NCBI RefSeq assembly: GCF_019823105.1
Contig: NZ_CP081959.1
Span: 62,001-126,000 of the forward strand
Direction: 5' to 3'
Origin: Halobaculum magnesiiphilum
GTDB taxonomy: Archaea; Halobacteriota; Halobacteria; Halobacteriales; Haloferacaceae
DNA length: 64,000 bases
Shown here: piece after piece, positions 1 through 64,000 of the stretch
Layout of the letters: the number at the start of each line of letters is the position of its first letter
Position numbering within the stretch: the first letter of the stretch is position 1
Notes under the pieces: model-generated
What the model was told of the DNA's origin: nothing
The model's input: only the letters and a program-made list of their open reading frames with translations
Database searches by the model: none
Made by a program: the position numbers and the translations under genes

Positions 1-87
1 TCTCATCACACTACTGCAAGTCTATCGCGGAGAGTCGCTCCCGATGATTAATACGGAAACCCCGCCAAGAACAACTCAATAGAACCA

Positions 88-1767
88 ATGGGTCACAAAC
101 GCTTCCCTACCGAGACACCTGCGGTCGTGACCTGCGGGCTTCCGTATGCGAACGGGAAGTTACACCTGGGCCATCTTCGCACCTATGTCGGCGGTGACGT
201 CCTGACCCGCGGACTCCGAACGCTTGGCCAGCGGACGGCGTTCGTATCGGGATCCGACATGCACGGCACACCAATCGCCGTGAACGCGCGGCAGGACGGC
301 GTTTCTCCCGAATCATTTGCGCTTAAATGGCACGAGACGTATCAGACTACCTTCCCACGATTTCACATCGAGTTCGATAACTACGGTCATACCCACGACG
401 AAGCGAATACAGCACTCACACAGGAGATCGTGAATACCCTCGATGAGCGTGGGTACATCTACGAGTCGGAACTCGATGTCGCATGGGATGCCGAACTCGA
501 TCAGCCGCTGCCTGATCGGTACATCGAAGGCACGTGTCCGTACTGTGGGGCGACCGCACGCGGCGACGAATGCGAAAATTGTGGCCGCCATCTCGAACCC
601 GGCGAGCTCGAACAGCCACACAGTATCCTGACCGACAATCCGGCAACGTACCGAACCCGACGCCACAAGTTCTTCCGACTGTCTGAGTTTGAAGACTACC
701 TCCGCGAATTCATCGATCGACTTGAGGGAACGAGTAACGCCAAAAATCAGCCTCGCGAGTGGATCGAGAACGAACTCAGAGATTGGAACATCACTCGTGA
801 TCTGGACTGGGGGATCGACTATCCTGGTGACGGCGGCGACGATCTCGTCCTCTATGTCTGGGTTGACGCCCCCGTCGAGTACATCGCCAGCACCAAGCAG
901 TATTCCGACCGCGTCGGGACAGCCACCTTCGACTGGGAACAAGCGTGGAAGCAGGGCGATGGTGAACTCATCCACGTTATCGGCCGCGACATCATCCAGC
1001 ACCATACCGTCTTCTGGCCGGCGATGCTACATGGCGTGGACTACACCGAGCCACGAGCAGTGGTGGCAAGTGGCTTCATGACGCTCGATGGGGACGCGTT
1101 CTCGACCAGCCGGCAGCACGCAGTCTGGGTCGATGACTATCTCGATGCCGGGCTCGATCCCGATCTGTACCGCTACTATATCACGACAGGCACTGGCTTT
1201 CAGCACGACCTCGACTTCTCGTGGGAACACTTCCAGGAACGAGTCAACGATGAGCTGATCGGGACGATCGGCAACTTCTGCTACCGGACGCTTCTATTTG
1301 CTGCTCGGAACTACGAAGGGGCACCTGACGGAACGATAGGGGCTGACGTCCGTGACCGAATCGGCGAGGCCTGCACGGCATTTCAGGACGGTATCAACGC
1401 GTATTCGACGCGCGAAGCAGCGAACGCAGGTGTCGGGCTCGCCCGGTTCGGCAATCAATATCTCCAACGTCACGAACCGTGGACGCTCACTGACAGCGAC
1501 CCCGAGCGAGCGATGCAGGTCATCCGTGAGTGCATTCAACTCGTCAAGGCCATCGCAATTCTTCTTGAGCCAGTGATGCCAGGGAAGTCGGCCCAGCTCT
1601 GGGAACAGTTAGGTGAGACCAGTTCCGTTCAAACGGCAACGCTCGACACCGTGGTCGAACCACCCGCCGCTGCATTTGGCGAGCCAAGCGAACTGTTCGA
1701 GCCAATCAGTAACGAGCAGATCGACGACCTCAACGAACAGCTCCGAAATCAGCGGACGGAGGAGTGA
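88..1767 (+). CDS. metG: Methionyl-tRNA synthetase, short form
   Basis: Class I aminoacyl-tRNA synthetase that charges tRNA-Met in the cytoplasm. Visible: the HIGH-type motif HLGH near residues 26-29, a zinc knuckle pair (CPYCG and CENCG, around residues 150-166), the VWVDAP catalytic core, and the FSTSR form of the KMSKS loop that archaeal MetRS commonly carries. At 559 residues it ends after the anticodon-binding helical domain and lacks the C-terminal EMAP-like dimerisation domain of typical archaeal MetRS of about 700 residues. It is therefore probably a second, shorter paralogue rather than the only MetRS. Family assignment is secure; the paralogue status is inferred from length. Confidence 0.93.
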   Translation: MGHKRFPTETPAVVTCGLPYANGKLHLGHLRTYVGGDVLTRGLRTLGQRTAFVSGSDMHGTPIAVNARQDGVSPESFALKWHETYQTTFPRFHIEFDNYGHTHDEANTALTQEIVNTLDERGYIYESELDVAWDAELDQPLPDRYIEGTCPYCGATARGDECENCGRHLEPGELEQPHSILTDNPATYRTRRHKFFRLSEFEDYLREFIDRLEGTSNAKNQPREWIENELRDWNITRDLDWGIDYPGDGGDDLVLYVWVDAPVEYIASTKQYSDRVGTATFDWEQAWKQGDGELIHVIGRDIIQHHTVFWPAMLHGVDYTEPRAVVASGFMTLDGDAFSTSRQHAVWVDDYLDAGLDPDLYRYYITTGTGFQHDLDFSWEHFQERVNDELIGTIGNFCYRTLLFAARNYEGAPDGTIGADVRDRIGEACTAFQDGINAYSTREAANAGVGLARFGNQYLQRHEPWTLTDSDPERAMQVIRECIQLVKAIAILLEPVMPGKSAQLWEQLGETSSVQTATLDTVVEPPAAAFGEPSELFEPISNEQIDDLNEQLRNQRTEE

Positions 1768-1863
1768 ATTGATATCGTCGTGCTATGACGTCAATGCCTG
1801 CCGAAACTGACTAGGAGAGCGAGGTTCGCACAGTGATTCGTTCTCTGTATCCCCGATATCGGT

Positions 1864-3027
1864 TCAGCCAGTGCGAATCCTGTTCCGATGTTCATCCCGC
1901 AGCGTCTCGTACGCTGCCAGACCGACGAACAGCACCGTGATGCCTCCGAGGGCGACGATGGCGGGAACCCGTATCGCAACGGGGATCAACACGAGGGCGA
2001 CGGCCGTTCCAACGAGCCGTTCACGGCTAATGTGCCCGTGGTCACGATATCGGAAGGCGTTGTGTCCGAGTAAATAGAGAGCACCGCCCCCAAAGAGAGC
2101 GACAGTCGCAATCGTCCCCAGCGACTCATCGACGTGTGCAATCGTCTGCTCGATACCGAGCGCGATGAAGATGATGCTTCCGACGATCAGCAGATGAATG
2201 TAGCTGTACGAATCGCGTGCCATTCGCGTTTGTTCATGGCCGCTGGCCGCAGCGAGGGTCCGCTCTGCGGCGAGGACGACGTAGTCGAAATAGAGCCACC
2301 AGAGCGCGATGACGAGGACGATACCAAGCAGAGCCGCGAGGACGACATCGGTACCGAGGGGTATGCCTTCCGCGCCGACGCCGATCGCCACGAGCGACTC
2401 ACCCAATGCAATAATCAGGACGAGCCAATGCCGTTCGACGAAGTGGCCCACGTTGACGTGAAACCCCTCGACACCACGAACGAACACAATCCCGTAGTCG
2501 ATCGCGAGTGCTGCAATCCAGAGAACGCCTACAAGAAGACCATCGAAGAAGCCAGCGACAACGAGGAGCGCCGGCCCGCCGAGGAATCCGGGTGCAGCCC
2601 GAAGGACTGCATCGCGCGTTTCGGGCGGAGTTGCGACTGCATAGAGGACGACATGGAGAGCGCGAACGACGAAGTAGGCGACACCGAAGAGGACACCATC
2701 GTCACCGAATGCACCGGGTACGGCAAGTGCGACGAGCAACATCGCACTCATCGCGGTGAGAATCACGAGCCGAGCGGGGAGTCTCTCTTCAGCAGGAACG
2801 GCGCCAGTGAGCCACGAATAGGTGACCCACGCCCACCACAGCGCCGCGAGTAACGCCGCCCCACGAAGCATGCCGGGCCAAGTGAGATGGTCGACGAGAA
2901 ACCCTGTAACCTGCGTGAATGCGAACACGAACACCAGATCGAAAAACAGCTCCAGCGGGGTGACGTCCTGCTCCTGCATAGCAGCCGCATCGCCCGAATC
3001 GCCCGCTATCGATTCCCTTCCACTCAT
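1864..3027 (-). CDS. ltrA: Low temperature requirement A (LtrA) family membrane protein
   Basis: 387-residue polytopic membrane protein. The N-terminal block EQDVTPLELFFDLVFVFAF is the LtrA family signature, and hydrophobic segments alternate with short charged loops along the whole length, giving roughly ten membrane spans. Family members are linked to low-temperature growth in bacteria, but no biochemical activity is established. It points towards the divergently read MetRS gene and shares no operon with its neighbours. The ATG at 3027 is used; an internal ATG would remove only the acidic N-terminal tail. Confidence 0.88.
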   Translation of the reverse strand: MSGRESIAGDSGDAAAMQEQDVTPLELFFDLVFVFAFTQVTGFLVDHLTWPGMLRGAALLAALWWAWVTYSWLTGAVPAEERLPARLVILTAMSAMLLVALAVPGAFGDDGVLFGVAYFVVRALHVVLYAVATPPETRDAVLRAAPGFLGGPALLVVAGFFDGLLVGVLWIAALAIDYGIVFVRGVEGFHVNVGHFVERHWLVLIIALGESLVAIGVGAEGIPLGTDVVLAALLGIVLVIALWWLYFDYVVLAAERTLAAASGHEQTRMARDSYSYIHLLIVGSIIFIALGIEQTIAHVDESLGTIATVALFGGGALYLLGHNAFRYRDHGHISRERLVGTAVALVLIPVAIRVPAIVALGGITVLFVGLAAYETLRDEHRNRIRTG

Positions 3028-3135
3028 TCATCCACGTCTGCGTTACATGGGGGCTTCAAAACTCGGCATTGAAGTCAGATATCTAGATGAGAGTCACTAC
3101 TCGCCGGGATGACCACTTGACAGTTCAGGAGAGGT

Positions 3136-3489
3136 CTATTCGTCTCCCCATTCCCGTGTCCACTCTTCGAGTTCGTCGAATACCGGGCAGAGAGATTCAC
3201 CCTTTGCTGTGAGGCTATAGTAAGTTGCGACGGGGGCATCTTCTTCGAGGCGTCGACTGACGTAGCCCATCTCTTGAAGATCATCTACGACACGTGAGAG
3301 AGTCCGGCTGGACGCTCCGGTCGAGCGCTTGAGTTCGTTAAACCGCTTCTCGCTTTCCTGGAGGTCATAGAGGACGACCAGTCTCCACTGCGATCCGAGC
3401 TGACTGATGGAGTCGATGACGTTGCACACCTCTTCGCCGTGCAGTTGCTCGTTTTCTGAATCTGTTTGGGGACCTGGCATCGTTGTCAC
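3136..3489 (-). CDS. HxlR-family winged-helix transcriptional regulator
   Basis: 117 residues with the HxlR pattern: an N-terminal cysteine (CNVIDSISQLGSQW), the recognition-helix block EKRFNELKRSTGASSRTLSR, a wing, and the C-terminal CPVFDELEEW. HxlR proteins sense aldehydes or quinones through a conserved cysteine and control detoxification genes. It is transcribed divergently from the VOC gene at 3556 and shares with it a 66-base intergenic region holding a perfect palindrome. A close paralogue lies at 44199-44552 next to a second VOC/SDR set. Regulation of the neighbouring module is inferred from this arrangement. Confidence 0.9.
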   Translation of the reverse strand: MTTMPGPQTDSENEQLHGEEVCNVIDSISQLGSQWRLVVLYDLQESEKRFNELKRSTGASSRTLSRVVDDLQEMGYVSRRLEEDAPVATYYSLTAKGESLCPVFDELEEWTREWGDE

Positions 3490-3520
3490 CTGGTGTTACT
3501 CTTGTCCGCGAGCACTTTAG

Positions 3521-3538
3521 TGGTTCGGGAACGAACCA
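3521..3538. promoter_or_regulatory. Palindromic operator between HxlR and VOC genes
   Basis: TGGTTCG-GGAA-CGAACCA is a perfect inverted repeat with 7-base arms. A second pair of arms (GTGTTACT at 3493-3500 and AGTAACAC at 3539-3546) surrounds it. Both lie between divergent starts at 3489 and 3556, where an HxlR repressor would be expected to bind. The string ACCAAGTAA (3535-3543) recurs at the start of the second HxlR gene (44191-44199). Confidence 0.5.
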
Positions 3539-3555
3539 AGTAACACAGCGTAACC

Positions 3556-4191
3556 ATGAATGACAATCAATCCACAACCACGGAGCCGCCTGTGACCGCT
3601 ACCCCGCCCGAGAGTGCATTCCATGCGACCGGCATGGACCACGTCTCGATCATCGGAAGCAATATTGAGGACACGGTTGCGTTCTACCGAGACGTGCTCG
3701 GCATGTCGCTCGTCCTCAAACAGCCAAATCTCGACGCGCCGAATGTTACTCACCTGTTCTTCGATACGGGTGACGGCCGGATGCTCACGTTCTTCGTCGA
3801 AGAAGGTCGAGAGTCGAATACGGGCCAGTTACGCACACCGATTGGTGGTGTCCACCATCTCGCGTTCCGGTACGATCCCGAACGACTCGAAGAGATTCGT
3901 GCCGGACTCGAGGAGCACGGCCACCACTACAACGAGTTCGACCGAGGGATCTTCCACTCACTGTATACAACCGACCACAACGGGCTCGTCATCGAACTCG
4001 CAACGGACAAGTTCGAAATTCCCGATGACCGACGTGGTGAAACGCTTGCACTCGCCCAGCAGAAGCGCGTCGAGGATGGTGCGGAGTACGCCAAAGCGGA
4101 ACACCTAGAAGCCGCCCTCGAGGAACTCGGTCTTCCCGTCGAACGGAAGACGCTCCCGGAAGCACAGTCCGGTGCAGGCGGACTCGGCTAA
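3556..4191 (+). CDS. VOC-superfamily glyoxalase/dioxygenase-like protein
   Basis: 211 residues with a vicinal-oxygen-chelate domain: GMDHVSIIGSNIEDTVAFYRDVLGMSLV opens the first module, and GVHHLAFRYDP and the HNGLVIELATD metal-site strand complete it. Family members are glyoxalases, fosfomycin-resistance enzymes or extradiol dioxygenases; the substrate cannot be read from sequence. It opens a co-directional run with the ring-cleavage-type dioxygenase at 4250 and the esterase at 5190, under the divergent HxlR gene. The first 25 residues are low-complexity and the true start could be a later ATG. Confidence 0.85.
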   Translation: MNDNQSTTTEPPVTATPPESAFHATGMDHVSIIGSNIEDTVAFYRDVLGMSLVLKQPNLDAPNVTHLFFDTGDGRMLTFFVEEGRESNTGQLRTPIGGVHHLAFRYDPERLEEIRAGLEEHGHHYNEFDRGIFHSLYTTDHNGLVIELATDKFEIPDDRRGETLALAQQKRVEDGAEYAKAEHLEAALEELGLPVERKTLPEAQSGAGGLG

Positions 4192-4249
4192 CCCCACTAG
4201 GACCGAAAGCTGATTCGCGTCGACAAGGTATTTCAGTTACTCACAACAC

Positions 4250-5197
4250 ATGCTCTCAGATACGCCCGGAATTCACCACATCACAGGCATCGTTCGCGAC
4301 GCCCAGCAGAACGTCGACTTCTACACGGGCGTCCTCGGCCTGCGTCTCGTCAAGCAGACAGTTAACTTCAACGAGAAGTTCACCCGCCACCTCTTCTACG
4401 GCGACGAAACCGGCTCACCGGGCACGAGTCTGACGTTCTTTCCTTATCCCGCGGAGGATGACGGCCGAATCGGGAAACCACAGATCACCACCGCCGCGCT
4501 GGTGATTCCGCCGAATTCGGTGTCCTACTGGCGGGACCAGCTCGCTGCACACGACATCGCTGTTGAGGGTCCGTCCGAACGGTTCGGCGAGACGGTGCTT
4601 CGGTTTTCCGACCCGGACGGCACACAACTCGAACTCGTCACCGGCGAGTCGCCCGTAGAGCCGTGGGCAGACGGACCGATTCCACCGCAACACGCGATTC
4701 GCGGCATCCATAGCGTGACGCTGCTCTCGACGAACGTCTACGTCACCGCGAGCGTACTCGACACGCTGGGATTCGAGCTCATCGATCAAGAAGGCGACCG
4801 CGTCCGGTATCGTGCACCGGGCGACCGGGCGACCATCGTGGACCTGCTCGACCGAGACAGCGACTTCGGCCGGGAGGGTGCAGGGTCGATCCACCACGTC
4901 GCCGTGCGCGTCCCCGAGAAGGAACAGCTCTACGAGTGGCACGACCTCTTCCGGGAGCGCGGCTACGACGTGTCGCGCGTGAAAGACCGCCACTTCTTCT
5001 ACTCGTTGTACGTCCGTGAGCCCGGCGGTATCCTCTTCGAACTCGCGACGGAACAACCAGGACTCACGGTCGACAGTGACCGCGACACATTCGGACAGTC
5101 GCTGTTCCTCCCGCCGTGGCTCGAGGAAGACCGCGAGATGATCGAGGGACAGCTCCAACCGCTCGACGTCTCATCCACGCCAGAGTTAGATGAGTGA
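4250..5197 (+). CDS. Ring-cleaving (extradiol-type) dioxygenase, two VOC modules
   Basis: 315 residues with two tandem VOC domains. The first starts TPGIHHITGIVRDAQQNVDF and the second begins near residue 150 (IRGIHSVTLL). Likely metal ligands are the histidines of GIHHI and SIHHVAVRV and the glutamate of the ILFELATEQPG strand. Length and order match the MhqO/MhqA group of hydroquinone-linked dioxygenases. Its stop overlaps the esterase start by 8 bases, so the two are translated from one transcript. This pairing is the same as the bacterial mhqO/mhqD quinone-detoxification pair; the substrate assignment is inferred from that. Confidence 0.87.
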   Translation: MLSDTPGIHHITGIVRDAQQNVDFYTGVLGLRLVKQTVNFNEKFTRHLFYGDETGSPGTSLTFFPYPAEDDGRIGKPQITTAALVIPPNSVSYWRDQLAAHDIAVEGPSERFGETVLRFSDPDGTQLELVTGESPVEPWADGPIPPQHAIRGIHSVTLLSTNVYVTASVLDTLGFELIDQEGDRVRYRAPGDRATIVDLLDRDSDFGREGAGSIHHVAVRVPEKEQLYEWHDLFRERGYDVSRVKDRHFFYSLYVREPGGILFELATEQPGLTVDSDRDTFGQSLFLPPWLEEDREMIEGQLQPLDVSSTPELDE

Positions 5198-5849
5198 CCC
5201 ATTCACGGTCGAGTCGAGAAATGATCCACACGGAGGCCAGCCCCTCGAAACGGCGGGAGCGCCGCGGGAAGCGGCGGACGCAGTTGTGGTTCTGCTTCAC
5301 GGCCGGAGTTCGACGGCGAAGCACATCCTTCGACTCGTCGACGAGTTCCACCATCACGGCGTGATGTATCTCGCTCCGCAGGCCGCCCGGCGGACGTGGT
5401 ATCCGCGGTCGGGGTACCTACCGTTCGAAGCCAACGAACCGTGGTTCTCGTCAGCGCTTGATCGCGTGGCGGGCACGCTCGACGTGGCCGCCGCCGCGGA
5501 CGTCCCTCCCGAGCGCACGCTCCTGCTTGGGTTTTCACAGGGCGGGTGTCTCGCGAGCGAGTTGGTCGCACGGAACTCCCGTCGCTACGGCGGACTCGTC
5601 GTGCTATCGGGAAGCCTGCTCGGCCCGGAAACGAGCCAGGAGTACGAGGGCTCCATCGATGGCACGTCGGTCTTTCTGGGGTGCAGTACCGACGATCCCT
5701 ACGTCGCGGCTGATCGTATTCACGAGACAGCACGTGTGTTCGAACAGCTCGATGGTGACGTAACGAGCCGACTCTACGATGGTCTGGGGCACGCCATCAA
5801 CGACGACGAAATGCAGATGATCAATACCCTCGTCGAACAACTCGTCTGA
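5190..5849 (+). CDS. Alpha/beta hydrolase (phospholipase/carboxylesterase family)
   Basis: 219-residue alpha/beta hydrolase. Visible are VVVLLHGRSST (oxyanion region), the nucleophile elbow GFSQGG near residue 115, an aspartate in STDDPYV, and the catalytic histidine in GLGHAIND. It resembles the MhqD-type carboxylesterases that accompany ring-cleavage dioxygenases. It overlaps the upstream dioxygenase by 8 bases, indicating translational coupling. It probably hydrolyses a ring-fission or thioester-like product, but the substrate is not known. Confidence 0.87.
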   Translation: MSDPFTVESRNDPHGGQPLETAGAPREAADAVVVLLHGRSSTAKHILRLVDEFHHHGVMYLAPQAARRTWYPRSGYLPFEANEPWFSSALDRVAGTLDVAAAADVPPERTLLLGFSQGGCLASELVARNSRRYGGLVVLSGSLLGPETSQEYEGSIDGTSVFLGCSTDDPYVAADRIHETARVFEQLDGDVTSRLYDGLGHAINDDEMQMINTLVEQLV

Positions 5850-5868
5850 GTAGCAGGCTCGTGGCTGT

Positions 5869-6582
5869 TCAAACCTCTCCGTACACGGGGACAGCGGCAC
5901 CGCTTGTAACGCTCGCAGCGTCACTACAGAGGAATACGATCATCTGAGCGATCTCGGCTGGGGTCGGCCACCCCTCGTGGTCGGCATCTGGCAACATTTC
6001 TCGATTTGCTGGTGTATCGATGATGCTTGGCATGATCGCGTTCGCCCGGACGTTACCAAGATTTTCTTCCGCGATCGTTTCGGTCAGGAGTCGGACCCCG
6101 GCTTTCGCTGCCCGATACGGGCCATCCCCTTCACCACCTTCTAACGAAGCACGGGCACTGACACTCACGAGATTTCCGTTGGACTCGCGCAGATGGCGAA
6201 GACCGTGCTTCGCTGCAAGAAACATCGTCTTGAGATTCACGTTCATGAGGGATTCGAACGCTTCCACCTCGGTCTCGTCGAGTGACGTTCCGCCCTGCCA
6301 CGCGCCAATCAGTGTACAGAGTGCATCGAGATGTCCATGATCAGCTATTACCGCATCGAACATTTGCTCGACAGCGTCTTCGTCGGTGAAGTCAGCGTCG
6401 TAAAAATGAACGTTGTCCGCATCGAGTAGTGCCGCGGCATCGCCGTCTTCCGGCGGATGGCGAGCGCTCATACAAACAGTTGCACCAGCGTTACGGAAGC
6501 GTTTGACGGTTGCTGTGCCGAGCGTGCCACTCGCACCGGCTACGAGAACGATCTGGTCACTAAAATCGAAGGAGGTCGACAT
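5869..6582 (-). CDS. Short-chain dehydrogenase/reductase
   Basis: 237-residue classical SDR. The NAD(P)-binding motif GASGTLG is near residue 14, an NVN-type strand is present (MNVNLKTM), the active site serine is in SVSARAS, and the YxxxK pair is PYRAAKAG. The start at 6582 gives the usual SDR N-terminus; a longer frame to 6672 would add 30 residues unlike the family. A paralogue at 43435-44136 shares the C-terminal NREMLPDAD-type segment, and each SDR lies in a module with VOC and HxlR genes. It is read towards the esterase, so it is not in that operon. Confidence 0.88.
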   Translation of the reverse strand: MSTSFDFSDQIVLVAGASGTLGTATVKRFRNAGATVCMSARHPPEDGDAAALLDADNVHFYDADFTDEDAVEQMFDAVIADHGHLDALCTLIGAWQGGTSLDETEVEAFESLMNVNLKTMFLAAKHGLRHLRESNGNLVSVSARASLEGGEGDGPYRAAKAGVRLLTETIAEENLGNVRANAIMPSIIDTPANREMLPDADHEGWPTPAEIAQMIVFLCSDAASVTSGAAVPVYGEV

Positions 6583-6665
6583 CAGTTCGGGATACGAGAC
6601 TGTGCCGAATAAAGTGGAGTGGTCTCCAGCGATACGCTGATTTTCTGGAAGCCTGTGATTCACGT

Positions 6666-7088
6666 ATGCCAATCGAAGATAACGACGAACTCCGACGAAT
6701 TCTTGACTACGACCGAGTTGCTGTCATCGGTGCATCGACGTCCTACGAAAAAGCCGCACACATCGTGCCAGCCTACCTCCAGCGTCACGGCTACGAAATC
6801 ATCCCTGTCAATCCGACGGCAGACGAGATATTCGGCGAGCGGGCCTACGATTCTCTGGCCGACGTTCCAGGTCCGATCGACATCGTCGAAATCTTTCGGC
6901 CGAGCGAAGAAGTCCCGGACATCGTGGAGCAGGCAGTGGCTCGTGACGACGTGAAGGCACTCTGGATGCAGCTTGGAATTCGAAACGACGAGGCGGTACA
7001 AGCTGCAGAAACGGCTGGATTAGATGTCGTTCAAGACCACTGCATGAAGGTCGAACATGGCCAACTCATTCGGCACCCGATGGACTGA
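6666..7088 (+). CDS. CoA-binding (Rossmann) domain protein
   Basis: 140 residues forming a single CoA-binding domain like that at the N-terminus of succinyl-CoA synthetase alpha. Visible: VAVIGASTSYEKAAHIVPAYL, VNPTADEIFGERAYDSL, DIVEIFRPSEEVPDIV, and the C-terminal DHCMKVEHGQL. Members of this stand-alone family bind CoA but have no defined reaction. It is divergent from the SDR gene, with 83 bases between starts. Confidence 0.88.
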   Translation: MPIEDNDELRRILDYDRVAVIGASTSYEKAAHIVPAYLQRHGYEIIPVNPTADEIFGERAYDSLADVPGPIDIVEIFRPSEEVPDIVEQAVARDDVKALWMQLGIRNDEAVQAAETAGLDVVQDHCMKVEHGQLIRHPMD

Positions 7089-7451
7089 ATCCGGAGAGGT
7101 CTGCACCTTTTGGATGGGGGGAGTGTTTCACAATAGTTGAGACCGGCACTCTCATTACGTAGGTTTTCCACACTCCCGGTTTACAGTAGGTCGAGTTCTT
7201 GGTCAAATCTGGATTCTGCATTCTGGCGTTGCTATGGCCCATGTAGTCGTAACTTCCCGGTATTTTCGGAGAGGTGTTGTTCGTCTGACCAAATCCGTCC
7301 AGAGAGTGATCGAAAAGACGGCTTGATCAGGTAGGGCAAGAACCGACTCGGTTCCTGAGAACGGACAATACACAAGTCCGGAGAATTCTATTCTGTTCAA
7401 GAACGCTCCGCGTCCTGGGGACGCCAAGAAGAGCGTACGCCGTTCGAGTCT
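7089..7451. other. Gene-free stretch before the IS4-type transposase
   Basis: No credible coding sequence. It contains the possible left end of the IS (ATCAGGTAG at 7326-7334). The rest shows no recognisable repeat, RNA or promoter that I can support. Confidence 0.4.
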
Positions 7452-8732
7452 ATGCGGACAACCGCTCGCTCGGGAACCCACTTCGATTCTCATCTTAGCA
7501 GGCGTGGAACGATGCTGGATCTGCTGAATTACAAGGTAGCGCCGCCACGGTCTGGTGTGTTCGACTACGACACAATCCATCGCACCGCCCGACTCGCCAG
7601 AAACCACGCCTTCGCTTCCTTCAAATCAGGACGGGCGGAGAATGCGAGCTACGAGGATTGCTGTTTTCTCGAGTTACAGAGTTACATGGGGATGGTGGGG
7701 TGTGGATCCACACAGGGAGCGAGACGCTTCCAGACGCGCCGGGGGAGACATTACGGCCCGCACGGCGACACCCACCTTCGCGCCGTCAAACAATTCACTC
7801 GAGAGACACTCGTTGACAGCTTCGACGACGCCACCGAACGCATTCTCTCAGCGACTTCCTCACAGACATCGTTTCCGCGGCCGGTGACCGTCGCCATCGA
7901 CATCACCACCCTCCCGTACTACGGCGCGGTCAACCAAATGCCGATGGTGAGCGGCACCGAAGACCCGACCAAGAACGCCTACAAATTCGCCACTATCGCA
8001 CTCGTCGGCCGAAATATTCCACTGGTACTCGGTGTCGAGCCTGTCCGGGAGTCCTCGAATTGGGATGAAAACCCACCGAATCGGATGCATCGCATCGTCC
8101 GCACTCTGGTGAGACGCGCTCAGCGCCACGTCGAAATCGACACCGTGCTCTGCGACCGCGAGTTCGACTCAAAAGCAGTCTATCAGACCCTCTCGAACCT
8201 CGGCGTCAAGTATCTAGTTCCGAAGCATCGCTTCGTCGATGAGTACGACGCCATAGAGCAGATAGAGGAAAGTGGGAGCGAGGTAGCGGTGGAGTCCGCC
8301 ACGATTCACGCCGACCAGGGGAGTCACGCGATGCGGTTTCTATATGTCCCGTCAACGAAAGGGGAGGGGACATCTGTATTCGCGACGAACCACCGCATCG
8401 AGCCCGAAGACGCCGAGTTATTCTGCCGCAGGTATAGTGCCCGTTGGCAGATCGAAAACGCCTACAAATCCATCAAACACGACTTCCTCGCCAAGACCTG
8501 CTCAAAAGACTATGTTGTTCGGCTGTTCTACTTCGTCTTCGCGGTATTGCTCTACAATATCTGGAGACTCACCAACTTGCTCCTCCAGGGGAGCGTCGAG
8601 GCTGCTGTGGGTCAGAAACCTGTGGTGACCGCGGGTGAGTGCGTCGAACTCGTCTCGTCGGCGTTGATCCCGCCTGACTAACCCACCAAAACGGGCCGGG
8701 CAAACTTGGGAAGAGTGGCAACACTACCTGAT
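7326..8732 (+). mobile_element. Possible limits of the IS4-type insertion sequence
   Basis: A 9-base inverted repeat (ATCAGGTAG at 7326-7334, CTACCTGAT at 8724-8732) brackets the transposase gene and would define a 1407-base element, a plausible size for this class. The arms do not extend further and no target-site duplication is seen outside them, so these limits are tentative. Confidence 0.3.
7452..8681 (+). CDS. DDE transposase, IS4-type
   Basis: 409 residues, or 389 if the ATG at 7512 is used. Catalytic blocks: VAIDITTLPYYG (first Asp), VLCDREFDS (second Asp), and YSARWQIENAYKSIK, which fits the IS4-family Y-(2)-R-(3)-E-(6)-K signature exactly and supplies the catalytic Glu. The frame is intact, so the enzyme may be active. 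I cannot name the IS with certainty; haloarchaeal ISH groups of the IS4 superfamily are the likely home. Confidence 0.82.
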   Translation: MRTTARSGTHFDSHLSRRGTMLDLLNYKVAPPRSGVFDYDTIHRTARLARNHAFASFKSGRAENASYEDCCFLELQSYMGMVGCGSTQGARRFQTRRGRHYGPHGDTHLRAVKQFTRETLVDSFDDATERILSATSSQTSFPRPVTVAIDITTLPYYGAVNQMPMVSGTEDPTKNAYKFATIALVGRNIPLVLGVEPVRESSNWDENPPNRMHRIVRTLVRRAQRHVEIDTVLCDREFDSKAVYQTLSNLGVKYLVPKHRFVDEYDAIEQIEESGSEVAVESATIHADQGSHAMRFLYVPSTKGEGTSVFATNHRIEPEDAELFCRRYSARWQIENAYKSIKHDFLAKTCSKDYVVRLFYFVFAVLLYNIWRLTNLLLQGSVEAAVGQKPVVTAGECVELVSSALIPPD

Positions 8733-8865
8733 TGACCCGATTTTCTCGACCTTCAATGGACCCGCCTTTCAGGAGGCTCAGCGATTGGTGGTTCTTGGGA
8801 AGAGAACACGCCGTTACCCAAGATTCACCGACCCGACACACTTCGAGCAGAATCCATCATCCGAA

Positions 8866-9498
8866 CTACTGCAGTTGAGGTTCTTCTAAATCTCCCTCTA
8901 AGAAGAGAACCCACGATTCGAAGAATGATATGTCGTTGCTCTCTTCTTGCCGTTTTCGAATATCTGTAAGTGTCTCTTCGTCTGGTTCGATCTCGACCGA
9001 TACCGAGACATCGAGTTTTCCGTCTTCTGGAACGGAAATCCCTGATGAAATCATTCGCTCAATCAACCCAGCGGCTAACTGTGGCGTGAGGCTCTTCACG
9101 AGCATCGGGAAGAGATCCAACAAACCAAGCGCGTGTACCTGCTCAACATCAGTCAGGTCGCCATCATTGAGATATCTGATGAGATGGGCTACTGGTTTCC
9201 CAAACACATCTCGATCGTCGATAGTATCGAGCTGGGCTAACAGCCGGAAATCGAGAAGTGAGGAACGCGCTCGATCGATGATTTCCTGACGCTCTGGATC
9301 ATCTGGATGAGGCTGCCGATTCTCATTTAACACCTCGATCAGATATTGATACTCATCGCCCGAGAGGAATCCGTCGCTCAGCGAGTCGTAATGGGAGTCT
9401 CGCAGCTCATCCGGACAGTTCGGAAGGGGGTTTCCACAATCTCCACAGAAATGGTGATCCTGGCCGACCTCTGAACCGCAATGTGAACAGTATGCCAT
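8866..9498 (-). CDS. Zinc-ribbon protein of unknown function
   Basis: 210 residues. The N-terminus is a double-cysteine zinc ribbon (CSHCG at residues 4-8 and CGDCG at 18-22), followed by an acidic alpha-helical domain without a family I recognise and a C-terminal segment rich in Glu and Asp. The ATG at 9498 immediately precedes the zinc ribbon, which supports it. It sits alone between the IS element and the divergently read membrane protein at 9771. Confidence 0.65.
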   Translation of the reverse strand: MAYCSHCGSEVGQDHHFCGDCGNPLPNCPDELRDSHYDSLSDGFLSGDEYQYLIEVLNENRQPHPDDPERQEIIDRARSSLLDFRLLAQLDTIDDRDVFGKPVAHLIRYLNDGDLTDVEQVHALGLLDLFPMLVKSLTPQLAAGLIERMISSGISVPEDGKLDVSVSVEIEPDEETLTDIRKRQEESNDISFFESWVLFLEGDLEEPQLQ

Positions 9499-9770
9499 GG
9501 TGCCGCAAACGAGGGCGACGGTAATAATTGGAAGAGACAGGGCGTATATCGACTATACTGACCAGCTATTTGTCGAGAACGTTACCGAGCTAGTTTGCGG
9601 TGGCGAATTCTTCCGAGCGGCTCGTAAGATCTCGTGCGTCAGTTCGTTCCTCCCCGCGTGCTCTGATCTCAAGCCATCTCCAACCTTAATCCTAATATTA
9701 ATCTTAACCTCTGCGACCAGCATGCGATTGGGAAATATCAAAGTCGACAACCAACAAACCGAGATACTGA

Positions 9771-10280
9771 ATGTATCGAACCGGACACTACGGAGCTGCT
9801 CTCTTAGGATATGCACCGATAGGATTTCTCCTCCTTCTCTTTGGACTCCGCGAACTCGCACTTCTCGGTGGCGCCGGTGCTGTCGTCCTCGCGATGGTCC
9901 CCGATCTCGATCAGCGGGTACCCGGTGTCACACATCGTGGACCAACGCATACAGTGTGGTTCGGTCTCTTTATTGGGGGAGTGCTTGGAATCGGTGCTGG
10001 ACTGATGGGGAGTTCACGAGGCGTGATTGCAGCAACTAGCCTCGCAGTGCTTGGCTTTCTCGTCGGTGCTGTCAGTGTCCTCTCCCACATCGCAGCAGAC
10101 GCGCTTACTCCCGCTGGCGTTCGCCCGTTCACTCCTGTCCGGAACCGCCGGTACTCCTACAACGTCGCGACGGCGAAGAACCCGATCGCCAATTACGCTC
10201 TTCTGGGAGCGGGAGTGCTCGTTAGTGGAGCTGCATTGGTTGTCGGCTCCACGCTTCGCGACTACCTGGGCCGACTCTAA
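9771..10280 (+). CDS. YdjM-like membrane-bound metal-dependent hydrolase
   Basis: 169 residues with four hydrophobic segments. Conserved polar motifs of the YdjM/DUF457 group are present: the H of TGHYGAALL, the metal-binding PDLDQ at the end of helix two, HRGPTHTVW after it, and SHIAADALTPAG with a further H and D. The activity in archaea is unproven. The 272-base gap upstream (9499-9770) holds an AT-rich stretch but no other recognised feature. Confidence 0.82.
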   Translation: MYRTGHYGAALLGYAPIGFLLLLFGLRELALLGGAGAVVLAMVPDLDQRVPGVTHRGPTHTVWFGLFIGGVLGIGAGLMGSSRGVIAATSLAVLGFLVGAVSVLSHIAADALTPAGVRPFTPVRNRRYSYNVATAKNPIANYALLGAGVLVSGAALVVGSTLRDYLGRL

Positions 10281-10377
10281 CGTCCTCAACCCGTCTGTAC
10301 AGCATACCATTGGAAAAGACGAGTTCGAGAGGACACAACCTCGAATTCAGCTGTGAGTTACAGCTCCGAATCAGCTA

Positions 10378-11229
10378 CTACGAGGAGTTTCTCTGGGTTG
10401 GCCGCCGTTTCGATCTCGTAGAAGGGAGCTGTCCATCTGGACGTGGAACACGCCCCTGTTTGATTTCGTGGTCAACTCGGCGCATGTGTTTACACCCGCC
10501 GTCTGGTGTCCGCTGATCCCAGTCGGGACAGGTACACGACTCGCCGACCACATCTACTTCGTACCGATTCCCTGACGCCGATCGGACTTCGTATCGGCCG
10601 CCTTTTTCCAGCAGCGAGATCGCCATTTCCTCGTCGACGGCGCGTCTGGTTCGTGGCTCAAGGTCGTCACGTTGGGTCGAGTGCTCCGTGACGACCATCC
10701 GGTCGCGAACGTCGCCGGTGCGGCCGCCGTCTGGGGTAACTGTAGCTGTGGAACCCTGGAGCCGATTCGCAAGCAGATCTTCGACCAGATGCCCGTTCGG
10801 CCACAGATAATGGACTTCGCGACGCTCGCGGTGGTCGTAGGAGCCGCAGGCGGCTGCGCTCCCGGTCCAGATACGCCATGCTCCGATTGCCGATAGCACG
10901 TCGACGATGATCCGGGGAACTGCCTCGTACTCGTCGGGGTAGAATACCCGGAAGCGGGTACACTCATCCTGCGGCGGAACCGTCTCCCACCAATCGACGT
11001 CGTCGCCCCAGCTCTCGCACATCGCCGTGTCCTCCCCGTATCCGACGGTCACGCCGTCGATCGGCGTCCAGTCTGCTGGGAGGTGATCCGCCTCGCCTTC
11101 GAGCACTCGGAGGCCGGCGTATCGGAGGTACTCGTGGGCTTGGTTGTCTGTCGTACGAGCGACCTGGTCGTGCTGCTCGGCAACGTGCTCGGCTTCCTCG
11201 AGGACCGTCGTGAGATAGGGTTCAGTCAT
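10378..11229 (-). CDS. SWIM zinc-finger protein
   Basis: 283 residues. A SWIM-type zinc finger lies near the C-terminus, with CTCPDWDQRTPDGGCKH giving the CxCx(n)CxH ligands, followed by a basic tail. The N-terminal 190 residues are acidic and of no recognised fold. SWIM domains bind DNA or protein in plasmid and chromatin proteins. The ATG at 11229 is chosen because it starts the conserved-looking MTEPYLTTVLEEAE block and lies 21 bases after the hairpin element at 11250-11276. First gene of the backbone that carries this leader. Confidence 0.8.
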   Translation of the reverse strand: MTEPYLTTVLEEAEHVAEQHDQVARTTDNQAHEYLRYAGLRVLEGEADHLPADWTPIDGVTVGYGEDTAMCESWGDDVDWWETVPPQDECTRFRVFYPDEYEAVPRIIVDVLSAIGAWRIWTGSAAACGSYDHRERREVHYLWPNGHLVEDLLANRLQGSTATVTPDGGRTGDVRDRMVVTEHSTQRDDLEPRTRRAVDEEMAISLLEKGGRYEVRSASGNRYEVDVVGESCTCPDWDQRTPDGGCKHMRRVDHEIKQGRVPRPDGQLPSTRSKRRPTQRNSS

Positions 11230-11249
11230 CGTTCGACGGAGGTCTGAAT

Positions 11250-11276
11250 GCGCCTCCGCCCCTCTGCGGGCGCAGA
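11250..11276 (-). promoter_or_regulatory. Hairpin leader element 1 (SWIM gene)
   Basis: On the coding strand: T-run, then arms GCGCC and GGCGC around a G-rich loop. It lies 21 bases before the start at 11229. The loop has GGGGCGG in place of the usual GGGTG. Confidence 0.55.
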
Positions 11277-11281
11277 AAAAC

Positions 11282-11323
11282 TTAACCAACAGAGCGGGAG
11301 GAATCCATCACTCTGTTGGTTAA
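11282..11323. repeat. TTAACCAAC inverted repeat, copy 1
   Basis: TTAACCAACAGAG (11282-11294) and CTCTGTTGGTTAA (11311-11323) are perfect 13-base arms around a 16-base loop. The right arm contains the TAA stop of the metallopeptidase-like gene, so the hairpin forms at that gene's 3' end. Confidence 0.75.
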
Positions 11324-12267
11324 TCAGGTAGGGACGAGGATTCGCTCTCAAGAACGTCGATGAGTTCTTCTGCCGTTCGACTAATCCGGCCGAGGCGCTC
11401 GCGTACGACCTCGGAATCGTCCGACTCCCACGCAGCGAGGTAGAACGCCGACCCGCTGGTGTCCAACCCACAGTAGCGCCCGACGACGTACGCGACGGCT
11501 TCGGCCTCGACTTCGCGTTTCGCCCGCTCGGTGTCGTCGTCGACGTCGAAGTGGAGCAGAGCGTGGGCGTACTCGTGAATTAGCGTCCGCGCGAGGTCCG
11601 CCTCGTTCTCCCGATCACGCACCTCGACGAGCGGCTGAACGTCGACGAGGCTCAGCTGCTCGCAGATGCCCTTCGCCTCGCCGTGGGTCCACTCCTCGGC
11701 TGGAACGATCCGCACCGTCACGCCGAGGTCGTCAGCGGCGGCAGTCAACTGCTCGACGAGGTCGCCGGCGTCCCCGGTCGCTTCCGTGTCGAGATCAGGA
11801 AGCGGCTCGCCCTCGGTCTGGGAGACATCGAACACTGGCGCGGGCTTGAACCCGACGAGACCCTCGGACCATTCCTCGGGCGGCGTCTCGTCGTACTCAC
11901 AGTCGCTGTCCTCGTGGTAGCTCGGCGAGCTCTCGCACTCCGGGCACTGCTTGGTGATGATCGGCGCCCAGATCCAGATGGCCGATTCGCCCTCTGTGAC
12001 GTACCGGTCGAACTCCTCCTGCCACGTCCGGTAGCCAGCCACGCGGGTTGCCTCGGGACACTGCCGCTTGATGAGGAGCGTGTTCCGGTAGGAGTAGTCG
12101 TGGAATCGACTCTGGACGTCAAGCCACTCCTGGAACTCCGCGCTGGCTTGCGCGTCGTCGACGCCGGCGACGAGCTCGTCGATCCACTGTTCGATGGTAC
12201 TGTTCATCTCGTCTGATCGCGTGTCGGTCTGGTCGAAGGAGACCGACGAGTCTCTGGTCGTAGCCAT
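11320..12267 (-). CDS. ArdC/ImmA-like zinc metallopeptidase
   Basis: 315 residues. The N-terminal part (WLDVQSRFHDYSYRNTLLI...ATRVAGYRTWQEE) matches the ArdC-like single-strand-DNA-binding region of plasmid antirestriction proteins. The C-terminal half carries a zinc protease motif HEYAHALLH with a downstream EAEAVAYVVG glutamate, as in ImmA/IrrE peptidases. A cysteine pair insert (CPECES) sits between. ArdC-type proteins protect incoming DNA during transfer, which fits a mobile backbone. The ATG at 12267 is preferred; the frame extends 18 codons further but through the conserved hairpin. Confidence 0.83.
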   Translation of the reverse strand: MATTRDSSVSFDQTDTRSDEMNSTIEQWIDELVAGVDDAQASAEFQEWLDVQSRFHDYSYRNTLLIKRQCPEATRVAGYRTWQEEFDRYVTEGESAIWIWAPIITKQCPECESSPSYHEDSDCEYDETPPEEWSEGLVGFKPAPVFDVSQTEGEPLPDLDTEATGDAGDLVEQLTAAADDLGVTVRIVPAEEWTHGEAKGICEQLSLVDVQPLVEVRDRENEADLARTLIHEYAHALLHFDVDDDTERAKREVEAEAVAYVVGRYCGLDTSGSAFYLAAWESDDSEVVRERLGRISRTAEELIDVLESESSSLPD

Positions 12268-12312
12268 TGGGTTCACCGAATCGAGTTCACGGCGACTGCG
12301 TCTGTTTAGACC

Positions 12313-12342
12313 GCGCCGCACCCCTCAGGGGCGTTCAAAAAA
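12313..12342 (-). promoter_or_regulatory. Hairpin leader element 2 (metallopeptidase gene)
   Basis: Coding strand: TTTTTT, then CGCCCC paired with GGGGTGCGG-type sequence. The loop carries GAGGGGTG. It lies 46 bases before the start at 12267. Confidence 0.7.
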
Positions 12343-12354
12343 CCGCTCTGTCGG

Positions 12355-12702
12355 TCAGCGGAGCTCGTGGCGTTCGTTCGCAAAGCCAACCGAGACGAGG
12401 TACTCGAGGAACTCGTCGAACCGCTCGACGTCACTGGGGGTGTCGGTCGCAAGGTGACGTGCCCACTCGATGGCCCATTGGAAGGCGGGATCTGTGCCGC
12501 CCTTGCCGTGAATGTACCACCATCGGGCCGCTTTCAACACGACCAGCGGATTCGTCGGCGGCTGCTCACCGGCGAGCCCACGGGTGATGGATTCGATTTC
12601 GTCGGGCACGTCGGCGGAATCGACCTCTGCTGATTGCGTGTTGTCGATATCGACCGGGATCTCGTCGATCGAGACGTTGTCGGGACTCTGTTGTTGACTC
12701 AT
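12355..12702 (-). CDS. Small acidic haloarchaeal plasmid protein
   Basis: 115 residues. The N-terminal third is acidic and probably disordered; the rest is predicted helical with the aromatic block LKAARWWYIHGKGG and FEWAIEWARHLATD-like helices. I recognise no family. The ATG at 12702 follows hairpin element 3 at the usual distance, and a longer frame to 12777 would run through that hairpin. It lies directly upstream of the metallopeptidase-like gene, 87 bases from it. Confidence 0.6.
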   Translation of the reverse strand: MSQQQSPDNVSIDEIPVDIDNTQSAEVDSADVPDEIESITRGLAGEQPPTNPLVVLKAARWWYIHGKGGTDPAFQWAIEWARHLATDTPSDVERFDEFLEYLVSVGFANERHELR

Positions 12703-12732
12703 TGAAAGCCACCTCTGAGAGCCTTCGAAGGA

Positions 12733-12762
12733 GCCCTCGCCCTCTCTGGGGGCACGAAAAAC
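12733..12762 (-). promoter_or_regulatory. Hairpin leader element 3
   Basis: Coding strand: TTTTTCG, arms GCCC and GGGC, loop containing AGAGAGGGCGA. Ends 31 bases before the start at 12702. Confidence 0.6.
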
Positions 12763-12886
12763 AGGTCGCGAAGTCACGCCGGCGGGAGGTAGACGCTCTG
12801 TTCGCCGGCGTTAGATTCTGAAATAGCTACATTGAAGTCAAAGACTTAGATATCAGTTGGGTTGTCGTATATAGATGCGCTTCCTC

Positions 12887-14167
12887 TCAGCTTTCGTCTC
12901 GAGTCAAGAAAATAGAGTCAGGATCAGGAACAGCAGGTATTTTCGAATTGCCGTACCCAACGTAATAAGGATATTCTGGCGATGATCCATATCCGTCATT
13001 TTCAATAGAGACACTCTTCGCCTCGGAGACTATTTTGACATCCCCTGTGTTATCCACTCCAATTACACCACATCGGGTGTCAACCGGAGCAGGAAAATCA
13101 TTCAGTAGACTGCGTGCTTGCCCAGTAATGGAGTTTGGAACAGCGAGATAGATATGTGTTAAACATTTGGTCTCTGTATATTTGATTAACTGGCTCTTGA
13201 GACGGTCTGTCTCTTTCAGTCCAGAACTTGTCTTCGCCTCGATGCCAATCACCTTTCCGCCCGATCGGAGAACGTCTGTCGCTGTTTCTCCACCTTCGAA
13301 CGAAATTAGGTCGATATTGATAGAATTGTTCCCTGACTCCGGGTTGGGTAATGCTGCCTCGGGAATACCCCCGAATTCACGCCAAAGAAAATGATGTAGC
13401 CACACCTCACTCTTATTTGGTGAGATCGTCTGTTTCCGGGAGTTCAAATCAGCTTCTCGTAGAACAACTGGATTCGGATCTGGCTGAGATGTGTGGAGAT
13501 TAGAGAGTTCCTCGTTGATTTTGATACGGCCCATCATTCCTGTTTGTTCAATATTCAGTGGGACGAGAATGGTACCCACTTGATTAATATGTGGAAACCA
13601 TTCAACCGCGTCACTAAGGGCTGAAACCACTCGTTGAATTGTTGTATCAGATGATTCGTACTCCTCATAATAGTGATCGGGCCAACCAAGATCCGGTAAT
13701 TTAGTTGTCCAGTCCTCAAATTTCCGATCATCTGCGAGATCGATTTCAAGAAGAGATGGATTCTCCTCTTCAATAGCGGAGAGAATTCGATTGAGATCTA
13801 CATCTCGATTTATCAGTTGACGTGCAGCGAATGCCGCCTCATAACACTTCCCGTGATCTAAGAGGTAGTGGTGATCGGTGTCCTCAACCAAACTGAGAAA
13901 TTCATCTACCTCATAAGAGGCAAAGAAAACACGGTCAAGACTATCGCTCTCAATATACTTGTGTATCTGCTTGATCGTAGTCGTATTAATTCCTGTACTA
14001 GTCGCTCCCTTAACTTCGATCCCCCAGCGTTCACCGTCAGGAGTTTCAGCATATAAATCGATTCGACCATCTTCTAGTTTGACTTCGGGCCAAACCTCAC
14101 ACCCTTGAGTCTCCTCAAGCCACAGCCACAACCGATTTTGGAGTTCAACCTCGACAAAACTCGGCAT
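12887..14167 (-). CDS. Protein with two PD-(D/E)XK nuclease-like motifs
   Basis: 426 residues of no recognised named family. Two nuclease-type active sites can be read. The N-terminal one has Asp37 in GRIDLYAETP and E51-x-K53 in WGIEVKGATS. The C-terminal one has Asp286 in INIDLISFEG and E310-x-K312 in VIGIEAKTSS. Both fit the D...ExK core of the PD-(D/E)XK fold, so this looks like a tandem or duplicated nuclease. It is markedly AT-richer than its neighbours, lacks the backbone hairpin, and faces away from the unknown gene at 14241 with 73 bases between starts. The start at 14167 begins a conventional N-terminus (MPSFVEVELQNRLW). A restriction or defence role is inferred. Confidence 0.7.
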   Translation of the reverse strand: MPSFVEVELQNRLWLWLEETQGCEVWPEVKLEDGRIDLYAETPDGERWGIEVKGATSTGINTTTIKQIHKYIESDSLDRVFFASYEVDEFLSLVEDTDHHYLLDHGKCYEAAFAARQLINRDVDLNRILSAIEEENPSLLEIDLADDRKFEDWTTKLPDLGWPDHYYEEYESSDTTIQRVVSALSDAVEWFPHINQVGTILVPLNIEQTGMMGRIKINEELSNLHTSQPDPNPVVLREADLNSRKQTISPNKSEVWLHHFLWREFGGIPEAALPNPESGNNSINIDLISFEGGETATDVLRSGGKVIGIEAKTSSGLKETDRLKSQLIKYTETKCLTHIYLAVPNSITGQARSLLNDFPAPVDTRCGVIGVDNTGDVKIVSEAKSVSIENDGYGSSPEYPYYVGYGNSKIPAVPDPDSIFLTRDES

Positions 14168-14240
14168 AGTCTTGATGACAACCCCTCTCCAATGTAATTT
14201 TTCCACTACTTCTAAATCATCTCTGATTCGAAAATGAGGT

Positions 14241-15197
14241 ATGACGAACGACCCTATTAGCTCGATTCGGATGACGACAAGGGAACGCAACGCCGGCGAT
14301 GCTCTCTATATTGATCCTGCTGAATCTGCGATCGAAGAAGGATATTCCGTGTCACATTCTCGGTTCGCTAAATCGGAAAACGACCAGTATATTGCTTCTC
14401 TAGTTCGACGCGATAGGAATTCAACGCAAACCGAATTAGTGGTATTATTTAGAGACGAATCGTATGTTGCCGAGCTACCAATACCGATAGGAGACGGGGT
14501 GAGAAACGTATCTGTCAGTAACAACGGTCGGGTGTATTTATACGCAGATTATGAAGAAACCTCGACCCACACAACAGATCAGTTACCTACCCCTGATCAA
14601 GAGGAGTCTCCCTCAAATCTCCTGATGGCTTGGGAGCCGAATATGGAGTCCCCTGATTATATCGATGCATTTGTTAGTGAATTGCAATGGATAGCGGTGA
14701 GTGGCGATGGTGCCTATGTGAGCGCATTAACTGGACTCCCCGACCGTTCTGCCCATCTCTATACTGGGGATGGTCAGTACATCGGGAAAGCCGAAATGCC
14801 GGGACCTGCCATTCATTGCCGATTTGAGAAACAAAACGGTCATCACTACATTATCGGCTATGGGCCGAATCTTGAAGAACCGAGACAGTATCCTGTTGAT
14901 GGTGAAAAATTCACTAATTCTACCCATCAAGTGCATAATCCGGTTGTTGTCCCAAATGAAGAATCGAGTGGTCACATCATTGCTGAAGAGTCAATTCCGG
15001 ATGATACTCAGAGACTCAGGCTGCCGGGTAATAGTTTAAAAAGCACCTGTGGCGAATCAATAGCCCCAATAGATGCATATCGAATCTACGATGATGTTTC
15101 CAGCGCTGTAGATAGCGGGGTGACACTTTGCTCTTCGTGTGAAAGTGGTACAGCAGAGCCCGAAAAACACGAGCAAACATCCTATATGAACCGATAA
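14241..15197 (+). CDS. Unknown protein, possible beta-propeller
   Basis: 318 residues. Repeated strand-like segments of the type VSVSNNGRVYLYADY, IAVSGDGAYVSALTG, SAHLYTGDGQYIGKAEM suggest WD40/YVTN-like propeller blades. The C-terminus has a possible zinc site (CGESIAP and CSSCESG). No family is recognised. It is divergent from the two-motif nuclease gene and has the same low-GC character, so the two probably arrived together. A sensor role is speculative. An ATG at 14271 is an alternative start. Confidence 0.6.
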   Translation: MTNDPISSIRMTTRERNAGDALYIDPAESAIEEGYSVSHSRFAKSENDQYIASLVRRDRNSTQTELVVLFRDESYVAELPIPIGDGVRNVSVSNNGRVYLYADYEETSTHTTDQLPTPDQEESPSNLLMAWEPNMESPDYIDAFVSELQWIAVSGDGAYVSALTGLPDRSAHLYTGDGQYIGKAEMPGPAIHCRFEKQNGHHYIIGYGPNLEEPRQYPVDGEKFTNSTHQVHNPVVVPNEESSGHIIAEESIPDDTQRLRLPGNSLKSTCGESIAPIDAYRIYDDVSSAVDSGVTLCSSCESGTAEPEKHEQTSYMNR

Positions 15198-15871
15198 GAG
15201 TGCCAGCCAAATCCACAGGAGAAATTTCTCGGTTAGGTCAGCCTCGTCCTTCCAAGAGAGTGCTGAGACAATAGCTCTGAATATTCTGCGTAATCGTTCA
15301 AATGGCGCTCCTTAGTACCATCTGGATAAATTCGGGTTACTTTGACTTCGTATCTCAATCTGTCGTGGTGGTACTCGTCAAAGCTCGGCTCACGATCAAA
15401 GTTTCTATAGTGTTCTCCGATTGTGCTTCTCGGCTTCTGCTGTCCTCTCGGGTTGAACAGGACCAAGTCCACCGATTCACACTGATCCCAATTCGTATTG
15501 TCGAGGAATTCCTGTCGATGGCGTGAATAATATCTAAAACTCGACGAATAGTTGTCCGGGCCGACTAGTTCTGCCTGATACCCTCTTGACGAGGTGATGT
15601 CCGATCTACCAATACGGAACTCCTCTATCGGAACATCGAGATCAAACTCGGACAATATCTCCTCAGTCCTTCTCCTCACCTCCCGATCTGCATGAGGGGC
15701 CAGAATAACTCTATTGACTATATCCCTCCAATCTCCATTTATCCATAGTGGATGCTCATAATTAGGTAGGGCTTCTTCAGGTAGCTCGCGGTTGTCAAGC
15801 AGTAGTAATGGGTTGCCTCCAAGATTATAGACCATCCTGAATTCTTGCTCATCTTCAAATTGTCTATGCTT

Positions 15872-16940
15872 GAGGGTGTCATAGAAGAGTTCTCACACCG
15901 TGATGATCGTACTTCCTGGATTGTCTCCGCGTTCGTAGTTGGTGATAGCGACGACGAGGCGAAGGCACAGGGCAAGAAACACCTGCGCCCGTGCGTGGAC
16001 GCGGCCTCGGGCGTGCGTTCGCCCGAGGCCGCAGTCCTTCACTGAGTCGTTGGTTCGTTCGACTCCAGTACGGCGGTTGTACGTCTCATCCAACGTGGAC
16101 TGCTTCAGCTGAACGTCCTCGCTGTGTTGTTCGATCCGGTCTTCGACCCTGTATTCGATGTCTTTTGGGTCGTCGGTGTTTCGTGCGTTGTACGGAGCGA
16201 CTGGCACGACCCCTGCGGCCAGCAGGTGGTCGTGCCAGTCGAGCGTGTCGTAGGCGCTGTCACCGACCATCCAGATCGGCTTGGCGACGGCGAGCGCGTC
16301 ACGTGTGACGCGTATCGCCGTCTCCTCTGGTGCTTGCTTACTCTCTGTGAACTCGGCTGCGATCGGGATCTTTTGCCCGGTCGAGACGATCGTGCAACCG
16401 TAGCCGTAGTAGTACTCGTCGTCGGTTGGATCGTAGCACTTCGATGCATCTTGATCGGCGGGCATCGTCCTCACGTCAGTTGAATCGATACAGTAGGTCA
16501 AATCGAGCAGGCCGCGGCGGGCGGCCTGCTCGACGAGGTGGTCGAACACCTCCTCACCGACGTGTTCGAGGTCGGTGAGAAAGCGATCGACCGTGTCTCT
16601 CGACGGCGGTCGATCGAAGCCACAGCTCAGCCAGACGACTGTGTTTCGAAGCTCTCGTTCAACGGGACGAATGCCGTAGATGTCCTTGTAGTAGCAGTGG
16701 AGAAAGCCACGCATCATCTCTGGTGGTTCGTGGTCTCGTGTTCGCCCCGTCTTCGCCGGGGCGAACACATCGAATTCTTCGAGAAACTCGAAGGAAAGGT
16801 GCTCAAACAACGCTAGCGTCTCGGTCTCCACGACATTGAAGAACGAGTCTACCGAAGGATCATCTTGCAGGGTCGCTGAACTCATTCCACCTCAGCGTTC
16901 ACCCTGCTCTTTGGTGTGTTACTCGTTCTATGACACCCTC
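15872..16940 (-). mobile_element. IS5-type insertion sequence, complete
   Basis: 1069-base element. Terminal inverted repeats share GAGGGTGTCATAGAA at both ends (15872-15886 and the complement at 16926-16940), with further similarity ending in CACACC. It is flanked by the direct repeat TATGCTT (15865-15871 and 16941-16947). One transposase gene fills it. The clean ends, the duplication and the intact host frame when excised make the boundaries certain. Confidence 0.92.
15893..16885 (-). CDS. DDE transposase, IS5-like
   Basis: 330 residues and uninterrupted. Catalytic residues: D in YCIDSTDVRTM, D in MVGDSAYDTLDW, and E in RRTGVERTNDSVKDC. The N-terminal half is a helical DNA-binding region with PEMMRGFLHCYYKDIYG. 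It fills the IS between the inverted repeats, with its stop 21 bases inside the left end. Intact and probably functional, consistent with recent insertion into the DUF2971 gene. Confidence 0.87.
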   Translation of the reverse strand: MSSATLQDDPSVDSFFNVVETETLALFEHLSFEFLEEFDVFAPAKTGRTRDHEPPEMMRGFLHCYYKDIYGIRPVERELRNTVVWLSCGFDRPPSRDTVDRFLTDLEHVGEEVFDHLVEQAARRGLLDLTYCIDSTDVRTMPADQDASKCYDPTDDEYYYGYGCTIVSTGQKIPIAAEFTESKQAPEETAIRVTRDALAVAKPIWMVGDSAYDTLDWHDHLLAAGVVPVAPYNARNTDDPKDIEYRVEDRIEQHSEDVQLKQSTLDETYNRRTGVERTNDSVKDCGLGRTHARGRVHARAQVFLALCLRLVVAITNYERGDNPGSTIITV

Positions 16941-17463
16941 TATGCTTAGTAAAATACAGCGACTGTGGGATCTGTGGATTGGCCTCTCTCCACCAATCAA
17001 GATATCTCACTGCACCCATATTCAACTCCAATTCCGGTCTGAAGCTCCGCAATAGTTGTCCGACAGTCGTCTCGATTGCAACTCCGTCTTCCAGATTAGC
17101 ATACTCCTTCCAGATTTTCTTTGACTCATCGGTGCCAGTATTCCAGCTGTTCACGTAGTAATAATGTCGAGCGTTTCGCCTGAATTGTCTCATCCCAGTC
17201 GGGAAGTCCATTTCTTCTCCACTCTGGAGAATCATATCAGAGGTCTCGTTCGATTGAAGAAGCTCACTGATCCTCGTTCGAACTGTACCCCGTCCTTCGT
17301 ACTTTTCGTAGTGTTCGGCTTTCCCAAATCTGAGTCCCTTAACGAACACATCTCGGAGATATTTTAGAGGGCGAAACCGACGTACGACCATCCTATCGGT
17401 AGGACATAGCCACGGAGCATCGGGGAAGGCTGGTGGCGAATCTCTGTCCTCAACGGAATCCAT

Positions 17464-17788
17464 ATTTCATTCTCATCTCACAATTGGGCTTATCTCTGAT
17501 GCGTTATTTTCGGCCGAGACTATGTTTCGGCGTTCGCAAACAATTCAAAGGGCTCACGCCCGTATTTGAGAACAACCCCGGTAATTCTAACTGAACTTCA
17601 TCAACTCTTACTGAGATCTCCGGATACAGGGTTCAAACACGGCTATTTAAAGATTGGAACATCAGAGGTTCATTTATCCGCGGCAGTTCCATCTATTAAT
17701 CTGCAAGTTAGGCTTCCCTTGTTCAACACGCAGATTATATCCCTTGCTACGAATCCCGTCCAAGGCTTAAACCGGAGAACGGTGTTCG
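17464..17788. other. AT-rich gene-free stretch
   Basis: 325 bases of low GC between the DUF2971 start and the HNH pseudogene stop. An open frame on the plus strand (17566-18018) runs antisense into the HNH domain and has no family features, so I do not call it. No repeats or RNA recognised. Confidence 0.4.
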
Positions 17789-19009
17789 TCAGTACTCTAC
17801 TACTGGCTGAACCGGCATTCGTTCAAGACGGCGATGACATGGGATACAGAGTGTCAGGAGGTTACTTGGAACATTTGAGTCCTCAACTGACTGAGTCGGA
17901 TCATTATAGAACTGTCGCCGTGGAATCCGGTGGTGAACCGGGAGATCACGTCCGAACTGGTCTCGGTGTGTATCGCGGTCCATACCGCAGCGCAGGCAGG
18001 ACTCGTTGTCACGGGTGATGATCTCCTCACGAATCTGTGGCCAGTTCGAGCCAAACGGAACTGTCTCAGTATCTGACTGACGGTAGTTTTCTAGATAGTC
18101 CGGGTCGGCCGCTTGAAGGGCTGTTCGCCACGTTCCGAATTCACGCTGATACGGATCGATGGTGAAATTCCCGTGTTCGTTCATTTCCGTCGTTGTCGGT
18201 GGATGGCCCAGCTCATTCGCAACAGCCCGCAGTTCGGCTAATAACTCCTCCCGTGGGATTCACCACCGCTCATTCGGCTCGAAGCCGTCAGCTCGGAGAG
18301 CTTCATTCCACGAACCGAATCGCTCCTGATAGACTGCTGCACTCCATTTCCCTTGGTTCCGCATCTCATCCTTCCGAGGGACATGGCTTAGATCTTCGGC
18401 GAGACTGTTGAGTTCGGATATCAGATCCTCCTCGCTCACATCCCATACGGAGTGGACTTCCAACCTCGCCTGCCGAAGAGCACGATTCCATGTTCCAAAC
18501 GCTCGCTTGTACGAATTCGTGGTGTAGGGGCCACTCCGGTCCATTTCATCTGTTGTGGGCGGTCGACCCAGTTTCTCAGCGAACCCCTGTAAGGCAGTAA
18601 TGAGTGTCTCTTCGGAGAGGTTCATTTCGACGTTCGGCTCAAAACCGGCCGCCCGTAGTGCTGAATTCCACCCTCCAAATCGCTTGCAGTATGTCTTCAC
18701 CGAATACTCTCCATGAGTACCGTATTCGCGCTCTGACGGAGTTCCACCTACGATGTCGGCAACTGATTTGAGATCAGTAAGAAGGTCCTCTTCGGGCGTC
18801 ACTGGTCGTCCGTTTGGATCGTTCGTTCCGGTTTGAAGTCCGGCAGCCTCGAGTGCGCTATTCCACGACCCGAACCGATTTCCGTACGTCTTCGAAGCAT
18901 GAGGTCCTGAATCGTCCATCTCACTCTGCGACGGGGGCCGACCGAGTTTCTCAGCGAACTTCTGGAGCCGATTGAGGAGTTCATCGTCTGAGTACAGCTT
19001 CGTGCCCAT
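17789..19009 (-). pseudogene. HNH endonuclease with homing-associated repeats, split by an in-frame TGA
   Basis: One frame of 407 codons is broken by a single TGA at 18260-18262, after GFEPNERW. Before it lie four repeats of about 55 residues with the homing-endonuclease-associated pattern (LGRPPxxxEM...YxxRFGxWNxALxxAG). After it the same frame continues through another repeat (LGHPPTTTEMNEHG) into an HNH domain: CLRCGMDRDTH, VHHRIPRRQF and LCIPCHRRLE. The two pieces also stand as separate frames, 18260-19009 (repeats only) and 17789-18184 (HNH). Full-length paralogues at 20709-21791 and 48605-49738 show the intact arrangement. Unlike them it lacks the N-terminal C2H2 finger. Recently inactivated, or made as a repeat-only protein. 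Confidence 0.82.
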
Positions 19010-19100
19010 GATCTCTGAGGGGGTTGAGTCACTCAGTTTGGATCTGGCTCAGTATTTGAATGTCCGCTCTGGTGTCTGTGATCCGTCATCGATGTTGGCT

Positions 19101-19131
19101 GCCCCGCACCCTCTCAGGGGCCCGAAAAACG
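19101..19131 (-). promoter_or_regulatory. Hairpin leader element 4 (HNH pseudogene)
   Basis: Coding strand: TTTTTCGGG, arms GCCCC and GGGGC, loop TGAGAGGGTGC. It lies about 90 bases before the start at 19009, farther than usual. Confidence 0.7.
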
Positions 19132-19144
19132 GAGGCAAAGCCTG

Positions 19145-19187
19145 TTAACCAACAATAGGGGGAATTCACGCGGAGTGCGTTGGTTAA
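19145..19187. repeat. TTAACCAAC inverted repeat, copy 2
   Basis: TTAACCAAC (19145-19153) and GTTGGTTAA (19179-19187), 25-base spacer. It lies 10 bases beyond the stop of the 73-residue gene at 19197. Confidence 0.7.
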
Positions 19188-19196
19188 GAACAGAGC

Positions 19197-19418
19197 TTAC
19201 TCTTCATCCTCACGTAGCTCTTCAGCCTTCCACTTGAGTCGGCGCAGAATCTGCGTTCGATTCTGGTGGGCGTTCTCGTAGGCAACACACTCTTGTAGAG
19301 TCTCCATATCGGGAATCGTCGCGATACCGGCCTTGACCAATCGGTAATTCGGTGCTTCAAGACGCTTCTCAGGTGGGAATTCGTCGTCACTCCCGTCGCT
19401 AATCGTGGACTGTTCCAT
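19197..19418 (-). CDS. Small helical protein of unknown function
   Basis: 73 residues, acidic N-terminus, then a helical segment with charged heptads (YENAHQNRTQILRRLKWKAEEL) that could form a short coiled coil. No family recognised, but it is preceded by hairpin element 5 only 9 bases from the ATG and followed by a TTAACCAAC repeat, the standard framing of backbone genes here. Confidence 0.6.
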   Translation of the reverse strand: MEQSTISDGSDDEFPPEKRLEAPNYRLVKAGIATIPDMETLQECVAYENAHQNRTQILRRLKWKAEELREDEE

Positions 19419-19426
19419 CTCTGTAG

Positions 19427-19455
19427 GCCTCCACCTCTTGAGGGTGAGAAAAACA
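19427..19455 (-). promoter_or_regulatory. Hairpin leader element 5
   Basis: Coding strand: TTTTTCTC, arms CCTC and GAGG, loop AAGAGGTG. Ends 9 bases before the start at 19418. Confidence 0.55.
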
Positions 19456-19484
19456 GAACAGACGACTACATCACCGACGTGGCG

Positions 19485-20642
19485 TCAGACCATCGCCTCT
19501 AGGAACCGCTCACGCAGCACGTTCTCGCGCTCTTCGAACTGCTCGACTTTCTCCTGCAGGTCCTCGCTGACGCGCTCGATGCTCGCCAGCGCTCGTTCGC
19601 CGGCCAGCGAGGCCTGTGACCCGTCGTCACCGTCCGCCTCTAACTGCTGCTCGTAGGCCTGCTCGACGCGCTCGATCGTGCCTTCCGGATTGAACAGGAT
19701 GTCGTTGGCGATGCGGACGTACTGATCGAGGGATGCCCCCTCTTTCCCCTGGAAGAAGTGGGTGAGGGCGTACGTCGCGCCGGAATGCAGCGTCCACATA
19801 TCGATCTCGAAGGGGGACGCCGCATTGGCTTCTGCATCGCCGGCGGCACGCTCGGCCAGGTAGTCCGGGAACCCCAGCAGGGTGTAGAACTCCGTGACGG
19901 TGAACGGGAGTTCGGAGAAGTCGAGGTCGATGTCCTGGGCGTCCCGGATGAACTCGAAGAGGTCATCGGCGACGAGTTCGACCTGTGCGAGGAGTTCCTC
20001 CCACCAGGTCCGGAAGTTCCGGACGTCGCCGACGTGTTTGATGACCTCCTTGTCGGTGAGCGATCGCATCGTGTTCGAGCAGTAGCCATCCTGAGCGAAC
20101 CCCTCCACGTAGACGGCGTGCTCGCCGAAGAAGTCGTAGCCCGACGTGACGCCCATCGTAATCGGGTCCGACCGACCGGGAAGGCGCACCTCGAGGCCGT
20201 CGAACATGATGTCCATATGGACTTCGCCGCCGCCCCGGTAGCGCCGAATCTCGCCGAACATCACCTCGCCCAGCGGCGTCCCGTCGATGGTCTCCTCGCG
20301 GAGGACCTCCTCTAGCGGCCCGTAGACGTCGACCGGGTTGATGATCGAGTACGAGTCAGTCGGGATATGGAATAGCGACTCCGTCTCGGTGTCCCCATCC
20401 GCTTCTGCTTGCAATCGCGACGGCTCGACGATTGCGTTGAACCGCTCGGTTTCGACCCACTCGTCGGTGTACGGGTTGCGATATGCGACTGCTGTATCGA
20501 CCGCCTGTGGGAGGTTTCGAATCGCCTCACTGAAGCTGATTGGTTCGGGACCTCCGTATTGCTCGGCGTACCACTCGGGTAGTTCAGTCTCGGTTCGCCC
20601 ATCGAGGCCTGCGAAGACCGTAGCTTCCTCTGGGTCTTTCAT
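19485..20642 (-). CDS. DUF932-like plasmid/phage protein
   Basis: 385 residues. Segments such as HAVYVEGFAQDGYCSNTM, MDIMFDGLEVRLPGRSDP and a late aromatic-rich region (WTLHSGATYALTHFFQGKEG) match the plasmid- and phage-borne DUF932 type. Function unknown; DUF932 proteins have been linked to plasmid maintenance and recombination. The C-terminus is a charged coiled coil. The ATG at 20642 begins MKDPEEATVFAGLDGRT, a start that recurs in the truncated copy at 21799-21993. Confidence 0.72.
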   Translation of the reverse strand: MKDPEEATVFAGLDGRTETELPEWYAEQYGGPEPISFSEAIRNLPQAVDTAVAYRNPYTDEWVETERFNAIVEPSRLQAEADGDTETESLFHIPTDSYSIINPVDVYGPLEEVLREETIDGTPLGEVMFGEIRRYRGGGEVHMDIMFDGLEVRLPGRSDPITMGVTSGYDFFGEHAVYVEGFAQDGYCSNTMRSLTDKEVIKHVGDVRNFRTWWEELLAQVELVADDLFEFIRDAQDIDLDFSELPFTVTEFYTLLGFPDYLAERAAGDAEANAASPFEIDMWTLHSGATYALTHFFQGKEGASLDQYVRIANDILFNPEGTIERVEQAYEQQLEADGDDGSQASLAGERALASIERVSEDLQEKVEQFEERENVLRERFLEAMV

Positions 20643-20674
20643 AGCATCCTCCGAAGGCGCGAAGCGTTCTGATC

Positions 20675-20704
20675 TGCGCCTCCACCCATCGAGGCGCAAA
20701 AAAC
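20675..20704 (-). promoter_or_regulatory. Hairpin leader element 6 (DUF932-like gene)
   Basis: Coding strand: TTTTTT, arms GCGCCTC and GAGGCGC (perfect 7 bp), loop GATGGGTG. One of the clearest copies; 33 bases before the start at 20642. Confidence 0.75.
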
Positions 20705-20708
20705 GACG

Positions 20709-21791
20709 CTACGACTGTCGGCACTCGTGAGCTTGGATTCGCTCTGGCAGCCCGGCTTTTCCACAGAGCGGACACTCGACGAGTGGTGTCGGCGGAAGAT
20801 TCTGCCACGCAGCAAGGGCTCCTCGGAGATGGGCTTTCGTCTCTGCCGACTCGGCGCTTTCGAGGCCACTGTTGAGGTGCCTCCGGAGTCGTTCTCTGTT
20901 CGTGAGATCGCCTGGATCGGGCGTCAGGATAGGCTCGTCTGTCCGTTGCATTTGAATCACGAGGGGTTGCCCCTCATCCTCTCGTAGGGGGAGAGCAACA
21001 CCCTCCAGCCCTCCTCGCTTTGGTGGCTGGGTGGCGTCGATAATCGTATCCAATCGCTGCGGGGCGACGGCTTCCCAGATGAGATGATGCTTCGAACAGA
21101 CCGTCACGAGATTCGAGACTCGATTCGCCTGTTCGTGGTCAAACTGCCCATCGGGGGTGACAAAGAACTTCCGCGGGACCAAATGATGGACAGAGATGTC
21201 CTTCCCAACTTGCTCTTGATGATCCGCTTGGGTAATCCCACACCACGGCGTTTGGCACTGGAAGTCATCACGTTCCAGTGCTTGCCGCCGTTTCTCCGGC
21301 CAATTTGGCCCGTACGGAATCTCTGAGCGTTCTTGATAGGACCGTGGTTGTGAGAAGCCAGCTTCGTTGAGTGCCTCTTTCCACCCGCCAAACCGGTGGT
21401 CATACGTCCATCTATGATACTCCCCAATCCGATCCATCTCCCCGCTCGATGGCGGGCGACCGAGCTGCTCCGCAAGGCGGTCTATCTCATCCAACAGGTC
21501 CTGATCGGTGAGTCGGAATTTCCGGTTTGGAGCGTAGCCAGCCTCACGAAGCGCCTCGTTCCAACTCCCGAATTTGTTCTGACAAACGCGCTGAGAATAC
21601 TCTCCGTGCTCGCTCATCTCTTTCGCTGTCGGCGGTTTTCCTAATTTATCTGCGACACGCTGAATGTCGTCGAGAATTATGTCCGCGTCTGTTACGATCT
21701 GGTCGCGACGATGGACCGCGGTTACGTGGCCACCCAACTCGTTGGAGGTCGCAAAAGACTCGCCACAGTGGTCACAAATATGGTCGGTCAA
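20709..21791 (-). CDS. C2H2 zinc-finger/homing-repeat/HNH protein with fused C-terminal domain
   Basis: 360 residues from a TTG at 21791, chosen because GGAGGTGA lies 8 bases upstream and no ATG gives a sensible N-terminus. Order: C2H2 finger (CDHCGESFATSNELGGHVTAVH), two homing-associated repeats, an HNH domain (CQTPWCG, VHHLVPRKFF, CSKHHLIW), a linker, and a C-terminal helical/zinc segment (LPPTPLVECPLCGKAGLPERIQAH). That last domain exists as a separate gene at 48327-48539. Predicted DNA-binding endonuclease; the target is unknown. It starts 8 bases after the stop of a truncated DUF932 copy. Confidence 0.78.
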   Translation of the reverse strand: MTDHICDHCGESFATSNELGGHVTAVHRRDQIVTDADIILDDIQRVADKLGKPPTAKEMSEHGEYSQRVCQNKFGSWNEALREAGYAPNRKFRLTDQDLLDEIDRLAEQLGRPPSSGEMDRIGEYHRWTYDHRFGGWKEALNEAGFSQPRSYQERSEIPYGPNWPEKRRQALERDDFQCQTPWCGITQADHQEQVGKDISVHHLVPRKFFVTPDGQFDHEQANRVSNLVTVCSKHHLIWEAVAPQRLDTIIDATQPPKRGGLEGVALPLREDEGQPLVIQMQRTDEPILTPDPGDLTNRERLRRHLNSGLESAESAETKAHLRGALAAWQNLPPTPLVECPLCGKAGLPERIQAHECRQS

Positions 21792-21798
21792 AGCTCCG

Positions 21799-21993
21799 TC
21801 ACCTCCCTCCGCCGTTCCCCCGTAATGCGTTATAAACTCTCGACCCGCTGAGTGACTGTAGAAGATCACGAACCGCCTCGGCAAAGGTCAGAGGGTCTGC
21901 ATCCCCGTGTCGCTCTCGGTACCACTCGGGTAGTTCGGTGTCGGTACGTCCATCGACGCCAGCGAAGATGGTTCTGGACTCTGGATCTTTCAT
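21799..21993 (-). pseudogene. Truncated duplicate of the DUF932-like gene start
   Basis: 64 codons. The first 45 or so (MKDPESRTIFAGVDGRTDTE, then LPEWYRERHG...) parallel the start of the DUF932-like protein at 20642 almost position by position. The similarity then stops and the frame runs out into unrelated residues before the HNH gene. Hairpin element 7 precedes it as in the full gene. It is best read as a duplicated 5' end left by recombination that placed the HNH gene downstream. Confidence 0.72.
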
Positions 21994-22044
21994 TGCAGTC
22001 ACCTCACTTCAGGAGTCCTCGTCGACGTGCGACTGCATCGTCTC

Positions 22045-22077
22045 GCGCCCTGCGCCCCTCTTCCGGGCGGAAAAACA
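22045..22077 (-). promoter_or_regulatory. Hairpin leader element 7 (truncated DUF932 copy)
   Basis: Coding strand: TTTTTCCG, arms CGCCC and GGGCG, loop with AAGAGGGGCG. It lies 52 bases before the start at 21993. Confidence 0.55.
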
Positions 22078-22085
22078 ACACTACG

Positions 22086-22123
22086 TTAACCAACATTTGG
22101 CTTCGAGAGAGAATGTTGGTTAA
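22086..22123. repeat. TTAACCAAC inverted repeat, copy 3
   Basis: TTAACCAACATT (22086-22097) and AATGTTGGTTAA (22112-22123), perfect 12-base arms. It lies between the stop of the ABC ATPase gene (22160) and the truncated DUF932 copy. Confidence 0.75.
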
Positions 22124-22159
22124 ACAAGAGTCTGGTCTGAGATTTTGGAGCTAACGAAA

Positions 22160-23221
22160 CTACTTGCGTTCTGGAATCAGGTGGAGTGACTCTTGCGGAA
22201 TTAGTACTTGGACTTCTGAGCCGTTCTCGAGCGCCAGCCGCTCGAACGTCGGCGGGCGAACATTTGCTATGAGTGTGAGCGTTCCTGCTACAATCTCGAT
22301 TTCAATCCGGTACTCACTTCCCTCGTTCAACCACCGAGCTACCGTGCCCGTGACTGTGTTCGCCGTCCCGTCACCGTCAGCAAGAGGTGGTGTTTCGACC
22401 TCTATCCGTGATGGATGAATACAAACCGTGACGGTCGATGTGGAGACATCTGGCGCAGATGTCTGGAACTGAACGTCCCCGACCTGAACCATAACTCCGT
22501 CTTTGCTTCGGTCGGCCACTGTCCCCTCGAAGAGGTTCTCGTTCCCAGTAAAGCGGGCGACGAATTGGTTTGTTGGCCGCGTGAGTACCGCCGATGAAGA
22601 GTCCACTTGTTCGAGGGCTCCGTCTCGAACGATGGCGATTCGATCACCGAGTGCCGTCGCCGTCCGCTGGTCGTGCGTGACATAAAGAACCGGAATCTCG
22701 ATCGACTTGAACAGGCTGTGTAGCTCGTCCCGGAGCCGCTTCCGGATCGGTGCGTCGAGGCTCGACAACGGTTCGTCGAGGAGTAGGATGTCCGGGTCGG
22801 TCGCTAGCGTTCGTGCGAGCGCGACCCGTTGTCGTTCCCCACCAGAGAGCTTCGGGGGCTTTCTATCAAGGACTCCCTCTAGTTCGAGAAGGGTCGCGAG
22901 TTCGTCAGCGCGATCGCTGGCTGTAGCTGCGTATTCGATGTTTTCCCGGGCGGTCATGTGGGGGAAGAGCGCTCCATCCTGGAAGACCATCCCCACGTGT
23001 CGATCTTGGAGCGGTAAGCCGACCAGTTCTCGCCCATCAAGCTGAATCGACCCCGAATCGGGGCTGGTGATCCCGGCGATTAGCGAGAGGAGCGTCGTCT
23101 TTCCGCTGCCAGACGGTCCCAAGACTGCGAGTACTTCTTCCTCGACTGTCAGGTCCACCGGACCGAAGTCGAACTGACCGTAGGCTTTGCGAAGTCGAGA
23201 GAGTTCGAGTGTCATTCCCAT
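22160..23221 (-). CDS. wtpC: Tungstate/molybdate-type ABC transporter ATPase
   Basis: 353 residues. Walker A GPSGSGKTTLL near residue 33, ABC signature LSGGERQRVALARTLA, Walker B DILLLDEPLSSLD, H-loop in YVTHDQRT, and a C-terminal TOBE/MOP-like oxyanion-regulatory domain of about 110 residues. It powers import through the permease at 23212. The permease stop overlaps an internal ATG at 23215 as ATGA, which is the likelier start than 23221. Specificity for tungstate or molybdate rests on the whole cassette; sulfate or another oxyanion is possible. Confidence 0.86.
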   Translation of the reverse strand: MGMTLELSRLRKAYGQFDFGPVDLTVEEEVLAVLGPSGSGKTTLLSLIAGITSPDSGSIQLDGRELVGLPLQDRHVGMVFQDGALFPHMTARENIEYAATASDRADELATLLELEGVLDRKPPKLSGGERQRVALARTLATDPDILLLDEPLSSLDAPIRKRLRDELHSLFKSIEIPVLYVTHDQRTATALGDRIAIVRDGALEQVDSSSAVLTRPTNQFVARFTGNENLFEGTVADRSKDGVMVQVGDVQFQTSAPDVSTSTVTVCIHPSRIEVETPPLADGDGTANTVTGTVARWLNEGSEYRIEIEIVAGTLTLIANVRPPTFERLALENGSEVQVLIPQESLHLIPERK

Positions 23222-24027
23222 GGGTTCGAGGCAACGGTATTGAGAATCAACAGGGCCGCGGCAGCGATCAGTACTAACAGTATCGCCACCGGATAGGCGT
23301 TATCTAAGCCGAGTTCAATAAACGCCACCCAGATCTGAACCGGCATTGTCCGTGGATAGTACGCCAGCATCATCGTCGCGCCGAACTCACCGATCGCTCG
23401 TGCGAAGGCAAGCGTTATGCCAGCGAGAATTCCTGGGCCAGCAAGGGGCAGCGTCACATTACGGGCGGTCGTCCATCGGCTCTTTCCGAGCGAGCGAGAG
23501 GCGTATTCGAGCGTCTGGTCGACGCTCTCGAACGCCGCTTTCGCGGTGACGACCACGAACGGCGACGCGACGAATGTCTGGGCTAGTACTACTCCAGCGA
23601 GCGACCGTGTGAGCGGGAACCCGGCAGCAATCGCGGCTTCACCGAGCGGCGAGTTGGGGCCGAAGACAGTGAGCAACACGATTCCGCCAACCGTCGGGGG
23701 GAGCACCAACGGGAGGACCACGACTGCGAGAACTATCTTCGTTATAGCCCCGTCGGTACGTGCGAGCCAGTACGCGAGCGGCAAGCCGAACGAGGTGGCG
23801 ATAACTGTGCTAATCGACGCCGACAGAAGCGATGTCGTCGCCGAATCCACGACGGTCGGACTGTTCATCCGAGCAAGAATCTCTCCGGCCGGTACCGAGA
23901 GAAACAGCGACACCAGAGGCACAACGTAATACAGGAGTAGCACACCCCCGAGGACGAGCGCAACGCTGAGCCAGTCGAACCCGAACATGCTCGTGCCCGA
24001 TCGATTCGAGTGCGAACCTGTCGCCAT
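23212..24027 (-). CDS. wtpB: Tungstate/molybdate-type ABC transporter permease
   Basis: 271 residues with six hydrophobic segments and the EAA-like coupling loop EYASRSLGKSRWTTARNVTLP. The C-terminal half has the FARAIGEFGATMMLAYYPRTMP motif shared by ModB/WtpB/CysT permeases. It begins directly after the stop of the binding-protein gene and overlaps the ATPase gene, so the three form one operon read leftward from 25041. Confidence 0.88.
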   Translation of the reverse strand: MATGSHSNRSGTSMFGFDWLSVALVLGGVLLLYYVVPLVSLFLSVPAGEILARMNSPTVVDSATTSLLSASISTVIATSFGLPLAYWLARTDGAITKIVLAVVVLPLVLPPTVGGIVLLTVFGPNSPLGEAAIAAGFPLTRSLAGVVLAQTFVASPFVVVTAKAAFESVDQTLEYASRSLGKSRWTTARNVTLPLAGPGILAGITLAFARAIGEFGATMMLAYYPRTMPVQIWVAFIELGLDNAYPVAILLVLIAAAALLILNTVASNPWE

Positions 24028-25041
24028 TCAAATCAGGACAGTGATGTCCGAGACCGTCGACGATAGCTCTTTGTGGGATTCGCCGAGTCGAGATTGAGTC
24101 CCGCCGGATTGGTCGGTTGCCTGTCTGACACTCTGGGGCACGTCGCCCGTATAGGCAGGGAATTGATCGCGCAAGAGGAATCCGTGTTCTTTGAGATAAC
24201 TCCCGGTCGTATGAATGTCGAAGACGGAAACGGCAGCGTCGCTCATGTGTCGAATGGTCGAGCCGTAACTGATGAGCCCACCCTGTATTTCTTGGCCGCT
24301 TGGTAGTGTGTACGAGGCCGTTGAGTACCAATCTTCGGCATACTGTGGTTTACTCAGATTGATCTGGTCCGGCAACTCGATGTACTCGTAATCGCGTTCC
24401 AAAGCCATATTGCGGTAAGTGATTGCGGCGTCGATGGAACCGGTCTCGAATTGACTGATTAACGATGTTTCGGGATAGATCTGATCCCGTTGGAGGATCT
24501 GTTCTCTGAGACTCGATGCGTCGTCGTAGTAGCGTGAAGCGAGTTCGAGCATGAAGAGTGTACGATATCCAAGCGGGTCTTGGTCGGGGTCGGTTCGGCC
24601 GATGTTCACGTTCCCGTTGACCATTGGTTCGTACCAACTCTCGGTTCCGGCGTCGGCCAGACGTACCCCGTTGTCTGTGTCCGGATTGTACGCGATGACG
24701 ATTGAGTTGCTGGTAAACACGGAGTGCCACGACGGTGAAAGTGGCTCTTCAAAGAGCGCCACGTCGGCGACTGAGACGATATCGGGATCGCGTTGCCCTT
24801 CATCGATCATCCGAGCGACGGTTGCAGAGCCGTGCGCCTCAATTTCAACTGGGACATCCACAGCAGGCTTGAGTCCGTTGGCTAGTGCGTTCTGGAGGCT
24901 GCCAGCTGCAAGGATGGCAACCGTCGTTGATTGGGTCCGATCTCGACTACGCTCACCTGTACAGCCCGAAAATCCAGTGACAGCCGCCGTCCCGGTAGTC
25001 AAGAAAAACCGTCGTCGCGTAGTCAGAGATCCATCATTCAT
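24028..25041 (-). CDS. wtpA: Oxyanion-binding lipoprotein (tungstate/molybdate type)
   Basis: 337 residues. The N-terminus has a Tat signal (TTRRRFFLTTGTAAVTG) and a lipobox ending in GFSGC, so the protein is exported folded and lipid-anchored. The mature part has the ModA/WtpA opening VAILAAGSLQNAL and the YNPDTDNGVRL hinge region. It captures the anion and hands it to the permease. First gene of the operon; the start lies just left of the operator-like palindrome at 25061-25086. Confidence 0.85.
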   Translation of the reverse strand: MNDGSLTTRRRFFLTTGTAAVTGFSGCTGERSRDRTQSTTVAILAAGSLQNALANGLKPAVDVPVEIEAHGSATVARMIDEGQRDPDIVSVADVALFEEPLSPSWHSVFTSNSIVIAYNPDTDNGVRLADAGTESWYEPMVNGNVNIGRTDPDQDPLGYRTLFMLELASRYYDDASSLREQILQRDQIYPETSLISQFETGSIDAAITYRNMALERDYEYIELPDQINLSKPQYAEDWYSTASYTLPSGQEIQGGLISYGSTIRHMSDAAVSVFDIHTTGSYLKEHGFLLRDQFPAYTGDVPQSVRQATDQSGGTQSRLGESHKELSSTVSDITVLI

Positions 25042-25060
25042 CCATACGAGATAGAGAATA

Positions 25061-25086
25061 GTTTGAGAGAAAAGCTTATCTCAAAC
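25061..25086. promoter_or_regulatory. Palindromic operator between transporter operon and Tfx gene
   Basis: GTTTGAGA (25061-25068) and TCTCAAAC (25079-25086) are perfect 8-base arms 10 bases apart, in the 63-base gap between divergent starts. A further half site GTTTGA lies at 25093-25098. Probable binding site of the adjacent Tfx-type protein. Confidence 0.6.
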
Positions 25087-25104
25087 ACATCTGTTTGACT
25101 CTCC

Positions 25105-25530
25105 ATGACCACTGCTGCATCAACGACATTAACCGAACGGCAGATAGAGGTACTCGAACTCCGAGAGCAGGGGCAGACCCAACAAGAGGTGGCGGACCGA
25201 TTGGGAACGACCGATTCGAATATCAGTGCTATCGAACGAGCGGCAGAACAGAACATCAAGAAGGCCCGTCGGACATTGGAACTCGTCCGGACGATCCGGT
25301 CGCCGATCCAGTTTTCCGTCTCCCCAGGGACGAGTTTTGATGAGCTGGTTGCCAGCGTTTATTCACACGCAGACGAAGCTGGAGTCAAAATTGCACACTG
25401 CCGTCCAGAACTCTATACACATCTCTATGGAGTTCTCGAAGAATGTACGGACCAGAATGAACTGAAGACGAACATCGATGTGGGAATTACCAACGAGGGC
25501 GAGGTAAGGGTTTTTACTGAGGACTTCTGA
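25105..25530 (+). CDS. tfx: Tfx-family DNA-binding regulator
   Basis: 141 residues. N-terminal HTH (LTERQIEVLELREQGQTQQE, then VADRLGTTDSNISAIERAA) followed by the Tfx-specific basic helix NIKKARRTLELV and a C-terminal acidic domain. Tfx from Methanothermobacter binds upstream of the molybdenum formylmethanofuran dehydrogenase operon in a molybdate-dependent way. Here the gene is divergent from an oxyanion transporter with a palindrome between them, which supports control of molybdate/tungstate uptake. Confidence 0.87.
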   Translation: MTTAASTTLTERQIEVLELREQGQTQQEVADRLGTTDSNISAIERAAEQNIKKARRTLELVRTIRSPIQFSVSPGTSFDELVASVYSHADEAGVKIAHCRPELYTHLYGVLEECTDQNELKTNIDVGITNEGEVRVFTEDF

Positions 25531-25704
25531 GCGGGGTTTGGCCGTTGAATATCGTCGAACTGTCTCCCCACAAACCGGCGGCGCTCCTCGAACAATTTTG
25601 TCAAGAGCCCGGAATGCAGATGTCTTGTCCCAGACGAATCAGAACGAATGTTCCCGGCTAGGGCGACGAGGCGGACGAACTAAATCTATACAATCGAGCC
25701 CTTC
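25531..25704. other. Gap with no recognised feature
   Basis: 174 bases after the Tfx stop and before the short coupled reading frame at 25705. No repeat, promoter or coding signal that I can support. Confidence 0.35.
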
Positions 25705-25803
25705 TCAACAATACTGTTCCAGTCCGCGCCCGATTTTCTCGAGCGCCTCGACACCACGTTCGAGGAGCTGGTGGGTGGCTCGCGCCAGTCGAAGCGTCTC
25801 CAT
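25705..25803 (-). CDS. Possible 32-residue coupled peptide
   Basis: ATG at 25803 overlaps the TGA of the DUF6166-like gene by one base (TGATG), an arrangement typical of translational coupling. The peptide begins METLRLARATHQLLERG and is a single amphipathic helix ending in LEQYC. No family recognised. The overlap and the sensible composition argue for a real gene, but its length leaves doubt. Confidence 0.4.
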   Translation of the reverse strand: METLRLARATHQLLERGVEALEKIGRGLEQYC

Positions 25804-26489
25804 CAGTGCTCCCCCTCCGGGGGTTCGATGAGGTCGTTGCTCTCTTCGGCGAGTTCTTGGATTACCCGTTCCACGTCGGCCTCCTCAACAACCGTCCCAT
25901 GTGCGAGCGGGGCAGGATATGCCCGGTCACCCTGGCTGCAGAGTACGACCAGCCACTCGTCGCTTCCATCCCCGAGCACGATGTAGTGGTCGCAATCAGC
26001 GCGCTGGAAGACCCGCCGGTCCGGGCGAGAGACGGCTCGCCAGTTCTCGGGGAGCGTCGGTGACAGCTGTCCGCCGTCGGCGAGGGCGACGACGTCGTCG
26101 GTAAGGGTCGCCATCGCGGCGTCGATCTCCTCGCCGGGGAGGTGCCAGCACGCCGCGGCACCGTCGCACTCCAGCTGTGAGACCACCTGATTCCGGAACG
26201 CGATGTAGTGCTCACGGGCGAACTGCTCATCGTCGTAGTAGTCGAGGAGGAGCGCGCACGCGAGCTGGGCGGGCCCGCTACCACTATACCCCCACTCGAA
26301 CCCGCTTGGACTGTGGTTGACGAGGTCGAGACTGCGCTCGAGGGAGAGTCGCCGATGCTCCGAGAGGTTCAGGACGACGGCTTGGCCGTCGACGCGGAAG
26401 CCGACGTATTCGACTGCGTCTCGGTGAGCCTGACCTGGCGATGCGACTGGAACCGATTCCGAACTAGCCATAGGTACATTCCCGTTCAT
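25803..26489 (-). CDS. DUF6166-like plasmid protein
   Basis: 228 residues. The motif SGFEWGYSGSGPAQLACALLL followed by a DYYDDEQFAREHYIAFRNQVV helix matches the DUF6166 pattern found in many plasmids and conjugative elements. The C-terminal region has a WLVVLCSQGDRAYPAPLAHG segment. Function unknown. The ATG at 26489 is preferred, 23 bases after hairpin element 8; 26471 is an alternative. A much longer frame runs upstream through the antisense of the Mrr-like gene and is not real. Confidence 0.75.
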   Translation of the reverse strand: MNGNVPMASSESVPVASPGQAHRDAVEYVGFRVDGQAVVLNLSEHRRLSLERSLDLVNHSPSGFEWGYSGSGPAQLACALLLDYYDDEQFAREHYIAFRNQVVSQLECDGAAACWHLPGEEIDAAMATLTDDVVALADGGQLSPTLPENWRAVSRPDRRVFQRADCDHYIVLGDGSDEWLVVLCSQGDRAYPAPLAHGTVVEEADVERVIQELAEESNDLIEPPEGEH

Positions 26490-26511
26490 CGTTGCTCGCG
26501 GGCGGTTCGGT

Positions 26512-26543
26512 GACCCCCGCACCCCTCTCAGGGGTTCAACAAA
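26512..26543 (-). promoter_or_regulatory. Hairpin leader element 8 (DUF6166-like gene)
   Basis: Coding strand: TTTGTTGA, arms ACCCC and GGGGT, loop TGAGAGGGGTGC. It lies 23 bases before the start at 26489. Confidence 0.68.
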
Positions 26544-26606
26544 CAGGACGGCGTAGCGTTCGGCAACGTATTTGGCAGTTGCAACGTACTGTCCACATAA
26601 TTGAGG

Positions 26607-27971
26607 ATGGCTGTACTGGACGATCTTTCGGGGTTCGAGTTCGAGGACGTGATGGAGGACGTGTTCCGCAACCTCGGCTACGAGAACGTCCGCCAGGCCG
26701 ACCGCACGGCTGACGAGGGTCGCGACGTCATCATGGAGGAGGTCGTCGACAGCACCCGGCGTGCGATCATCGTCGAGTGCAAGCACACGGGGACGGTCGG
26801 GCGGCCGGTCGTCCAGAAGCTCCACTCGGCGATCGCGACGTTCGATTTCGACGGCCCCAAACGCGGAATGGTCGTCACGACCGGCCGGTTTACGAACCCT
26901 GCTCAGGAGTACGCAAACCGCCTCCAGCAAAACGACGACCCACACCCAATCGAGTTGCTCGACGGCGAGGACCTCCGGGAGATCGCCGACGAGATCGGCC
27001 TCGACCTCTACAACGGGCGCATCGAGATTCTCTGCGACGAGACGCTCCGCCCGTACGACCCGGCCGCCGACGTCGACGCGGCCGTCGCGGAGGCATTCCG
27101 CGACATCGAGAACATCGAAGCCGCCGACCTTCCAGAACCGCATTCGTCGGTGTCGTTCCGCCCGGTGGTCGCGGTCACCGCGGACACGAACGCTGTCTTC
27201 GAGACGTCGGTAGGCGTCATTCACCGGATCAACGACCGGACGCGATTCGTTGCCCACGCCGAGCGCGGGCAGCCGCAGGTCGTCGACGAGGACGTAGCGA
27301 CGCTGGTCACCGAGAACCTCCACGCGACGGTCGACCTCGACACCGAGCAGCTCGGAGAGGTGTTCGACGACGTCGAGGAGCGCCGGTTCGGGCAGACCCA
27401 AACGGAGTACAAGGAGTGGGCCGTCGAGCGCCTCCAGCAGCACCACACGACGACGGTAACCTACACCGGCGACAACAACGTCACGTACAACAAGACTTGC
27501 GAGCCGAATCGTTCGGACATCTCCGTGCAGTCGATCGAACCAGTGTACCTCCCCGAGGTTCGACACACCACCGAGCTCCAGAAGTACACCTACCCCCACG
27601 AGTATTACGCGGCAGGCCCGTCACGAGTGACCGCCGAGGACGGCATCCATCGGTGCGTTCACTGTGACACGAGTGGCATCGATGAGACGTATACCTACTG
27701 TCCGAACTGCGGGGCCATCGCCTGCTCCAGCCACACCAAAACGGAGCGGCTGGAAGGTGAGCCGATCTGTACGGGCTGTGCGGTGACGGAACGGTTCGCG
27801 CTGAAGACGAAGTACTTCTACGACGAACAGAATCTCGAGGCATTCCGCGAGGAGTACGCCGCGATGCCGCTTCACGAGAAGGCGATGGAGAACAAGTGGC
27901 TGGCCGGGGGGAGCGTTGTCGCGACGCTGCTGGTCGTCGTCGGACTACTCGTCATCGGCGGCATCATCTGA
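26607..27971 (+). CDS. Mrr-like restriction endonuclease with zinc ribbon and membrane anchor
   Basis: 454 residues. Residues 1-130 are an Mrr-type PD-(D/E)XK nuclease domain: GFEFEDVMEDVFRNLGYENV, the Asp of DEGRDVIM, ECK in AIIVECKHTG, and the QKLHSAIATF helix. A long middle domain follows. Then comes a zinc-ribbon pair (CVHCDTSG, CPNCGAIACSSH, CTGCA). The last 22 residues form one hydrophobic membrane span (SVVATLLVVVGLLVIGG). It is on the plus strand inside a minus-strand backbone and lacks the leader hairpin, so it is probably cargo. DNA cleavage is expected from the motif; a defence role is inferred. Confidence 0.85.
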   Translation: MAVLDDLSGFEFEDVMEDVFRNLGYENVRQADRTADEGRDVIMEEVVDSTRRAIIVECKHTGTVGRPVVQKLHSAIATFDFDGPKRGMVVTTGRFTNPAQEYANRLQQNDDPHPIELLDGEDLREIADEIGLDLYNGRIEILCDETLRPYDPAADVDAAVAEAFRDIENIEAADLPEPHSSVSFRPVVAVTADTNAVFETSVGVIHRINDRTRFVAHAERGQPQVVDEDVATLVTENLHATVDLDTEQLGEVFDDVEERRFGQTQTEYKEWAVERLQQHHTTTVTYTGDNNVTYNKTCEPNRSDISVQSIEPVYLPEVRHTTELQKYTYPHEYYAAGPSRVTAEDGIHRCVHCDTSGIDETYTYCPNCGAIACSSHTKTERLEGEPICTGCAVTERFALKTKYFYDEQNLEAFREEYAAMPLHEKAMENKWLAGGSVVATLLVVVGLLVIGGII

Positions 27972-27984
27972 GCGAGCTAAGTGA

Positions 27985-28557
27985 TCACGCCGGCTCAGCG
28001 ACCAGTTCTTCGATCGCCTGCTCAAGCGGGCCGTGGAACTGCCAGCTGGCCCGCTCGAAGGCTTCGTCGGTCGGGCCATCCCAGCGCGGGAATGTGGAAT
28101 GACCGCTCACCTTAACGGTCCACTCGGAGGGCTCCTCGAATGGGTTCCGGGTCGGGAGCTCGACGACGTAGAGGTACTCTTCGTCACCGTGGATGCCGTC
28201 AGCCGGGTTCTCGACACCGTGTCCGAGCAGGAACATCGGCTGGTCAAGATGCTCCATATTGGACGGGTCAAGGAGATCCGCTGGCTGTGCTGCGTCGATT
28301 GTTCGGTCTGGGTCACCATCCAGATACAGGTCGACTGTCGAGAGCTTGTCGAGGAACACGAACGACGCTGCCGTGTACCCCGGTCCTCGTTCGGCACGGG
28401 TCGCGTCGAGAAGTTTCTTCAATTGCGCAAGATCGCGAAGCACACTCTCCGGGTAGCCGTCCGAATGTCGATACACTTGGGCGGGGCGGTCTTGATCGGT
28501 TGGTTCGGCGTCCTGGTCCACTCGTTGGACGAATCTGAGTTGACTCCGTGTCGACAT
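27985..28557 (-). CDS. Haloarchaeal plasmid-type protein of unknown function
   Basis: 190 residues, acidic, no recognised domain. Segments LRDLAQLKKLLDATRAERGPGYTAASFVFLDKL and YLYVVELPTRNPFEEPSEWTV suggest an alpha/beta domain. The ATG at 28557 begins MSTRSQLRFVQRVDQ and lies 13 bases after hairpin element 9, which supports both the start and membership of the backbone. Confidence 0.6.
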   Translation of the reverse strand: MSTRSQLRFVQRVDQDAEPTDQDRPAQVYRHSDGYPESVLRDLAQLKKLLDATRAERGPGYTAASFVFLDKLSTVDLYLDGDPDRTIDAAQPADLLDPSNMEHLDQPMFLLGHGVENPADGIHGDEEYLYVVELPTRNPFEEPSEWTVKVSGHSTFPRWDGPTDEAFERASWQFHGPLEQAIEELVAEPA

Positions 28558-28569
28558 CGATCATCGCCG

Positions 28570-28607
28570 GCACGTGTGCGCCGGCACCCATCATCGGCGC
28601 AACAATA
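28570..28607 (-). promoter_or_regulatory. Hairpin leader element 9
   Basis: Coding strand: TTGTTG, arms GCGCCG and CGGCGC, loop ATGATGGGTGC. Starts 13 bases before the start codon at 28557. Confidence 0.7.
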
Positions 28608-28658
28608 GACTCTGTATGTCCGCGATCTGTAGCACCTCGCCTTCTGCATCAACCCAAA

Positions 28659-28667
28659 TTATAAATA
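28659..28667 (+). promoter_or_regulatory. TATA box of the HTH gene
   Basis: TTATAAATA ends 31 bases before the ATG at 28698, the right place for a TATA box of a short-leader or leaderless haloarchaeal transcript. Confidence 0.65.
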
Positions 28668-28674
28668 CCACGTT

Positions 28675-28695
28675 TGATTACTCTATCAGTAATCA
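28675..28695. promoter_or_regulatory. Operator palindrome before the HTH gene
   Basis: TGATTACT (28675-28682) and AGTAATCA (28688-28695) are perfect 8-base arms with a 5-base spacer, lying between the TATA box and the start codon. Binding there would block transcription, so autorepression by the encoded HTH protein is likely. Confidence 0.6.
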
Positions 28696-28697
28696 CT

Positions 28698-29303
28698 ATG
28701 TCCGACAGCACAGACCAAGACACGATTACAGACCGAGATTTAGCCGTTCTTCTCCGTGATGGTCACCCCGGACTTGATGCCAATCTCTCCCGTATGGCAC
28801 TCGAACAGGCTGTTAGTAACTGGGAGAACAATCCTGAGAAAGAGAAAAAGCTGGAATTCCTTCGTGAATCACCGATGGGGATTGATTTTGTAATCCCCGA
28901 AATACACTGGGATGCGGAGGAAGAGGAGTTCTATGTCGGAACAAACCGTGGTCCTGGGGTCCTCGGTGAAGTTGCCTCTGGGGGTGGATTTCACGTCGCA
29001 GCTGAATTCTCCCGTGAATATGTGGAGGCGTATCGGGAACAGTATCAGGAACTGCTGGATAACTCCACCCTCACGAAAAAGCAGTTTTTGACCTACTTGA
29101 TGCGTGAAGCAAACAAGAACGAGTACGTAATCGCTGATGCGCTTGACGTGAAGACCGGGACTGTACGTAGTCACGCTGGTCGAGCCCGTGAAAAAGTACA
29201 AAAAGCGCAAGCGACAGCCCAAATCCCTGAGCTATTCGAGTTTGAGGGGTACGACGAATTGCAGGAAAACATGGAATCACTGCTTGAACCGAAAACGGCC
29301 TAA
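28698..29303 (+). CDS. HTH protein of unknown specificity
   Basis: 201 residues. The C-terminal third contains a sigma-factor-like HTH (VIADALDVKTGTVRSHAGRA) followed by a basic helix (REKVQKAQA). The N-terminal 130 residues form an unrecognised acidic domain. The ATG at 28698 is chosen because a TATA box and a palindrome precede it at the correct distances. On the plus strand, without the backbone hairpin, and AT-richer than its neighbours. Confidence 0.68.
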   Translation: MSDSTDQDTITDRDLAVLLRDGHPGLDANLSRMALEQAVSNWENNPEKEKKLEFLRESPMGIDFVIPEIHWDAEEEEFYVGTNRGPGVLGEVASGGGFHVAAEFSREYVEAYREQYQELLDNSTLTKKQFLTYLMREANKNEYVIADALDVKTGTVRSHAGRAREKVQKAQATAQIPELFEFEGYDELQENMESLLEPKTA

Positions 29304-29310
29304 CTGGTGG

Positions 29311-29706
29311 TTATGCGAGGTGTGACACCTTCTCTGGTTCCTCGACGTCGTCGAACTCCCCGCGCTCGACAGGCTCCCAATCCTCACTCGGCCCCGGACT
29401 CCACCAGTCGACCTTGTAGGCGCCCGGTGCACCGAGGATCTTCACGCGGGCCGACCCATCAGGCAGGTCGCGACGTAGCTTCTCGTCGACGTGGAGGTTC
29501 CAGGTCGTGGTAGAATCGAAGCAGGCGAGCACGGCCTCCTCGTAGCCGCGTGTCTCGCGGGATTCCTGGAGTTCGACCTGGGTGTTGCAGTTCTTGCAGA
29601 ACACCCCCTCGAACGGGATGTGGGTGAAGACCTCCTGCCCGCAGACGGGACACCAGAGGAACTCGAACAGTGCCTCGCTGTGTCGGTCAAGTACTTCGAG
29701 ACTCAT
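29311..29706 (-). CDS. Zinc-ribbon protein, plasmid type
   Basis: 131 residues. CPVCGQEVF and CKNCNTQVEL (residues about 18-47) form a zinc ribbon; the rest is an acidic beta-rich domain ending EEPEKVSHLA. It resembles small haloarchaeal zinc proteins found on plasmids, but the exact family name is uncertain. The ATG at 29706 is favoured over 29778 because the latter would overlap the end of the upstream gene. Confidence 0.62.
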   Translation of the reverse strand: MSLEVLDRHSEALFEFLWCPVCGQEVFTHIPFEGVFCKNCNTQVELQESRETRGYEEAVLACFDSTTTWNLHVDEKLRRDLPDGSARVKILGAPGAYKVDWWSPGPSEDWEPVERGEFDDVEEPEKVSHLA

Positions 29707-29739
29707 TGGTTGACTCACCCGGTCGTACCGGGCCACCAC

Positions 29740-29760
29740 CTCGTGCCGGCCGAAAAACAG
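29740..29760 (-). promoter_or_regulatory. Hairpin leader element 10 (weak)
   Basis: Coding strand: TTTTTCGGCC, with GGCC returning just downstream; the loop contains GAGGTG. Less regular than other copies; precedes the start at 29706. Confidence 0.4.
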
Positions 29761-29778
29761 CGCCCAGCGCTCACTCAC

Positions 29779-30144
29779 TCACCGTTCGGCACCGTAGACG
29801 ATGTGTGAGGGGGCTTCGTATCCACAGTCGGGGCAGTCGTACCATCGCTGGATTTTCGCCCCGTCTGCTGCCTTCTCGCCGACGCGAACGTCGTTGTTCG
29901 GACACTCCGGGCAGCTGAGGTCCGGGACCGGCCGCTCCCGGAGTTCGTCACGGAACGGCGTCGCGTCCTTCGTCTCGTACCCCCGCGACCACACCGGGTA
30001 GCCGTCGACGAGAATCACCCCGCGCCACTTGTACCGGTAGGAGTCCGGCGCTCGATGCAGGACGGCTTGCGCACCGGTCTCGGTGTTCCGATACGCGAGC
30101 GTCGGCGAGCGGCTCTCGCGTCGCCAGTTGGTGATGCGAGGCAT
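29779..30144 (-). CDS. Small zinc-binding plasmid protein
   Basis: 121 residues. Two CxxC pairs near the C-terminus, CPECPNND and CPDCGYEA, make a zinc ribbon after a beta-rich domain (YRYKWRGVILVDGYPVWSRG). Function unknown. It is separated from the next gene upstream by only 3 bases, so the two are co-transcribed and the leader hairpin belongs to that upstream gene. Confidence 0.6.
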   Translation of the reverse strand: MPRITNWRRESRSPTLAYRNTETGAQAVLHRAPDSYRYKWRGVILVDGYPVWSRGYETKDATPFRDELRERPVPDLSCPECPNNDVRVGEKAADGAKIQRWYDCPDCGYEAPSHIVYGAER

Positions 30145-30147
30145 TGG

Positions 30148-30639
30148 TTAGAAGTGGACGTCAGCGGGTACGATCCAGAGCTCTTCACTCTCCTCGAGGA
30201 GTCGATCCAGCTGTCCACGGTGGCGAATGCCGGTTGCGTGTTCGGTGTACAGGAAGATCGTCGGGCCGTCGTACGCACCGACCTTTTGGAAGGCGTGTCG
30301 GGCGAGGTCCTCGTCGCGCATGATCTCCTCGTCGGAGAGCTCGTCGATGGCCTCCTTCACCCGGTCGAGATTACGCTCGAATTCCTCCTTCGTCGCCTCC
30401 CAGCCACGCTCGAGCAGGTCCTGGCCGTCATCGGAGTCGATCGGGGCTGCAGTCGGCAACTCACCCCATCGTGCCTTCCCCGCAACGGACGTGTCCTCCT
30501 CGTCGAAGGTCACATAGTAATCGAAGACGGCGCCGGCGTGTGGGTCCGCGCCGACCAGGCGGTCGAACACTGACTTTCCGGTGGCCAGGGCGTCGTCGTG
30601 CGTCGATGCCTCTACCAGAGCGTAAATCACCATGTGCAT
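30148..30639 (-). CDS. Haloarchaeal plasmid-type protein of unknown function
   Basis: 163 residues. Begins MHMVIYALVEASTHDDALAT, a ferredoxin-like-fold start in appearance, then VFDYYVTFDE and a helical region rich in charge. No family recognised. The start at 30639 (or the ATG two codons later) follows hairpin element 11. It forms a pair with the 121-residue zinc protein 3 bases downstream. Confidence 0.6.
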   Translation of the reverse strand: MHMVIYALVEASTHDDALATGKSVFDRLVGADPHAGAVFDYYVTFDEEDTSVAGKARWGELPTAAPIDSDDGQDLLERGWEATKEEFERNLDRVKEAIDELSDEEIMRDEDLARHAFQKVGAYDGPTIFLYTEHATGIRHRGQLDRLLEESEELWIVPADVHF

Positions 30640-30689
30640 CTCGAACACCTCGAAACACCGACGCACCGGGTGTGGTTGCTCGCTCCAGC

Positions 30690-30722
30690 TGCGCCGGCAC
30701 CCATCGCCGGCGCTCGAAAAAC
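30690..30722 (-). promoter_or_regulatory. Hairpin leader element 11
   Basis: Coding strand: TTTTTCGA, arms GCGCCGG and CCGGCGC (perfect 7 bp), loop CGATGGGTG. It lies 51 bases before the start at 30639. With element 6 it shows different stem bases around the same loop. Confidence 0.75.
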
Positions 30723-30743
30723 GCTCCTCGTGACGGCGGATTC

Positions 30744-31160
30744 TCAGGCGTCGTCCGCTCGTTCGACAGTGATGGTCAGGTCGCCCGACGCGTAGTCTGC
30801 CTCGAAGTCGACCAGGAACGCGTCCGCCTCGTAGGCGGCGTGGTAGGCGCGGTGCCGTTCGAGTGAGCCAGTCGCCTTGAAGTGGAAGAACGCGGCCGCC
30901 GTGTAGGGCTTGCTCTGTGTTTCGACCTGCGACTCGACGGATGCGGGGAGCGCGATCTGGGGCGTCGCCGTGTCGATACTCGCAGCGAACTCTTTCGCTT
31001 CCTCGACAGTTGCTTGCGAATGCGCCGGTGTCTCGCCGGTGAGCACGTTCACCGGGGTTTCCGTCTCATCGGTGAACAGGACGTCTTCGAACGTGTGTGT
31101 TCCGAGGATCGCCTCGGAATCCAACTCGCAGTCGTGAACCGGGTCGTCGTCTGAGGTCAT
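30744..31160 (-). CDS. Acidic protein of unknown function
   Basis: 138 residues, strongly acidic. Visible blocks are EAILGTHTFEDVLFTDETETPVN and KPYTAAAFFHFKATGSLERH; no domain recognised. The ATG at 31160 lies 19 bases after hairpin element 12. It is the last backbone gene before the sacsin-like cargo locus, which is read the opposite way. Confidence 0.58.
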   Translation of the reverse strand: MTSDDDPVHDCELDSEAILGTHTFEDVLFTDETETPVNVLTGETPAHSQATVEEAKEFAASIDTATPQIALPASVESQVETQSKPYTAAAFFHFKATGSLERHRAYHAAYEADAFLVDFEADYASGDLTITVERADDA

Positions 31161-31178
31161 CGAATCACGAGCCTATGG

Positions 31179-31210
31179 CGGGGCTCACCCATTCCGACCC
31201 CTGAAAAACA
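31179..31210 (-). promoter_or_regulatory. Hairpin leader element 12, stem polarity reversed
   Basis: Coding strand: TTTTTCA, arms GGGG then CCCC, loop GGAATGGGTGA. Here the G-rich arm comes first, opposite to the other copies, while the loop GGGTG is kept. This is strong covariation. Confidence 0.68.
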
Positions 31211-31329
31211 GCTCCTGTGAATGGTGCCTGAAAACGGTTCTTCTGCAATCTGCACTCAAATGATGCCTCTTGATTGCCGGTTCGCTAGTGCCTCAACGTT
31301 ATGCGTGTGACGTGTTTGAATGGGGGATA

Positions 31330-32341
31330 ATGGCAGAACAACGGGCTATCACTAATCTGCAGGATATACGAGAAACGAAGCTGGGAACGTATGCGAATGA
31401 ACCGCCGTTGGTGAGTAAGGACTTCAAACTGGAGGCGGCGGACAGTGCAGACTATAGTCGACGGTTTGTGTTCGAACTCTTGCAGAATGCGGATGACGAG
31501 ATGCCGGAAGACAGCGACAAGCCACGAAAGGTTCGATTCGAACTGCGCGGAGACAGTCTGCTTGTTGCCAACACTGGGCGGCCATTCGATGCTGCGGATC
31601 TGGATGCAATTACGACGCTCACCCAGACAACGAAAGGTGACGAAGGTGATGAAGCCACTATCGGGCACAAGGGGAGGGGTTTTACGTCGATTCTGGATAT
31701 CACATCGAACCCGGCGATTTTTTCGCAGAATGGTGGCGGGCTGCTTGCTGCCGAGTTCGACCGGGAAAAGACACGTGACGTAATCGAGAAGAAACTGCGT
31801 AAGGAGGGCGTCGAGACCGACGGAGAGATTGACAACGTCCCGCTGATGTCGATTCCGTTCCCAAGTGAACCCGGTACTCGCGTGTCGGAACTACTCAAAA
31901 CGGGATATTCGACGGTGTTTCGACTACCGCTCAAAGACGAGAATCAAGAACGGATCTTCGAGACGATTGAGTCGACGTTCAAGGAGCAGGTCACGCGAGA
32001 GACTGTTGCGTTGCTTCCGAAAACGGATCGTGTCGAGTTCGCCGTCGGTAACCGTCAACGTGTCTGGGAGAAGACTCGGCGGGACTGGCGAGGAAAGACT
32101 GCAGCATCCGTTATCGGGATCGAACGACGTGGTGATCTTGATCCGGACACTCCTGAAGAGATCTCGGAAGAACTCATCTCATTCGCCCGCGAGTACGATG
32201 TTCCGGATCGGTCGTTTGCAGGAATCGACTCGGCTATTCTCGACGATATCGGTAAATTACGGTTGAGTGTCGCGTTCAGACTCGAGGATGACGACAATAC
32301 ATCTCCGCTCATCTCGACAAGTCGTAACATCAATTTGGATG
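31330..32341 (+). pseudogene. Sacsin-like ATPase gene, 5' part, cut by an IS1595-type element
   Basis: About 337 codons of an HSP90-type ATP-binding domain of the sacsin N-terminal kind. Visible: RRFVFELLQNADDE (N-box), VANTGRPF, and IGHKGRGFTSIL (G-box). The frame leaves the family after ISTSRNINL, where the transposase gene begins, and the matching remainder resumes near 33240 (YRDERTSLRPLF). The whole gene would encode roughly 1650 residues. The ATG at 31330 follows a 170-base gap from the divergent backbone gene. Large HATPase proteins with a C-terminal nuclease recur in bacterial and archaeal defence loci; this copy is probably non-functional while the IS is present. Confidence 0.82.
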
Positions 32342-32363
32342 GCGGATCAATGACCAGTCAACG

Positions 32364-33247
32364 ATGGATGAGGAGTCCGCTCAAGTCTTCCTACCATCAC
32401 GTGAGCGATGTTTTGAACGTCTCCGTCTCGCCCGCTTCGGCGAGACGGTGACGTGTGTCCATTGCGAGAGCGACAACGTTGTGAAGCGAGGGACGACCGG
32501 TAAAGACGCCCAACAGCACTGGTGCAAGGAGTGTGAGACGTATTTCAACGACCTCACGAACACGATTTTCGGTCAGCATCGCTTCGAACTCGAAGAGATG
32601 TTCTACATCATCAAGGAGATGCGATCTGAGCCGACCGCTCAGATCGCTCGTGACCTTGGCCGAGACTACGAAGCTGTTCTCAACTTTGTCCACAAAGTCC
32701 AAGACGTGAGTGGGGAGATCGATGAATTTGAACTGTACGAGGTCTGTGAAGCTGACGAAGTCTACGTGACAGCCGGCGAGAAGGGGATCGAAGACGAAGA
32801 TGAGAGTCCGCGCGAGCGCGGACTCAAAAAAAGGGACGAGGACGATTCGAATCAGACAAACCGCCAGTGCTGACACTCGTCCGTCGCTCCGACGGACGAG
32901 TTCGGTTTCTCGTCTGCAAGAATCTCCAAGGTACCGACGAAGACATCGCTGAGTATGGCGACGGCAGCGTCATCCTCTGTACTGACGATTACTCGATTTA
33001 CGATGGTATCGAGAACAAGGAGGGGGTGGACGGCCATCTGGCCGTCACCCACTCCGACACCTATGTCATCGGCGATGCCCACACAAACACCTGCGAGAAC
33101 CGCCACAGTTTCCTTCGCCAGTGGCTGGCGAAGTTCAGGGGTGTCTCGAAGCATCATCTTCAGAAGTATCTCAACTTCCTTGCACTGAAGCTCAACTCAC
33201 CCGAAGATTGGTTCGAGAAACTCCTATGTTACAATGTATCGGGATGA
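32364..33247 (+). pseudogene. IS1595-type (ISH4-like) transposase in two frames
   Basis: The first frame (32364-32873) has the zinc ribbon CVHCESDNVVKRG...CKEC and the ISXO2-like start of the catalytic domain (YEVCEADEVYVTAGEKG). It changes frame at a run of seven A (32826-32832). A shift of -1 there continues KGRGRFESDKPPVLTLVRRS and leads through CTDDYSIYDG and NTCENRHSFLRQWLAKF to the end. The A-run may be a slippage site that joins both frames or a simple decay mutation. IS ends and target duplication could not be fixed by eye; the element occupies roughly 32340-33240. Confidence 0.78.
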
Positions 33248-36200
33248 GCGTACATCTCTTAGACCGTTGTTTGTCGGCGACGACGCGAATGAGCGCCCGT
33301 TCGTCCACGTTTTCTTGCCGACCGAGGAGCGAAGCCCTATTCCCGCGCTGCTGAATGGGACATTCCAGGTGAGCACCTCTCGAAGAAGTCTAAATATGCC
33401 GACAAACCCGGAAACTGGTGCCGTCATGGGGTTGAATGGCTGGCTGTTCCAGCGGGTGGCCGACCTCCTCGCCGCCGACGTCCTATCCTTCGTAAAAGAG
33501 ACCGATACGGCGCTCGACGAGTTCCTCCGGACGATCGACTTTACGGCAGTAAACGCCGACGAGACGACGCGGACAAACCCGGTGAACCGTTGCTTTGTGG
33601 AGGCACTTCAGGATGCCTTCGAAGGAGTGGCCTTTGTTCCTCGGTTAGAACAAGTGGCGTCTGGCGCTTCGACGTCCGACGCTGATCGGCGGCCACTTTC
33701 TGAAATTGTTCTTCCATACACGCATCCGGACGCAGCACGAGTCGGTCCTCTTACGGCGATGGTGTACGGGCAGGACCGTTTTGAGCTGGTGAACGATGAG
33801 GCTGAAATAGGAGGCTGGTTCCCCGCAACACCACTGCTCGAACACGATGTCGCTGCGATCCTTGAAGAGCTGGGGGCAACTCGACTCAGGCCTCATCACA
33901 CCCCCGCTGTTCTCGGTGCCGCTCCGGACGAAAATGCCATTCTTCAGTATCGAGACGCGCCTGAGCAACTTACAGTCGACCCTATCGTGTTCGCGCTGGC
34001 GGAAACGTGGCTAACGCTTACTGATAGTACGGATAAGCGACGGCTCGCTGAGGCTGCTCGGGCGGAAGCGGTGTTCCCGGTCGGCGATCCTTTGGTTGGA
34101 ACGCACGGCGAGTACTACAAACACGAGCCGACGCCGGAGTCGGTCGAATGCTTCTTCCCACCACAACAGAGTGTCCCGACGGATGCACTCTCGGGAATTC
34201 GTCTGTTCCCGAATGAACTCTATTACACGGAGGGCTCTCAACAGGCCGATTCGGATGCTCGGACTGAGCTCCTTGACGGTGGGGAGTACGAGAACGTTCT
34301 GGATGCACTTTGGGACATCAACGACTTCGGGTTCCAGGATATTGCCGAAAAGGGTGTATTCCCACTCCTCCCGGGGCCATCATCCGGCGACGTCGACGAC
34401 AGCCCACTACGTGACCCCGAGGTACTCGAGTTCGTCCAGCGATTGGCGACGAGCAGCACGACTGGGAAACCGCCAGCCTCCCCAAAGGAGCCGCTACCGT
34501 ACACGTACCGCAGCAACGACCCTTACTACGACTTATGTATGCTTCCGGTCCCAACGGCGGATGGTGAGTGGGCGCGTGCCTATGAGGTATACTTCGGTGC
34601 GAGCTGGCAGCGTAACAAGCCCACTGCGGGCCGAGTAGAGCAACTCCTCCAGACGGCAGGGGTATCGCCACCGGTGCTGGCACCGCCGAGGGAATTCGGG
34701 CTAGACGATTCTGACGACTGGTCGAAGTGGCGTGAGTTCTTCCAGTGGATCGGGGTCTGCGAGCATATTCGTATCACACCGTTCTTCCATCCCACCCAGT
34801 CACACCGCTACAGCGCCACGGAACACATCGATCCTGGGTCTAATTCCACGCTTGATCCGGAGAGCCAGTTCAGTCCAAGTACGCTCTCCGAAGGCGACCT
34901 CGATACGTACCTGACGAAGCTGGAGTCTGCTGCATACGAGGCGGTGAGCGAAGATGACGGGGAGCGACCGTACATCTGGCAAGTCAACGGACTAGAGTAC
35001 GATCACGCACTACTCGAGGCAGGGAAGGATCCGGAGTTCGGCAAACTGCTGATGGGGCACCTGTACACATGGTGGGGGAAGATCTCGGAGCACGCGGACG
35101 CAACCGTAGCGCTCTATTCCAACAACCGACTCCGGTATCAGACGACCTACCTGTTCGATCAGGATGAGATTGAAGGTGTCCTACCGAATCTCTGGCTCTG
35201 GCAGCTCCAGCGTGCCCCCTGGTTGCCGAGTACGCTCGGGCAAGTGCCCCCTGAGGACGCATGGTTACTCAACGACAGGGACTTACAGCGATACTCGGTT
35301 GACATCGGCGACAGTCGACATCCGCTCTTACCGACGCTTCGCCGAGAGGTGTATGGGGAACTAGCTGAGAATGCTCCTGATTTACTCGATGCACTATCGA
35401 TTCGGCGGCGTGTTGAGACGCGGACGCTCACGCCATGTGACGCCAGAACGGTTGCAGAACGAATCAGATCAGTCTTCACGGAAATGGAGAACGAGACTGA
35501 TCCTAGCGCATATTATCTCTCTGAAATCGAAGCGGCGTATAGCAATCTGAGCGAGGACTTGCCGCCACTTGACAACCAAGGTCAGATCCAGTCTTCAGGG
35601 TGGGAGCCGACTGAAACCGGCCTCGATTCAGTGCCTGTCCCCTGTATGGCCGGTGATGAGATACAGTTCCACGAGGCTTCAGCGACATACTTTACGCGGA
35701 GTCACGAGGAAGCATTACGGTTTGAGGGACTGGCGATTCCTATCTTCGCGTTAACTCGCGAGGATACGCCGGCGATCGGTAAGCACTTCGGGATGATCGA
35801 CTTGGTCGAGGCCGTTAAGGAGACGCCGCAGATCGACGAGGAACGCATTGCGGTGACAGAGCGATTCCGAGAGGAATGGCTGGACGTGGCGGCGCCATAC
35901 GTACTTTGTCGGTTAAAAGCGACGCGGAGCAGCCAACAGGAGGACGCAGGTGGACTGTCCCGGTTCGTCGACCAAATAGTCCTTGTCGGCTCTCTGAAGG
36001 TCAGTTATGAGCTTCGGGATAGTCCGAAAGCGGATCCTTTGACGCGGCCGGCGGAGTACTTCATCGAGCGGGACGATCACGGGAATCGGACGCGAGTGTA
36101 CGTCGTTGCGGACAGCTCCGATCCGGTTCGAGACGCCCCGGTGGAATCGATATCGAAAGCATTCGCAGAGTATCACGGCCTGGGGAGCTGGGAGTCGCTG

Positions 36201-37187
36201 TACGTACTCCTGCAACAAGCGCCCGACAGAGGAGCGATGCAATCGCAACTGAAGGCGGCTGGCGCGCCAGCTAGCCGGAGAGAGCTTGAGGCCAGGCGGG
36301 CAGCGTACGAGGGACGAGCAGAACAACGTCAAATTGAAACAGTCGCCAGCGCCGGATTCGACGGTGAGCAGATCACGACGGGTAGAAATGAGTCGACCAC
36401 TACTGGGTCTACGAACTCGGACGAACCTTCATCCGAGTCCTCGGACTCTGGTACCACGGTTCGGGATGGGTCACGAGTACCGTCAGCTCAACAGCTGACC
36501 GGAATTGGCGACAGTTCCACGCTCTCGGTTGGGAACACGGATACGGGTGGCAGTTCACACTCGGAAGCATCTGGGAACACTAGTGGTGGAGGTTCCAAAG
36601 CATCCTCGTCGCGACAGACCAAGGTGACGGCGAACTATATCGACAAAGTCGATGAGTTTGGGATGGAGGCAACGTACCACGCTGAACTTCAGCGTCTTCG
36701 CGAAGAGGGCTGTCCAGAGCCAGAAAAGTACGTCCACGACGTACACACGCGTGACCTCTACCTCGAAGCGAGGAATGACGACATCGCCGGCCCAGTTCTG
36801 GAATCATTGGAGGAGCGGGGCGTGATATCCAAGCCATATCCAGGATTCGATTTCTTGGTGGTAGCTCGAGACACCAGCGAGCCAGAACGGTGTATCGAGC
36901 TAAAATCGTCTGGATCGAACACGCGGCGGCCGTCGATCAGCTGGAACGAGTGGAAGTCGGCACGAAACGAAAACCTCCGAGAAGCATACTATCTATACGT
37001 CGCAGTGGAGCTTGAATCCGGAAAGAGCGGCGATGCGAGACTGATTCAGGTCCCGAACCCGTTCTCAACGCTCGATTCGCGCGAGCGAACCGTTCGGTCA
37101 CAGAGTAGGGAGGTTCAAGTGAAGCTTTCCGAGTTCCATCCGGAAGAACAAGAGGTTGTTGAGCGTGCAATTCACTGGGAGGAGTGA
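33234..37187 (+). pseudogene. Sacsin-like gene, 3' part, with C-terminal NOV/DUF3883-type nuclease domain
   Basis: 1317 codons still open from an ATG at 33234 that lies at the IS edge, so a truncated product is possible. The first residues (YRDERTSLRPLF, HVFLPTEERSPIPALLNGTF) complete the ATPase domain begun at 31330. A long middle region has no recognised domain. A Ser/Thr/Gly-rich linker (about residues 1040-1130) precedes the C-terminal domain GFDFLVVARDTSEPERCIELKSSG, with D and ExK spacing of a PD-(D/E)XK nuclease of the DUF3883/NOV type. In the intact gene, ATP-dependent sensing would be coupled to nuclease action; this is inferred from architecture. Confidence 0.8.
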
Positions 37188-37285
37188 CGCTCAGATACAC
37201 TATATAAGGTAGAATTACACCATCTCGCCCCGCTTTTGTATAGGACAAGTCCCCCCAGCGCTAAGGTAGCGGTCGAGAGTAGCAA

Positions 37286-37303
37286 TCACCTGTAAACAGG
37301 TGA
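37286..37303. terminator. Hairpin between convergent genes
   Basis: TCACCTG-TAAA-CAGGTGA is a perfect 7-base-pair hairpin between the stops of the sacsin-like gene (37187) and the DUF6735-like gene (37334). Its position suits a shared terminator; there is no long T-run beside it. Confidence 0.45.
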
Positions 37304-37333
37304 GGAGAGCTGTTCTGCCCTCTAGCAAATTTT

Positions 37334-37996
37334 CTACGACTTGCCGAGATTGGCTTTTTCGAAGGGAGATTCACCAGTCGGAATGAGCAGCTCCTGTCGG
37401 TCTCCGACCCGCTCAGCGAGCTTCCGCTTCAGGTACTGTCTCGCCGTCGACGGCGTGAAGACACCCTTGTCGATCATGTCGCCGACGACGTCTTTGAGGG
37501 CCGCGAACTGGCCCTGCAGGTGGCCATCGCCGACCGGCTCGCCGTCGTACCAGCGCACCGTCGCGAGCGCGCCATTCCCGACCGTCTCACCCTGTTCGAC
37601 TGTCTTCGACTCGTACTGCAGGCCGAACCACAGCGTCCGATAGGCGGTCACTTCGAACGTCGTCGACACTACGAAGAACGCCTCGTGGTGGAGGTAGTCG
37701 AGATGGTCAGCGACGATCTCGTCGAGGGTGAGCCCGGTGGCGCGGGGCTTCGGTTCGACGACCGTCGACGGTCGATCCTCGCCGGCGAGGTAGCCGTCGA
37801 CCGCATCTGCCTCGAGGCCATCGGCCAGTTCCGCCAGCAGCTGTTTCGCCCACTTGGAGTCGGTGTCGTCGCCACCGAACGGCGTCTCAGCCGAGATTCG
37901 GTGCTTGAGCTTCAGGTTCGCTGCACCCCAATGGCTGTAGTGGAGCGTGTACTGTCCGTCTGTGCGTTCGTACGCAACGAGTGCGCGGTGTCCCAT
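37334..37996 (-). CDS. DUF6735-like protein
   Basis: 220 residues. Opens MGHRALVAYERTDGQYTLHY, then SHWGAANLKLKHRI, as in the DUF6735 family common on haloarchaeal plasmids. The centre has FFVVSTTFEVTAYRTLWFGLQ and the C-terminus a positively charged helix (ARQYLKRKLAERVG). Function unknown. Preceded by hairpin element 13. Confidence 0.75.
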   Translation of the reverse strand: MGHRALVAYERTDGQYTLHYSHWGAANLKLKHRISAETPFGGDDTDSKWAKQLLAELADGLEADAVDGYLAGEDRPSTVVEPKPRATGLTLDEIVADHLDYLHHEAFFVVSTTFEVTAYRTLWFGLQYESKTVEQGETVGNGALATVRWYDGEPVGDGHLQGQFAALKDVVGDMIDKGVFTPSTARQYLKRKLAERVGDRQELLIPTGESPFEKANLGKS

Positions 37997-38028
37997 CGAG
38001 CAATCACCTCACGGGGCGACCGCGACTG

Positions 38029-38062
38029 GATCGCCCCGCACCCCTCTCGGGGGACGAACAAC
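38029..38062 (-). promoter_or_regulatory. Hairpin leader element 13 (DUF6735-like gene)
   Basis: Coding strand: TTGTTCG, arms CCCCC and GGGG, loop GAGAGGGGTGC. It lies 33 bases before the start at 37996. Confidence 0.7.
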
Positions 38063-38178
38063 GCCACCAGTAGTTCCTATCGAGGCTTCTTTATTCGGGA
38101 TGAATAGTGAAATCGGGGCGGCTAAATCGGTAAGTAGAATTGCTTAGTTATTTGAACGAAGTCAGTGTAAATGCGTGT

Positions 38179-38496
38179 ATGGATATTGACGCCAGCGAGT
38201 TCAAGAAGAACATAGAGAAGGCGTTAGAGGAGCAGTCAGGGCTCCGGATGAACGAGCAGAATGAGATCCCGTTCGAGCAATTGTTCACAGAGGAGTTCAT
38301 GCAGCTGTACACAGAATTCGACTCTTTCGAAGCGTTGCTTGAGGCAAGTCAATGGGATGTTGAGGACGAGGACGATTTCGAGGCCATCCCGGAGGATGAG
38401 TTCGATACCTATGTCGACGAGCACACGGATTTCCCATCGTGGGAAGTTATGTCTCAGACTGCGGCTCAGCGGTTCCTTGAACGTCAATTCAACTGA
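38179..38496 (+). CDS. Small acidic protein of unknown function
   Basis: 105 residues from the ATG at 38179 (MDIDASEFKKNIEKALEEQSG). Very acidic in the middle (DVEDEDDFEAIPEDEFDTYVD) and ending in an aromatic and basic tail. No family recognised. It is convergent with the membrane winged-helix gene, 6 bases apart, and belongs to an AT-richer pocket without the backbone hairpin. Confidence 0.55.
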   Translation: MDIDASEFKKNIEKALEEQSGLRMNEQNEIPFEQLFTEEFMQLYTEFDSFEALLEASQWDVEDEDDFEAIPEDEFDTYVDEHTDFPSWEVMSQTAAQRFLERQFN

Positions 38497-38502
38497 AGTG
38501 GG

Positions 38503-39342
38503 TTACTGACTGACCTGCCGCCCGAGCTTGGTGATCTCCGCCTCACTGTACCCGCCGTCACTCGAATTGATGTAGGCTTGTGTCTCGACGTATCCCTTCT
38601 CTCGGAGCAACCAGAGGTTATGATCCACGACGTCTGACGACCGGCCCACTGCCTCAATCAATTCGTCACGATCAACCCGGGGATAGGTAGGATCCGATCG
38701 GTATGACTGGAGTAACACGTCCAGGATTTCATCCTGAACCGCGTCATCCAACAAGAGTTCCTCACCCAACTCTTTTGCTCGCCACAGCGTCGTCGGTGTA
38801 ATCGTCAGTGACCGCTTCCCTGGCCGCCGCTTGAAGAACCCATCATCCTTTGAGAACCGCCACACCTTATCGATCACGTCCTCATCAACGTCCTCGAATT
38901 CATCGTTGAGATAGCTGCGTAGCCGTTCACCTTGTGGACTCGGCCAGAACGTAAACGGCCGGTCTGTAAACCTACGATATGACTCACGGATCAATTCATT
39001 CTGGACCCGCCGCTCGGTCGCCGATAACCCCTCTGTCGCACCTACGTCATGCTCCGTCGATGCCCCATCTCCATCCCCATTCACCACATCGTCACTGGTA
39101 TCGGACCGATCAGTCCCGTCCACGTACTCGCCAGCGTCCTCCGGCTCGACTCTATTGTTCGACGTGTTGTGGACTTGGATCGCTAGAATACCCAGAGTGC
39201 CTAACATACCGATCACACCAGCAATCTCCACGAGCGAAAAAGGTGTATAGACGGTTCCGATCCCTGCGAGAATCAAGGCAGCAAGCCAGGCAAGGATGAG
39301 CTTCCCGATGAACCGCTCAGTCACGTACTGCCCAACCGACAT
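38503..39342 (-). CDS. Membrane-anchored winged-helix protein
   Basis: 279 residues. Two adjacent hydrophobic segments (about residues 14-34 and 38-57) form a hairpin anchor, followed by an acidic linker. A cytoplasmic C-terminal half has DELIEAVGRSSDVVDHNLWLLREKGYVE, a winged-helix pattern, and a possible second one before it (RERSLTITPTTLW-like region). The start at 39342 leaves a short cytoplasmic tail before the first span. Role unknown. Confidence 0.6.
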   Translation of the reverse strand: MSVGQYVTERFIGKLILAWLAALILAGIGTVYTPFSLVEIAGVIGMLGTLGILAIQVHNTSNNRVEPEDAGEYVDGTDRSDTSDDVVNGDGDGASTEHDVGATEGLSATERRVQNELIRESYRRFTDRPFTFWPSPQGERLRSYLNDEFEDVDEDVIDKVWRFSKDDGFFKRRPGKRSLTITPTTLWRAKELGEELLLDDAVQDEILDVLLQSYRSDPTYPRVDRDELIEAVGRSSDVVDHNLWLLREKGYVETQAYINSSDGGYSEAEITKLGRQVSQ

Positions 39343-39448
39343 CCTATCACTGCAAGTATTCACAGACCAGTATTATAAGTCGTAGGAGAGCAGCCTCAAT
39401 CAGACATACCCACCTGATTTTTCAAGAGTTGCTGAGAAGCACCGAATT

Positions 39449-40216
39449 ATGAGTCAAAACGACAGGACATCTTGGTTCATCGATTCCGAGGGGCCAAATG
39501 AGGAGGCTGTCGAACTGGCCTTCGCGTGGGTGCAACAGCTCGGTGAGCAGCATGAAGAGAAACGAGATGCTGTCTTGGCAGTAAACACGAAAAAGCAGCT
39601 GGACGGTGTCGTATCTACTGTGATCGGTGACCAGGCAGCAAAGGCGTTGAATAAAAAGAAGCCGGTCGGCGTCGGTGAAGCAGAGATCCAGCTGATGACG
39701 AAACGGATTGATCCATCGGGGTGGCAAAGCGGTCCTGTCCTTGCTATCTACCCAGACAAAGACCTGCTGGACAAGATTGACGGAATGTATGGTGTGACCG
39801 ATGTGCTCGTCGTGCCTTGGTCGAAGGACACCGTCCAGTTCTGGATCGATACCTGGGGCGCGTCAGCACTCCAATCAGATGCGAGTGGCGATGCACCAGA
39901 AATCGAGAATCCGATCGCCAAGGAAGCTGTCGACACGCTCGATGCATTGGTCAACACCTCGACTGGTATCACGCATTCGTCAGATCGTGCTACCTGTATC
40001 GAGATCTTCAAAACCCTCCATAGCAACGGCATCAGCTTCGATCCTGAAGCAATCAGAGCCTGGTTAGTCGCTGAAAAAGGCTGGGACCCGGATTATGCCG
40101 ATGACGTAAAAGAGGTCGCCGAAGGCGTCCAAACGGGGAAACGCTTCCAGTACGACTCTGGCCGTCTTAGCAACGACATTATGAACCAGTGGAAAGACGC
40201 CGCAAATGTTAATTAA
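39449..40216 (+). CDS. Protein of unknown function
   Basis: 255 residues, no recognised domain. N-terminal half alpha/beta in look (DAVLAVNTKKQLDGVVSTVI, VLAIYPDKDLLDKID, VTDVLVVPWSKDTVQFWIDTW). The C-terminal half is helical, with GISFDPEAIRAWLVAEKGWD. Divergent from the membrane winged-helix gene, 106 bases between starts, which suggests shared control. Confidence 0.58.
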   Translation: MSQNDRTSWFIDSEGPNEEAVELAFAWVQQLGEQHEEKRDAVLAVNTKKQLDGVVSTVIGDQAAKALNKKKPVGVGEAEIQLMTKRIDPSGWQSGPVLAIYPDKDLLDKIDGMYGVTDVLVVPWSKDTVQFWIDTWGASALQSDASGDAPEIENPIAKEAVDTLDALVNTSTGITHSSDRATCIEIFKTLHSNGISFDPEAIRAWLVAEKGWDPDYADDVKEVAEGVQTGKRFQYDSGRLSNDIMNQWKDAANVN

Positions 40217-40354
40217 TCCAATATAATTGCCGGAGATCGTTTTCACTCCGTTTGCTCACGTCCCTGTAGTGACCGCTCTGATGCATCTATGCTCTGTACT
40301 GACCAGCTGTTTCAGCTCTCACTCTAAATAAAGAAACAGTATCGGAAACTACTG

Positions 40355-40735
40355 CTACTCGTCGATCGGGTCGGGGGAACTGAGGTCTGCGTGGAGGACT
40401 TCGCCATCGCGAACGACGTACCGCTTCGCCAGCACAGGGAAGCGGCACTTGGTGAACCCCGCTGTCTGGATATCGAACTCTTCGTCGGCTTCGAGGTGGT
40501 CGGCGAGTCCTCGCAGGAATTCGTGGGTCACGATACCGCCCTCGTAGTCCGGGAGACCGTTCTCCAGCGCCTCGTACACCTCGAAGTCATCGTACCCCCA
40601 GATGGTGAGCTCTCCGCCTTCGGTCACCTCCCAGTCGAGCGTCCCGAAGCAGTAGCTCTCACAGAGTTCACGGACTGCCTGTGGATCCGATACGATCGCG
40701 CCGGTCGACGTCGTCGCAGCTTGTAGTGTCGCCAT
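40355..40735 (-). CDS. Small plasmid-type protein of unknown function
   Basis: 126 residues, acidic. YCFGTLDWEVTEGGELTIWGYDDFE and FTKCRFPVLAKRYVVRDG are its most structured segments. No family recognised. The ATG at 40735 lies 13 bases from hairpin element 14, placing it in the backbone. Confidence 0.6.
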   Translation of the reverse strand: MATLQAATTSTGAIVSDPQAVRELCESYCFGTLDWEVTEGGELTIWGYDDFEVYEALENGLPDYEGGIVTHEFLRGLADHLEADEEFDIQTAGFTKCRFPVLAKRYVVRDGEVLHADLSSPDPIDE

Positions 40736-40747
40736 GTCTGGACTTCA

Positions 40748-40785
40748 CGGGGTCGCCCCCGCACCCCTGTCGGGGGCGATAAACC
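40748..40785 (-). promoter_or_regulatory. Hairpin leader element 14
   Basis: Coding strand: TTTATCG, arms CCCCC and GGGGG, loop GACAGGGGTGC. Thirteen bases before the start at 40735. Confidence 0.72.
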
Positions 40786-40826
40786 GACGCGAGAGCTGCC
40801 TCCCCGGGCGTGGCCGACGACTCCAG

Positions 40827-41015
40827 TTAGGAATCTGCGTGGGCGTCCGCCCCGGCTCCGTCGCCCGGCCGCGTGAGAAGGCTCACCTCCTCTAGGAGGT
40901 CTCTCGCGGTCTCGACTCGCTCTCGATCCGCGTCGTCCAATCGGTCGACGTCGAGTCGGTTGAGATTGCTGAGTATACGATGCATCCGGTACCCTTGTTT
41001 GAACTGTTGGTCCAT
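40827..41015 (-). CDS. Short helical protein
   Basis: 62 residues from MDQQFKQGYRMHRILSNLNR. One or two helices with acidic and basic stripes (DDADRERVETARDLLEEV) and an acidic tail. No family recognised. Hairpin element 15 ends 6 bases before the start. Confidence 0.5.
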   Translation of the reverse strand: MDQQFKQGYRMHRILSNLNRLDVDRLDDADRERVETARDLLEEVSLLTRPGDGAGADAHADS

Positions 41016-41020
41016 CGGAA

Positions 41021-41047
41021 GCGCCTCACCGCTCGCCGGCGCGGAAA
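41021..41047 (-). promoter_or_regulatory. Hairpin leader element 15
   Basis: Coding strand: TCTTTCC, arms GCGCC and GGCGC, loop GGCGAGCGGTGA. Six bases before the start at 41015. Confidence 0.5.
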
Positions 41048-41092
41048 GACCCACCATCGAGACTGGCGTCGGGCTTGCAGGAGACCCCATTC

Positions 41093-41134
41093 TTAACCAA
41101 CGAACCTCGACCTTACTCGCAGATTGTTGGTTAA
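41093..41134. repeat. TTAACCAAC inverted repeat, copy 4
   Basis: TTAACCAAC (41093-41101) and GTTGGTTAA (41126-41134). It lies 14 bases beyond the stop of the zinc protein gene at 41148, the same 3'-end position as the other copies. Confidence 0.7.
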
Positions 41135-41147
41135 CCGACGCCTGGCC

Positions 41148-42029
41148 CTACTCGAGAATGGGGCCGTAGCGAACCGAGCCACACACCCGGCACTCCCAGA
41201 TCGGTTGCCCCGTCCACGCCGCATCCGGGACCGACTCGTGGGTCTTGAACCGATGGTCGATCGCCCGTCCACAGGTTTGACAGTCGAGTTCCTGCGTCGT
41301 CGGTACCGACGACGCCTGGCGATCAGCCGCAGCTTCACCAGTAGATTCGGTCAGCGCCATCGCTGGAACCAGCCATACCGCATCGTCGGCGTCGTCGAGG
41401 ACAGCGTCGAGACGCGACGCGTTGCGGATGCCGTCCCCACGCTGGTCGTAGAGCCGCGTCGGGGCCTGCTCCTGACGTTCCGACGATCCCTGCCCGAGGC
41501 ATCCAGCGCGGTCACGGGCGGCACTGAGAAGCCGCTCTCCCCCCGCTGACGACTCCTGTACCGCGTCGGGGAGTGAGGGCCATTGTTCGACCAGCTGGCG
41601 CGCCGGTGCTTCGTCGAGATCGTAGATGAGGGTGTAGTCGTCGACGGCCGGCTCCGCCTCGTTGGCGGACAGGAGGTTCGCTGCGGCGCCGCCCTTCGCC
41701 ACGGCGCCGTAGAACGTGGTCGACTCGACGACCAGGTGGACGATGCCGACGAGGGTCTGTTCTGGAGCGTCGTTCGCGTTGACTGAGGAAGTGCCGTCAA
41801 CGTGGTTGGTGAGGCAAAATCGGCACTTCGTCTGCGTCGCCGGAATGGATACCCCACAGGACCGGCATTCGATCTCCGTAGTTGCCTGGTTGGGATATCC
41901 TCTACTGCTCGATGCTACTCGCTGTTGCTGGGCTTCTTCCCCTCCGCAGTCGTCAAGTGTATCGTCTGGGATGTGGGTGGCTTCGCCGGTCGGTCGGAGT
42001 TCCTTGAAATCAGAGTAGTGACCTTCCAT
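41148..42029 (-). CDS. Protein with N- and C-terminal zinc ribbons
   Basis: 293 residues. The N-terminal zinc ribbon is CRSCGVSIP...CRFCLTNH (about residues 55-75). The C-terminal one is CQTCGRAID...CRVCGSVRYG. Between them is an alpha/beta domain (VGIVHLVVESTTFYGAVAKGG, DYTLIYDLDEAPAR). Function unknown; related proteins occur on haloarchaeal plasmids. No leader hairpin precedes this one. Confidence 0.62.
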   Translation of the reverse strand: MEGHYSDFKELRPTGEATHIPDDTLDDCGGEEAQQQRVASSSRGYPNQATTEIECRSCGVSIPATQTKCRFCLTNHVDGTSSVNANDAPEQTLVGIVHLVVESTTFYGAVAKGGAAANLLSANEAEPAVDDYTLIYDLDEAPARQLVEQWPSLPDAVQESSAGGERLLSAARDRAGCLGQGSSERQEQAPTRLYDQRGDGIRNASRLDAVLDDADDAVWLVPAMALTESTGEAAADRQASSVPTTQELDCQTCGRAIDHRFKTHESVPDAAWTGQPIWECRVCGSVRYGPILE

Positions 42030-42144
42030 AGTTCGATCTGCCGAGAATTTGGCTCGTCTTCCGGTTTAAATTATAGCACCGCTCCAAGCGGCCTGTTCGT
42101 GCTACAGAGTGGTTCTCGATCGTCGAATACTGCCTGCGTCTACG

Positions 42145-43005
42145 CTACTGGTTCGATGAGTTCGCTCGAATGCGGATCTCGATCTCATCAGGATCGTGAA
42201 CAACGACCCCCTCATCCGTTTCGGTGGATGGAATATCACCGGTTACGAGCCGCTCCCGAACTGCTTCGAGTGAGTCGTCGTCTGGCACGAGCACTTCGAA
42301 CCATGATAGTCCACGTCCGCTGACCGGTCCCGTTCTGTGGTGCCACGTGTTCGCCCCGAGATGGTGGTGGTAGCCGCCAGCCCCGACGAAGAGGGCGGCT
42401 GGCACTTCTGTTTGGATCTCGAACCCGAGTGTGTCCACGTAGAAATCGCGGAACGCCTCCAGCGAGGACACTTCGAGGTGAACGTGCCCCACGTCCGTTC
42501 CGGCAGGAAATCCTGACGCTTCTGCGGCTGCGGTTTCCAACGGGCCGAGATCGAGAGGATACGTACCCATACGGATGCGCCCGTTGTCAGCGCGGGGCCA
42601 GTCCTCACGGGGGTAATCGCGGTAGATCTCGATGCCGTTGCCTTCTGGGTCGGTCAGGTACAGCGCCTCACTGACGCCGTGGTCGGACGCGCCACCGAGC
42701 TGCCAGTGTTCCTGAATGCGGGCTAACGCGTCGCCTAATGCCGCACGCGAGGGGACTCTGAATGCGTTGTGAAAGAGACCCGCTGCCGATTGGTGTCGTC
42801 CGAGTGCGTCTGCATCACCCTCTAAGACGAGGAGCGGCGTGTCATCGATACCCAGTACTGACTCGGTGTCGGTTCGGCGAAGCACGCTGAGGCCGACGAC
42901 ATCCTGGTAGAACCCGGTTAGCTCTTCGAGGTCGTTGACGCGAAGCGCGGTCCGCCCGATGTGTGCCTCCTGGGGGAGTACGTCTGGATTTGTTTGCGTG
43001 GTCAT
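42145..43005 (-). CDS. Catechol-2,3-dioxygenase-like VOC protein (CatE type)
   Basis: 286 residues with two VOC modules. The first is IGRTALRVNDLEELTGFYQDVVGL; the second has GHVHLEVSSLEAFRDFYVDTLGF. Candidate metal ligands are the His of LFHNAFRV or GHVHLEV, the His of GGYHHHLG, and the Glu of a late strand; GNGIEIYRDYPREDWP is typical of CatE-like enzymes. Likely an Fe(II) or Mn(II) extradiol-type dioxygenase, substrate unknown. It precedes no other gene in its direction and follows DoxX by 10 bases, so it is the last gene of the SDR-DoxX-CatE operon. Confidence 0.87.
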   Translation of the reverse strand: MTTQTNPDVLPQEAHIGRTALRVNDLEELTGFYQDVVGLSVLRRTDTESVLGIDDTPLLVLEGDADALGRHQSAAGLFHNAFRVPSRAALGDALARIQEHWQLGGASDHGVSEALYLTDPEGNGIEIYRDYPREDWPRADNGRIRMGTYPLDLGPLETAAAEASGFPAGTDVGHVHLEVSSLEAFRDFYVDTLGFEIQTEVPAALFVGAGGYHHHLGANTWHHRTGPVSGRGLSWFEVLVPDDDSLEAVRERLVTGDIPSTETDEGVVVHDPDEIEIRIRANSSNQ

Positions 43006-43015
43006 GGGAGACATC

Positions 43016-43435
43016 TTAGAGACCGATGTTGAGCGCGTACGGCCAGGCGGTGCTACTGAATGCTGCGAGAACGAGCGCTGCGCCGAAGAGCGTGGCGTTC
43101 TTGAGGAAGTTCGTCATCTCAGACTGCCGCTGTTCGGGGTCATCGACCGTCCAGAAGTCGTGCATGACTGGCGTCACGCCCAGGAAGAATAGCGCGATCG
43201 CTGCCGCACCAACGAGTGGGTAGACTCCGAGCGCGATGGCAAGTCCGCCAGCGATGAGCATGAGGCCAGACAGGGTGACGGCGAGCCGCGGGGCGGGAAC
43301 GCCCTTTGCTTCGGCGTAGCCACTCATTCCGTCGAGCCCCGTGAAGTGACCGAGCCCCATGAACCCGAGCAGGACGCCGAAGACGACGCGGCCCACCAAG
43401 AAGGCGAGCCCACCAGCTGCAGTCTCCAGCGCCAT
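43016..43435 (-). CDS. DoxX-family membrane protein
   Basis: 139 residues with four membrane segments (FLVGRVVFGVLLGFMGLGHF, LMLIAGGLAIALGVYPLVGA, AAIALFFLGVTPVMHDFW, ATLFGAALVLAAF). DoxX proteins are linked to redox and thiol or quinone stress. The ATG at 43435 overlaps the SDR stop by one base (TGATG), so the genes are coupled. Confidence 0.85.
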   Translation of the reverse strand: MALETAAGGLAFLVGRVVFGVLLGFMGLGHFTGLDGMSGYAEAKGVPAPRLAVTLSGLMLIAGGLAIALGVYPLVGAAAIALFFLGVTPVMHDFWTVDDPEQRQSEMTNFLKNATLFGAALVLAAFSSTAWPYALNIGL

Positions 43436-44136
43436 CAGTCCTCGACCCCCGGCTGCCCACCGGTCAGCTGGACGATCTGCCCCGTAACACCCGCGTTCGA
43501 AAGCAGGTGAACAACTTCGTCGACGACGGCCTCCGGTGCCGTCCACTCCGAGAAATCGGCGTCGGGCATCGCTTCGCGGTTCCCCGGGACATCGATGAGG
43601 AACGGAGCCACGGCGTTGACGCGGGCCTCGAGTTCGACATCGAGCGACTCAGTCAGCGTTCGAACCGCGCCCTTGCCGACGTCGTACGCGAGCGTCCCGC
43701 CGACGGGGGTTATGGCGCGGTCAGAGCTGAACAGAACGACTCCGCTGTGCTCGTCGAGGTGCTCCGCGAAGGCCTTAACGGTCAGGAACGCCGTCGTCGC
43801 GTGGCGATTCAACGCGGCCTGGAACGCATCGGCGTCGGTATCGCTGACGCCGCCCATCGAGAACCCACCAGCGAGGCCAACGATGTGATCGACCGATCCG
43901 TGGTCATCGACAACCGTCTCGGCGAAGGCGTCGACCGCCGCCTGATCGGTTAGATCGACCTGGTAGTACGATACTGCATCGGCGTGTTCAGCGCGGGTCG
44001 CTACTTCATCTCTCGCCGTTTCGGTGACGTAGGTACCGACGACGTCGGCGCCGCTCTCGATCAGCGAATCCGTCACGTACGGACCCATGTTACCGGTTGC
44101 GCCGGTCACGAGCACCGTCGAGTGTTGTAGTTCCAT
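43435..44136 (-). CDS. Short-chain dehydrogenase/reductase
   Basis: 233 residues: GATGNMG cofactor motif, LAGG strand, LFSSDRA serine strand, and YDVGK as the YxxxK pair. The C-terminal NREAMPDADFSEWTAPE segment parallels the SDR at 5869-6582, showing the two detoxification modules are related. First gene of the SDR-DoxX-CatE operon, divergent from the HxlR gene at 44199. Confidence 0.88.
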   Translation of the reverse strand: MELQHSTVLVTGATGNMGPYVTDSLIESGADVVGTYVTETARDEVATRAEHADAVSYYQVDLTDQAAVDAFAETVVDDHGSVDHIVGLAGGFSMGGVSDTDADAFQAALNRHATTAFLTVKAFAEHLDEHSGVVLFSSDRAITPVGGTLAYDVGKGAVRTLTESLDVELEARVNAVAPFLIDVPGNREAMPDADFSEWTAPEAVVDEVVHLLSNAGVTGQIVQLTGGQPGVED

Positions 44137-44161
44137 TACATTACCTAGTTTGCTCCCAAAC

Positions 44162-44170
44162 CTATATATA
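44162..44170. promoter_or_regulatory. TATA-like element between SDR and HxlR genes
   Basis: CTATATATA lies in the 62-base gap between divergent starts at 44136 and 44199, about 26 bases from each start codon, so it could serve both directions. Confidence 0.5.
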
Positions 44171-44198
44171 GCTCAGGCAACAATAGTGTAACCAAGTA

Positions 44199-44552
44199 AT
44201 GGCGACCCAACCACCCGAGGCTGACACGGACGAAGACACCGAGGTCGAACGGCGGAATGCGGACGTCTGCAACGTCGTCGGAGCGGTCGAGGAGATGGGA
44301 GCGAAGTGGAAGCTCATCGTCCTGAACGACCTGCGCGACGGTGAAAAGCGATTCAACGAACTCAAACGCTCGACGGGCGCCAGCTCCTACACGCTCTCGC
44401 GGGTGCTCGACGACTTAGCGGAGGAGGGGTTCATCGAGAACCGGAAGGAGTTCGAGTCGCCGGTGGCGAGTTACTACACGCTGACGGAGAAGGGAGATGC
44501 CCTCTGTCCCGTGTTCGAGTCGCTTGACGCTTGGGGTGAGGACTGGCTCTGA
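44199..44552 (+). CDS. HxlR-family winged-helix regulator
   Basis: 117 residues. CNVVGAVEEMGAKWKLIVLN supplies the sensing cysteine, EKRFNELKRSTGASSYTLSR the recognition helix, and CPVFESLDAW the C-terminus. Closely similar to the regulator at 3136-3489. Probably represses the divergent SDR-DoxX-CatE operon until an electrophile reacts with the cysteine; this is inferred from the family and position. Confidence 0.9.
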   Translation: MATQPPEADTDEDTEVERRNADVCNVVGAVEEMGAKWKLIVLNDLRDGEKRFNELKRSTGASSYTLSRVLDDLAEEGFIENRKEFESPVASYYTLTEKGDALCPVFESLDAWGEDWL

Positions 44553-44653
44553 ATGCTGTCAGACCGACGGTAGTCCGTCGGTGATGATCGGCCGCTCTGG
44601 GAACGCCGATAACCTCCGCTCTCTCTGTCTTCATCTCCGTGGCCCCTGAGGCG

Positions 44654-45358
44654 CTACTCTCGTGTTAGTCCCAGTACCTGTGCAGTCGGAAGTGACCAGC
44701 CGTAGATAAGTGCCGCAATTCGTGTGCCTACAACCATCGCTGCGCACACCGCTGCAGCGGTTCCGTTCGCCCCTCCGACAGCGACGATCATCCAGTATGC
44801 ACTCCCACCCAGTACCGCACAGCTGGCGTAGAAATCGTCGAGCAGGATAAATGGCGAGCGATCCAGCAGGATATCGGCCACAGCACCACCCCCGGCCGCG
44901 TTGATAGTCGCAATCGCGACGACGCCGAAGGCGGGGATGCCGGCCTGCGTTGCGACGATAGCACCTGTCGTTGTGAACGCGGCGAGCCCGATCGCATCCG
45001 AGAACTGTGTCACCGGATGCGTGTCGGCTGACTCGAGGGTGGCACTCACTCCAACCGCTAGTCCGACACCGAGCAATCCGAGGGCGATCTCGGTGGGTGT
45101 ACTGAGCGCGAGCGGAATCCGATTGACGAGGAGGTCCCGGGTCATCCCGCCTGCAAATGCCGTAGCGAGGCCGACCACCGCGACACCGAATAGATCGAAC
45201 TCCTCGCGGATTGCCTTGGTCGCCCCGACAAGGGCGAACGCGACGAGCCCAACCGTGTTCATTACGGCGAAGGGATCAACGAACAGGGCCTCGACGATCT
45301 CCTGCGTCACTGGTTCCAGACAGGATAACGAGTCTGATGAGTGCTTCGTCTCCACCAA
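44654..45358 (-). CDS. TRIC-type cation channel / UPF0126 membrane protein
   Basis: 234 residues with two repeats of three membrane helices. The family blocks VGLVAFALVGATKAIREEFDLFG, AFAGGMTRDLL, AFTTTGAIVATQAG and INAAGGGAVADILL are present, including the GG-containing kinked helices of TRIC channels. Predicted homotrimeric potassium-permeable channel. The N-terminal 20 residues are unusual and the true start could lie nearer the first helix. Confidence 0.85.
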   Translation of the reverse strand: MVETKHSSDSLSCLEPVTQEIVEALFVDPFAVMNTVGLVAFALVGATKAIREEFDLFGVAVVGLATAFAGGMTRDLLVNRIPLALSTPTEIALGLLGVGLAVGVSATLESADTHPVTQFSDAIGLAAFTTTGAIVATQAGIPAFGVVAIATINAAGGGAVADILLDRSPFILLDDFYASCAVLGGSAYWMIVAVGGANGTAAAVCAAMVVGTRIAALIYGWSLPTAQVLGLTRE

Positions 45359-45478
45359 CCATTTCGGGTTAGCTACTCCGTCACGCGCTACACGAGGGGC
45401 ATCAGATGTAGGATATTCTCCAACCCATCTACTTTCAGCAATCCCTCTAGACGTGACAAAGTCTCCACCGACGATGAT

Positions 45479-46405
45479 TCAGGTAGAAAACTCGCCCAGC
45501 ACGTTTTGGTGTGTTCGGATGGTCGGTGCGGTGACGTTCGCCACGTCCGCGGCCTCGGATTGCGTCAACCATCGCCCCTCTTCGCGACCAGCCTTGTAGA
45601 GGCAGGCCGCGGCGAACCCAGCCGGATGGACGCCCGTCGTGACGCCGCGCTCCTCGGCCTGCTCTGCGAGCGTTCGGGCCCGCTGTCGGATCTCGTCCGG
45701 ACACTCGAGGTCCGAAGCGAGACGCGGCACGAACATGCTGGGGGAGACGGGCTCGGCGGGGAGGCCCAGCTCTTCGTTCAGCGTCTTGTACGCGTTCGTG
45801 ACCCGTGATTCCGCGACGCGAGCCATCTCGCTGACGTCATCCACCAACCGCGAGAGGCCGTTGCACCGACATGCCCCGTAGATGCTGGCCGCGGCGATGG
45901 CCTCGATGGACCTGCCTCGAAGCAGATCCTCGTTCTGGGCGCTCCGGAAGAGCTGACACGCCTGGTCACGGACCGAATCGGAGAGTTCGAGCGCACTCGC
46001 CAACCGACGCACTTCGCCCAATCCGTGGGCGAGATTCCGTTCCGCTTTCGACCGCCAGCGCCCCCGGGTCTGCTCACGGCGCATCCGCGCGAGTCGCCGT
46101 CGCTTCTGCCCCGAGAGTTCGTTCCCCTTCGCGTCGGTACCGCGACCGATCTCCGTCGACAGGCCGCGATCGTGGCGAGCCGCCGTGAGTGGAGCACCCG
46201 TTCGCTCACGCCTCTCGTCGTCGTACGCCCGCCACTCCGGCCCGTGATCGATGCGCTGCTCGTCGATGACCAGCCCACAGTCCTCGCAGACCGTTTCGAC
46301 CGCGTTCGTCGTGACTCGGCCGTCGCACTCGGGACACTGGTTCGCACTCGATTCCGTTCGGACGTCTTCGTCGAAGCCAGTTTCGTAGATGTCTCTAGTT
46401 GCCAT
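45479..46405 (-). CDS. tfb: Transcription initiation factor TFB
   Basis: 308 residues. Zinc ribbon CPECDGRVTTNAVETVCEDCG (residues about 24-44), B-finger/linker with RHDRGLSTEIGRG, then two cyclin folds. It recruits RNA polymerase to TBP-bound promoters. Haloarchaea carry several TFBs, and extra copies are often plasmid-borne with gene-set specificity. The ATG at 46405 follows hairpin element 16, tying this factor to the backbone genes with the same leader. Confidence 0.92.
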   Translation of the reverse strand: MATRDIYETGFDEDVRTESSANQCPECDGRVTTNAVETVCEDCGLVIDEQRIDHGPEWRAYDDERRERTGAPLTAARHDRGLSTEIGRGTDAKGNELSGQKRRRLARMRREQTRGRWRSKAERNLAHGLGEVRRLASALELSDSVRDQACQLFRSAQNEDLLRGRSIEAIAAASIYGACRCNGLSRLVDDVSEMARVAESRVTNAYKTLNEELGLPAEPVSPSMFVPRLASDLECPDEIRQRARTLAEQAEERGVTTGVHPAGFAAACLYKAGREEGRWLTQSEAADVANVTAPTIRTHQNVLGEFST

Positions 46406-46440
46406 CGTTCTCACCGTGTTTCGGGAACCCGCCAGTTCAG

Positions 46441-46469
46441 CGCGCCCCTCACCCATTGAGGGGTAAATA
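46441..46469 (-). promoter_or_regulatory. Hairpin leader element 16 (TFB gene)
   Basis: Coding strand: ATTTACCCCTC, arms CCCCTC and GAGGGG (perfect 6 bp), loop AATGGGTG. It lies 36 bases before the start at 46405. Confidence 0.7.
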
Positions 46470-46684
46470 GACTCTCTGCCGGTTTGAACCGTCTATACCA
46501 GGAGTTACAGTGGTTGAATTACGTCGTTGAAGTACACTGAGTACTGGATGACGAACCCTATGATTGCCGAGGTCGACGTCTATAGGACCACTATTCGTCC
46601 TATAACGTCCGGAAATCGAATTAGGGGTGTCTGCAATATCATTTTCCGGTTGACTGTCCAATACAGTCGCAGTGACTGGTCCCT

Positions 46685-48031
46685 TCAGACGGCCGCAAGT
46701 TCGTCGTAGACTTGGCCGAAGTTATCGTATTGACCTGCTTCGTCTTGCCAGACCTCGTTGATTACTGAGTCGTCTTCTACTTCGTAGACTGCGAAGCCGC
46801 CATCAAAGAATCCACTGTAGTCATCATTTTGATCAGCGGTATCGAAGATGTAGTTTCCATCTCTTCTTCGTACATCCTCTATGACGCTTGCAAGATTCCA
46901 TACATCTTCAAAGTCTGCATCGTTACTGTTGTATTCGAGCAGTGTGCGGCTCAACTGCTCTGTCATCCCCGTCGTCATCGAATAATTGTGTTCAAGGTCT
47001 ACCTGTTTGTTTCTAGGAGTAGGACCAGAAGCTATATTTCTGACCGTGTTTGCAGCAATCTCTTTTGCTTCCATGAAATCTGATGCTTGGCCGCTCATAC
47101 GTCGATCAGTATGGAATAGTAGCGGGTGGTAGCGACTTTCTCCGCTTGGTCCTTCTCCCTGTATAACGCTCCATTCTTCGATTGGTGCGTGCATCTGTCG
47201 GGAGTCTTCTCCGTTACCTTCATCGGTATCAAAGTTGAAGTTCCTGAGAGTATCATCGTCTGGAGAATATAGAAGACCTGTCGGGTCGTTTATATCCTCT
47301 CTAGTACGGCTACCCATCGTTGTAGCCCAGGCAAGTACATCGAAGTCATGATGTCTCTTGTAGGCTTCTCTTATTACCGCTGCAGTTTCCTCTACTGTAT
47401 CTGGTGTTCTGTTTGCTTGTTCCCATGTGATTGCTACGGCAAGATTATGTCCGTAGTCAAGTGAGTCTGCGACTGTTTCCGCATTCAACCATCCTTCTGC
47501 ATCGTACTGTGTCGGTGCGTCCAAATCATGTTGGGCGAAGAAACCTCCAGTCTTCGCGTCTGTAAATAAATCTTCGTCGACATAGGCCTGTACCATCTGC
47601 TCCATAGGGTTTTCCGGGTTGTCATTAGCCATTAGGTCGAATGTGGCATCTCGGAACAGTTTCAAGCCTTCAAAGTCGATAGATTGGTTGTCTACATCTC
47701 TGCTTGTAGAATATTCGAATGCAGGATGATTCTGGACGACTCCTCCTACGCTTTCCTCAGCGTACTGTCCCAGTCGGCTACGGATCTCATTATTCCGGCC
47801 AGGAACCATGTCCCAGCGATAATTGGCCGGTCTGTCGACTTCTGAGTCGTCTGCGGTTTCCTCTGCAGTCGTCGTTTCGTCGGCCTGTGACGCTGTCTCT
47901 GTGGCGGTGTCAGTTGCTGTGCCGGTTGGTGAACCTGTTTTAGTCCCATCTTCTGCGTTGTTCGAACAGCCTGCCAGCGTCGCTGTCACCCCGACAGCGA
48001 GCCCGGTCCGAAGGAAGGTCCGCCGTCTCAT
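46685..48031 (-). CDS. Tat-exported lipoprotein of unknown function
   Basis: 448 residues. MRRRTFLRTGLAVGVTATLA is a Tat signal with a lipobox ending LAGC, so the mature protein is anchored outside the membrane. A Thr/Glu/Asp-rich linker of about 45 residues follows, typical of haloarchaeal surface proteins. The folded domain has no recognised family (WDMVPGRNNEIRSRLGQYAE, HHDFDVLAWATTMGSRTRED). The gene is AT-richer than its neighbours and may be transferred cargo. Confidence 0.72.
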   Translation of the reverse strand: MRRRTFLRTGLAVGVTATLAGCSNNAEDGTKTGSPTGTATDTATETASQADETTTAEETADDSEVDRPANYRWDMVPGRNNEIRSRLGQYAEESVGGVVQNHPAFEYSTSRDVDNQSIDFEGLKLFRDATFDLMANDNPENPMEQMVQAYVDEDLFTDAKTGGFFAQHDLDAPTQYDAEGWLNAETVADSLDYGHNLAVAITWEQANRTPDTVEETAAVIREAYKRHHDFDVLAWATTMGSRTREDINDPTGLLYSPDDDTLRNFNFDTDEGNGEDSRQMHAPIEEWSVIQGEGPSGESRYHPLLFHTDRRMSGQASDFMEAKEIAANTVRNIASGPTPRNKQVDLEHNYSMTTGMTEQLSRTLLEYNSNDADFEDVWNLASVIEDVRRRDGNYIFDTADQNDDYSGFFDGGFAVYEVEDDSVINEVWQDEAGQYDNFGQVYDELAAV

Positions 48032-48326
48032 CAGTTATAGCACAATTAGAATTCACCTCCAATAGAACTACTGAAACAGACAGTCACTCCCAAGATGCCT
48101 GCGATAGGCCGCTGATTAGATTACGTTGCAGAGAGCGTTAGTTCACGGTCCAGTGGTTTGCAACAGTCCAGGTATTCATCCAGTGGTTCATTCCTATCGA
48201 CTCAGGTGTGGATATCTCCACTCTCGCTCTTCGCGTCCTCACGGATGTTCTGGAGAACTTGCTGTTTATCCCTTGATTCCGGATCAGAGGTTTTGACCTT
48301 CATACCTATCAGTAATACCAGCTCTA
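48032..48326. other. Gap with no recognised feature
   Basis: 295 bases between the lipoprotein start and the small zinc protein stop. I see no gene, clear repeat or RNA here. Confidence 0.4.
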
Positions 48327-48539
48327 TTATTTTGTGCATCGGTGCTGTTGAATCCGCTCTGGCAGTCCGACTTTTCCACAGACGGGACACTCTCGCAGCG
48401 GTGTCGGCGGCAGGTCGTTCCAAGCGTCTAGTGCGGCATCGAGCTGTGCTTCCACGATTGGTGAGTCGGTCGTGCGGTGGGCTTCGCGGAGGTGAATGCG
48501 AAGCCGTTCACGGGCCGTGAGTGTCGTGTCATCGGTCAT
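48327..48539 (-). CDS. Small zinc-finger protein, stand-alone form of an HNH-fused domain
   Basis: 70 residues: helical N-terminus (LTARERLRIHLREAHRTT) and a C-terminal C2H2-like zinc site LPPTPLRECPVCGKVGLPER followed by IQQHRC. The same domain forms the C-terminus of the HNH protein at 20709-21791. Here it is separate and sits directly downstream of another HNH gene, so the two proteins probably act together. Start at 48539 follows hairpin element 17. Confidence 0.72.
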   Translation of the reverse strand: MTDDTTLTARERLRIHLREAHRTTDSPIVEAQLDAALDAWNDLPPTPLRECPVCGKVGLPERIQQHRCTK

Positions 48540-48557
48540 AGTAGGACGGGAAGGTGG

Positions 48558-48591
48558 TGCCCCCGCTACCCATCGCTGGGGGCGATAAGCA
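48558..48591 (-). promoter_or_regulatory. Hairpin leader element 17
   Basis: Coding strand: TTATCG, arms GCCCCC and GGGGGC (perfect 6 bp), loop AGCGATGGGTAGC. The loop has GGGTA instead of GGGTG. Nineteen bases before the start at 48539. Confidence 0.7.
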
Positions 48592-48604
48592 CCACCGGAC
48601 GCGG

Positions 48605-49738
48605 TTAGCGAATATCCGGCTGGAGCGGGGCGAACTCCTCCCACATCGTATGGTGGCGCTGACAGAGCGTGACCAGGTTCTCAAGCCGATTCGCCCGTTC
48701 GTAGTCGAGGACGCCGTCGGCATCGATGAATACGCCAAGCGGCGTAATGTGGTGGACGTTCAGGTCACGGTCCCAGCGTTCCTGGTGGGTCTCGCGGCCG
48801 ATCGGACAGCCCGGCATCTGGCACTCGAAGCCGTCCCGTTCCAGCGCACGCTTGCGCTGTCTGTACCAGTTCGGTCCGTACGAAATGTCTCCGTAGCCGC
48901 CCTTCCAAAGTGGATGCTCTGGGCCGCTTGGCCGGCCGGGATACTCGAACCCGGCCGCTTCGATGGCGTCTTGCCAGGTCCCATACCGGCGGGCATAGGA
49001 TCCAACTGAGTAGCGACCAGAGTCACGCATCTCGATAGTTGATGGGACGTGGCCTAGCTCATCGACTAAGCGCTCGATCTCCCGATGGAGCTGTTCTTCA
49101 CTGACACTCCATTGTTTGTGGGGTTCGAACCCTGCACGGCGCAACGCACGATTCCAGCGGCCGAAGCATCGCTGGGCGACTTTCACCGACCACGCTCCGT
49201 GCTGTTCCATTTCTTGGGCCTTCGGTGGTCGTCCGAGTTCTGCGGCGAGGTTCTGAATCTCCTCGATGACATCCTCCTTTGTGGCGGTCCGCTGTGTGGT
49301 CGTCTCTAAGTTGGCTTCTCTGAGGCCCTCGTTCCACGACCCGAAATGAGTCTGGACTGCGTTGGCCGAGACACGCCCCAATTCTCGCCACTCATTTCGT
49401 GAGGGTGAATGGCCGATCTGGCTGGCGACTCGTTGTAGCTCCTCAATGATCTCTGCGTCGCTATATCCGTTTGTTCGAGGTTCAAGTCCGGCAGCTTCCA
49501 ATCCCTCGTCCCAGCTCCCAAACGTTGAGCGCACTGCGCCTTTTGTGAATTCAGTATCTTCTTCGATCTCCGATTGCTTTGGAACTCGCCCCTTCTCTTC
49601 GGCTAGTCGCTGCAGTTCGTCGATGATCGTTTCAGTAGGTATCGATACCTGATGAGAACGCATATGGCCGGCAATCTCGACGTTCGTTTCGAACGATTCC
49701 CCGCAGATGTCGCACGTGTAGTCTCCTTCGACTTTCAT
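48605..49738 (-). CDS. C2H2 zinc-finger/homing-repeat/HNH endonuclease-like protein
   Basis: 377 residues and the most complete of three paralogues. C2H2 finger CDICGESFETNVEIAGHMRSH (residues about 8-28), four homing-associated repeats of about 55 residues, then an HNH domain with CQMPGCPIGRETHQERW, VHHITPLGVF and LCQRHHTMW. Both HNH metal-site His and zinc-site Cys residues are present, so it could cleave DNA. Start at 49738 chosen next to the finger and hairpin element 18. The small zinc protein at 48327 lies just downstream. Confidence 0.82.
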   Translation of the reverse strand: MKVEGDYTCDICGESFETNVEIAGHMRSHQVSIPTETIIDELQRLAEEKGRVPKQSEIEEDTEFTKGAVRSTFGSWDEGLEAAGLEPRTNGYSDAEIIEELQRVASQIGHSPSRNEWRELGRVSANAVQTHFGSWNEGLREANLETTTQRTATKEDVIEEIQNLAAELGRPPKAQEMEQHGAWSVKVAQRCFGRWNRALRRAGFEPHKQWSVSEEQLHREIERLVDELGHVPSTIEMRDSGRYSVGSYARRYGTWQDAIEAAGFEYPGRPSGPEHPLWKGGYGDISYGPNWYRQRKRALERDGFECQMPGCPIGRETHQERWDRDLNVHHITPLGVFIDADGVLDYERANRLENLVTLCQRHHTMWEEFAPLQPDIR

Positions 49739-49758
49739 GCGTAGCTCCGAGCGTGGGC

Positions 49759-49790
49759 ACGCCCGCACCCCTCGTGGGGTGGGACAAACA
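49759..49790 (-). promoter_or_regulatory. Hairpin leader element 18
   Basis: Coding strand: TTTGTCCCACCCC, with GGGG and a further GGGCGTG returning; loop ACGAGGGGTGC. Twenty-one bases before the start at 49738. Confidence 0.6.
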
Positions 49791-49924
49791 CGCCCGGTCG
49801 CGCACCGTTTCCCCCGGTTTCAGGGATAAATCTCAGACCGACACCTGAGGTCGTGGCTGCGCGCGCAGCGAAGCGAGCACGGAGCGGAGGGTGGGGCGGT
49901 GGGGCTTGGGTCGGTCCGGCACAC

Positions 49925-49936
49925 AATAAAAAAGAA
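49925..49936 (-). terminator. T-rich terminator after the OB-fold gene
   Basis: On the minus strand CTTTTTTATTG follows the stop at 49952 within 16-27 bases. A T-run after a gene is the usual archaeal termination signal. Confidence 0.55.
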
Positions 49937-49951
49937 GGCTGCGCCGACTGG

Positions 49952-50878
49952 TTACTCGTCCCACCAGCGGCCGCGCTCCGGGAAATGAAGGGTCGACCAG
50001 CCAGTGACGGCTAGTGAGACGCGTCCTTCGTACCAATTTCTCGCCGCTCCGTGGATGCGCACCTGTTCGCCTTCCCTGATCCAGGGGGCATTCGACTTCT
50101 CCCAGATCGTCACTTTCGTTTTCCCACTGTCGTCCGCGATGAGTCCAACTTGAGCGATGGCTGGCGAATCACTATCCCAGAGCACTTCGATCCGACCTTC
50201 GATGCTCACCTCTTTGCGATCGACGTCCTCGAGAGCGTCGATGGGCACGGTGCCCCCCGGGGCCGTCTGCAACTCCTCGAACACCCGCACGACCGCACTC
50301 GTCATGTCCGTGCCGTCGACGACCGCTTCGGCCAGGCGTCGACTGATCGCCGCACGCGACCAGCCATCCAACCGCGTCGCGAGTCGGTCTGCCTCCGTGT
50401 TCACCGTCGCCAGTTGATCCTGGGAGAGCTCCGCTCGGGGATCCTCTCGTTCGGGGTCGGCCATCGGGTCCACGCTTGCGGCCCGCTTCTGGAACTCCCG
50501 CCGGCGCTTCGTGCTCCCTTGCGCGGCGACCTCCCGCGTGCGCTGCTCGCGACCGTCCTGCGTTCCCAGCTCGGCCTGGGCACTGATGCGCTCCAGTTCG
50601 GCTTCCCGCGCCCGAATGCGCTCCTCCTGTTCGAGGGTGACACCGTGAATCCGGTCTTCGCTCGTGTCCGCGATCCCGTCCGGATGGTTCGCATCCACCT
50701 TCGCCTGCGTCTCCTGCTCGACCGCGGCCTCGAACTCCGGCGTCTCGTCGACGACCGGGAAGCCATCTTCATCGACCGCCTGACCGCCCGCTTTCTCGAA
50801 TGCCTGTTCATCGACCGTAACGACCTTGCGACTCGCTCTCGCTCGCGCCTTCGCGAGCGCACTACCGGGCGCGAGCAA
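49952..50878 (-). CDS. OB-fold single-strand-DNA-binding-like protein
   Basis: 308 residues if a TTG at 50878 is the start; no ATG or GTG offers a better one, so the N-terminus is uncertain. The N-terminal half is acidic and coiled (TLEQEERIRAREAELERISAQ). The C-terminal third is an OB fold of RPA/SSB type: VSIEGRIEVLWDSDSPAIAQVG, KVTIWEKSNAPWIREGEQVRI, HGAARNWYEGRVSLAV. Predicted to bind single-stranded DNA during plasmid replication or transfer. Downstream of the 56-residue gene and Doc toxin. Confidence 0.7.
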   Translation of the reverse strand: MLAPGSALAKARARASRKVVTVDEQAFEKAGGQAVDEDGFPVVDETPEFEAAVEQETQAKVDANHPDGIADTSEDRIHGVTLEQEERIRAREAELERISAQAELGTQDGREQRTREVAAQGSTKRRREFQKRAASVDPMADPEREDPRAELSQDQLATVNTEADRLATRLDGWSRAAISRRLAEAVVDGTDMTSAVVRVFEELQTAPGGTVPIDALEDVDRKEVSIEGRIEVLWDSDSPAIAQVGLIADDSGKTKVTIWEKSNAPWIREGEQVRIHGAARNWYEGRVSLAVTGWSTLHFPERGRWWDE

Positions 50879-50965
50879 GAGCGCGCCTGCATGACGAATG
50901 AGTTAGTTTCCGATCACTGATCGCCAGTCACGGACGATGCCGCATTTGAAAGGACGGAAAGGTAG

Positions 50966-51136
50966 TTACTCGTCTTCGAGGGCTGCGTAGATCTCCGCGT
51001 GACGGCGTCCATCGAGCTTCCCCATCGAGAGAGCGATCGCGTGACGTTCGGCGTCGCTCTCGGCCGCCTGATACCGCTCGTACAGCTGGCGGACCTCGTC
51101 GTCGACCGCCGTCGAGGAATCGGTGCTAGACGCCAT
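50966..51136 (-). CDS. 56-residue protein
   Basis: Short gene with an ATG at 51136 and TAA at 50966. MASSTDSSTAVDDEVRQLYE continues as an acidic helical peptide (RYQAAESDAERHAIALSMG) ending in AALEDE. Composition matches haloarchaeal proteins and the frame ends 33 bases from the Doc gene stop, so it may be co-transcribed. No family recognised. Confidence 0.5.
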   Translation of the reverse strand: MASSTDSSTAVDDEVRQLYERYQAAESDAERHAIALSMGKLDGRRHAEIYAALEDE

Positions 51137-51169
51137 TGCTCTGCTGAAGATACTCAGTGTGACCCTTTA

Positions 51170-51583
51170 TCAGTTGCGACGGGCGCATGCGCGGAAGTAG
51201 ATGACCGCAGTGTCCGTGTCGACCGCAGCTTCGTCGGTCGCAAACCGGTGCAAGAGCGCGCGAATTTCATCACCGTAGTCAAATGTGTACCCGTTCATCA
51301 TATAGAAGACGACGACTGTTCGGAGCGCTGTTCGCTTGTTCCCGTCGACGAATGGATGCTCCGCCACGAGAAGCCGCATCAGATGGACTGCTTTGTGGTG
51401 AATTGTCTCGGGTACTTCGCCGAAGTACCCCTCCGAGATGTACTGCAGCGCGGATGCAATCGCGTCTTCTGACCGAACGCCTGGCTCTGTAGTGTCGCCT
51501 TCTGCCACGATTTGTTCGTGGAGATCTAGAATGAGTTCGGCAGAAGGATACGCGAGATCGTCGGTCACGTTTCCGACGTTCAC
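51170..51583 (-). CDS. doc: Doc/Fic-type death-on-curing toxin
   Basis: 137 residues. The Fic/Doc active site is HPFVDGNKRTALRTVVVF (around residues 75-92), with the H, DGN and KR needed for kinase-like inactivation of EF-Tu by Doc. No Phd antitoxin is recognised in the usual upstream position; the 98-residue acidic gene at 51709 is the nearest candidate partner. Length is typical of Doc proteins. Confidence 0.85.
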   Translation of the reverse strand: MNVGNVTDDLAYPSAELILDLHEQIVAEGDTTEPGVRSEDAIASALQYISEGYFGEVPETIHHKAVHLMRLLVAEHPFVDGNKRTALRTVVVFYMMNGYTFDYGDEIRALLHRFATDEAAVDTDTAVIYFRACARRN

Positions 51584-51708
51584 ACGTCACCCGTTAATCG
51601 TTTCTCTACCGTCGGGATCAGACCACGATATAGATAGCGTGGAGTGTCCCAGTCATCGGGTATCTCCGTCAGTGGTGTCGACGGTCATCGCGTCGCCGTC
51701 GTCGATGT

Positions 51709-52005
51709 CTACCTCATTGATGAACCAATGGCGGCCGTCACGATCCGAACAGCGTCGACGTTACGCATCTCAAGGCCATTTGTGGCGGTCCGGAACGGTT
51801 CGTCGTCGATGAGGATGCGCTGGACGACTGTACGGACCGACTCAATTTCGTAAGTATCGATGATAGCAGCCATCGCCGTATCGGACTGTGCGTCTTCGTG
51901 ATCGGCTCGCGGGTTTTGCGCCCGTTCGACCACATCGTCGACCGATGCGTGCTCGGGATTCCCGGTTTCCTCACGAACGTCATAGAGGGGCTCAGCATCC
52001 GGCAT
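51709..52005 (-). CDS. Acidic protein of unknown function
   Basis: 98 residues, acidic and helical at the N-terminus, with SVRTVVQRILIDDEPFRTA and EMRNVDAVRIVTAAIG as structured parts. No family recognised. It starts 7 bases after the stop of the zinc protein gene at 52012, forming one operon with it. A Doc-antitoxin role is possible but only positional. Confidence 0.5.
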   Translation of the reverse strand: MPDAEPLYDVREETGNPEHASVDDVVERAQNPRADHEDAQSDTAMAAIIDTYEIESVRTVVQRILIDDEPFRTATNGLEMRNVDAVRIVTAAIGSSMR

Positions 52006-52011
52006 TGCGAG

Positions 52012-52371
52012 TCACTCTGTACTATCGCTATCCGTATCAGCCGTGCTTGCCTCAGTTCGCCGTTGCCGCCGGGTCTCTGCGAGGAGTTCCTCGAGCGTCG
52101 CTACCTGATCGATCCCCGCGAGTTCATCGGTGATCTCGTCGATGAGTGCGGCTCGCTCAACGGTTGCCTCGTCGCCCGCGATTGTGTCGATGGATTCAAC
52201 GAGGATCTGTCGCGTCTCGTGCCACCCACAGTCCCAACAATCTCGGGTAACCTCGATGCGCTCGTCCTCCTCCGCTGCAAGGACTGCGTCGGACAGCGAC
52301 ATCGAAAGCGGCCGTTCCGGTCCGACCTCGAGGGTGACAGGGCACCCGCACGCGGGGCAGTCCATGGTCAT
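52012..52371 (-). CDS. Small zinc-binding protein
   Basis: 119 residues. CPACGCPVTLEV and CWDCGWHETRQ give two CxxC pairs of a zinc ribbon, followed by an acidic helical tail rich in Glu and Asp. Start at 52371 (MTMDCPACG) or two codons later. Function unknown; first gene of a two- or three-gene run towards Doc. Confidence 0.6.
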   Translation of the reverse strand: MTMDCPACGCPVTLEVGPERPLSMSLSDAVLAAEEDERIEVTRDCWDCGWHETRQILVESIDTIAGDEATVERAALIDEITDELAGIDQVATLEELLAETRRQRRTEASTADTDSDSTE

Positions 52372-52422
52372 CCTGAGGAGCGGCCATCTGTTGAAGTTAG
52401 CGGAGCGACAGGAAAACCACAC

Positions 52423-52757
52423 AATACAGCATTACTGAGAACGCGGGATGGGGCAGCTACGAGCAACTGCTGATCTACGCCGTGGCACCGTTCCACTCGT
52501 GTTCACGACCGCTCGGCGCGTCAGTCGGAGGCGTTGTACGTCTTGAAGTCACCGATCAAGAACGTTGCCGGCCTACAAGGACTACACCGCGAACAGAGCT
52601 GTGGTGGCGTTCGAGATGGCACATTTCCACGCGAAACTCAGTGAGTACTGCGAGCGCGGCGACGACGAATCCATAACTGTCGCAGACGAAGTTATCGCAC
52701 TTGTCGAGACCCGACCCTACCGGCATCTATTTCTCTTATATGTGTGATGGCGAACAT
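52423..52757 (+). pseudogene. Possible decayed coding remnant
   Basis: Protein-like segments appear in changing frames on the plus strand: GWGSYEQLLIYAVAPF near 52446, and YKDYTANRAVVAFEMAHFHA near 52570 running to a stop at 52747. No single start and frame joins them and no family is recognised. It may be an old broken gene or chance; a short frame from the ATG at 52616 (43 residues) cannot be excluded. Confidence 0.3.
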
Positions 52758-52946
52758 ATGCTGAATGCCACTGCTGCGAGCACCACTGCTCAGGTGGGGA
52801 TCTTTCTTTCTCAGGCCGCTCTTCTCCTTCTCGTCATTGGAGGCATCTCTTCCGCAGACCGTTTAGCTCCTGTGTCAATTGCGATTTTGCTAGCAGGCGG
52901 GTCGTTTCTCCTTGGAATTCAGGTTGGCCGAGGCGATCTCAACTGA
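52758..52946 (+). CDS. Small membrane protein with two spans
   Basis: 62 residues from the ATG at 52758. Two hydrophobic stretches (FLSQAALLLLVIGGI and APVSIAILLAGGSFLLGIQVG) make a membrane hairpin; the ends are polar. No family recognised. It could be a stray membrane peptide, but the clear two-span pattern supports a gene. Confidence 0.45.
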   Translation: MLNATAASTTAQVGIFLSQAALLLLVIGGISSADRLAPVSIAILLAGGSFLLGIQVGRGDLN

Positions 52947-53403
52947 GATACTCCCTTCTCTTGGATGTAGGTCTGCCGACTGTAGAGGTAGACCAAACCA
53001 GTAGTTAGACCAAGAGAACCGAGTCCAGCGACTACCTCTGACCACTCCAGAAGGCAAGAACGAACGAAATTGATGATGTCAACCATGGATTAAGACCTCG
53101 TACCGATGGGATGAAAGTTTGCAGTCGGGGCGAGTCACTCCTATGGGGGGTGGTCGGACAAGTTCGGATCTGAGTCCTATGTACGGAAACATCTCGAACA
53201 AATCGATAGAGGCGGGTGTGTCTTTCACTCGAAAATCGAACGGAAGAGGTTTCACTTCAACAGACACTTCTTAGCCTCACAGTCAGCTCAGATCTCCGGT
53301 AGAATGCGCTGCAACCTCTACTGGTGCTCGATTGTCGTTAAATCAGCCTGACTCTGCGAGACTCCCAGTACTAGAATTGTGCTAAATTTTGTGAGTGGCT
53401 TCC

Positions 53404-53428
53404 ACACACCCCATTTTGCGAGTGTTTA
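53404..53428. repeat. 25-base direct repeat, copy 1
   Basis: CACACCCCATTTTGCGAGTG followed by TTTAG. The second copy at 53506-53530 differs at one base (ACTTTG for ATTTTG). Confidence 0.7.
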
Positions 53429-53505
53429 GTGCCTTCATAGGACCTAAACCTTCGAAATACTGGAGATTAGAATTTCAGAACCAACTGTTCTGATCAATCA
53501 CTACC

Positions 53506-53530
53506 ACACCCCACTTTGCGAGTGTTTAGG
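53506..53530. repeat. 25-base direct repeat, copy 2
   Basis: CACACCCCACTTTGCGAGTG followed by TTTAG, 102 bases from copy 1. Exact enough to suggest a protein-binding site. Confidence 0.7.
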
Positions 53531-53638
53531 ACAGATAGACGCATTGAGACGGTAGAATATTGGAAGATTTCAAATCTGAGGTACGTTGTGGCCAGAAATA
53601 ATCAAACGAACAGCTCGGGGACGAACCCATATCGTCGA

Positions 53639-54598
53639 CTACAGGTTCGGATCCTCGTGGGGAGATGAGACAGTGAAGAGGTCGATATCTCTCGAGAATT
53701 GCTTGACCACGTCCTGGATTACTGCCTCCAGATCAACATCAGCGGTCACAACGTCGTACGTATCCTGAGCGAACGTCCGGTACTCGTGAACGACTTCTTC
53801 GGCTTTGGATGGAACCTCTTTCAAGCTCAGATCTGCGAAATCACGGAGTATAGAGAGTGTCTGCGTAGCCATCGAGGTTAGATACGTTACGAACTCATCA
53901 GGGGTTCGGAGTGCCGCTGGCAGAATCCCTCGAATCACGTAATGGATCTCACTAAGCATCAGCCGATGAAGACCTTTCAGTGCCACATCTACCGATCCCG
54001 AGAACCGACTGTGACGAAGTGAATACAGGAACTTATTGTTTAGAAATCGCGTTCCTTTCCACGCAATTCGATAGTTGAGTGGCGTGGTGAACAAAATCGC
54101 CTCCGCAACGACCAAACCAAGGGCGCGGTAGAAGTCGTGGAACCGCTCTGCAGCGATATCCTGGATTGACCCGATGGAGGTGTGCGCCTGATCCAGTTTG
54201 TCCGCACTTGTGAGGAGATTATGGCCGGCAATGATCAGTGCTACACCGGAATTTAGCTGCCCGCCAGTCATTGCGATACGGGCCAACTTGCTGTGGCCCA
54301 ACCCTGTCTGAAGGCTATCTTCTACGACTTCGAGCGTCTTCCGCGTCCGTTGGAGATCTCGGTCGACATCACTGAAGAACGCCCTGACATCGGCAGTCTC
54401 GTCAACGACCGGCAGTTCGGCTTCGTTGAGTTGATCATGGATCGACGCCAGTTCATCGGCAAGCTTGACTGATTGAACCCGTCGCTCGCCGCGAGCATGT
54501 GCTCGCAGTCCAGACTGGATTTTGGACTGAACATCAGTCAGTCGCTCCGGGTTTGGCTCTGCCACTAACGACCAGTTACTCCGGAATAATTTAAACAT
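53639..54598 (-). CDS. Unknown protein of a divergent pair
   Basis: 319 residues from the ATG at 54598 (MFKLFRSNWSLVAEPN). Mostly helical; the N-terminal 110 residues look like a coiled coil (VRAFFSDVDRDLQRTRKTLEVVE). A moderately hydrophobic central segment (LGLVVAEAILFTTPLNYRIAW) may associate with the membrane. No family recognised. Its start is only 21 bases from that of the divergent gene at 54620, so the promoters must overlap each other's coding regions. Confidence 0.6.
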   Translation of the reverse strand: MFKLFRSNWSLVAEPNPERLTDVQSKIQSGLRAHARGERRVQSVKLADELASIHDQLNEAELPVVDETADVRAFFSDVDRDLQRTRKTLEVVEDSLQTGLGHSKLARIAMTGGQLNSGVALIIAGHNLLTSADKLDQAHTSIGSIQDIAAERFHDFYRALGLVVAEAILFTTPLNYRIAWKGTRFLNNKFLYSLRHSRFSGSVDVALKGLHRLMLSEIHYVIRGILPAALRTPDEFVTYLTSMATQTLSILRDFADLSLKEVPSKAEEVVHEYRTFAQDTYDVVTADVDLEAVIQDVVKQFSRDIDLFTVSSPHEDPNL

Positions 54599-54619
54599 TG
54601 TAGATAGAATGAAACTGTA

Positions 54620-55579
54620 GTGGGAGATTCGGAGCGCTCTACTGATGGGTACGATCTTGAGGACCTTCGTGAACAAATCGGCCGGCGAGAGATATTGCTC
54701 GGTGCTGTCGTCTTGGGCGGCGGATCAATGCTCCTCAACCCATCGGGTTCCAGCCAATCAGAAGACTCGAACCACCTAGCACAGGCCGAAACTAGGCTTT
54801 CAGAGGTAGCTGAACGGATCAACGATGCAGATGTGGTCAATCCACTGCAAACCTCCACCCTCCACGACGAAATTACTCGGGCGGTAGAATCGGTGACTGA
54901 TATTCTCAACCGGTATGGCTCAGGTGGGCCACAAACTGAGCAGCGGGTCTCCGCTCTTCGTACTGCGATAGAATATTACAACACGCTTGCAGCGGCGTTT
55001 AAAACCGGGGCGGCTCTCTCGGGACGGGTGGCTAAATCTGAACTCGCTGTTCTCTATCACAACCAGTCTTTAGAGTACGAACCCGCTGCTGCATTCGACC
55101 TTGAGTCGTTCGAGGAGTCCATTATACGACTTACTCAGGCAGAAATAGATCCTGACGCGGTCACCTCAAAGACTGGTCAACTAGTGCCAAATCAGCAGGA
55201 AGTGATTGAATCACTCCATGGCCAGCGCGATCTATTCGATCAGCATCTTACTGCTCAGCAAGCCTATTTTGATACGGCGAAGACAATCGAAGCGGGGATC
55301 CATGCCCACGAACAGTCTCAGTACGACGCAGCTCGGTCGCAACTTATTGACGCCCGTGACTCGCTATCGGGGGGGATACCGCAAATGGAAGCCTCCTACC
55401 AGGTATCCAATACCGGTCTTTCAATCAGTCAGTTTGCGACAGTCTTGGAACTTCGCCGTGATGGCGTCTCGAAATTGCTCAGTGTCTGTGAGGAGTCAAT
55501 CTCTGAAAAAGAAAAGCGAGCAGGAGCCAACTCGGGTCTCGATTACTTGTATCAGGCACGTGCTGTCGTGACTAGCTGA
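54620..55579 (+). CDS. Unknown protein of a divergent pair, probable exported anchor
   Basis: 319 residues from a GTG at 54620. An RR followed by EILLGAVVLGGGSMLL near residues 22-38 looks like a Tat-like signal or single anchor. The rest is helical and coiled (AQAETRLSEVAERINDAD, YFDTAKTIEAGIHAHEQSQYD). No family recognised. The pair with the 319-residue gene opposite, flanked by shared repeats, suggests a unit. Confidence 0.58.
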   Translation: MGDSERSTDGYDLEDLREQIGRREILLGAVVLGGGSMLLNPSGSSQSEDSNHLAQAETRLSEVAERINDADVVNPLQTSTLHDEITRAVESVTDILNRYGSGGPQTEQRVSALRTAIEYYNTLAAAFKTGAALSGRVAKSELAVLYHNQSLEYEPAAAFDLESFEESIIRLTQAEIDPDAVTSKTGQLVPNQQEVIESLHGQRDLFDQHLTAQQAYFDTAKTIEAGIHAHEQSQYDAARSQLIDARDSLSGGIPQMEASYQVSNTGLSISQFATVLELRRDGVSKLLSVCEESISEKEKRAGANSGLDYLYQARAVVTS

Positions 55580-57130
55580 CCCGTGTTTGATGCCTCCCTC
55601 GTGATATTCAATAGAGGCCTATCTGGGAGGCTCTGAATGTTGCGTGGGGCCGCTCTTCAGAACATTTCGGTAGCGGTGTGTGGGTTACAGATTTTCACTC
55701 TGATCTCCCCCCTCTACTCAGCACGGGGGTTCGACTTTCACTCCCACGAGGGGGGTGTCACTCCTGCCACTCCCACGGGGGGTGCGTAGCCACTTTCACT
55801 CCCACTATGGGATCAGACAAGCAGCCACGTCTGTCACCGAACCACTCCCTGTTCGGAAACTTCGGATAAGTGACCCACAGGGGGGCCCTTCGGACAAATC
55901 TCATAGAATACCTCGACCTACGGACACGATCCCAATGTGCGGCCTGTCGTAGAAATGGAATCAGAGTTCAGATCAGTCAAAGTACGAGGGAGGGGGTGTT
56001 CGGACAAGTTTGACAAGTCCGGGGGAGACATCGTAACGCACGAGAAAGTTGAGAATCACTACAGCAATATTCGAGTACCTCCGTGCCGATGTGAGGGGAC
56101 CCCCCTGCAGAGTGTAAATGGGGTGTACAAGCGTCCAGAGAGCCAATATCTCAGTCTAAAAATTTTGAGCGTCGGGAGTACTCGCCGCCATGATTGGTGA
56201 CAATTGCGCAAACGTCCGTCGCTCCGATAATTCTTTTCGAGGAGAGATCGTTCGAGAGAGTTCGTTGACGCCGTTACGAACGCGACGGTGGTGTGGGCGT
56301 ATTCAACCGCATCGGTGGTTCAAATTGATCCTCGATGTGCTCTCTACCGAGGTCCAATATGAGATTGAACAAATCGTTGTAGGTTCAGCTCAGGCCCTCC
56401 TTGGGACATCTCGAACAATTCGATAGAGGCGGGTGGCACGGTGGAATTCGCCAACTAGATGCCGTGAAGTGGCCGGAAACATTCCGATAGAGGTGTGTGG
56501 GCTACAATCGGAACATCTCGATAGAGGTCCTAGTTGCACTCCGATGGGGCCCCCTCACTCCGAAGGTATCCCCCACACTCCGAAGGGGTGTTTGTTACTA
56601 AAGATACTCCGAAGGTACCCCCCACACTCCGAAGGGGGGCCCACACTCCGACGGGAGGTGAGGCGATAATCAAGCTGTACGTCTGGGGAATTCACCGCTA
56701 ATGGACAGCATGGAGTACCCGGACAGACAAGCTCCACAATTCAGACGGGAGAAATCCTTAGGTCGAGTGCGGGTAATTAATCCTCGGTTCAAACGTGAAG
56801 TATAGGGACTCACATTCGCGTTCTTCCCGGTTCTCCAGTGTGTACGTGGCCATCCAATCCTGTTCACGACCAGACCCCCGTGCAGAGTGAACACTCTGAG
56901 TGACCCCCCATCAGAGTGGACCGAGTGGGGAGAGTGACACACCCCCAATCAGAGTGGAGGCAGCCTTGGCTATTTCGTGACTGTGTGTTTCAGGCCGGCG
57001 GGTGCTGATCTGGAACTGCCTCTCCTTCGTCTAATTCGTCTCAGTGTATGCCAATTCAACGGTCGGCACTTCCCTTCGTTAGGTCCTCTCGCGAATTGAC
57101 CTCGCAAATACATTACAGATTTTATTACAT
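55580..57130. repeat. Repeat-rich, gene-free region with iteron-like motifs
   Basis: About 1.55 kb without a credible gene. Motif ACATYTCGATAGAGG occurs at 55658, 56404, 56475 and 56509 (variants), and also at 53186. CACTCCCAC plus G-tract occurs several times in 55733-55810. CACTCCGA is tandem at 56538-56655. GAGTG in the opposite sense clusters at 56885-56965. The density and mixed orientation are like replication-origin or partition sites, but no initiator gene is adjacent. Confidence 0.6.
56538..56655. repeat. Tandem CACTCCGAAGG-type repeats
   Basis: Six copies of ACTCCGANGG start at 56538, 56557, 56577, 56606, 56626 and 56645, spaced 19, 20, 29, 20 and 19 bases. Each is followed by a C- or G-tract. 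The near-regular spacing of about two helical turns fits protein-binding iterons. Confidence 0.7.
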
Positions 57131-57451
57131 ATGCCCATTAGCATCGATTAATTCGATGAGGAGCCTGCGGACATCCTCGACCTCCAAGAGGGGACGCAAC
57201 CGTATCGCATCCTCCAGTTCCTCGCCGAGAACAGCGAACAGGCGTTCACGCAGACGGAGGTTCACGATGCGACAATCATCAAGCGCGGGAGCGTTGGAGC
57301 TGCGTTGTCGCGCTTGGAGGACCGCGGCCTCGTCCGCCACCGCGGGCGGTACTGGGCTATCGCAGAAGATGACAGGCTCGCCTCGTTCGCGGTGCAGATG
57401 AACGCTAGGTCTGCCTCGACGACGGACGACTACTACGGAGATGAGGAATGA
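57131..57451 (+). pseudogene. HTH antitoxin-like gene with TAA at codon 7
   Basis: ATG at 57131 opens MPISID then TAA (57149-57151). The same frame continues cleanly for 99 codons: a winged-helix domain with PYRILQFLAENSEQAFTQTE and KRGSVGAALSRLEDRGLVRH, ending DDYYGDEE. Only the nonsense codon is wrong. The stop overlaps the toxin remnant ATG as ATGA, the coupling normal for toxin-antitoxin pairs. Confidence 0.75.
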
Positions 57452-57600
57452 GCGAGGGCTACGAGCAAGGCGCAGTCGTGGAAGGCCCTGATACCGCGAC
57501 TACCGACCGTACGTCTGCTTGGGTGATGACTCACAGTCGTTCCACGACGAGGAATCACTGAACGCGGCAAGGATGGCGACTCTGGTAGATCAAAACGCGG
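57448..57600 (+). pseudogene. PemK/MazF-like toxin remnant, frameshifted
   Basis: MSEGYEQGAVVEGPDT begins in frame at 57448; the frame then shifts and DYRPYVCLGDDSQSFHDEES continues from 57498. This start is like that of the haloarchaeal PemK/MazF-type toxins paired with such HTH antitoxins, but the body is missing and the frame broken. Family is inferred from these short segments. Confidence 0.6.
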
Positions 57601-57622
57601 TCAGTGAGACCAACTGCAGAAG

Positions 57623-57988
57623 TCAGACAACAGGCTCGACGACGATGTGTTGCTGAGTGAGTCGCGGCTGCTTCGCGTTGCCGTTCTTCTCATATTGGAT
57701 TACCCCATGTTCTGCAAGCACGCCGAGATCGCGGCTGACCTGTGCCTTGTCTCGTCCCACCTCGCGGGCGAGTGCTCGAACTGACTCGACCTCGGAGTCG
57801 CGGAGAGCCTCAATCAACTCACGACGCCTGGGTGTCAGCACTTCATCTGCAGCTTCCCAGCTGATGACCTGAACTCCGGTCATGCCACCACGTGCAAGGG
57901 ATCTGGCCATCTCAGCGCGCAGCTCAGTACCGTCGTTCTGTTCAGGATCACGGGGAGCTTTCGCGTCACTGGAATCTACGTTGGACAT
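57623..57988 (-). CDS. HTH regulator/antitoxin-like protein
   Basis: 121 residues. A winged helix lies at residues 50-115: LTPRRRELIEALRDSEVESVRALAREVGRDKAQVSRDLGVL, here cited in parts, with the recognition helix at VGRDKAQVSRDLG, then a wing EKNGNAKQPRLT. Acidic N-terminal tail. It is divergent from the small protein gene at 58175; proteins of this type often pair with that neighbour in haloarchaea, possibly as a toxin-antitoxin system. A palindrome precedes it. Confidence 0.78.
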   Translation of the reverse strand: MSNVDSSDAKAPRDPEQNDGTELRAEMARSLARGGMTGVQVISWEAADEVLTPRRRELIEALRDSEVESVRALAREVGRDKAQVSRDLGVLAEHGVIQYEKNGNAKQPRLTQQHIVVEPVV

Positions 57989-58005
57989 ATTCTATCTCCG
58001 TTACC

Positions 58006-58024
58006 GTTGTGTAGTAACCACAAC
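58006..58024. promoter_or_regulatory. Operator and TATA box of the HTH gene
   Basis: GTTGTG-TAGTAAC-CACAAC is a perfect inverted repeat. It directly abuts ATTTATATAG (58033-58024 on the minus strand), a TATA box about 36 bases before the start at 57988. Likely autoregulation. TTGTATATATTG at 58116-58127 is a second TATA-like element for the plus-strand gene. Confidence 0.55.
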
Positions 58025-58174
58025 TATATAAATCTTGCCAGCACCGTTCTCGAAGGGGATTGAGGGGTATCTTGACACCACAACAGTCAAAATCGGAATA
58101 ATTAAGGCAATCAAACACGTTGTATATATTGAGGGCAGTCTTTGGTCGGCAAATAGCAAACTCTAGACATAACT

Positions 58175-58525
58175 ATGCAATCTGAATTTGACTACCTGTA
58201 TCCAGCAGGCACGCATCGAGGAATCGAATTCCAGATCGGCGCGCGCGCCGATCCGAGCATCAACAACATCCACTCCTTCGCTGTCATTCTCTTCTTCGCG
58301 CAGGCAGATGGCACCCGAGTCGAGGTTGCGAAGGTCGACAATTCCGAACACGAGGAAGGGACGATTCACGTGGACAGGTACTACCGTGAAGTCGGAACCG
58401 ATGACAAGGACTTCGACGTTGACATCGGAGGGATGTGGGACGCCGATGAGTACCTAGAACAGAACTGGCGGAGGTTCGCAAAGACGTATCTCGAGAATCA
58501 CGGCGAAGGACCGAGAAGAGAGTAG
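58175..58525 (+). CDS. Small protein, probable partner of the HTH gene
   Basis: 116 residues: a compact alpha/beta domain with VILFFAQADGTRVEVAKVDN, then IHVDRYYREVGTDDKDF and a C-terminal helix YLEQNWRRFAKTYLENHGEG. It resembles small haloarchaeal proteins found beside HTH genes and TumE-like toxins, so a toxin role is possible but unproven. It ends 59 bases before the degenerate first CRISPR repeat, on the same strand, and its transcript could run into the array. Confidence 0.65.
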   Translation: MQSEFDYLYPAGTHRGIEFQIGARADPSINNIHSFAVILFFAQADGTRVEVAKVDNSEHEEGTIHVDRYYREVGTDDKDFDVDIGGMWDADEYLEQNWRRFAKTYLENHGEGPRRE

Positions 58526-58584
58526 AACCATCTACTTGACCTGAGGTTCGATCGGTCTATTCCTGGGTTCAGCGGCGGAGATGG

Positions 58585-58614
58585 CTGTCCTCAGTGTACC
58601 CAGTGGGTTGAAGT
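58585..58614 (+). repeat. Degenerate CRISPR repeat at the left end
   Basis: Thirty bases ending GTGGGTTGAAGT. Only the last 10 match the array repeat and the 5' half does not. It is followed by exactly 36 bases before the first intact repeat, the normal spacer length. The preserved part equals the crRNA 5' handle region. Confidence 0.7.
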
Positions 58615-58650
58615 ACGGATGAAACGCCGTGGTGCCGCCGTCTGCGGATG

Positions 58651-60187
58651 GTTTCAGACGAACCCTTGTGGGGTTGAAGTCGGCGCTTGAAGGCGTGTCT
58701 GACGCCGACACGGACGGTTTCAGACGAACCCTTGTGGGGTTGAAGTCGGGCGGGGGTGAAACCAATTACACAAGCATCCAAGGTTTCAGACGAACCCTTG
58801 TGGGGTTGAAGTTCGCGGTGGGACTGTCCGCACCGGCCCGGAGACCAGGTTTCAGACGAACCCTTGTGGGGTTGAAGTCGACCGCATCCGGTGCACGTTC
58901 TGGTAATCGAAACGTTTCAGACGAACCCTTGTGGGGTTGAAGTCATCAGCGCCGTGTTCGTCCCCCCGGACTGGAGTAAGTTTCAGACGAACCCTTGTGG
59001 GGTTGAAGTTCGCATAGAAAAACCCATATGGAGTAGCCCCTTCGTTTCAGACGAACCCTTGTGGGGTTGAAGTCGGTAGGTCTCGGTTGTCCCGGATTCC
59101 ACGGTGTAGGTGTTTCAGACGAACCCTTGTGGGGTTGAAGTAACCGGTGTGACGACGGCGCGCGTCGCCCACAGTGGTTTCAGACGAACCCTTGTGGGGT
59201 TGAAGTCCACCCTGCGCGAGGCAGCGACGGCCCCCGAGGTCGTTTCAGACGAACCCTTGTGGGGTTGAAGTTTCCGCGCGACCTCACCCTCGTCAACGAG
59301 GTACTCGTTTCAGACGAACCCTTGTGGGGTTGAAGTCATGCTCTCGACGGCGGCCGCGTCGGTCAGCTCCGCGTTTCAGACGAACCCTTGTGGGGTTGAA
59401 GTACATCCGCGTTCCCGACCCTGAGAACATCCGGACGGTTTCAGACGAACCCTTGTGGGGTTGAAGTGTCGATGTCCAAAGTTTGCTTAGGAATAGACCA
59501 TCTAGTTTCAGACGAACCCTTGTGGGGTTGAAGTATGCGCGCCGGGCGACTGATTATGGACCTCCTAGTTTCAGACGAACCCTTGTGGGGTTGAAGTAGT
59601 TCAAATGGCAGATAGATTAGTGATGAAAGCCTTGTTTCAGACGAACCCTTGTGGGGTTGAAGTTCGCGAGCGTCGGCGGCCAAGCGCGAGGGGCGCGGGT
59701 TTCAGACGAACCCTTGTGGGGTTGAAGTACAGTCCGGGAGAACCCAGGCGGGACGCGCGTTCGTGTTTCAGACGAACCCTTGTGGGGTTGAAGTGTCGGT
59801 GATGTTGCTCACAAGGCCCCACTTCCCCGTTTCAGACGAACCCTTGTGGGGTTGAAGTAAGGCAACGGAACCGGCCGCAACCAGCGCCGGCTTGGTTTCA
59901 GACGAACCCTTGTGGGGTTGAAGTATCGGCCGATAGATCTCCACGCGCTAACAAGCCTGGTTTCAGACGAACCCTTGTGGGATTGAAGCACCTGCCCGCG
60001 GAAGTTCGACGGGATTGACTACAAGTTTCAGACGAACCCTTGTGGGGTTGAAGCCGGCAGTGGCCGCAGATCCCGCCGTCGCGGCCGTCCGTTTCAGACG
60101 AACCTATGTGGGGTTGAAGCGTACCGGCAGGCCGCTTGGTCGACGACCGCAACCCAGGTTTCAGACGAATTCTTGTAAAATGGGTGC
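58651..60187 (+). CRISPR. CRISPR array, 24 repeats, type I-B-like repeat
   Basis: Repeats of 30 bases begin GTTTCAGACGAACCC and end TGTGGGGTTGAAGT or -GC. Starts: 58651, 58717, 58783, 58849, 58914, 58980, 59044, 59112, 59177, 59242, 59307, 59373, 59438, 59505, 59568, 59634, 59699, 59765, 59829, 59895, 59960, 60025, 60091, 60158. Spacers are 33-38 bases, mostly 35-36. The first 20 repeats end in T; the next three end in C, one of them with GGGATTGAAGC as in Haloferax volcanii. The repeat at 60091 has CTATG for CCTTG, and the last (60158) is degenerate. Direction left to right by the 3' handle. No cas genes and no recognisable leader in the window. Confidence 0.97.
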
Positions 60188-60213
60188 CTCACAAGTTGCA
60201 GATATAACTGGTT

Positions 60214-62421
60214 TCACCCAAACTCCCCCAGCGACGGCTCCACAACGCCCGACACCTCCCGATGAATCCGCTCGCGATCCCACCCAATTGGCGAGACCAC
60301 ACTCTCGGCAGCCCGAATCGCCTCGCGACGATACCACTCGACATCATACCGCTCTAGCGACTCATACCCCAGCCGAACCCGTCCCAGCCCAGTCGCTTCA
60401 TCATCCACCACCAGATACTCGACGCGCTGGCCGGGTTCGAGCGCACAGTCCTTCCATTTCGCGCGCTTCAACGCCGCCACGGTCACGGTCTCGTACCGGT
60501 ACTGCTCAGCGCGCTTCGACACCCGCTGGGTCACCAGCAACTCCGACGGGTCCACCTCACCCTCTTCCAGCCGCCTGAGCCACCGTCGCAGCTCTCCAAC
60601 GACGGCCTCCACGTCATGGGTCCGATCTAACGTCCGGATCAATGTCGCCTGCAACCGCACGATCCACGCCGGGGTATCATCCTGGCGGCACTCGATCCCC
60701 CGGGTCTTCACCGCTTCACCCACACCTTCCTCTGTATATGACTCCCCACGTCGCCGGCCGAAGTACCGAGTGAGCGCCCCTCCATCCCTACCGCGACGGG
60801 GACAGAAGGCGACCCACTCGAAGGCGCCCTCGTACTCCAACTCGATACCCACCTCCGAACTCACTTCCTGGGCAATCGTACCAAGCGCCCGTCGGTCGGT
60901 TTTAGCAACCTCTGGCGCCGGTGTCACCCAGATCGAATCGACGATTCCGTGCAGCACGCGCCACCCGCCCGCTTCCAGTGCAGCTTTCGCATCTAACAGG
61001 ATCTCCCGAGCAAACGCGTTGATTGCCTCGTGGCACTCGATCCGGCCGTACTTCGCGTTCGAGAAGCCCTGATAGCCAAAGCAGCTGACGAGGATCCACT
61101 TGATCGCCGCCGAGCGTGACTCCAACGCCGCGATCTCCTCTGGATCGTCCGACTCCCGAATCTGCTGCTTGATCGCGTCCCGCCCATCAATAAGCGGTCC
61201 TAACACAGCGGGGAGGTACCCATCTCGCTCGCAAATCGAATACCCCAGGTTTGGAACCGAGTCGTTGTCACAGCAGCCACACCGCACCGTCTCGGGTGAG
61301 ATGTTGTACTCGCGAATGATGTTCGGATACAGCGAGGAGAAGTCGAGCTCGTGGACGTCCTCGTGGACTCCAACCTCTGGCGCCAATGTCGTACCGCCGC
61401 GATCGGCAGTATCGAGCGTCGCCGCCGAGCGGAAGAATTCCGGGCGCCACGCTTGCCACGGCACCAATACGCCCCGCGAACGCGCTTCCCGGATCTGCAT
61501 CGCCGTCAGCACCCGCCCGATCGACGCCCAGCCCAACTCCTGTAAGGGCAGTCCAGCCCGCTCAACAAGATCGAGACAGCCCTCGAGGCCTGCCTCGTGC
61601 AAGAAAAACGAGTTTGAGCGGTCGAGCAGTACTCTCCCCGGCACTGAATATCGTGCTGGCGAGTGGCCGACGTTCCCGTAGCTTGTGTACGTCGAGGCCG
61701 ATGCCAGCTGTGTATAGCCCGGTTCGCGCCCCAGTTCGAACGGCTGGAGCCCGTACCCCCCTGCCGCCTCGAACAGCAGGGGGACGACCTCAGCGGTATC
61801 GACGATCAGCACGTCCGGGTCGACGCTCGCGACGCGCTCGCCAACCGCCTCGACCACCTCCCGCGGCGTCGATCCCACTGACTCACCGTCGATGGAGAGT
61901 TTGGGCAGCGCTTCTACCCCGGACTCGTGGGCCGGAAACCCCAGTTCAAGGGTCCGAAGCTCGCGCACATCCGTGTCGGGCGCTGGATCCGTCCCGGTTT
62001 CGAGCGTATACCGAAACTGCCGCGTCACATCGACGTTGTAGCAGGTGTAGGTGTCCGCCGCGCCGAACTGCTGGACTCGCCGGGCGACCGAACGGACGTC
62101 ATCGATCTCGCGACACTCTATCTTGAGTACCGGCCGGGCATCAGAACGGAACGTCTGGCGCCACACGTCGACCGAGAGCGACTCGACGGCTGCCTGACCC
62201 CTGAGGAACGTCCGGAGGTCCTCGAGGGGCTCAGTGAGCGCCCCACGCGCCGGCAGCTGCACTCGTGGCGTCTGGCCCCCGTGCTCACCGTACAACTCCG
62301 AAACCGGCGCACCGACGTACATCGTCGGCCGGTAGTCGTCGACGCGTGTGCGTTCGACACCGTCGGCCGTGAGGCGCCACTCGACGACCGTGGTACCGTC
62401 GTAGTCGATCGCGAGCACCAT
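60214..62421 (-). CDS. polB: Family B DNA polymerase with degenerate motifs (PolB2-like)
   Basis: 735 residues. Motif A is canonical (DFSSLYPNII). Motif B is altered: KWILVSCFGYQGF lacks the Asn and Tyr of KxxxNSxYG. Motif C reads GIVDSIWV, keeping one Asp where active enzymes have DTD. The exonuclease region (LRTLELGFPAHES) lacks the DxE pair. This combination matches archaeal PolB2-type polymerases, thought to have weak or no standard activity. It is the third gene of an operon, 2 bases after the coiled-coil gene. Accessory, translesion or structural role inferred. It is unrelated to CRISPR despite its position. Confidence 0.85.
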   Translation of the reverse strand: MVLAIDYDGTTVVEWRLTADGVERTRVDDYRPTMYVGAPVSELYGEHGGQTPRVQLPARGALTEPLEDLRTFLRGQAAVESLSVDVWRQTFRSDARPVLKIECREIDDVRSVARRVQQFGAADTYTCYNVDVTRQFRYTLETGTDPAPDTDVRELRTLELGFPAHESGVEALPKLSIDGESVGSTPREVVEAVGERVASVDPDVLIVDTAEVVPLLFEAAGGYGLQPFELGREPGYTQLASASTYTSYGNVGHSPARYSVPGRVLLDRSNSFFLHEAGLEGCLDLVERAGLPLQELGWASIGRVLTAMQIREARSRGVLVPWQAWRPEFFRSAATLDTADRGGTTLAPEVGVHEDVHELDFSSLYPNIIREYNISPETVRCGCCDNDSVPNLGYSICERDGYLPAVLGPLIDGRDAIKQQIRESDDPEEIAALESRSAAIKWILVSCFGYQGFSNAKYGRIECHEAINAFAREILLDAKAALEAGGWRVLHGIVDSIWVTPAPEVAKTDRRALGTIAQEVSSEVGIELEYEGAFEWVAFCPRRGRDGGALTRYFGRRRGESYTEEGVGEAVKTRGIECRQDDTPAWIVRLQATLIRTLDRTHDVEAVVGELRRWLRRLEEGEVDPSELLVTQRVSKRAEQYRYETVTVAALKRAKWKDCALEPGQRVEYLVVDDEATGLGRVRLGYESLERYDVEWYRREAIRAAESVVSPIGWDRERIHREVSGVVEPSLGEFG

Positions 62422-62423
62422 CG

Positions 62424-62738
62424 CTATCGCTCACGCTCGACCGGCGTCTCGGCGGCCTCGGGGCCGTCCTCGAGACGCGCCTCCAACTCCGCAACACGCT
62501 CTTCGAGTTCGTCGATTCGATCCTCCTGTTCGAGGTCAATACTCACCAGGACGGGCGCGAGCTGGTCGGGGTGGTTCAGGTGGCTTGCAGCGTCGGCGTG
62601 CTCGCGAGCGTAGGTGAACAGCCGGTCGAGCAGCGGCTGGTGGCGCCAGCGCAGCGCTCGCCGGAAGTCGCCCCACTCGTCTTCCATCCGCCCGAGTACA
62701 TCGCGAAACGTCGGGTTCGTGCGCCCCACGCTCACCAC
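62424..62738 (-). CDS. Small coiled-coil protein of the PolB operon
   Basis: 104 residues: a basic and aromatic N-terminal helix (RMEDEWGDFRRALRWRHQPLLD) and a clear coiled coil at the C-terminus (EQEDRIDELEERVAELEARLED). No named family. It overlaps the RecA-like gene by 7 bases and ends 2 bases before PolB, so all three are co-translated. It probably bridges the two larger proteins. Confidence 0.7.
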   Translation of the reverse strand: MVSVGRTNPTFRDVLGRMEDEWGDFRRALRWRHQPLLDRLFTYAREHADAASHLNHPDQLAPVLVSIDLEQEDRIDELEERVAELEARLEDGPEAAETPVERER

Positions 62739-63484
62739 CCCTCCGGGGTGACTGGGGATGTCGTCGACGTTGACGAGGCGCTCGGCGACTCACCAGCGGT
62801 GTCGACCGGGGCGTCGACGGCGCGAGCGCGGTGCTGGATGATCTCCCGCCAGAAAGCGAGCGTCGTCTGGAGCCACCCGTCGCCGGTGTGGTAGACGAGC
62901 GTCTCCGCGTCGGACTCGGTGTCGTCGCTGGTGAACCGTGGTCCAAAGGGCGTCGCCTGGCAGGTGAGTGTCTCCGCTGCAGCGGCCTCGATCGGCGCCG
63001 ACAACTCGTCGTCGCGAGCGCGAGTGAGCACGACCGGAAGATCCCGCTCTCGAGCAATCCCGGCGAGCGTCGCCAAGCGCTGTACCAGCAACTCCTGTGC
63101 CTGCTCCCGTGGGATGTCGTCCTCGCGATACAACAGATCCATCGCGGGAACGACCACGAGCGCCGGATCGGTGCGCTCGAGGGCTGCGTTCGACACGACC
63201 CGCGGCAGCCGATCGAGCAGCGAGGCGTGCTGGTAGGCCGTAAAGCCGCGAGCGGTGGTGATCCGCTCCAAGTACTGGGGGTGCGGGGCAAGCGTCGCGA
63301 GCGTCGATGTCTGGACGTGCCCGCCGGCGTCGACCCAGAAGGCGTGATCACCCGAAGAGAGGAGCTGGTCGAGAACGAGCGCGCACAACGGCTCGGCGCC
63401 GAGCTCGGCGTCGACCTCTAAGAGCGTCACGCCCGCTTCGAGCGTGGGCAGTTCGACACCATCGTGCGGCTGGTCGCGATGCAT
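62732..63484 (-). CDS. RecA/RadB-fold protein lacking the Walker A lysine
   Basis: 250 residues. VTLLEVDAELGAEPLCALVLDQLLSSGDHAFWV, cited in parts, occupies the first strand and P-loop position but has no GxxGxGKT; a Walker-B-like strand is PALVVVPAMDLLY, followed by LVQRLATLAGIARERDLPVVLTRA, as in RecA/RadB proteins. It is probably unable to hydrolyse ATP. First gene of the operon with the coiled-coil protein and PolB. Bacterial ImuA, RecA-like and without ATPase function, similarly accompanies accessory polymerases. The ATG at 63484 lies 27 bases from TTATGC. Confidence 0.68.
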   Translation of the reverse strand: MHRDQPHDGVELPTLEAGVTLLEVDAELGAEPLCALVLDQLLSSGDHAFWVDAGGHVQTSTLATLAPHPQYLERITTARGFTAYQHASLLDRLPRVVSNAALERTDPALVVVPAMDLLYREDDIPREQAQELLVQRLATLAGIARERDLPVVLTRARDDELSAPIEAAAAETLTCQATPFGPRFTSDDTESDAETLVYHTGDGWLQTTLAFWREIIQHRARAVDAPVDTAGESPSASSTSTTSPVTPEGW

Positions 63485-63822
63485 GCTAAAACGCACGGAG
63501 TGCGTGCATAAGGGGCTCAGCCATGCATGGAGAGTGGAAGTGAAAGTGAACGGCTCAGCGAGTCTGAAACGGTGGCTGGAGGTCTGATTGCGTCCGGTTT
63601 CTGCGGTTGCACTTGTTAGGGTGTTTATCCCTGATGGCGTCGGTGGCGACCGGAAGTGATCAGTATCGAGTCGGTTGCTCTGGGACCGTCGTGAGGATCG
63701 GTGCAACCGCGATGAGGTGAGTCCGCGGGTCCACGACTCACCTGAAGGCCGTGACCGCCGACTCAATCGCGGTGGGCCTAGTCTGCTTGCAACTGAACCC
63801 CGCGTAGGTTCAGCAACTCGAC
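63485..63822. other. Intergenic stretch with nested inverted repeats
   Basis: No credible gene. AGGTGAGTC (63715-63723) pairs with GACTCACCT (63735-63743), inside ACCGCGAT (63706-63713)/ATCGCGGT (63766-63773). CGGTTGC (63672-63678) can pair alternatively with GCAACCG (63703-63709). CTGAACC (63793-63799) pairs with GGTTCAG (63807-63813), next to the stop of the partial gene. May be a structured RNA or terminators. Confidence 0.5.
63491..63505. promoter_or_regulatory. Operator palindrome of the PolB operon
   Basis: ACGCAC-GGA-GTGCGT, perfect 6-base arms, lies between the TATA-like TTATGC (63511-63506 on the minus strand, 27 bases before the ATG) and the start codon. CCATGCATGG, another palindrome, is at 63521-63530. 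A repressor bound here would block the operon. Confidence 0.6.
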
Positions 63823-64000
63823 CTATCGATCCCGCATCGTTCGCCGTAACTTGTGTACATCCCTTCGCAGGTCGCTGACTTCCCCCGCAAACTCTCGAAG
63901 GTGATGCACCCGAACGTTCCCTGGAACTTCGCCGAGAGCCTTTTCCAATTCCTCTTCTGCTCGTGCAAATTCTTCTCCCCTCTGTGTGAGACAGTAAAGT
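63823..64000 (-). CDS. 3' part of a probable HTH protein (runs off the window)
   Basis: 58 codons to a TAG at 63823-63825, open to the window edge at 63999. YCLTQRGEEFARAEEELEKA looks like the end of a winged helix with the common LTxxGxxF pattern, followed by a basic C-terminal helix (HLREFAGEVSDLRRDVHKLR). The start lies outside the window. Family is uncertain. Confidence 0.55.
   Translation of the reverse strand, partial: LYCLTQRGEEFARAEEELEKALGEVPGNVRVHHLREFAGEVSDLRRDVHKLRRTMRDR

Follow-up and report, generated by a model that had tools for sequence, protein, structure and literature searches.

In phage T4, segG encodes a free-standing (intronless) homing endonuclease that lies between genes 32 and 59 and has gene 32 as its target, and Gp32 is named as an SSB (PMC2988022). 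In phages such as ICP1, homing endonuclease genes cluster near essential and replisome genes, and variable endonuclease genes are found in one and the same locus (PMC10448857). A free-standing LAGLIDADG gene is also present in the glycosylation islands of Haloferax, where it was suggested as a driver of gene conversion (PMC5867893). Halobacterium possesses Rfa5 and Rfa6, minichromosomal homologues of a type that is about 300 aa long, has one OB fold and is encoded on minichromosomes or plasmids; their deletion leads to mitomycin C sensitivity (PMC5924565).

We have analyzed 64,000 nucleotides of Halobaculum magnesiiphilum DNA (the window), which lie on a 271.5-kb contig. In this stretch an HNH gene reads through into a small zinc protein, and a second HNH gene is followed by a separate gene for a related small protein (Table 1). 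The sequence-only reading of the window had taken fusion in one place and adjacency in the other as good evidence that the two proteins work together. Comparison with related haloarchaeal loci leads us to a different view, namely that the HNH genes are probably free-standing homing endonucleases occupying intergenic slots just ahead of a gene for a small zinc protein that has its own job.

Table 1. Coordinates of the features discussed in the text, given as positions of the window
Feature	Position	Strand	Remarks
phrog_13083-family protein, downstream of the class II small gene	19485..20642	-	E 1.9e-144; ATG at 20642
HNH protein (two PF18780 repeats + HNH) reading through into the small zinc protein	20709..21791	-	
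Small zinc protein, class II copy, now C-terminal domain of the fusion; likely own ATG kept	20709..20951	-	
CAA codon where 10/13 aligned relatives have the HNH stop TAA	20967..20969	-	DNA alignment of 14 class II loci; named loci
ORF, N-terminal part related to the start of the phrog_13083 protein	21799..22002	-	
Stand-alone 70-aa small zinc protein, class I copy	48327..48539	-	
HNH protein, four PF18780 repeats, between SSB/RPA-like gene and small gene	48605..49768	-	
Conserved intergenic element, just 3' of the SSB/RPA-like gene	49849..49925	-	
SSB/RPA-like protein, one OB fold	49952..50878	-	Rfa5/Rfa6 type by inference; start codon uncertain

Results

Two HNH genes and one small zinc protein

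The open frame of the fused gene extends from 20709 to 21884 (minus strand). A TTG start at 21791 is supported, because aligned relatives have TTG or GTG at this position. A homing-type nuclease domain is recognizable by the homing-endonuclease-associated repeat PF18780 (E 2e-41 and 6e-78), of which the fused protein has two copies (Pfam, E 2e-41). Pfam detects its HNH domain weakly (HNH_2, E 0.009, below cut-off) and PHROGs more clearly (E 1e-17), and its N-terminus is C2H2-like (PF13894, E 2e-4, again below the Pfam cut-off). The C-terminal 67 aa are 57% identical to the stand-alone small protein (E 1.4e-20, reverse search 1.9e-20), a match that in sequence terms is far beyond chance. An ATG at 20951-20949 is the likely own start of the small protein within the fused gene. 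The fused part thus appears to be the whole small protein, with a tail of about 80 aa rather than the 65 given before. The stand-alone gene starts 65 nt past the stop of the second HNH gene and hence lies, as had been stated, directly downstream of another HNH paralogue.

This genome has four PF18780 genes, and the small protein accompanies the two listed in Table 1. A third PF18780 gene (17792-19048, minus strand), which follows the phrog_13083 gene, is interrupted by one in-frame stop that leaves open frames of 262 and 156 codons; its counterparts in four other loci (L066, L070, L084, L093) are single ORFs of 411-451 codons. A hairpin motif of the form TTTRT + CCCC-loop-GGGG occurs three times on the minus strand (26516-26543, 40758-40783, 49762-49788) and not at all in 20 first-order Markov sequences. 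The third copy lies at the start of the class I HNH gene. A common promoter-hairpin motif 5' of the small gene was considered and dropped (0/94).

A family of small zinc proteins

The small protein matches no Pfam family at E <0.9, no NCBIfam family at 0.1 and no PHROG at 0.01. It is 70 aa long when standing alone; in class II, with the ATG as start, it would have about 80. In 27 members CPxC, a G, an H and the final C are invariant and LPERI is nearly so. There is a single CPxCG, and the remaining candidate ligands are H and C. A confident AlphaFold2 model (pLDDT 90) has helices at residues 8-22 and 26-40 (numbered without the first Met), followed by a short strand-strand-helix knuckle; the protein is therefore predicted to be a helical hairpin with a C2HC zinc knuckle. 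Structural searches with this model gave no informative relative (Foldseek, best E 2.6; VIA, best Z 4.8 over 55 residues), and the best hit of a PDB sequence search was a designed helical repeat protein (E 0.0095). No clear pattern was seen when the last cysteine was considered as a module edge.

The small protein is present in 84 of 392 genomes of the order. It was found in 35 of 72,556 plasmid records, every one haloarchaeal, and at 27 of these 35 sites no gene is annotated in the collection's gene table, which is incomplete. Phage records gave no match, and none of eight pattern matches in viral contigs is a relative. Median dN/dS values of 0.15 in class I (23 loci) and 0.26 in class II (13 loci) speak for a genuine gene on which purifying selection acts. 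The gene is also intact in 36 of 41 regions that have no modelled neighbour close upstream. The best reading is that the small protein has its own function and represents an unnamed zinc family. Since its gene adjoins SSB and PCNA genes, a role as accessory in DNA transactions is most likely. In three loci (L105, L110, L131) with the order TFB-PCNA-small, a PCNA sliding-clamp gene is adjoined or overlapped at its 3' end by the small gene, a position that suggests a role together with replication or repair factors.

An intergenic slot beside an SSB gene

The class I HNH gene lies behind an SSB-like ORF of 308 aa. Its OB fold scores below cut-off (E 8e-5), and its score against the replication factor A model (49 bits) is far below cut-off. 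It is 88% identical to a protein of Halobacterium salinarum pNRC200 over residues 19-308 and 80% identical to a pNRC100 protein. Judging from size and replicon, these matches should be Rfa5/Rfa6, and the product encoded here has the size, the OB fold and the replicon of that type.

A conserved element of about 77 nt lies shortly past the stop codon of SSB-like genes and also of genes identified by eye as TFB-like, with further sites at G000:C2:32982-33048 and in L192 and L193. It is present in all 16 genomes chosen for the search. Six inspected empty slots contain one copy each, in seven loci the element flanks the nuclease gene on both sides, and it lies behind the SSB gene in 33 of the best 57 listed SSB loci without a small gene. 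Rfam gave no match for it within 48200-51000. An integron-like reading was rejected, as the copies are found mainly behind SSB genes and some behind TFB-like genes.

To describe the surroundings of the small gene, 92 regions (small-gene match E <1e-8) were fetched together with the window's two; a set of 49 named loci overlaps with them in species. Single-linkage clustering of raw ORFs was too noisy and acidity-filtered gene maps were used instead, so that neighbour calls without HMM support are approximate. In the 92 regions the nearest modelled upstream neighbour on the same strand is an HNH gene in 35, a LAGLIDADG gene in 6, the SSB gene in 7, a PCNA gene in 2 and a phrog_13083-type gene in 1, while 41 have none. 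The 49 named loci have HNH in 27, LAGLIDADG in 6 and none in 16. The LAGLIDADG and PCNA labels are over the Pfam cut-offs in tested examples, as for one slot partner with LAGLIDADG_1 (PF00961, E 8e-11). For cluster C28, which precedes the small gene in L103 and L113, an HNH label was discarded, Pfam giving nothing at 1e-3 for L103. Adjacency to an HNH gene is thus recurrent. The idea that the proteins work together had been staked on the small gene not occurring mostly without an HNH partner; it stands without HNH directly upstream in 57 of the 92 regions, a majority, and in 22 of the 49 named loci, a minority.

Class I loci are arranged as SSB gene, slot and small gene; some slots are empty, and the others are occupied by an HNH gene of one of four types or by a LAGLIDADG gene. 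In some comparisons one insertion is all that separates an occupied allele from an empty one. The empty locus L041 differs from each of the LAGLIDADG loci L050 and L052 by one 858-bp insertion in the spacer, with flank blocks 80-97% identical in the comparison with L050, and the empty L083 differs from the HNH locus L046 by one of 1226 bp (flank blocks 71-81% identical). Two further empty/occupied pairs behave otherwise: L055/L057 does not align as a single insertion and L059/L058 aligned only at 51-68%. In L095 (and, by clustering only, in L109) the small gene is preceded at a distance of about 200 nt by a TnpB/OrfB-type nuclease gene, a third nuclease kind at this position. On pNRC100 of Halobacterium salinarum (L187) a split LAGLIDADG gene occupies the same slot, 127-786 nt after the SSB-like gene, where the annotation of the record shows a hypothetical protein encoded by the other strand.

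The class II pair has other surroundings. Its 404-aa downstream neighbour gave nothing above the Pfam cut-off; an assignment to DUF932 found no Pfam support and the protein is phrog_13083. The likeness of the small upstream ORF to this family stops at the left edge of the HNH cassette. In six other loci, too, the class II HNH gene has a phrog_13083-type fragment on its left. Three kinds of left context meet the pair at a sharp boundary, and on the right L076, L094 and L107 deviate. As both outer edges vary, the HNH-small pair may move as one unit.

Endonuclease and small gene are associated

The strongest alternative holds that the small protein is a true endonuclease accessory, be it a regulator, a specificity factor or a repair mediator, in a two-gene mobile unit of which the fusion is the covalent version. 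We regard this as unlikely, but several observations speak for it. An endonuclease is found in 28 of 35 SSB loci with the small gene and in 6 of the 57 best-scoring loci among the matches listed without it, with at most six candidates scored per genome (Fisher p 1e-11). Behind SSB genes, the small gene is broken in four of seven loci without an endonuclease and in two of 28 with one (p 0.009); one of the seven, L108, is an HMM call without Pfam match, and its omission gives four of six. Both p values overstate the case, because the rows are related and not independent. Five of the six endonuclease genes without small gene are short or split (four) or meet the contig end (L196). Further, the HNH gene is always on the strand of the small gene and ends 50-286 nt before the conserved domain (35 regions; distances run to the start of this domain and not to the ATG), and the variable edges of the class II pair point the same way.

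Against the accessory stands that 51 of the 92 regions have neither HNH nor LAGLIDADG directly upstream, and that the small gene stays intact in most regions without a modelled neighbour. One helper would moreover have to serve two unrelated nuclease folds. Apparently full-length endonucleases also occur without the small gene, namely L189, the only full-length ORF among the six, as well as L245 and L246 (L245-L247 were hand-picked and are outside the count of six in 57). The full-length L189 and the other five indicate that the slot is usable without the small gene.

The HNH types and the small protein do not co-vary either. In 22 HNH loci compared with the class I locus of the window, identities range over 40-95% for HNH, 50-93% for SSB (at some loci from partial genes) and 61-95% for the small protein, and the three sets of pairwise identities are uncorrelated (rho 0.03-0.05, 253 pairs). 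At a single-linkage threshold of 55% the HNH proteins form four groups. Where the HNH protein shares no more than 50% identity with that of the window (11 class I loci), the small protein is 81-95% identical in seven loci and 61-66% in four. Of 34 loci with HNH, LAGLIDADG or an empty slot, 28 have a small protein with an identity of 80% or more.

Loci with the same endonuclease type are more alike than those with other types just right of the endonuclease (medians 0.85 v 0.70). This holds for the first half of the small gene (0.87 v 0.75) and weakens in its second half (0.82 v 0.76), and beyond it they are at background (medians 0.62 v 0.62). On the SSB side the likeness is little increased nearby (0.76 v 0.72) but more so in the far 5' part (0.86 v 0.79); the latter rise is not predicted by a simple conversion tract, and the gradient is in this respect imperfect. 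The gradient also fits a two-gene unit. A selfish two-gene module, in which the zinc protein serves both HNH and LAGLIDADG enzymes, moves with them, decays when they are lost and is here joined covalently, seems to us a little more doubtful again than the accessory in general. A plasmid defence or addiction function of the HNH-small module would suit the plasmid-sized contigs and the variable nuclease ahead of a conserved small gene but is highly improbable. At E 1e-3 neither HNH nor small protein is matched by a PADLOC model, which taken by itself does not prove the point, whereas homing-endonuclease models of PADLOC match the LAGLIDADG slot partner. In addition, the small gene frequently stands alone.

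The fusion is best read as loss of a stop codon

In a DNA alignment of class II loci the HNH frame ends ahead of the small protein in 13 of 14. The shared TAA of Table 1 lies about 16 nt ahead of the likely ATG of the small protein in nine of the ten relatives that have it. In the window TAA is changed to CAA, and a 1-nt deletion has removed one C from the following run; together these changes bring HNH and small protein into one frame. Haloquadratum walsbyi J07HQW2 (L168), seen among 11 named class II-type loci inspected, has a shorter C run and frames in register, yet it keeps the TAA, which we count for an origin of the fusion by stop loss. The frames would have come into register before the HNH stop was lost.

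A junction query matched 54 of 170 genomes of the family, and the whole junction is open in this genome only; G435 spans it with one TAA. The longest other open frame around a small-protein match in 392 genomes has 233 aa, which is too short for a fused HNH protein. The fusion is best read, from these alignments, as loss of the HNH stop codon with the reading frames in register and the likely ATG of the small gene retained. As far as genomes can be compared, it is a one-genome event without recurrent domain architecture, and its product is most likely a read-through that the cell tolerates. An error in sequencing or assembly would account for a fusion seen in one genome only but is very improbable, as both a substitution and the loss of 1 nt would be required in comparison with most relatives, and H. 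walsbyi J07HQW2 also has the shorter C run.

Discussion

The data are consistent with a model in which the HNH genes live mostly on haloarchaeal plasmids in intergenic slots, in class I behind an Rfa5/6-type SSB gene and in class II mostly before a phrog_13083-family gene. The endonuclease would cut alleles that lack it and would be copied in by gene conversion. Conversion might drag the flank including the small gene along, and this may lead to co-inheritance of the two genes. Among the points against this model are that the presence of the endonuclease tracks the small gene strongly and that the HNH domain stays below the Pfam cut-off. A link of some kind may still exist, given how much more often endonucleases are found at loci with the small gene.

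What then becomes of the proposed cooperation? Its two supports fared differently. Adjacency was borne out in other genomes (35/92 regions, 27/49 named loci). The fusion was not, and its origin by stop loss makes it weak evidence for two cooperating proteins. The claim is weakened further because the slot is common to unrelated LAGLIDADG enzymes (6/92, 6/49) and to endonucleases without the small gene (6 of the best 57 listed). A functional cooperation of HNH and small zinc protein thus remains unproven, and if one of the partners resembles a mobile endonuclease, an argument from fusion plus adjacency may lead astray. The loci described here offer a haloarchaeal intergenic landing slot beside an SSB gene that is common to two unrelated homing-type nuclease families, and its occupied and empty alleles lend themselves to tests of homing. 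The small zinc protein itself is a widespread family without Pfam, NCBIfam or PHROG match that is mostly unannotated in the incomplete gene table of the plasmid collection.

Among the listed titles and abstract openings on haloarchaeal and archaeal homing endonucleases, which deal mainly with inteins, we did not find the SSB-side slot described. The small protein resembles the haloarchaeal C(P)XCG zinc-finger micro-proteins in being tiny and having a CPxCG knuckle; those proteins, described as shorter than 70 aa, have two C(P)XCG motifs, whereas the small protein has one CPxCG plus HxC (C2HC) (PMC11241148). The Haloferax island gene is likewise a free-standing homing-type endonuclease in haloarchaea, but it belongs to LAGLIDADG family 2 (pfam03161) and lies in a glycosylation island, while LAGLIDADG_1 (PF00961) and HNH_repeat enzymes are found here behind an SSB gene (PMC5867893). 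With the homing endonuclease genes of ICP1-type phages the slot shares that different endonucleases occur at one locus while the surroundings are conserved; those genes occupy phage introns and intergenic sites, and a zinc-protein neighbour is not described in the parts of that work considered here (PMC10448857). The nearest functional analogue appears to be segG of T4. SegG is a GIY-YIG enzyme, whereas the genes described here are haloarchaeal, lie mostly on plasmids and encode putative homing enzymes of the HNH_repeat and LAGLIDADG kinds. In both cases an endonuclease gene lies between conserved genes and beside an SSB gene, alleles with and without it exist, and the similarity pattern of the haloarchaeal loci partly resembles the co-conversion of flanks (PMC2988022).

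Follow-up and report, generated by a model that had tools for sequence, protein, structure and literature searches.

The closest described relatives of this locus are archaeal operons of the iRadA-PPB2-PolB2 type, a trio already interpreted as a PolB2 mutasome (Makarova 2014, PMC4104785; Timinskas 2025, PMC11791011). In Sulfolobus, PolB2 (Dpo2), whose motif C is of the same type as that of the polymerase described below, is an active extender polymerase (PMC8764526); Dpo2 is activated by Orc1-2, which also binds ANTTTC in the promoter of its own gene (PMC8764526, PMC9738581, PMC5817253). Among haloarchaea, the UV-B motif TTTCACTTTCA is known from Halobacterium radA1 and top6B, two box genes that are induced by UV-B; the box list of Boubriak 2008 comprises radA1, vng17, top6B and vng280 with a near match at npa, and makes no mention of polB2 (PMC2556686). 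In the literature we found no settled account of how haloarchaea switch on DNA-damage tolerance, nor any published link between a PolB2 mutasome operon and the UV box.

The analysed window is a stretch of 64,000 nucleotides from Halobaculum magnesiiphilum, and the replicon that hosts the operon is a plasmid-like contig of this salt-loving archaeon. Three of its genes form a real and complete iRadA-PPB2-PolB2 operon of the PolB2 mutasome type; they are adjacent and co-directional on the minus strand, and their order is the same in relatives. The initial annotation, which took them for an archaeal mutasome-like cassette, was thus right, although such cassettes had been published before (PMC4104785, PMC11791011). 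What is new here is a mutasome operon whose promoter shares its UV-response box with the other repair genes of the cell. We propose, with a probability of roughly 0.78, that the operon encodes a damage-induced PolB2 mutasome that acts in extension and is switched on via this shared box. The genes and their motifs are as follows:

62732 to 63484, minus strand: iRadA, an inactive RadA/Rad51-fold protein of 250 residues without Walker A (PDB profile, AlphaFold2, Foldseek, alignment of 36 relatives)
62424 to 62729, minus strand: PPB2, an arCOG07300-type helical adaptor of 101 residues with the start codon GTG at 62729 and an MGRT arm (32-sequence alignment, H. roseum RefSeq, model)
60214 to 62421, minus strand: PolB2, a family B DNA polymerase of 735 residues (NCBIfam NF004418, 919.5 bits against a cut-off of 692; Pfam PF00136, 90.4 bits)
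61618 to 61623, minus strand: Asp267-Arg268 of PolB2, the D(K/R) motif (alignment of 77 haloarchaeal PolB2)
61324 to 61344, minus strand: PolB2 motif A, DFSSLYP, with Asp360 intact (77/77)
61063 to 61101, minus strand: PolB2 motif B, KWILVSCFGYQGF, with the Lys kept and Val at the position of the usual Asn (aligned to P. abyssi PolB)
60934 to 60951, minus strand: PolB2 motif C, HGIVDS, with the first Asp replaced by Ile and the second, Asp495, kept (77-relative alignment)
60217 to 60240, minus strand: EPSLGEFG at the PolB2 C-terminus, a candidate PCNA-binding peptide (LxxF/Y tail in 68/77 relatives)

The protein iRadA adopts a RadA/Rad51 fold that lacks the Walker A lysine, the ATPase site and the N-terminal helical domain. 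Its profile matches the PDB entry of RadA 4a6p with an E-value of 7.8e-13, and its AlphaFold2 model (pLDDT 84) has RadA 5jee as the top Foldseek match (E=6e-12). A comparison against six close RadA sequences by hhalign gave only a weak hit with a probability of 19%, the RadA set being probably too shallow; homology to RadA is settled by the PDB profile search together with Foldseek. The RecA-fold protein without a Walker A lysine that had been noticed earlier is thereby assigned to the RadA/Rad51 family, rather than being unrelated to RecA/RadB.

Alignment of 32 PPB2 proteins, including that of the window, revealed the invariant residues M1, G2, R3, T4, T7 and R9, and the start codon is placed at GTG 62729 because M1-G2-R3-T4 falls there. 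The GTG lies two bases after the iRadA stop, an identical spacing to that annotated by RefSeq in Halobaculum roseum. The PPB2 start of the initial annotation is replaced on these grounds; its 7-base gene overlap came from a wrong start codon, and its 2-base gap ahead of polB was correct. The model of PPB2 (pLDDT 89) shows a helical protein whose C-terminal helix is long, in line with the coiled-coil protein first described. Pfam searches with PPB2 returned weak matches alone, all under the cut-off, which were disregarded.

In PolB2, motif A is intact, motifs B and C are altered and none of the exonuclease residues is retained in alignments with P. abyssi PolB and across 77 haloarchaeal PolB2, as had been read from the sequence at the outset. 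The residues Lys441, Val445 and Gly449 of motif B are each present in 77/77 relatives; HGIVDS stands in place of the DTD core in motif C, with Asp495 in 77/77, Ile493 in 76/77 and His491 in 76/77. Since both metal-binding aspartates, that of motif A and the second of motif C, are kept, the enzyme is probably active, as is Sulfolobus Dpo2; the changes in motif B and at the first motif C Asp may make this activity weak. Loss of this Asp, of the motif B Asn and of all exonuclease residues could also mean that PolB2 is catalytically dead, as favoured by Makarova 2014 (PMC4104785), and that the three proteins serve a structural purpose, such as stabilising or removing stalled forks or regulating replication. 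We consider this unlikely: Asp360 and Asp495 are invariant in 77/77, which points to selection acting on the active site, and a motif C of this kind is found in Sulfolobus Dpo2, an active extender (PMC8764526). The degenerate, structural alternative of the initial annotation is weakened in the same way.

Compared to the published PolB2 mutasomes (PMC4104785, PMC11791011), the locus has the same three families in the same order, the MGRT arm with Arg3 and Arg9, the D(K/R) motif, an HxIVD motif C, a decayed exonuclease domain and a RadA fold without ATPase residues; it differs in being haloarchaeal and plasmid-borne, with a haloarchaeal UV box in its promoter. The D(K/R) motif, reported as the contact for the PPB2 arm (PMC11791011), has its Asp in 75/77 haloarchaeal PolB2 and Arg in only 34/77. 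Clamp motifs occur in a small fraction of PolB2 (PMC11791011), whereas the LxxF/Y tail is present in nearly all haloarchaeal ones; in the same genome, the Y-family polymerase ends in GQVDLGEFG and PolB3 in QTGLGSFM. Bacterial ImuA-ImuB-DnaE2 and Pol V (UmuC-UmuD'2-RecA) likewise bring together an error-prone, damage-linked polymerase and a partner of the RecA family. However, the present polymerase is of family B, its promoter is archaeal and the operon contains neither DnaE2 nor ImuB, its other genes being iRadA and PPB2; neither UmuC nor UmuD was found in it by Pfam and NCBIfam. It is therefore an analogue of these systems and not a member.

The neighbourhood survey suggested by the initial annotation yielded no PolB2 locus without the RecA-like gene: at the 30 best PolB2 loci, picked on PolB2 similarity alone, PPB2 and iRadA are present in 30/30; two of these loci have an incomplete iRadA, which at one of the two is truncated by the locus end. 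The neighbourhood is conserved in a survey of 82 loci as well. The 94 plasmid records with iRadA, the many operons near Orc genes and the plasmid-like contig of the window would fit a cassette for plasmid replication or maintenance instead of a damage-tolerance system. This reading is very improbable in our judgement, as chromosomal copies with the same gene order exist, one of them in this genome, the promoter box is common to repair genes and H. volcanii tolerates deletion of polB2 (mentioned as unpublished in PMC7776575).

The promoter of the iRadA operon contains a conserved element, TTCACTTTCACTTCCAC-N8-CATGGCT-TATA (63507-63550), and a separate palindrome nearer to the start codon:

63534 to 63550, minus strand: UV box TTCACTTTCACTTCCAC, two overlapping TTCACTTYCAC copies (conservation, UV-B motif match)
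63519 to 63525, minus strand: CATGGCT, situated after the UV box and before the TATA-like element (conservation in the footprint alignment)
63507 to 63513, minus strand: TATA-like CCTTATG, ~25 nt upstream of the iRadA ATG (putative, from position and conservation)
63491 to 63505, no strand assigned: palindrome ACGCACGGAGTGCGT, ACGCAC-GGA-GTGCGT, judged to be no conserved regulatory site (broken in relatives, chance frequency)

The distance of ~25 nt from the TATA-like element to the ATG suggests a leaderless mRNA. In the footprint alignment, the UV box is kept in Halobaculum and three further relatives, and the window copy agrees with the Halobacterium UV-B motif at 10/11 bases (GTTCACTTTCA against the published TTTCACTTTCA). 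In its own genome, TTCACTTYCAC occurs 14 times and the reversed pattern, used as control, 3 times. As CACTTTCACTTTCAC is mirror-symmetric and its reversed pattern useless, a permuted 16-mer served as control for the strict UV box, giving 0 matches against 73 in 142 genomes; for the spaced pair box-N2-8-CATGGCT, the same genomes gave 13 matches and the reversed control 0. The box occurs in 17/50 non-redundant mutasome promoters, compared to 0.4 in shuffles, and is carried by a minority of haloarchaeal mutasome operons (18 or 19/82).

The palindrome is situated downstream of the TATA-like element and upstream of the start codon, a possible position for a repressor, and the initial annotation had proposed that the operon has its own repressor there. 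However, H. roseum, H. rubrum and H. litoreum have broken arms and three further relatives lack them, and of 82 mutasome promoters 18 contain inverted repeats with 6-bp arms, about as many as in shuffles (15.7). The palindrome was ruled out as an operator on these two grounds, the conserved site being a different one, and a dedicated repressor acting through it is scarcely credible.

In this genome, the UV box also precedes radA, RPA, top6B, hjc, the Y-family polymerase and the core divergent Orc gene, in addition to the chromosomal copy of the iRadA-PPB2-PolB2 operon. Genes downstream of the genome-wide box sites were chosen by a length-and-acidity score; the threonine-dehydratase-like and small-protein groups are less sure than radA, top6B and RPA. 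Compared to the Halobacterium UV-B list (PMC2556686), the box, its place upstream of TATA and the members radA and top6B are shared, and the present analysis extends the list by polY, hjc, RPA, Orc and PolB2 operons. Because the box is common to repair genes and to the chromosomal mutasome copy, the operon is predicted to belong to a haloarchaeal DNA-damage regulon.

The Sulfolobus Dpo2 operon (PMC8764526, PMC9738581, PMC5817253) is alike in its orthologous polymerase and in a damage promoter with short direct hexamers before TATA, and ACTTTC here fits ANTTTC. It differs in that the present box is a tandem CACTTTCAC and in that the Orc regulator here is a candidate. By analogy with Orc1-2 and its ANTTTC site, the best candidate regulator would be the core divergent Orc1/Cdc6 homologue at C1:1668832-1669959, which in this genome has the box in its own promoter. 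The strict box is found in 6/30 promoters of divergent Orc orthologues, so that conservation there is partial; an inverted GGTGAAAGTG, which adjoins the ATG in about half of these orthologues, could represent a Shine-Dalgarno sequence and was excluded from the box counts. Haloarchaeal mutasome operons without the UV box often have a local Orc of the same subfamily and a different box. Promoter type and local Orc are associated (Fisher p=1.4e-5), with the caveat that kinship makes the operons non-independent, and the promoter label is clustered on the PolB2 tree, with 8 changes compared to 16 in shuffles.

We see an even chance that the box is a real damage-response site for a regulator different from Orc, such as a winged-helix protein, and that Orc is simply one of the targets of this regulator; the low count among Orc promoters would agree with this, as would Boubriak 2008, where the box was compared with the Sulfolobus Sta1 site and the regulator left open (PMC2556686). 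The divergent Orc gene is nevertheless near-universal and box-bearing in this genome, Sulfolobus Orc1-2 acts on both its own promoter and Dpo2, and box-less mutasome operons often have a local Orc of the same subfamily. More tentatively, and on balance doubtfully, haloarchaea may possess an SOS-like regulon on the CACTTTCAC box, run by the near-universal divergent Orc1/Cdc6 paralogue in a role resembling that of Sulfolobus Orc1-2. PolB2 mutasomes would be its mutagenic arm, and mutasomes outside the regulon would have an Orc to themselves and a GGAA-N4/5-GGAA box of their own.

For the damage-induced mutasome that we favour, a course of events may be proposed. By analogy with the Halobacterium box, DNA damage would lead to the mutasome being made, its transcription being switched on through the TTCACTTTCAC box common to radA, RPA, top6B, hjc and the Y-family polymerase. 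PolB2, a family B translesion polymerase, would be held together with the non-ATPase RadA homologue iRadA and the helical adaptor PPB2, most likely as a PolB2:iRadA:PPB2 complex of 1:1:3, going by published models for 40 other complexes (PMC11791011). Insertion opposite the lesion would fall to another polymerase, probably the co-regulated Y-family enzyme, after which PolB2, lacking proofreading, would extend the mispaired end as in Sulfolobus; its C-terminal peptide may recruit it to PCNA.

Within one genome, a single short box links topoisomerase VI and recombination by RadA, RPA and Hjc with translesion polymerases of two kinds and with a candidate regulator of the Orc type. Bacterial plasmids carry Pol V relatives, and haloarchaeal plasmids in much the same way commonly carry mutasome kits. 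PolB2 mutagenesis in haloarchaea is predicted to be damage-inducible and, if the SOS-like Orc regulon is true, an Orc-controlled damage response would be common to two major archaeal branches.

The three-gene operon is real, and the initial annotation saw its outline correctly. It consists of iRadA, PPB2 and PolB2, in that order, which encode a RadA/Rad51-fold protein, a small helical adaptor and a family B DNA polymerase, respectively, with both intergenic gaps being 2 bases:

62732-63484, minus strand: iRadA
62424-62729, minus strand: PPB2
60214-62421, minus strand: PolB2

The 7-base overlap initially assigned is an artefact, because PPB2 had been given a start codon three codons upstream of the correct one. 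All 32 aligned PPB2 proteins share M-G-R-T, and PPB2 starts with [MV]GRT in 77 of the 82 operons and with LGRT in another three; the RefSeq annotation of H. roseum has identical gene spacing. The window lies on the 271,515-base contig C2 of a haloarchaeal genome of 3.73 Mb, and C2, having its own two Orc genes, is probably a megaplasmid. The operon's nearest named relatives lie on plasmids of Halobaculum, and iRadA shares 97%, 94% and 76% identity with that of H. roseum, H. rubrum and H. litoreum, respectively. On the Halobaculum rubrum plasmid NZ_CP082285.1 (locus L276), an insert of ~3.4 kb lies between PPB2 and PolB2; it contains an HTH gene, a PemK-like gene and a gene of 586 aa. The genome itself (G000) holds a second, chromosomal iRadA-PPB2-PolB2 operon, UV box included (L079, G000:C1:2725000-2740000), and a third, broken copy on contig C3 (L120, G000:C3:371000-390000). 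Directly downstream of the polB2 stop sits a plus-strand CRISPR array (58651-60119) in which 23 repeats (GTTTCAGACGAACCCTTGTGGGGTTGAAG) can be recognised; a decayed final unit lies near 60158, and the array is adjoined by an HVO_A0114-family winged-helix protein (57623-57988, minus strand) and a DUF7718 protein (58175-58525, plus strand).

The proposed mutasome-like cassette is supported and already published rather than new, because the published descriptions match and the trio is conserved in relatives. Makarova et al. (PMC4104785) grouped PolB2, an inactivated RadA and arCOG07300 into a single predicted operon, with copies in haloarchaea. The names PPB2 and iRadA come from Timinskas et al. 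(PMC11791011), who modelled the complex as 1:1:3 and compared it with Pol V. The MGRT arm and D(K/R) motif they reported are both present here, in PPB2 and as Asp267-Arg268 of PolB2. Across Halobacteriales, PolB2 occurs in 76 of 122 good genomes (fragments counted too). Homologous operons lacking the RecA-like gene were looked for at the 30 best PolB2 loci, all of which have both iRadA and PPB2 (partial in two). The gene order is kept across a wider set of 82 loci, picked around iRadA or PolB2 matches, with PolB2 missing or broken in a few. The RecA-like relationship also stands: a profile search of iRadA against the PDB matched RadA and Rad51 chains (4a6p, E=7.8e-13) and RadB (1e-6), and a fold search matched RadA (5jee, E=6e-12), with query TM-scores of 0.55-0.60 among the matches listed. 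The predicted iRadA model has a pLDDT of 84, and the protein lacks Walker A. PPB2 is predicted to consist of helices (pLDDT 89), including a C-terminal helix of 31 residues. A plasmid class (L066-L070, L081-L096) has a longer iRadA of about 316 aa, with an insert near residue 102 and often other genes (0.5 to 8 kb) between PPB2 and PolB2. Locus L063 (G012:C2) has an iRadA-PPB2 pair with no PolB2 nearby, its PPB2 N-terminus being MGRA, not MGRT.

PolB2 scored 919.5 bits against the NCBIfam subfamily NF004418 (cut-off 692). Alignments with Pyrococcus abyssi PolB and 76 haloarchaeal relatives revealed that the exonuclease residues are lost; in the haloarchaeal alignment, Asp360 (motif A) and Asp495 (motif C) are both present in 77/77 sequences, and the first Asp position of motif C is Ile in 76/77. 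Feng et al. (PMC8764526) identified the second motif C Asp as the metal ligand, and showed that Sulfolobus Dpo2 is an active extender polymerase without proofreading. The C-terminus carries LxxF/Y in 68/77, and the window tail, EPSLGEFG, is similar to the ends of the genome's own Y-family polymerase (GQVDLGEFG) and PolB3 (QTGLGSFM). As judged from these sequences, the C-terminal peptide may recruit PolB2 to PCNA.

The promoter contains three elements conserved in relatives:

63534-63550: UV box, TTCACTTTCACTTCCAC
63519-63525: CATGGCT, between the UV box and the TATA-like element
63507-63513: TATA-like CCTTATG, about 25 nt before the ATG

The repressor site originally ascribed to the operon, a palindrome at 63491-63505, was rejected as an operator: its arms are broken in Halobaculum relatives, and palindrome-type repeats occur in these promoters at chance frequency (18/82 vs 15.7 expected). 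ACTTYCAC is found in 17 of 50 non-redundant operon promoters, compared to 0.4 in shuffles, and another promoter set has GGAA-N4/5-GGAA instead (22/50 vs 0.55 in shuffles). A local divergent Orc gene accompanies 1 of 19 operons with an ACTTYCAC-type box versus 38 of 63 others, a contrast whose test is inflated by relatedness. Many GGAA-N4/5-GGAA operons (L043-L060, L100) are immediately preceded by a co-oriented Orc-like gene, whose end sometimes falls at the iRadA frame.

Boubriak et al. (PMC2556686) reported TTTCACTTTCA as a proposed regulator site before four genes that UV-B induces in Halobacterium, namely radA1, top6B, vng17 and vng280. The strict box CACTTTCACTTTCACY has matches in 73 of 142 genomes, compared to 0 in the same 142 for a permuted 16-mer control. 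Downstream of the 90 strict-box sites read are radA (13), top6B (11) and RPA (6), named from sequences, as well as a small Cys-containing protein (19) and a ~53-aa protein (10). At L131-L208, two families of very small proteins, of about 50 aa and about 53 aa, rank first and fourth in frequency, respectively, among the genes behind the strict box. In the organism's own genome, TTCACTTYCAC occurs 14 times, versus 3 for the reversed pattern, and two of the 14 overlap in the window operon promoter; from its density there, the computed chance of one in a given 150-base promoter is ~3 in 10,000. The downstream genes include those for a Y-family polymerase, top6B, a divergent Orc, hjc, radA and RPA, in addition to a DUF5790 protein, small unknowns and both the chromosomal iRadA-PPB2-PolB2 operon and the window operon. 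Pfam confirmed the Y-family polymerase, Cdc6/Orc, Hjc and Rad51 and a HATPase domain in the top6B product; the RPA product had no Pfam match and was named by similarity. Compared to the Halobacterium gene list, polY, hjc, Orc and the PolB2 operons are added here. As far as could be checked within the open-licence literature, this link is new, because no further archaeal paper with TTTCACTTTCA appeared among the 20 of 33 text-search matches listed and polB2 is absent from the text of Boubriak et al. (PMC2556686).

We hypothesize that the divergent Orc, present in 116 of 118 good haloarchaeal genomes, might act as regulator through the UV box, by analogy with Sulfolobus. The Sulfolobus protein Orc1-2 binds to ANTTTC in damage promoters, that of its own gene among them, and Dpo2 goes up when Orc1-2 is activated (PMC9738581, PMC5817253); the haloarchaeal ACTTTC fits this hexamer. 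The genome's own divergent Orc has a TTTCACTTTCAC box ~61 bases before its start. Among 30 orthologue promoters only 6 have the strict box, and about 7 further orthologues have TTTCAGTTTC variants, read by eye. In many core divergent Orc genes (L231-L260), the ATG is immediately preceded by GGTGAAAGTG, whose reverse complement is CACTTTCACC; this is an inverted copy of the box or, alternatively, a Shine-Dalgarno sequence.

Altogether, the operon most likely encodes a damage-induced PolB2 complex that extends behind a Y-family polymerase, with complex, activity and induction all being predictions. DNA damage would raise operon transcription through the UV box; insertion opposite the lesion would fall to the Y-family polymerase and subsequent extension to the PolB2 complex, with the PolB2 C-terminal peptide possibly contacting PCNA. 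Through the regulatory connection, the question of how DNA-damage tolerance is turned on in haloarchaea becomes testable.
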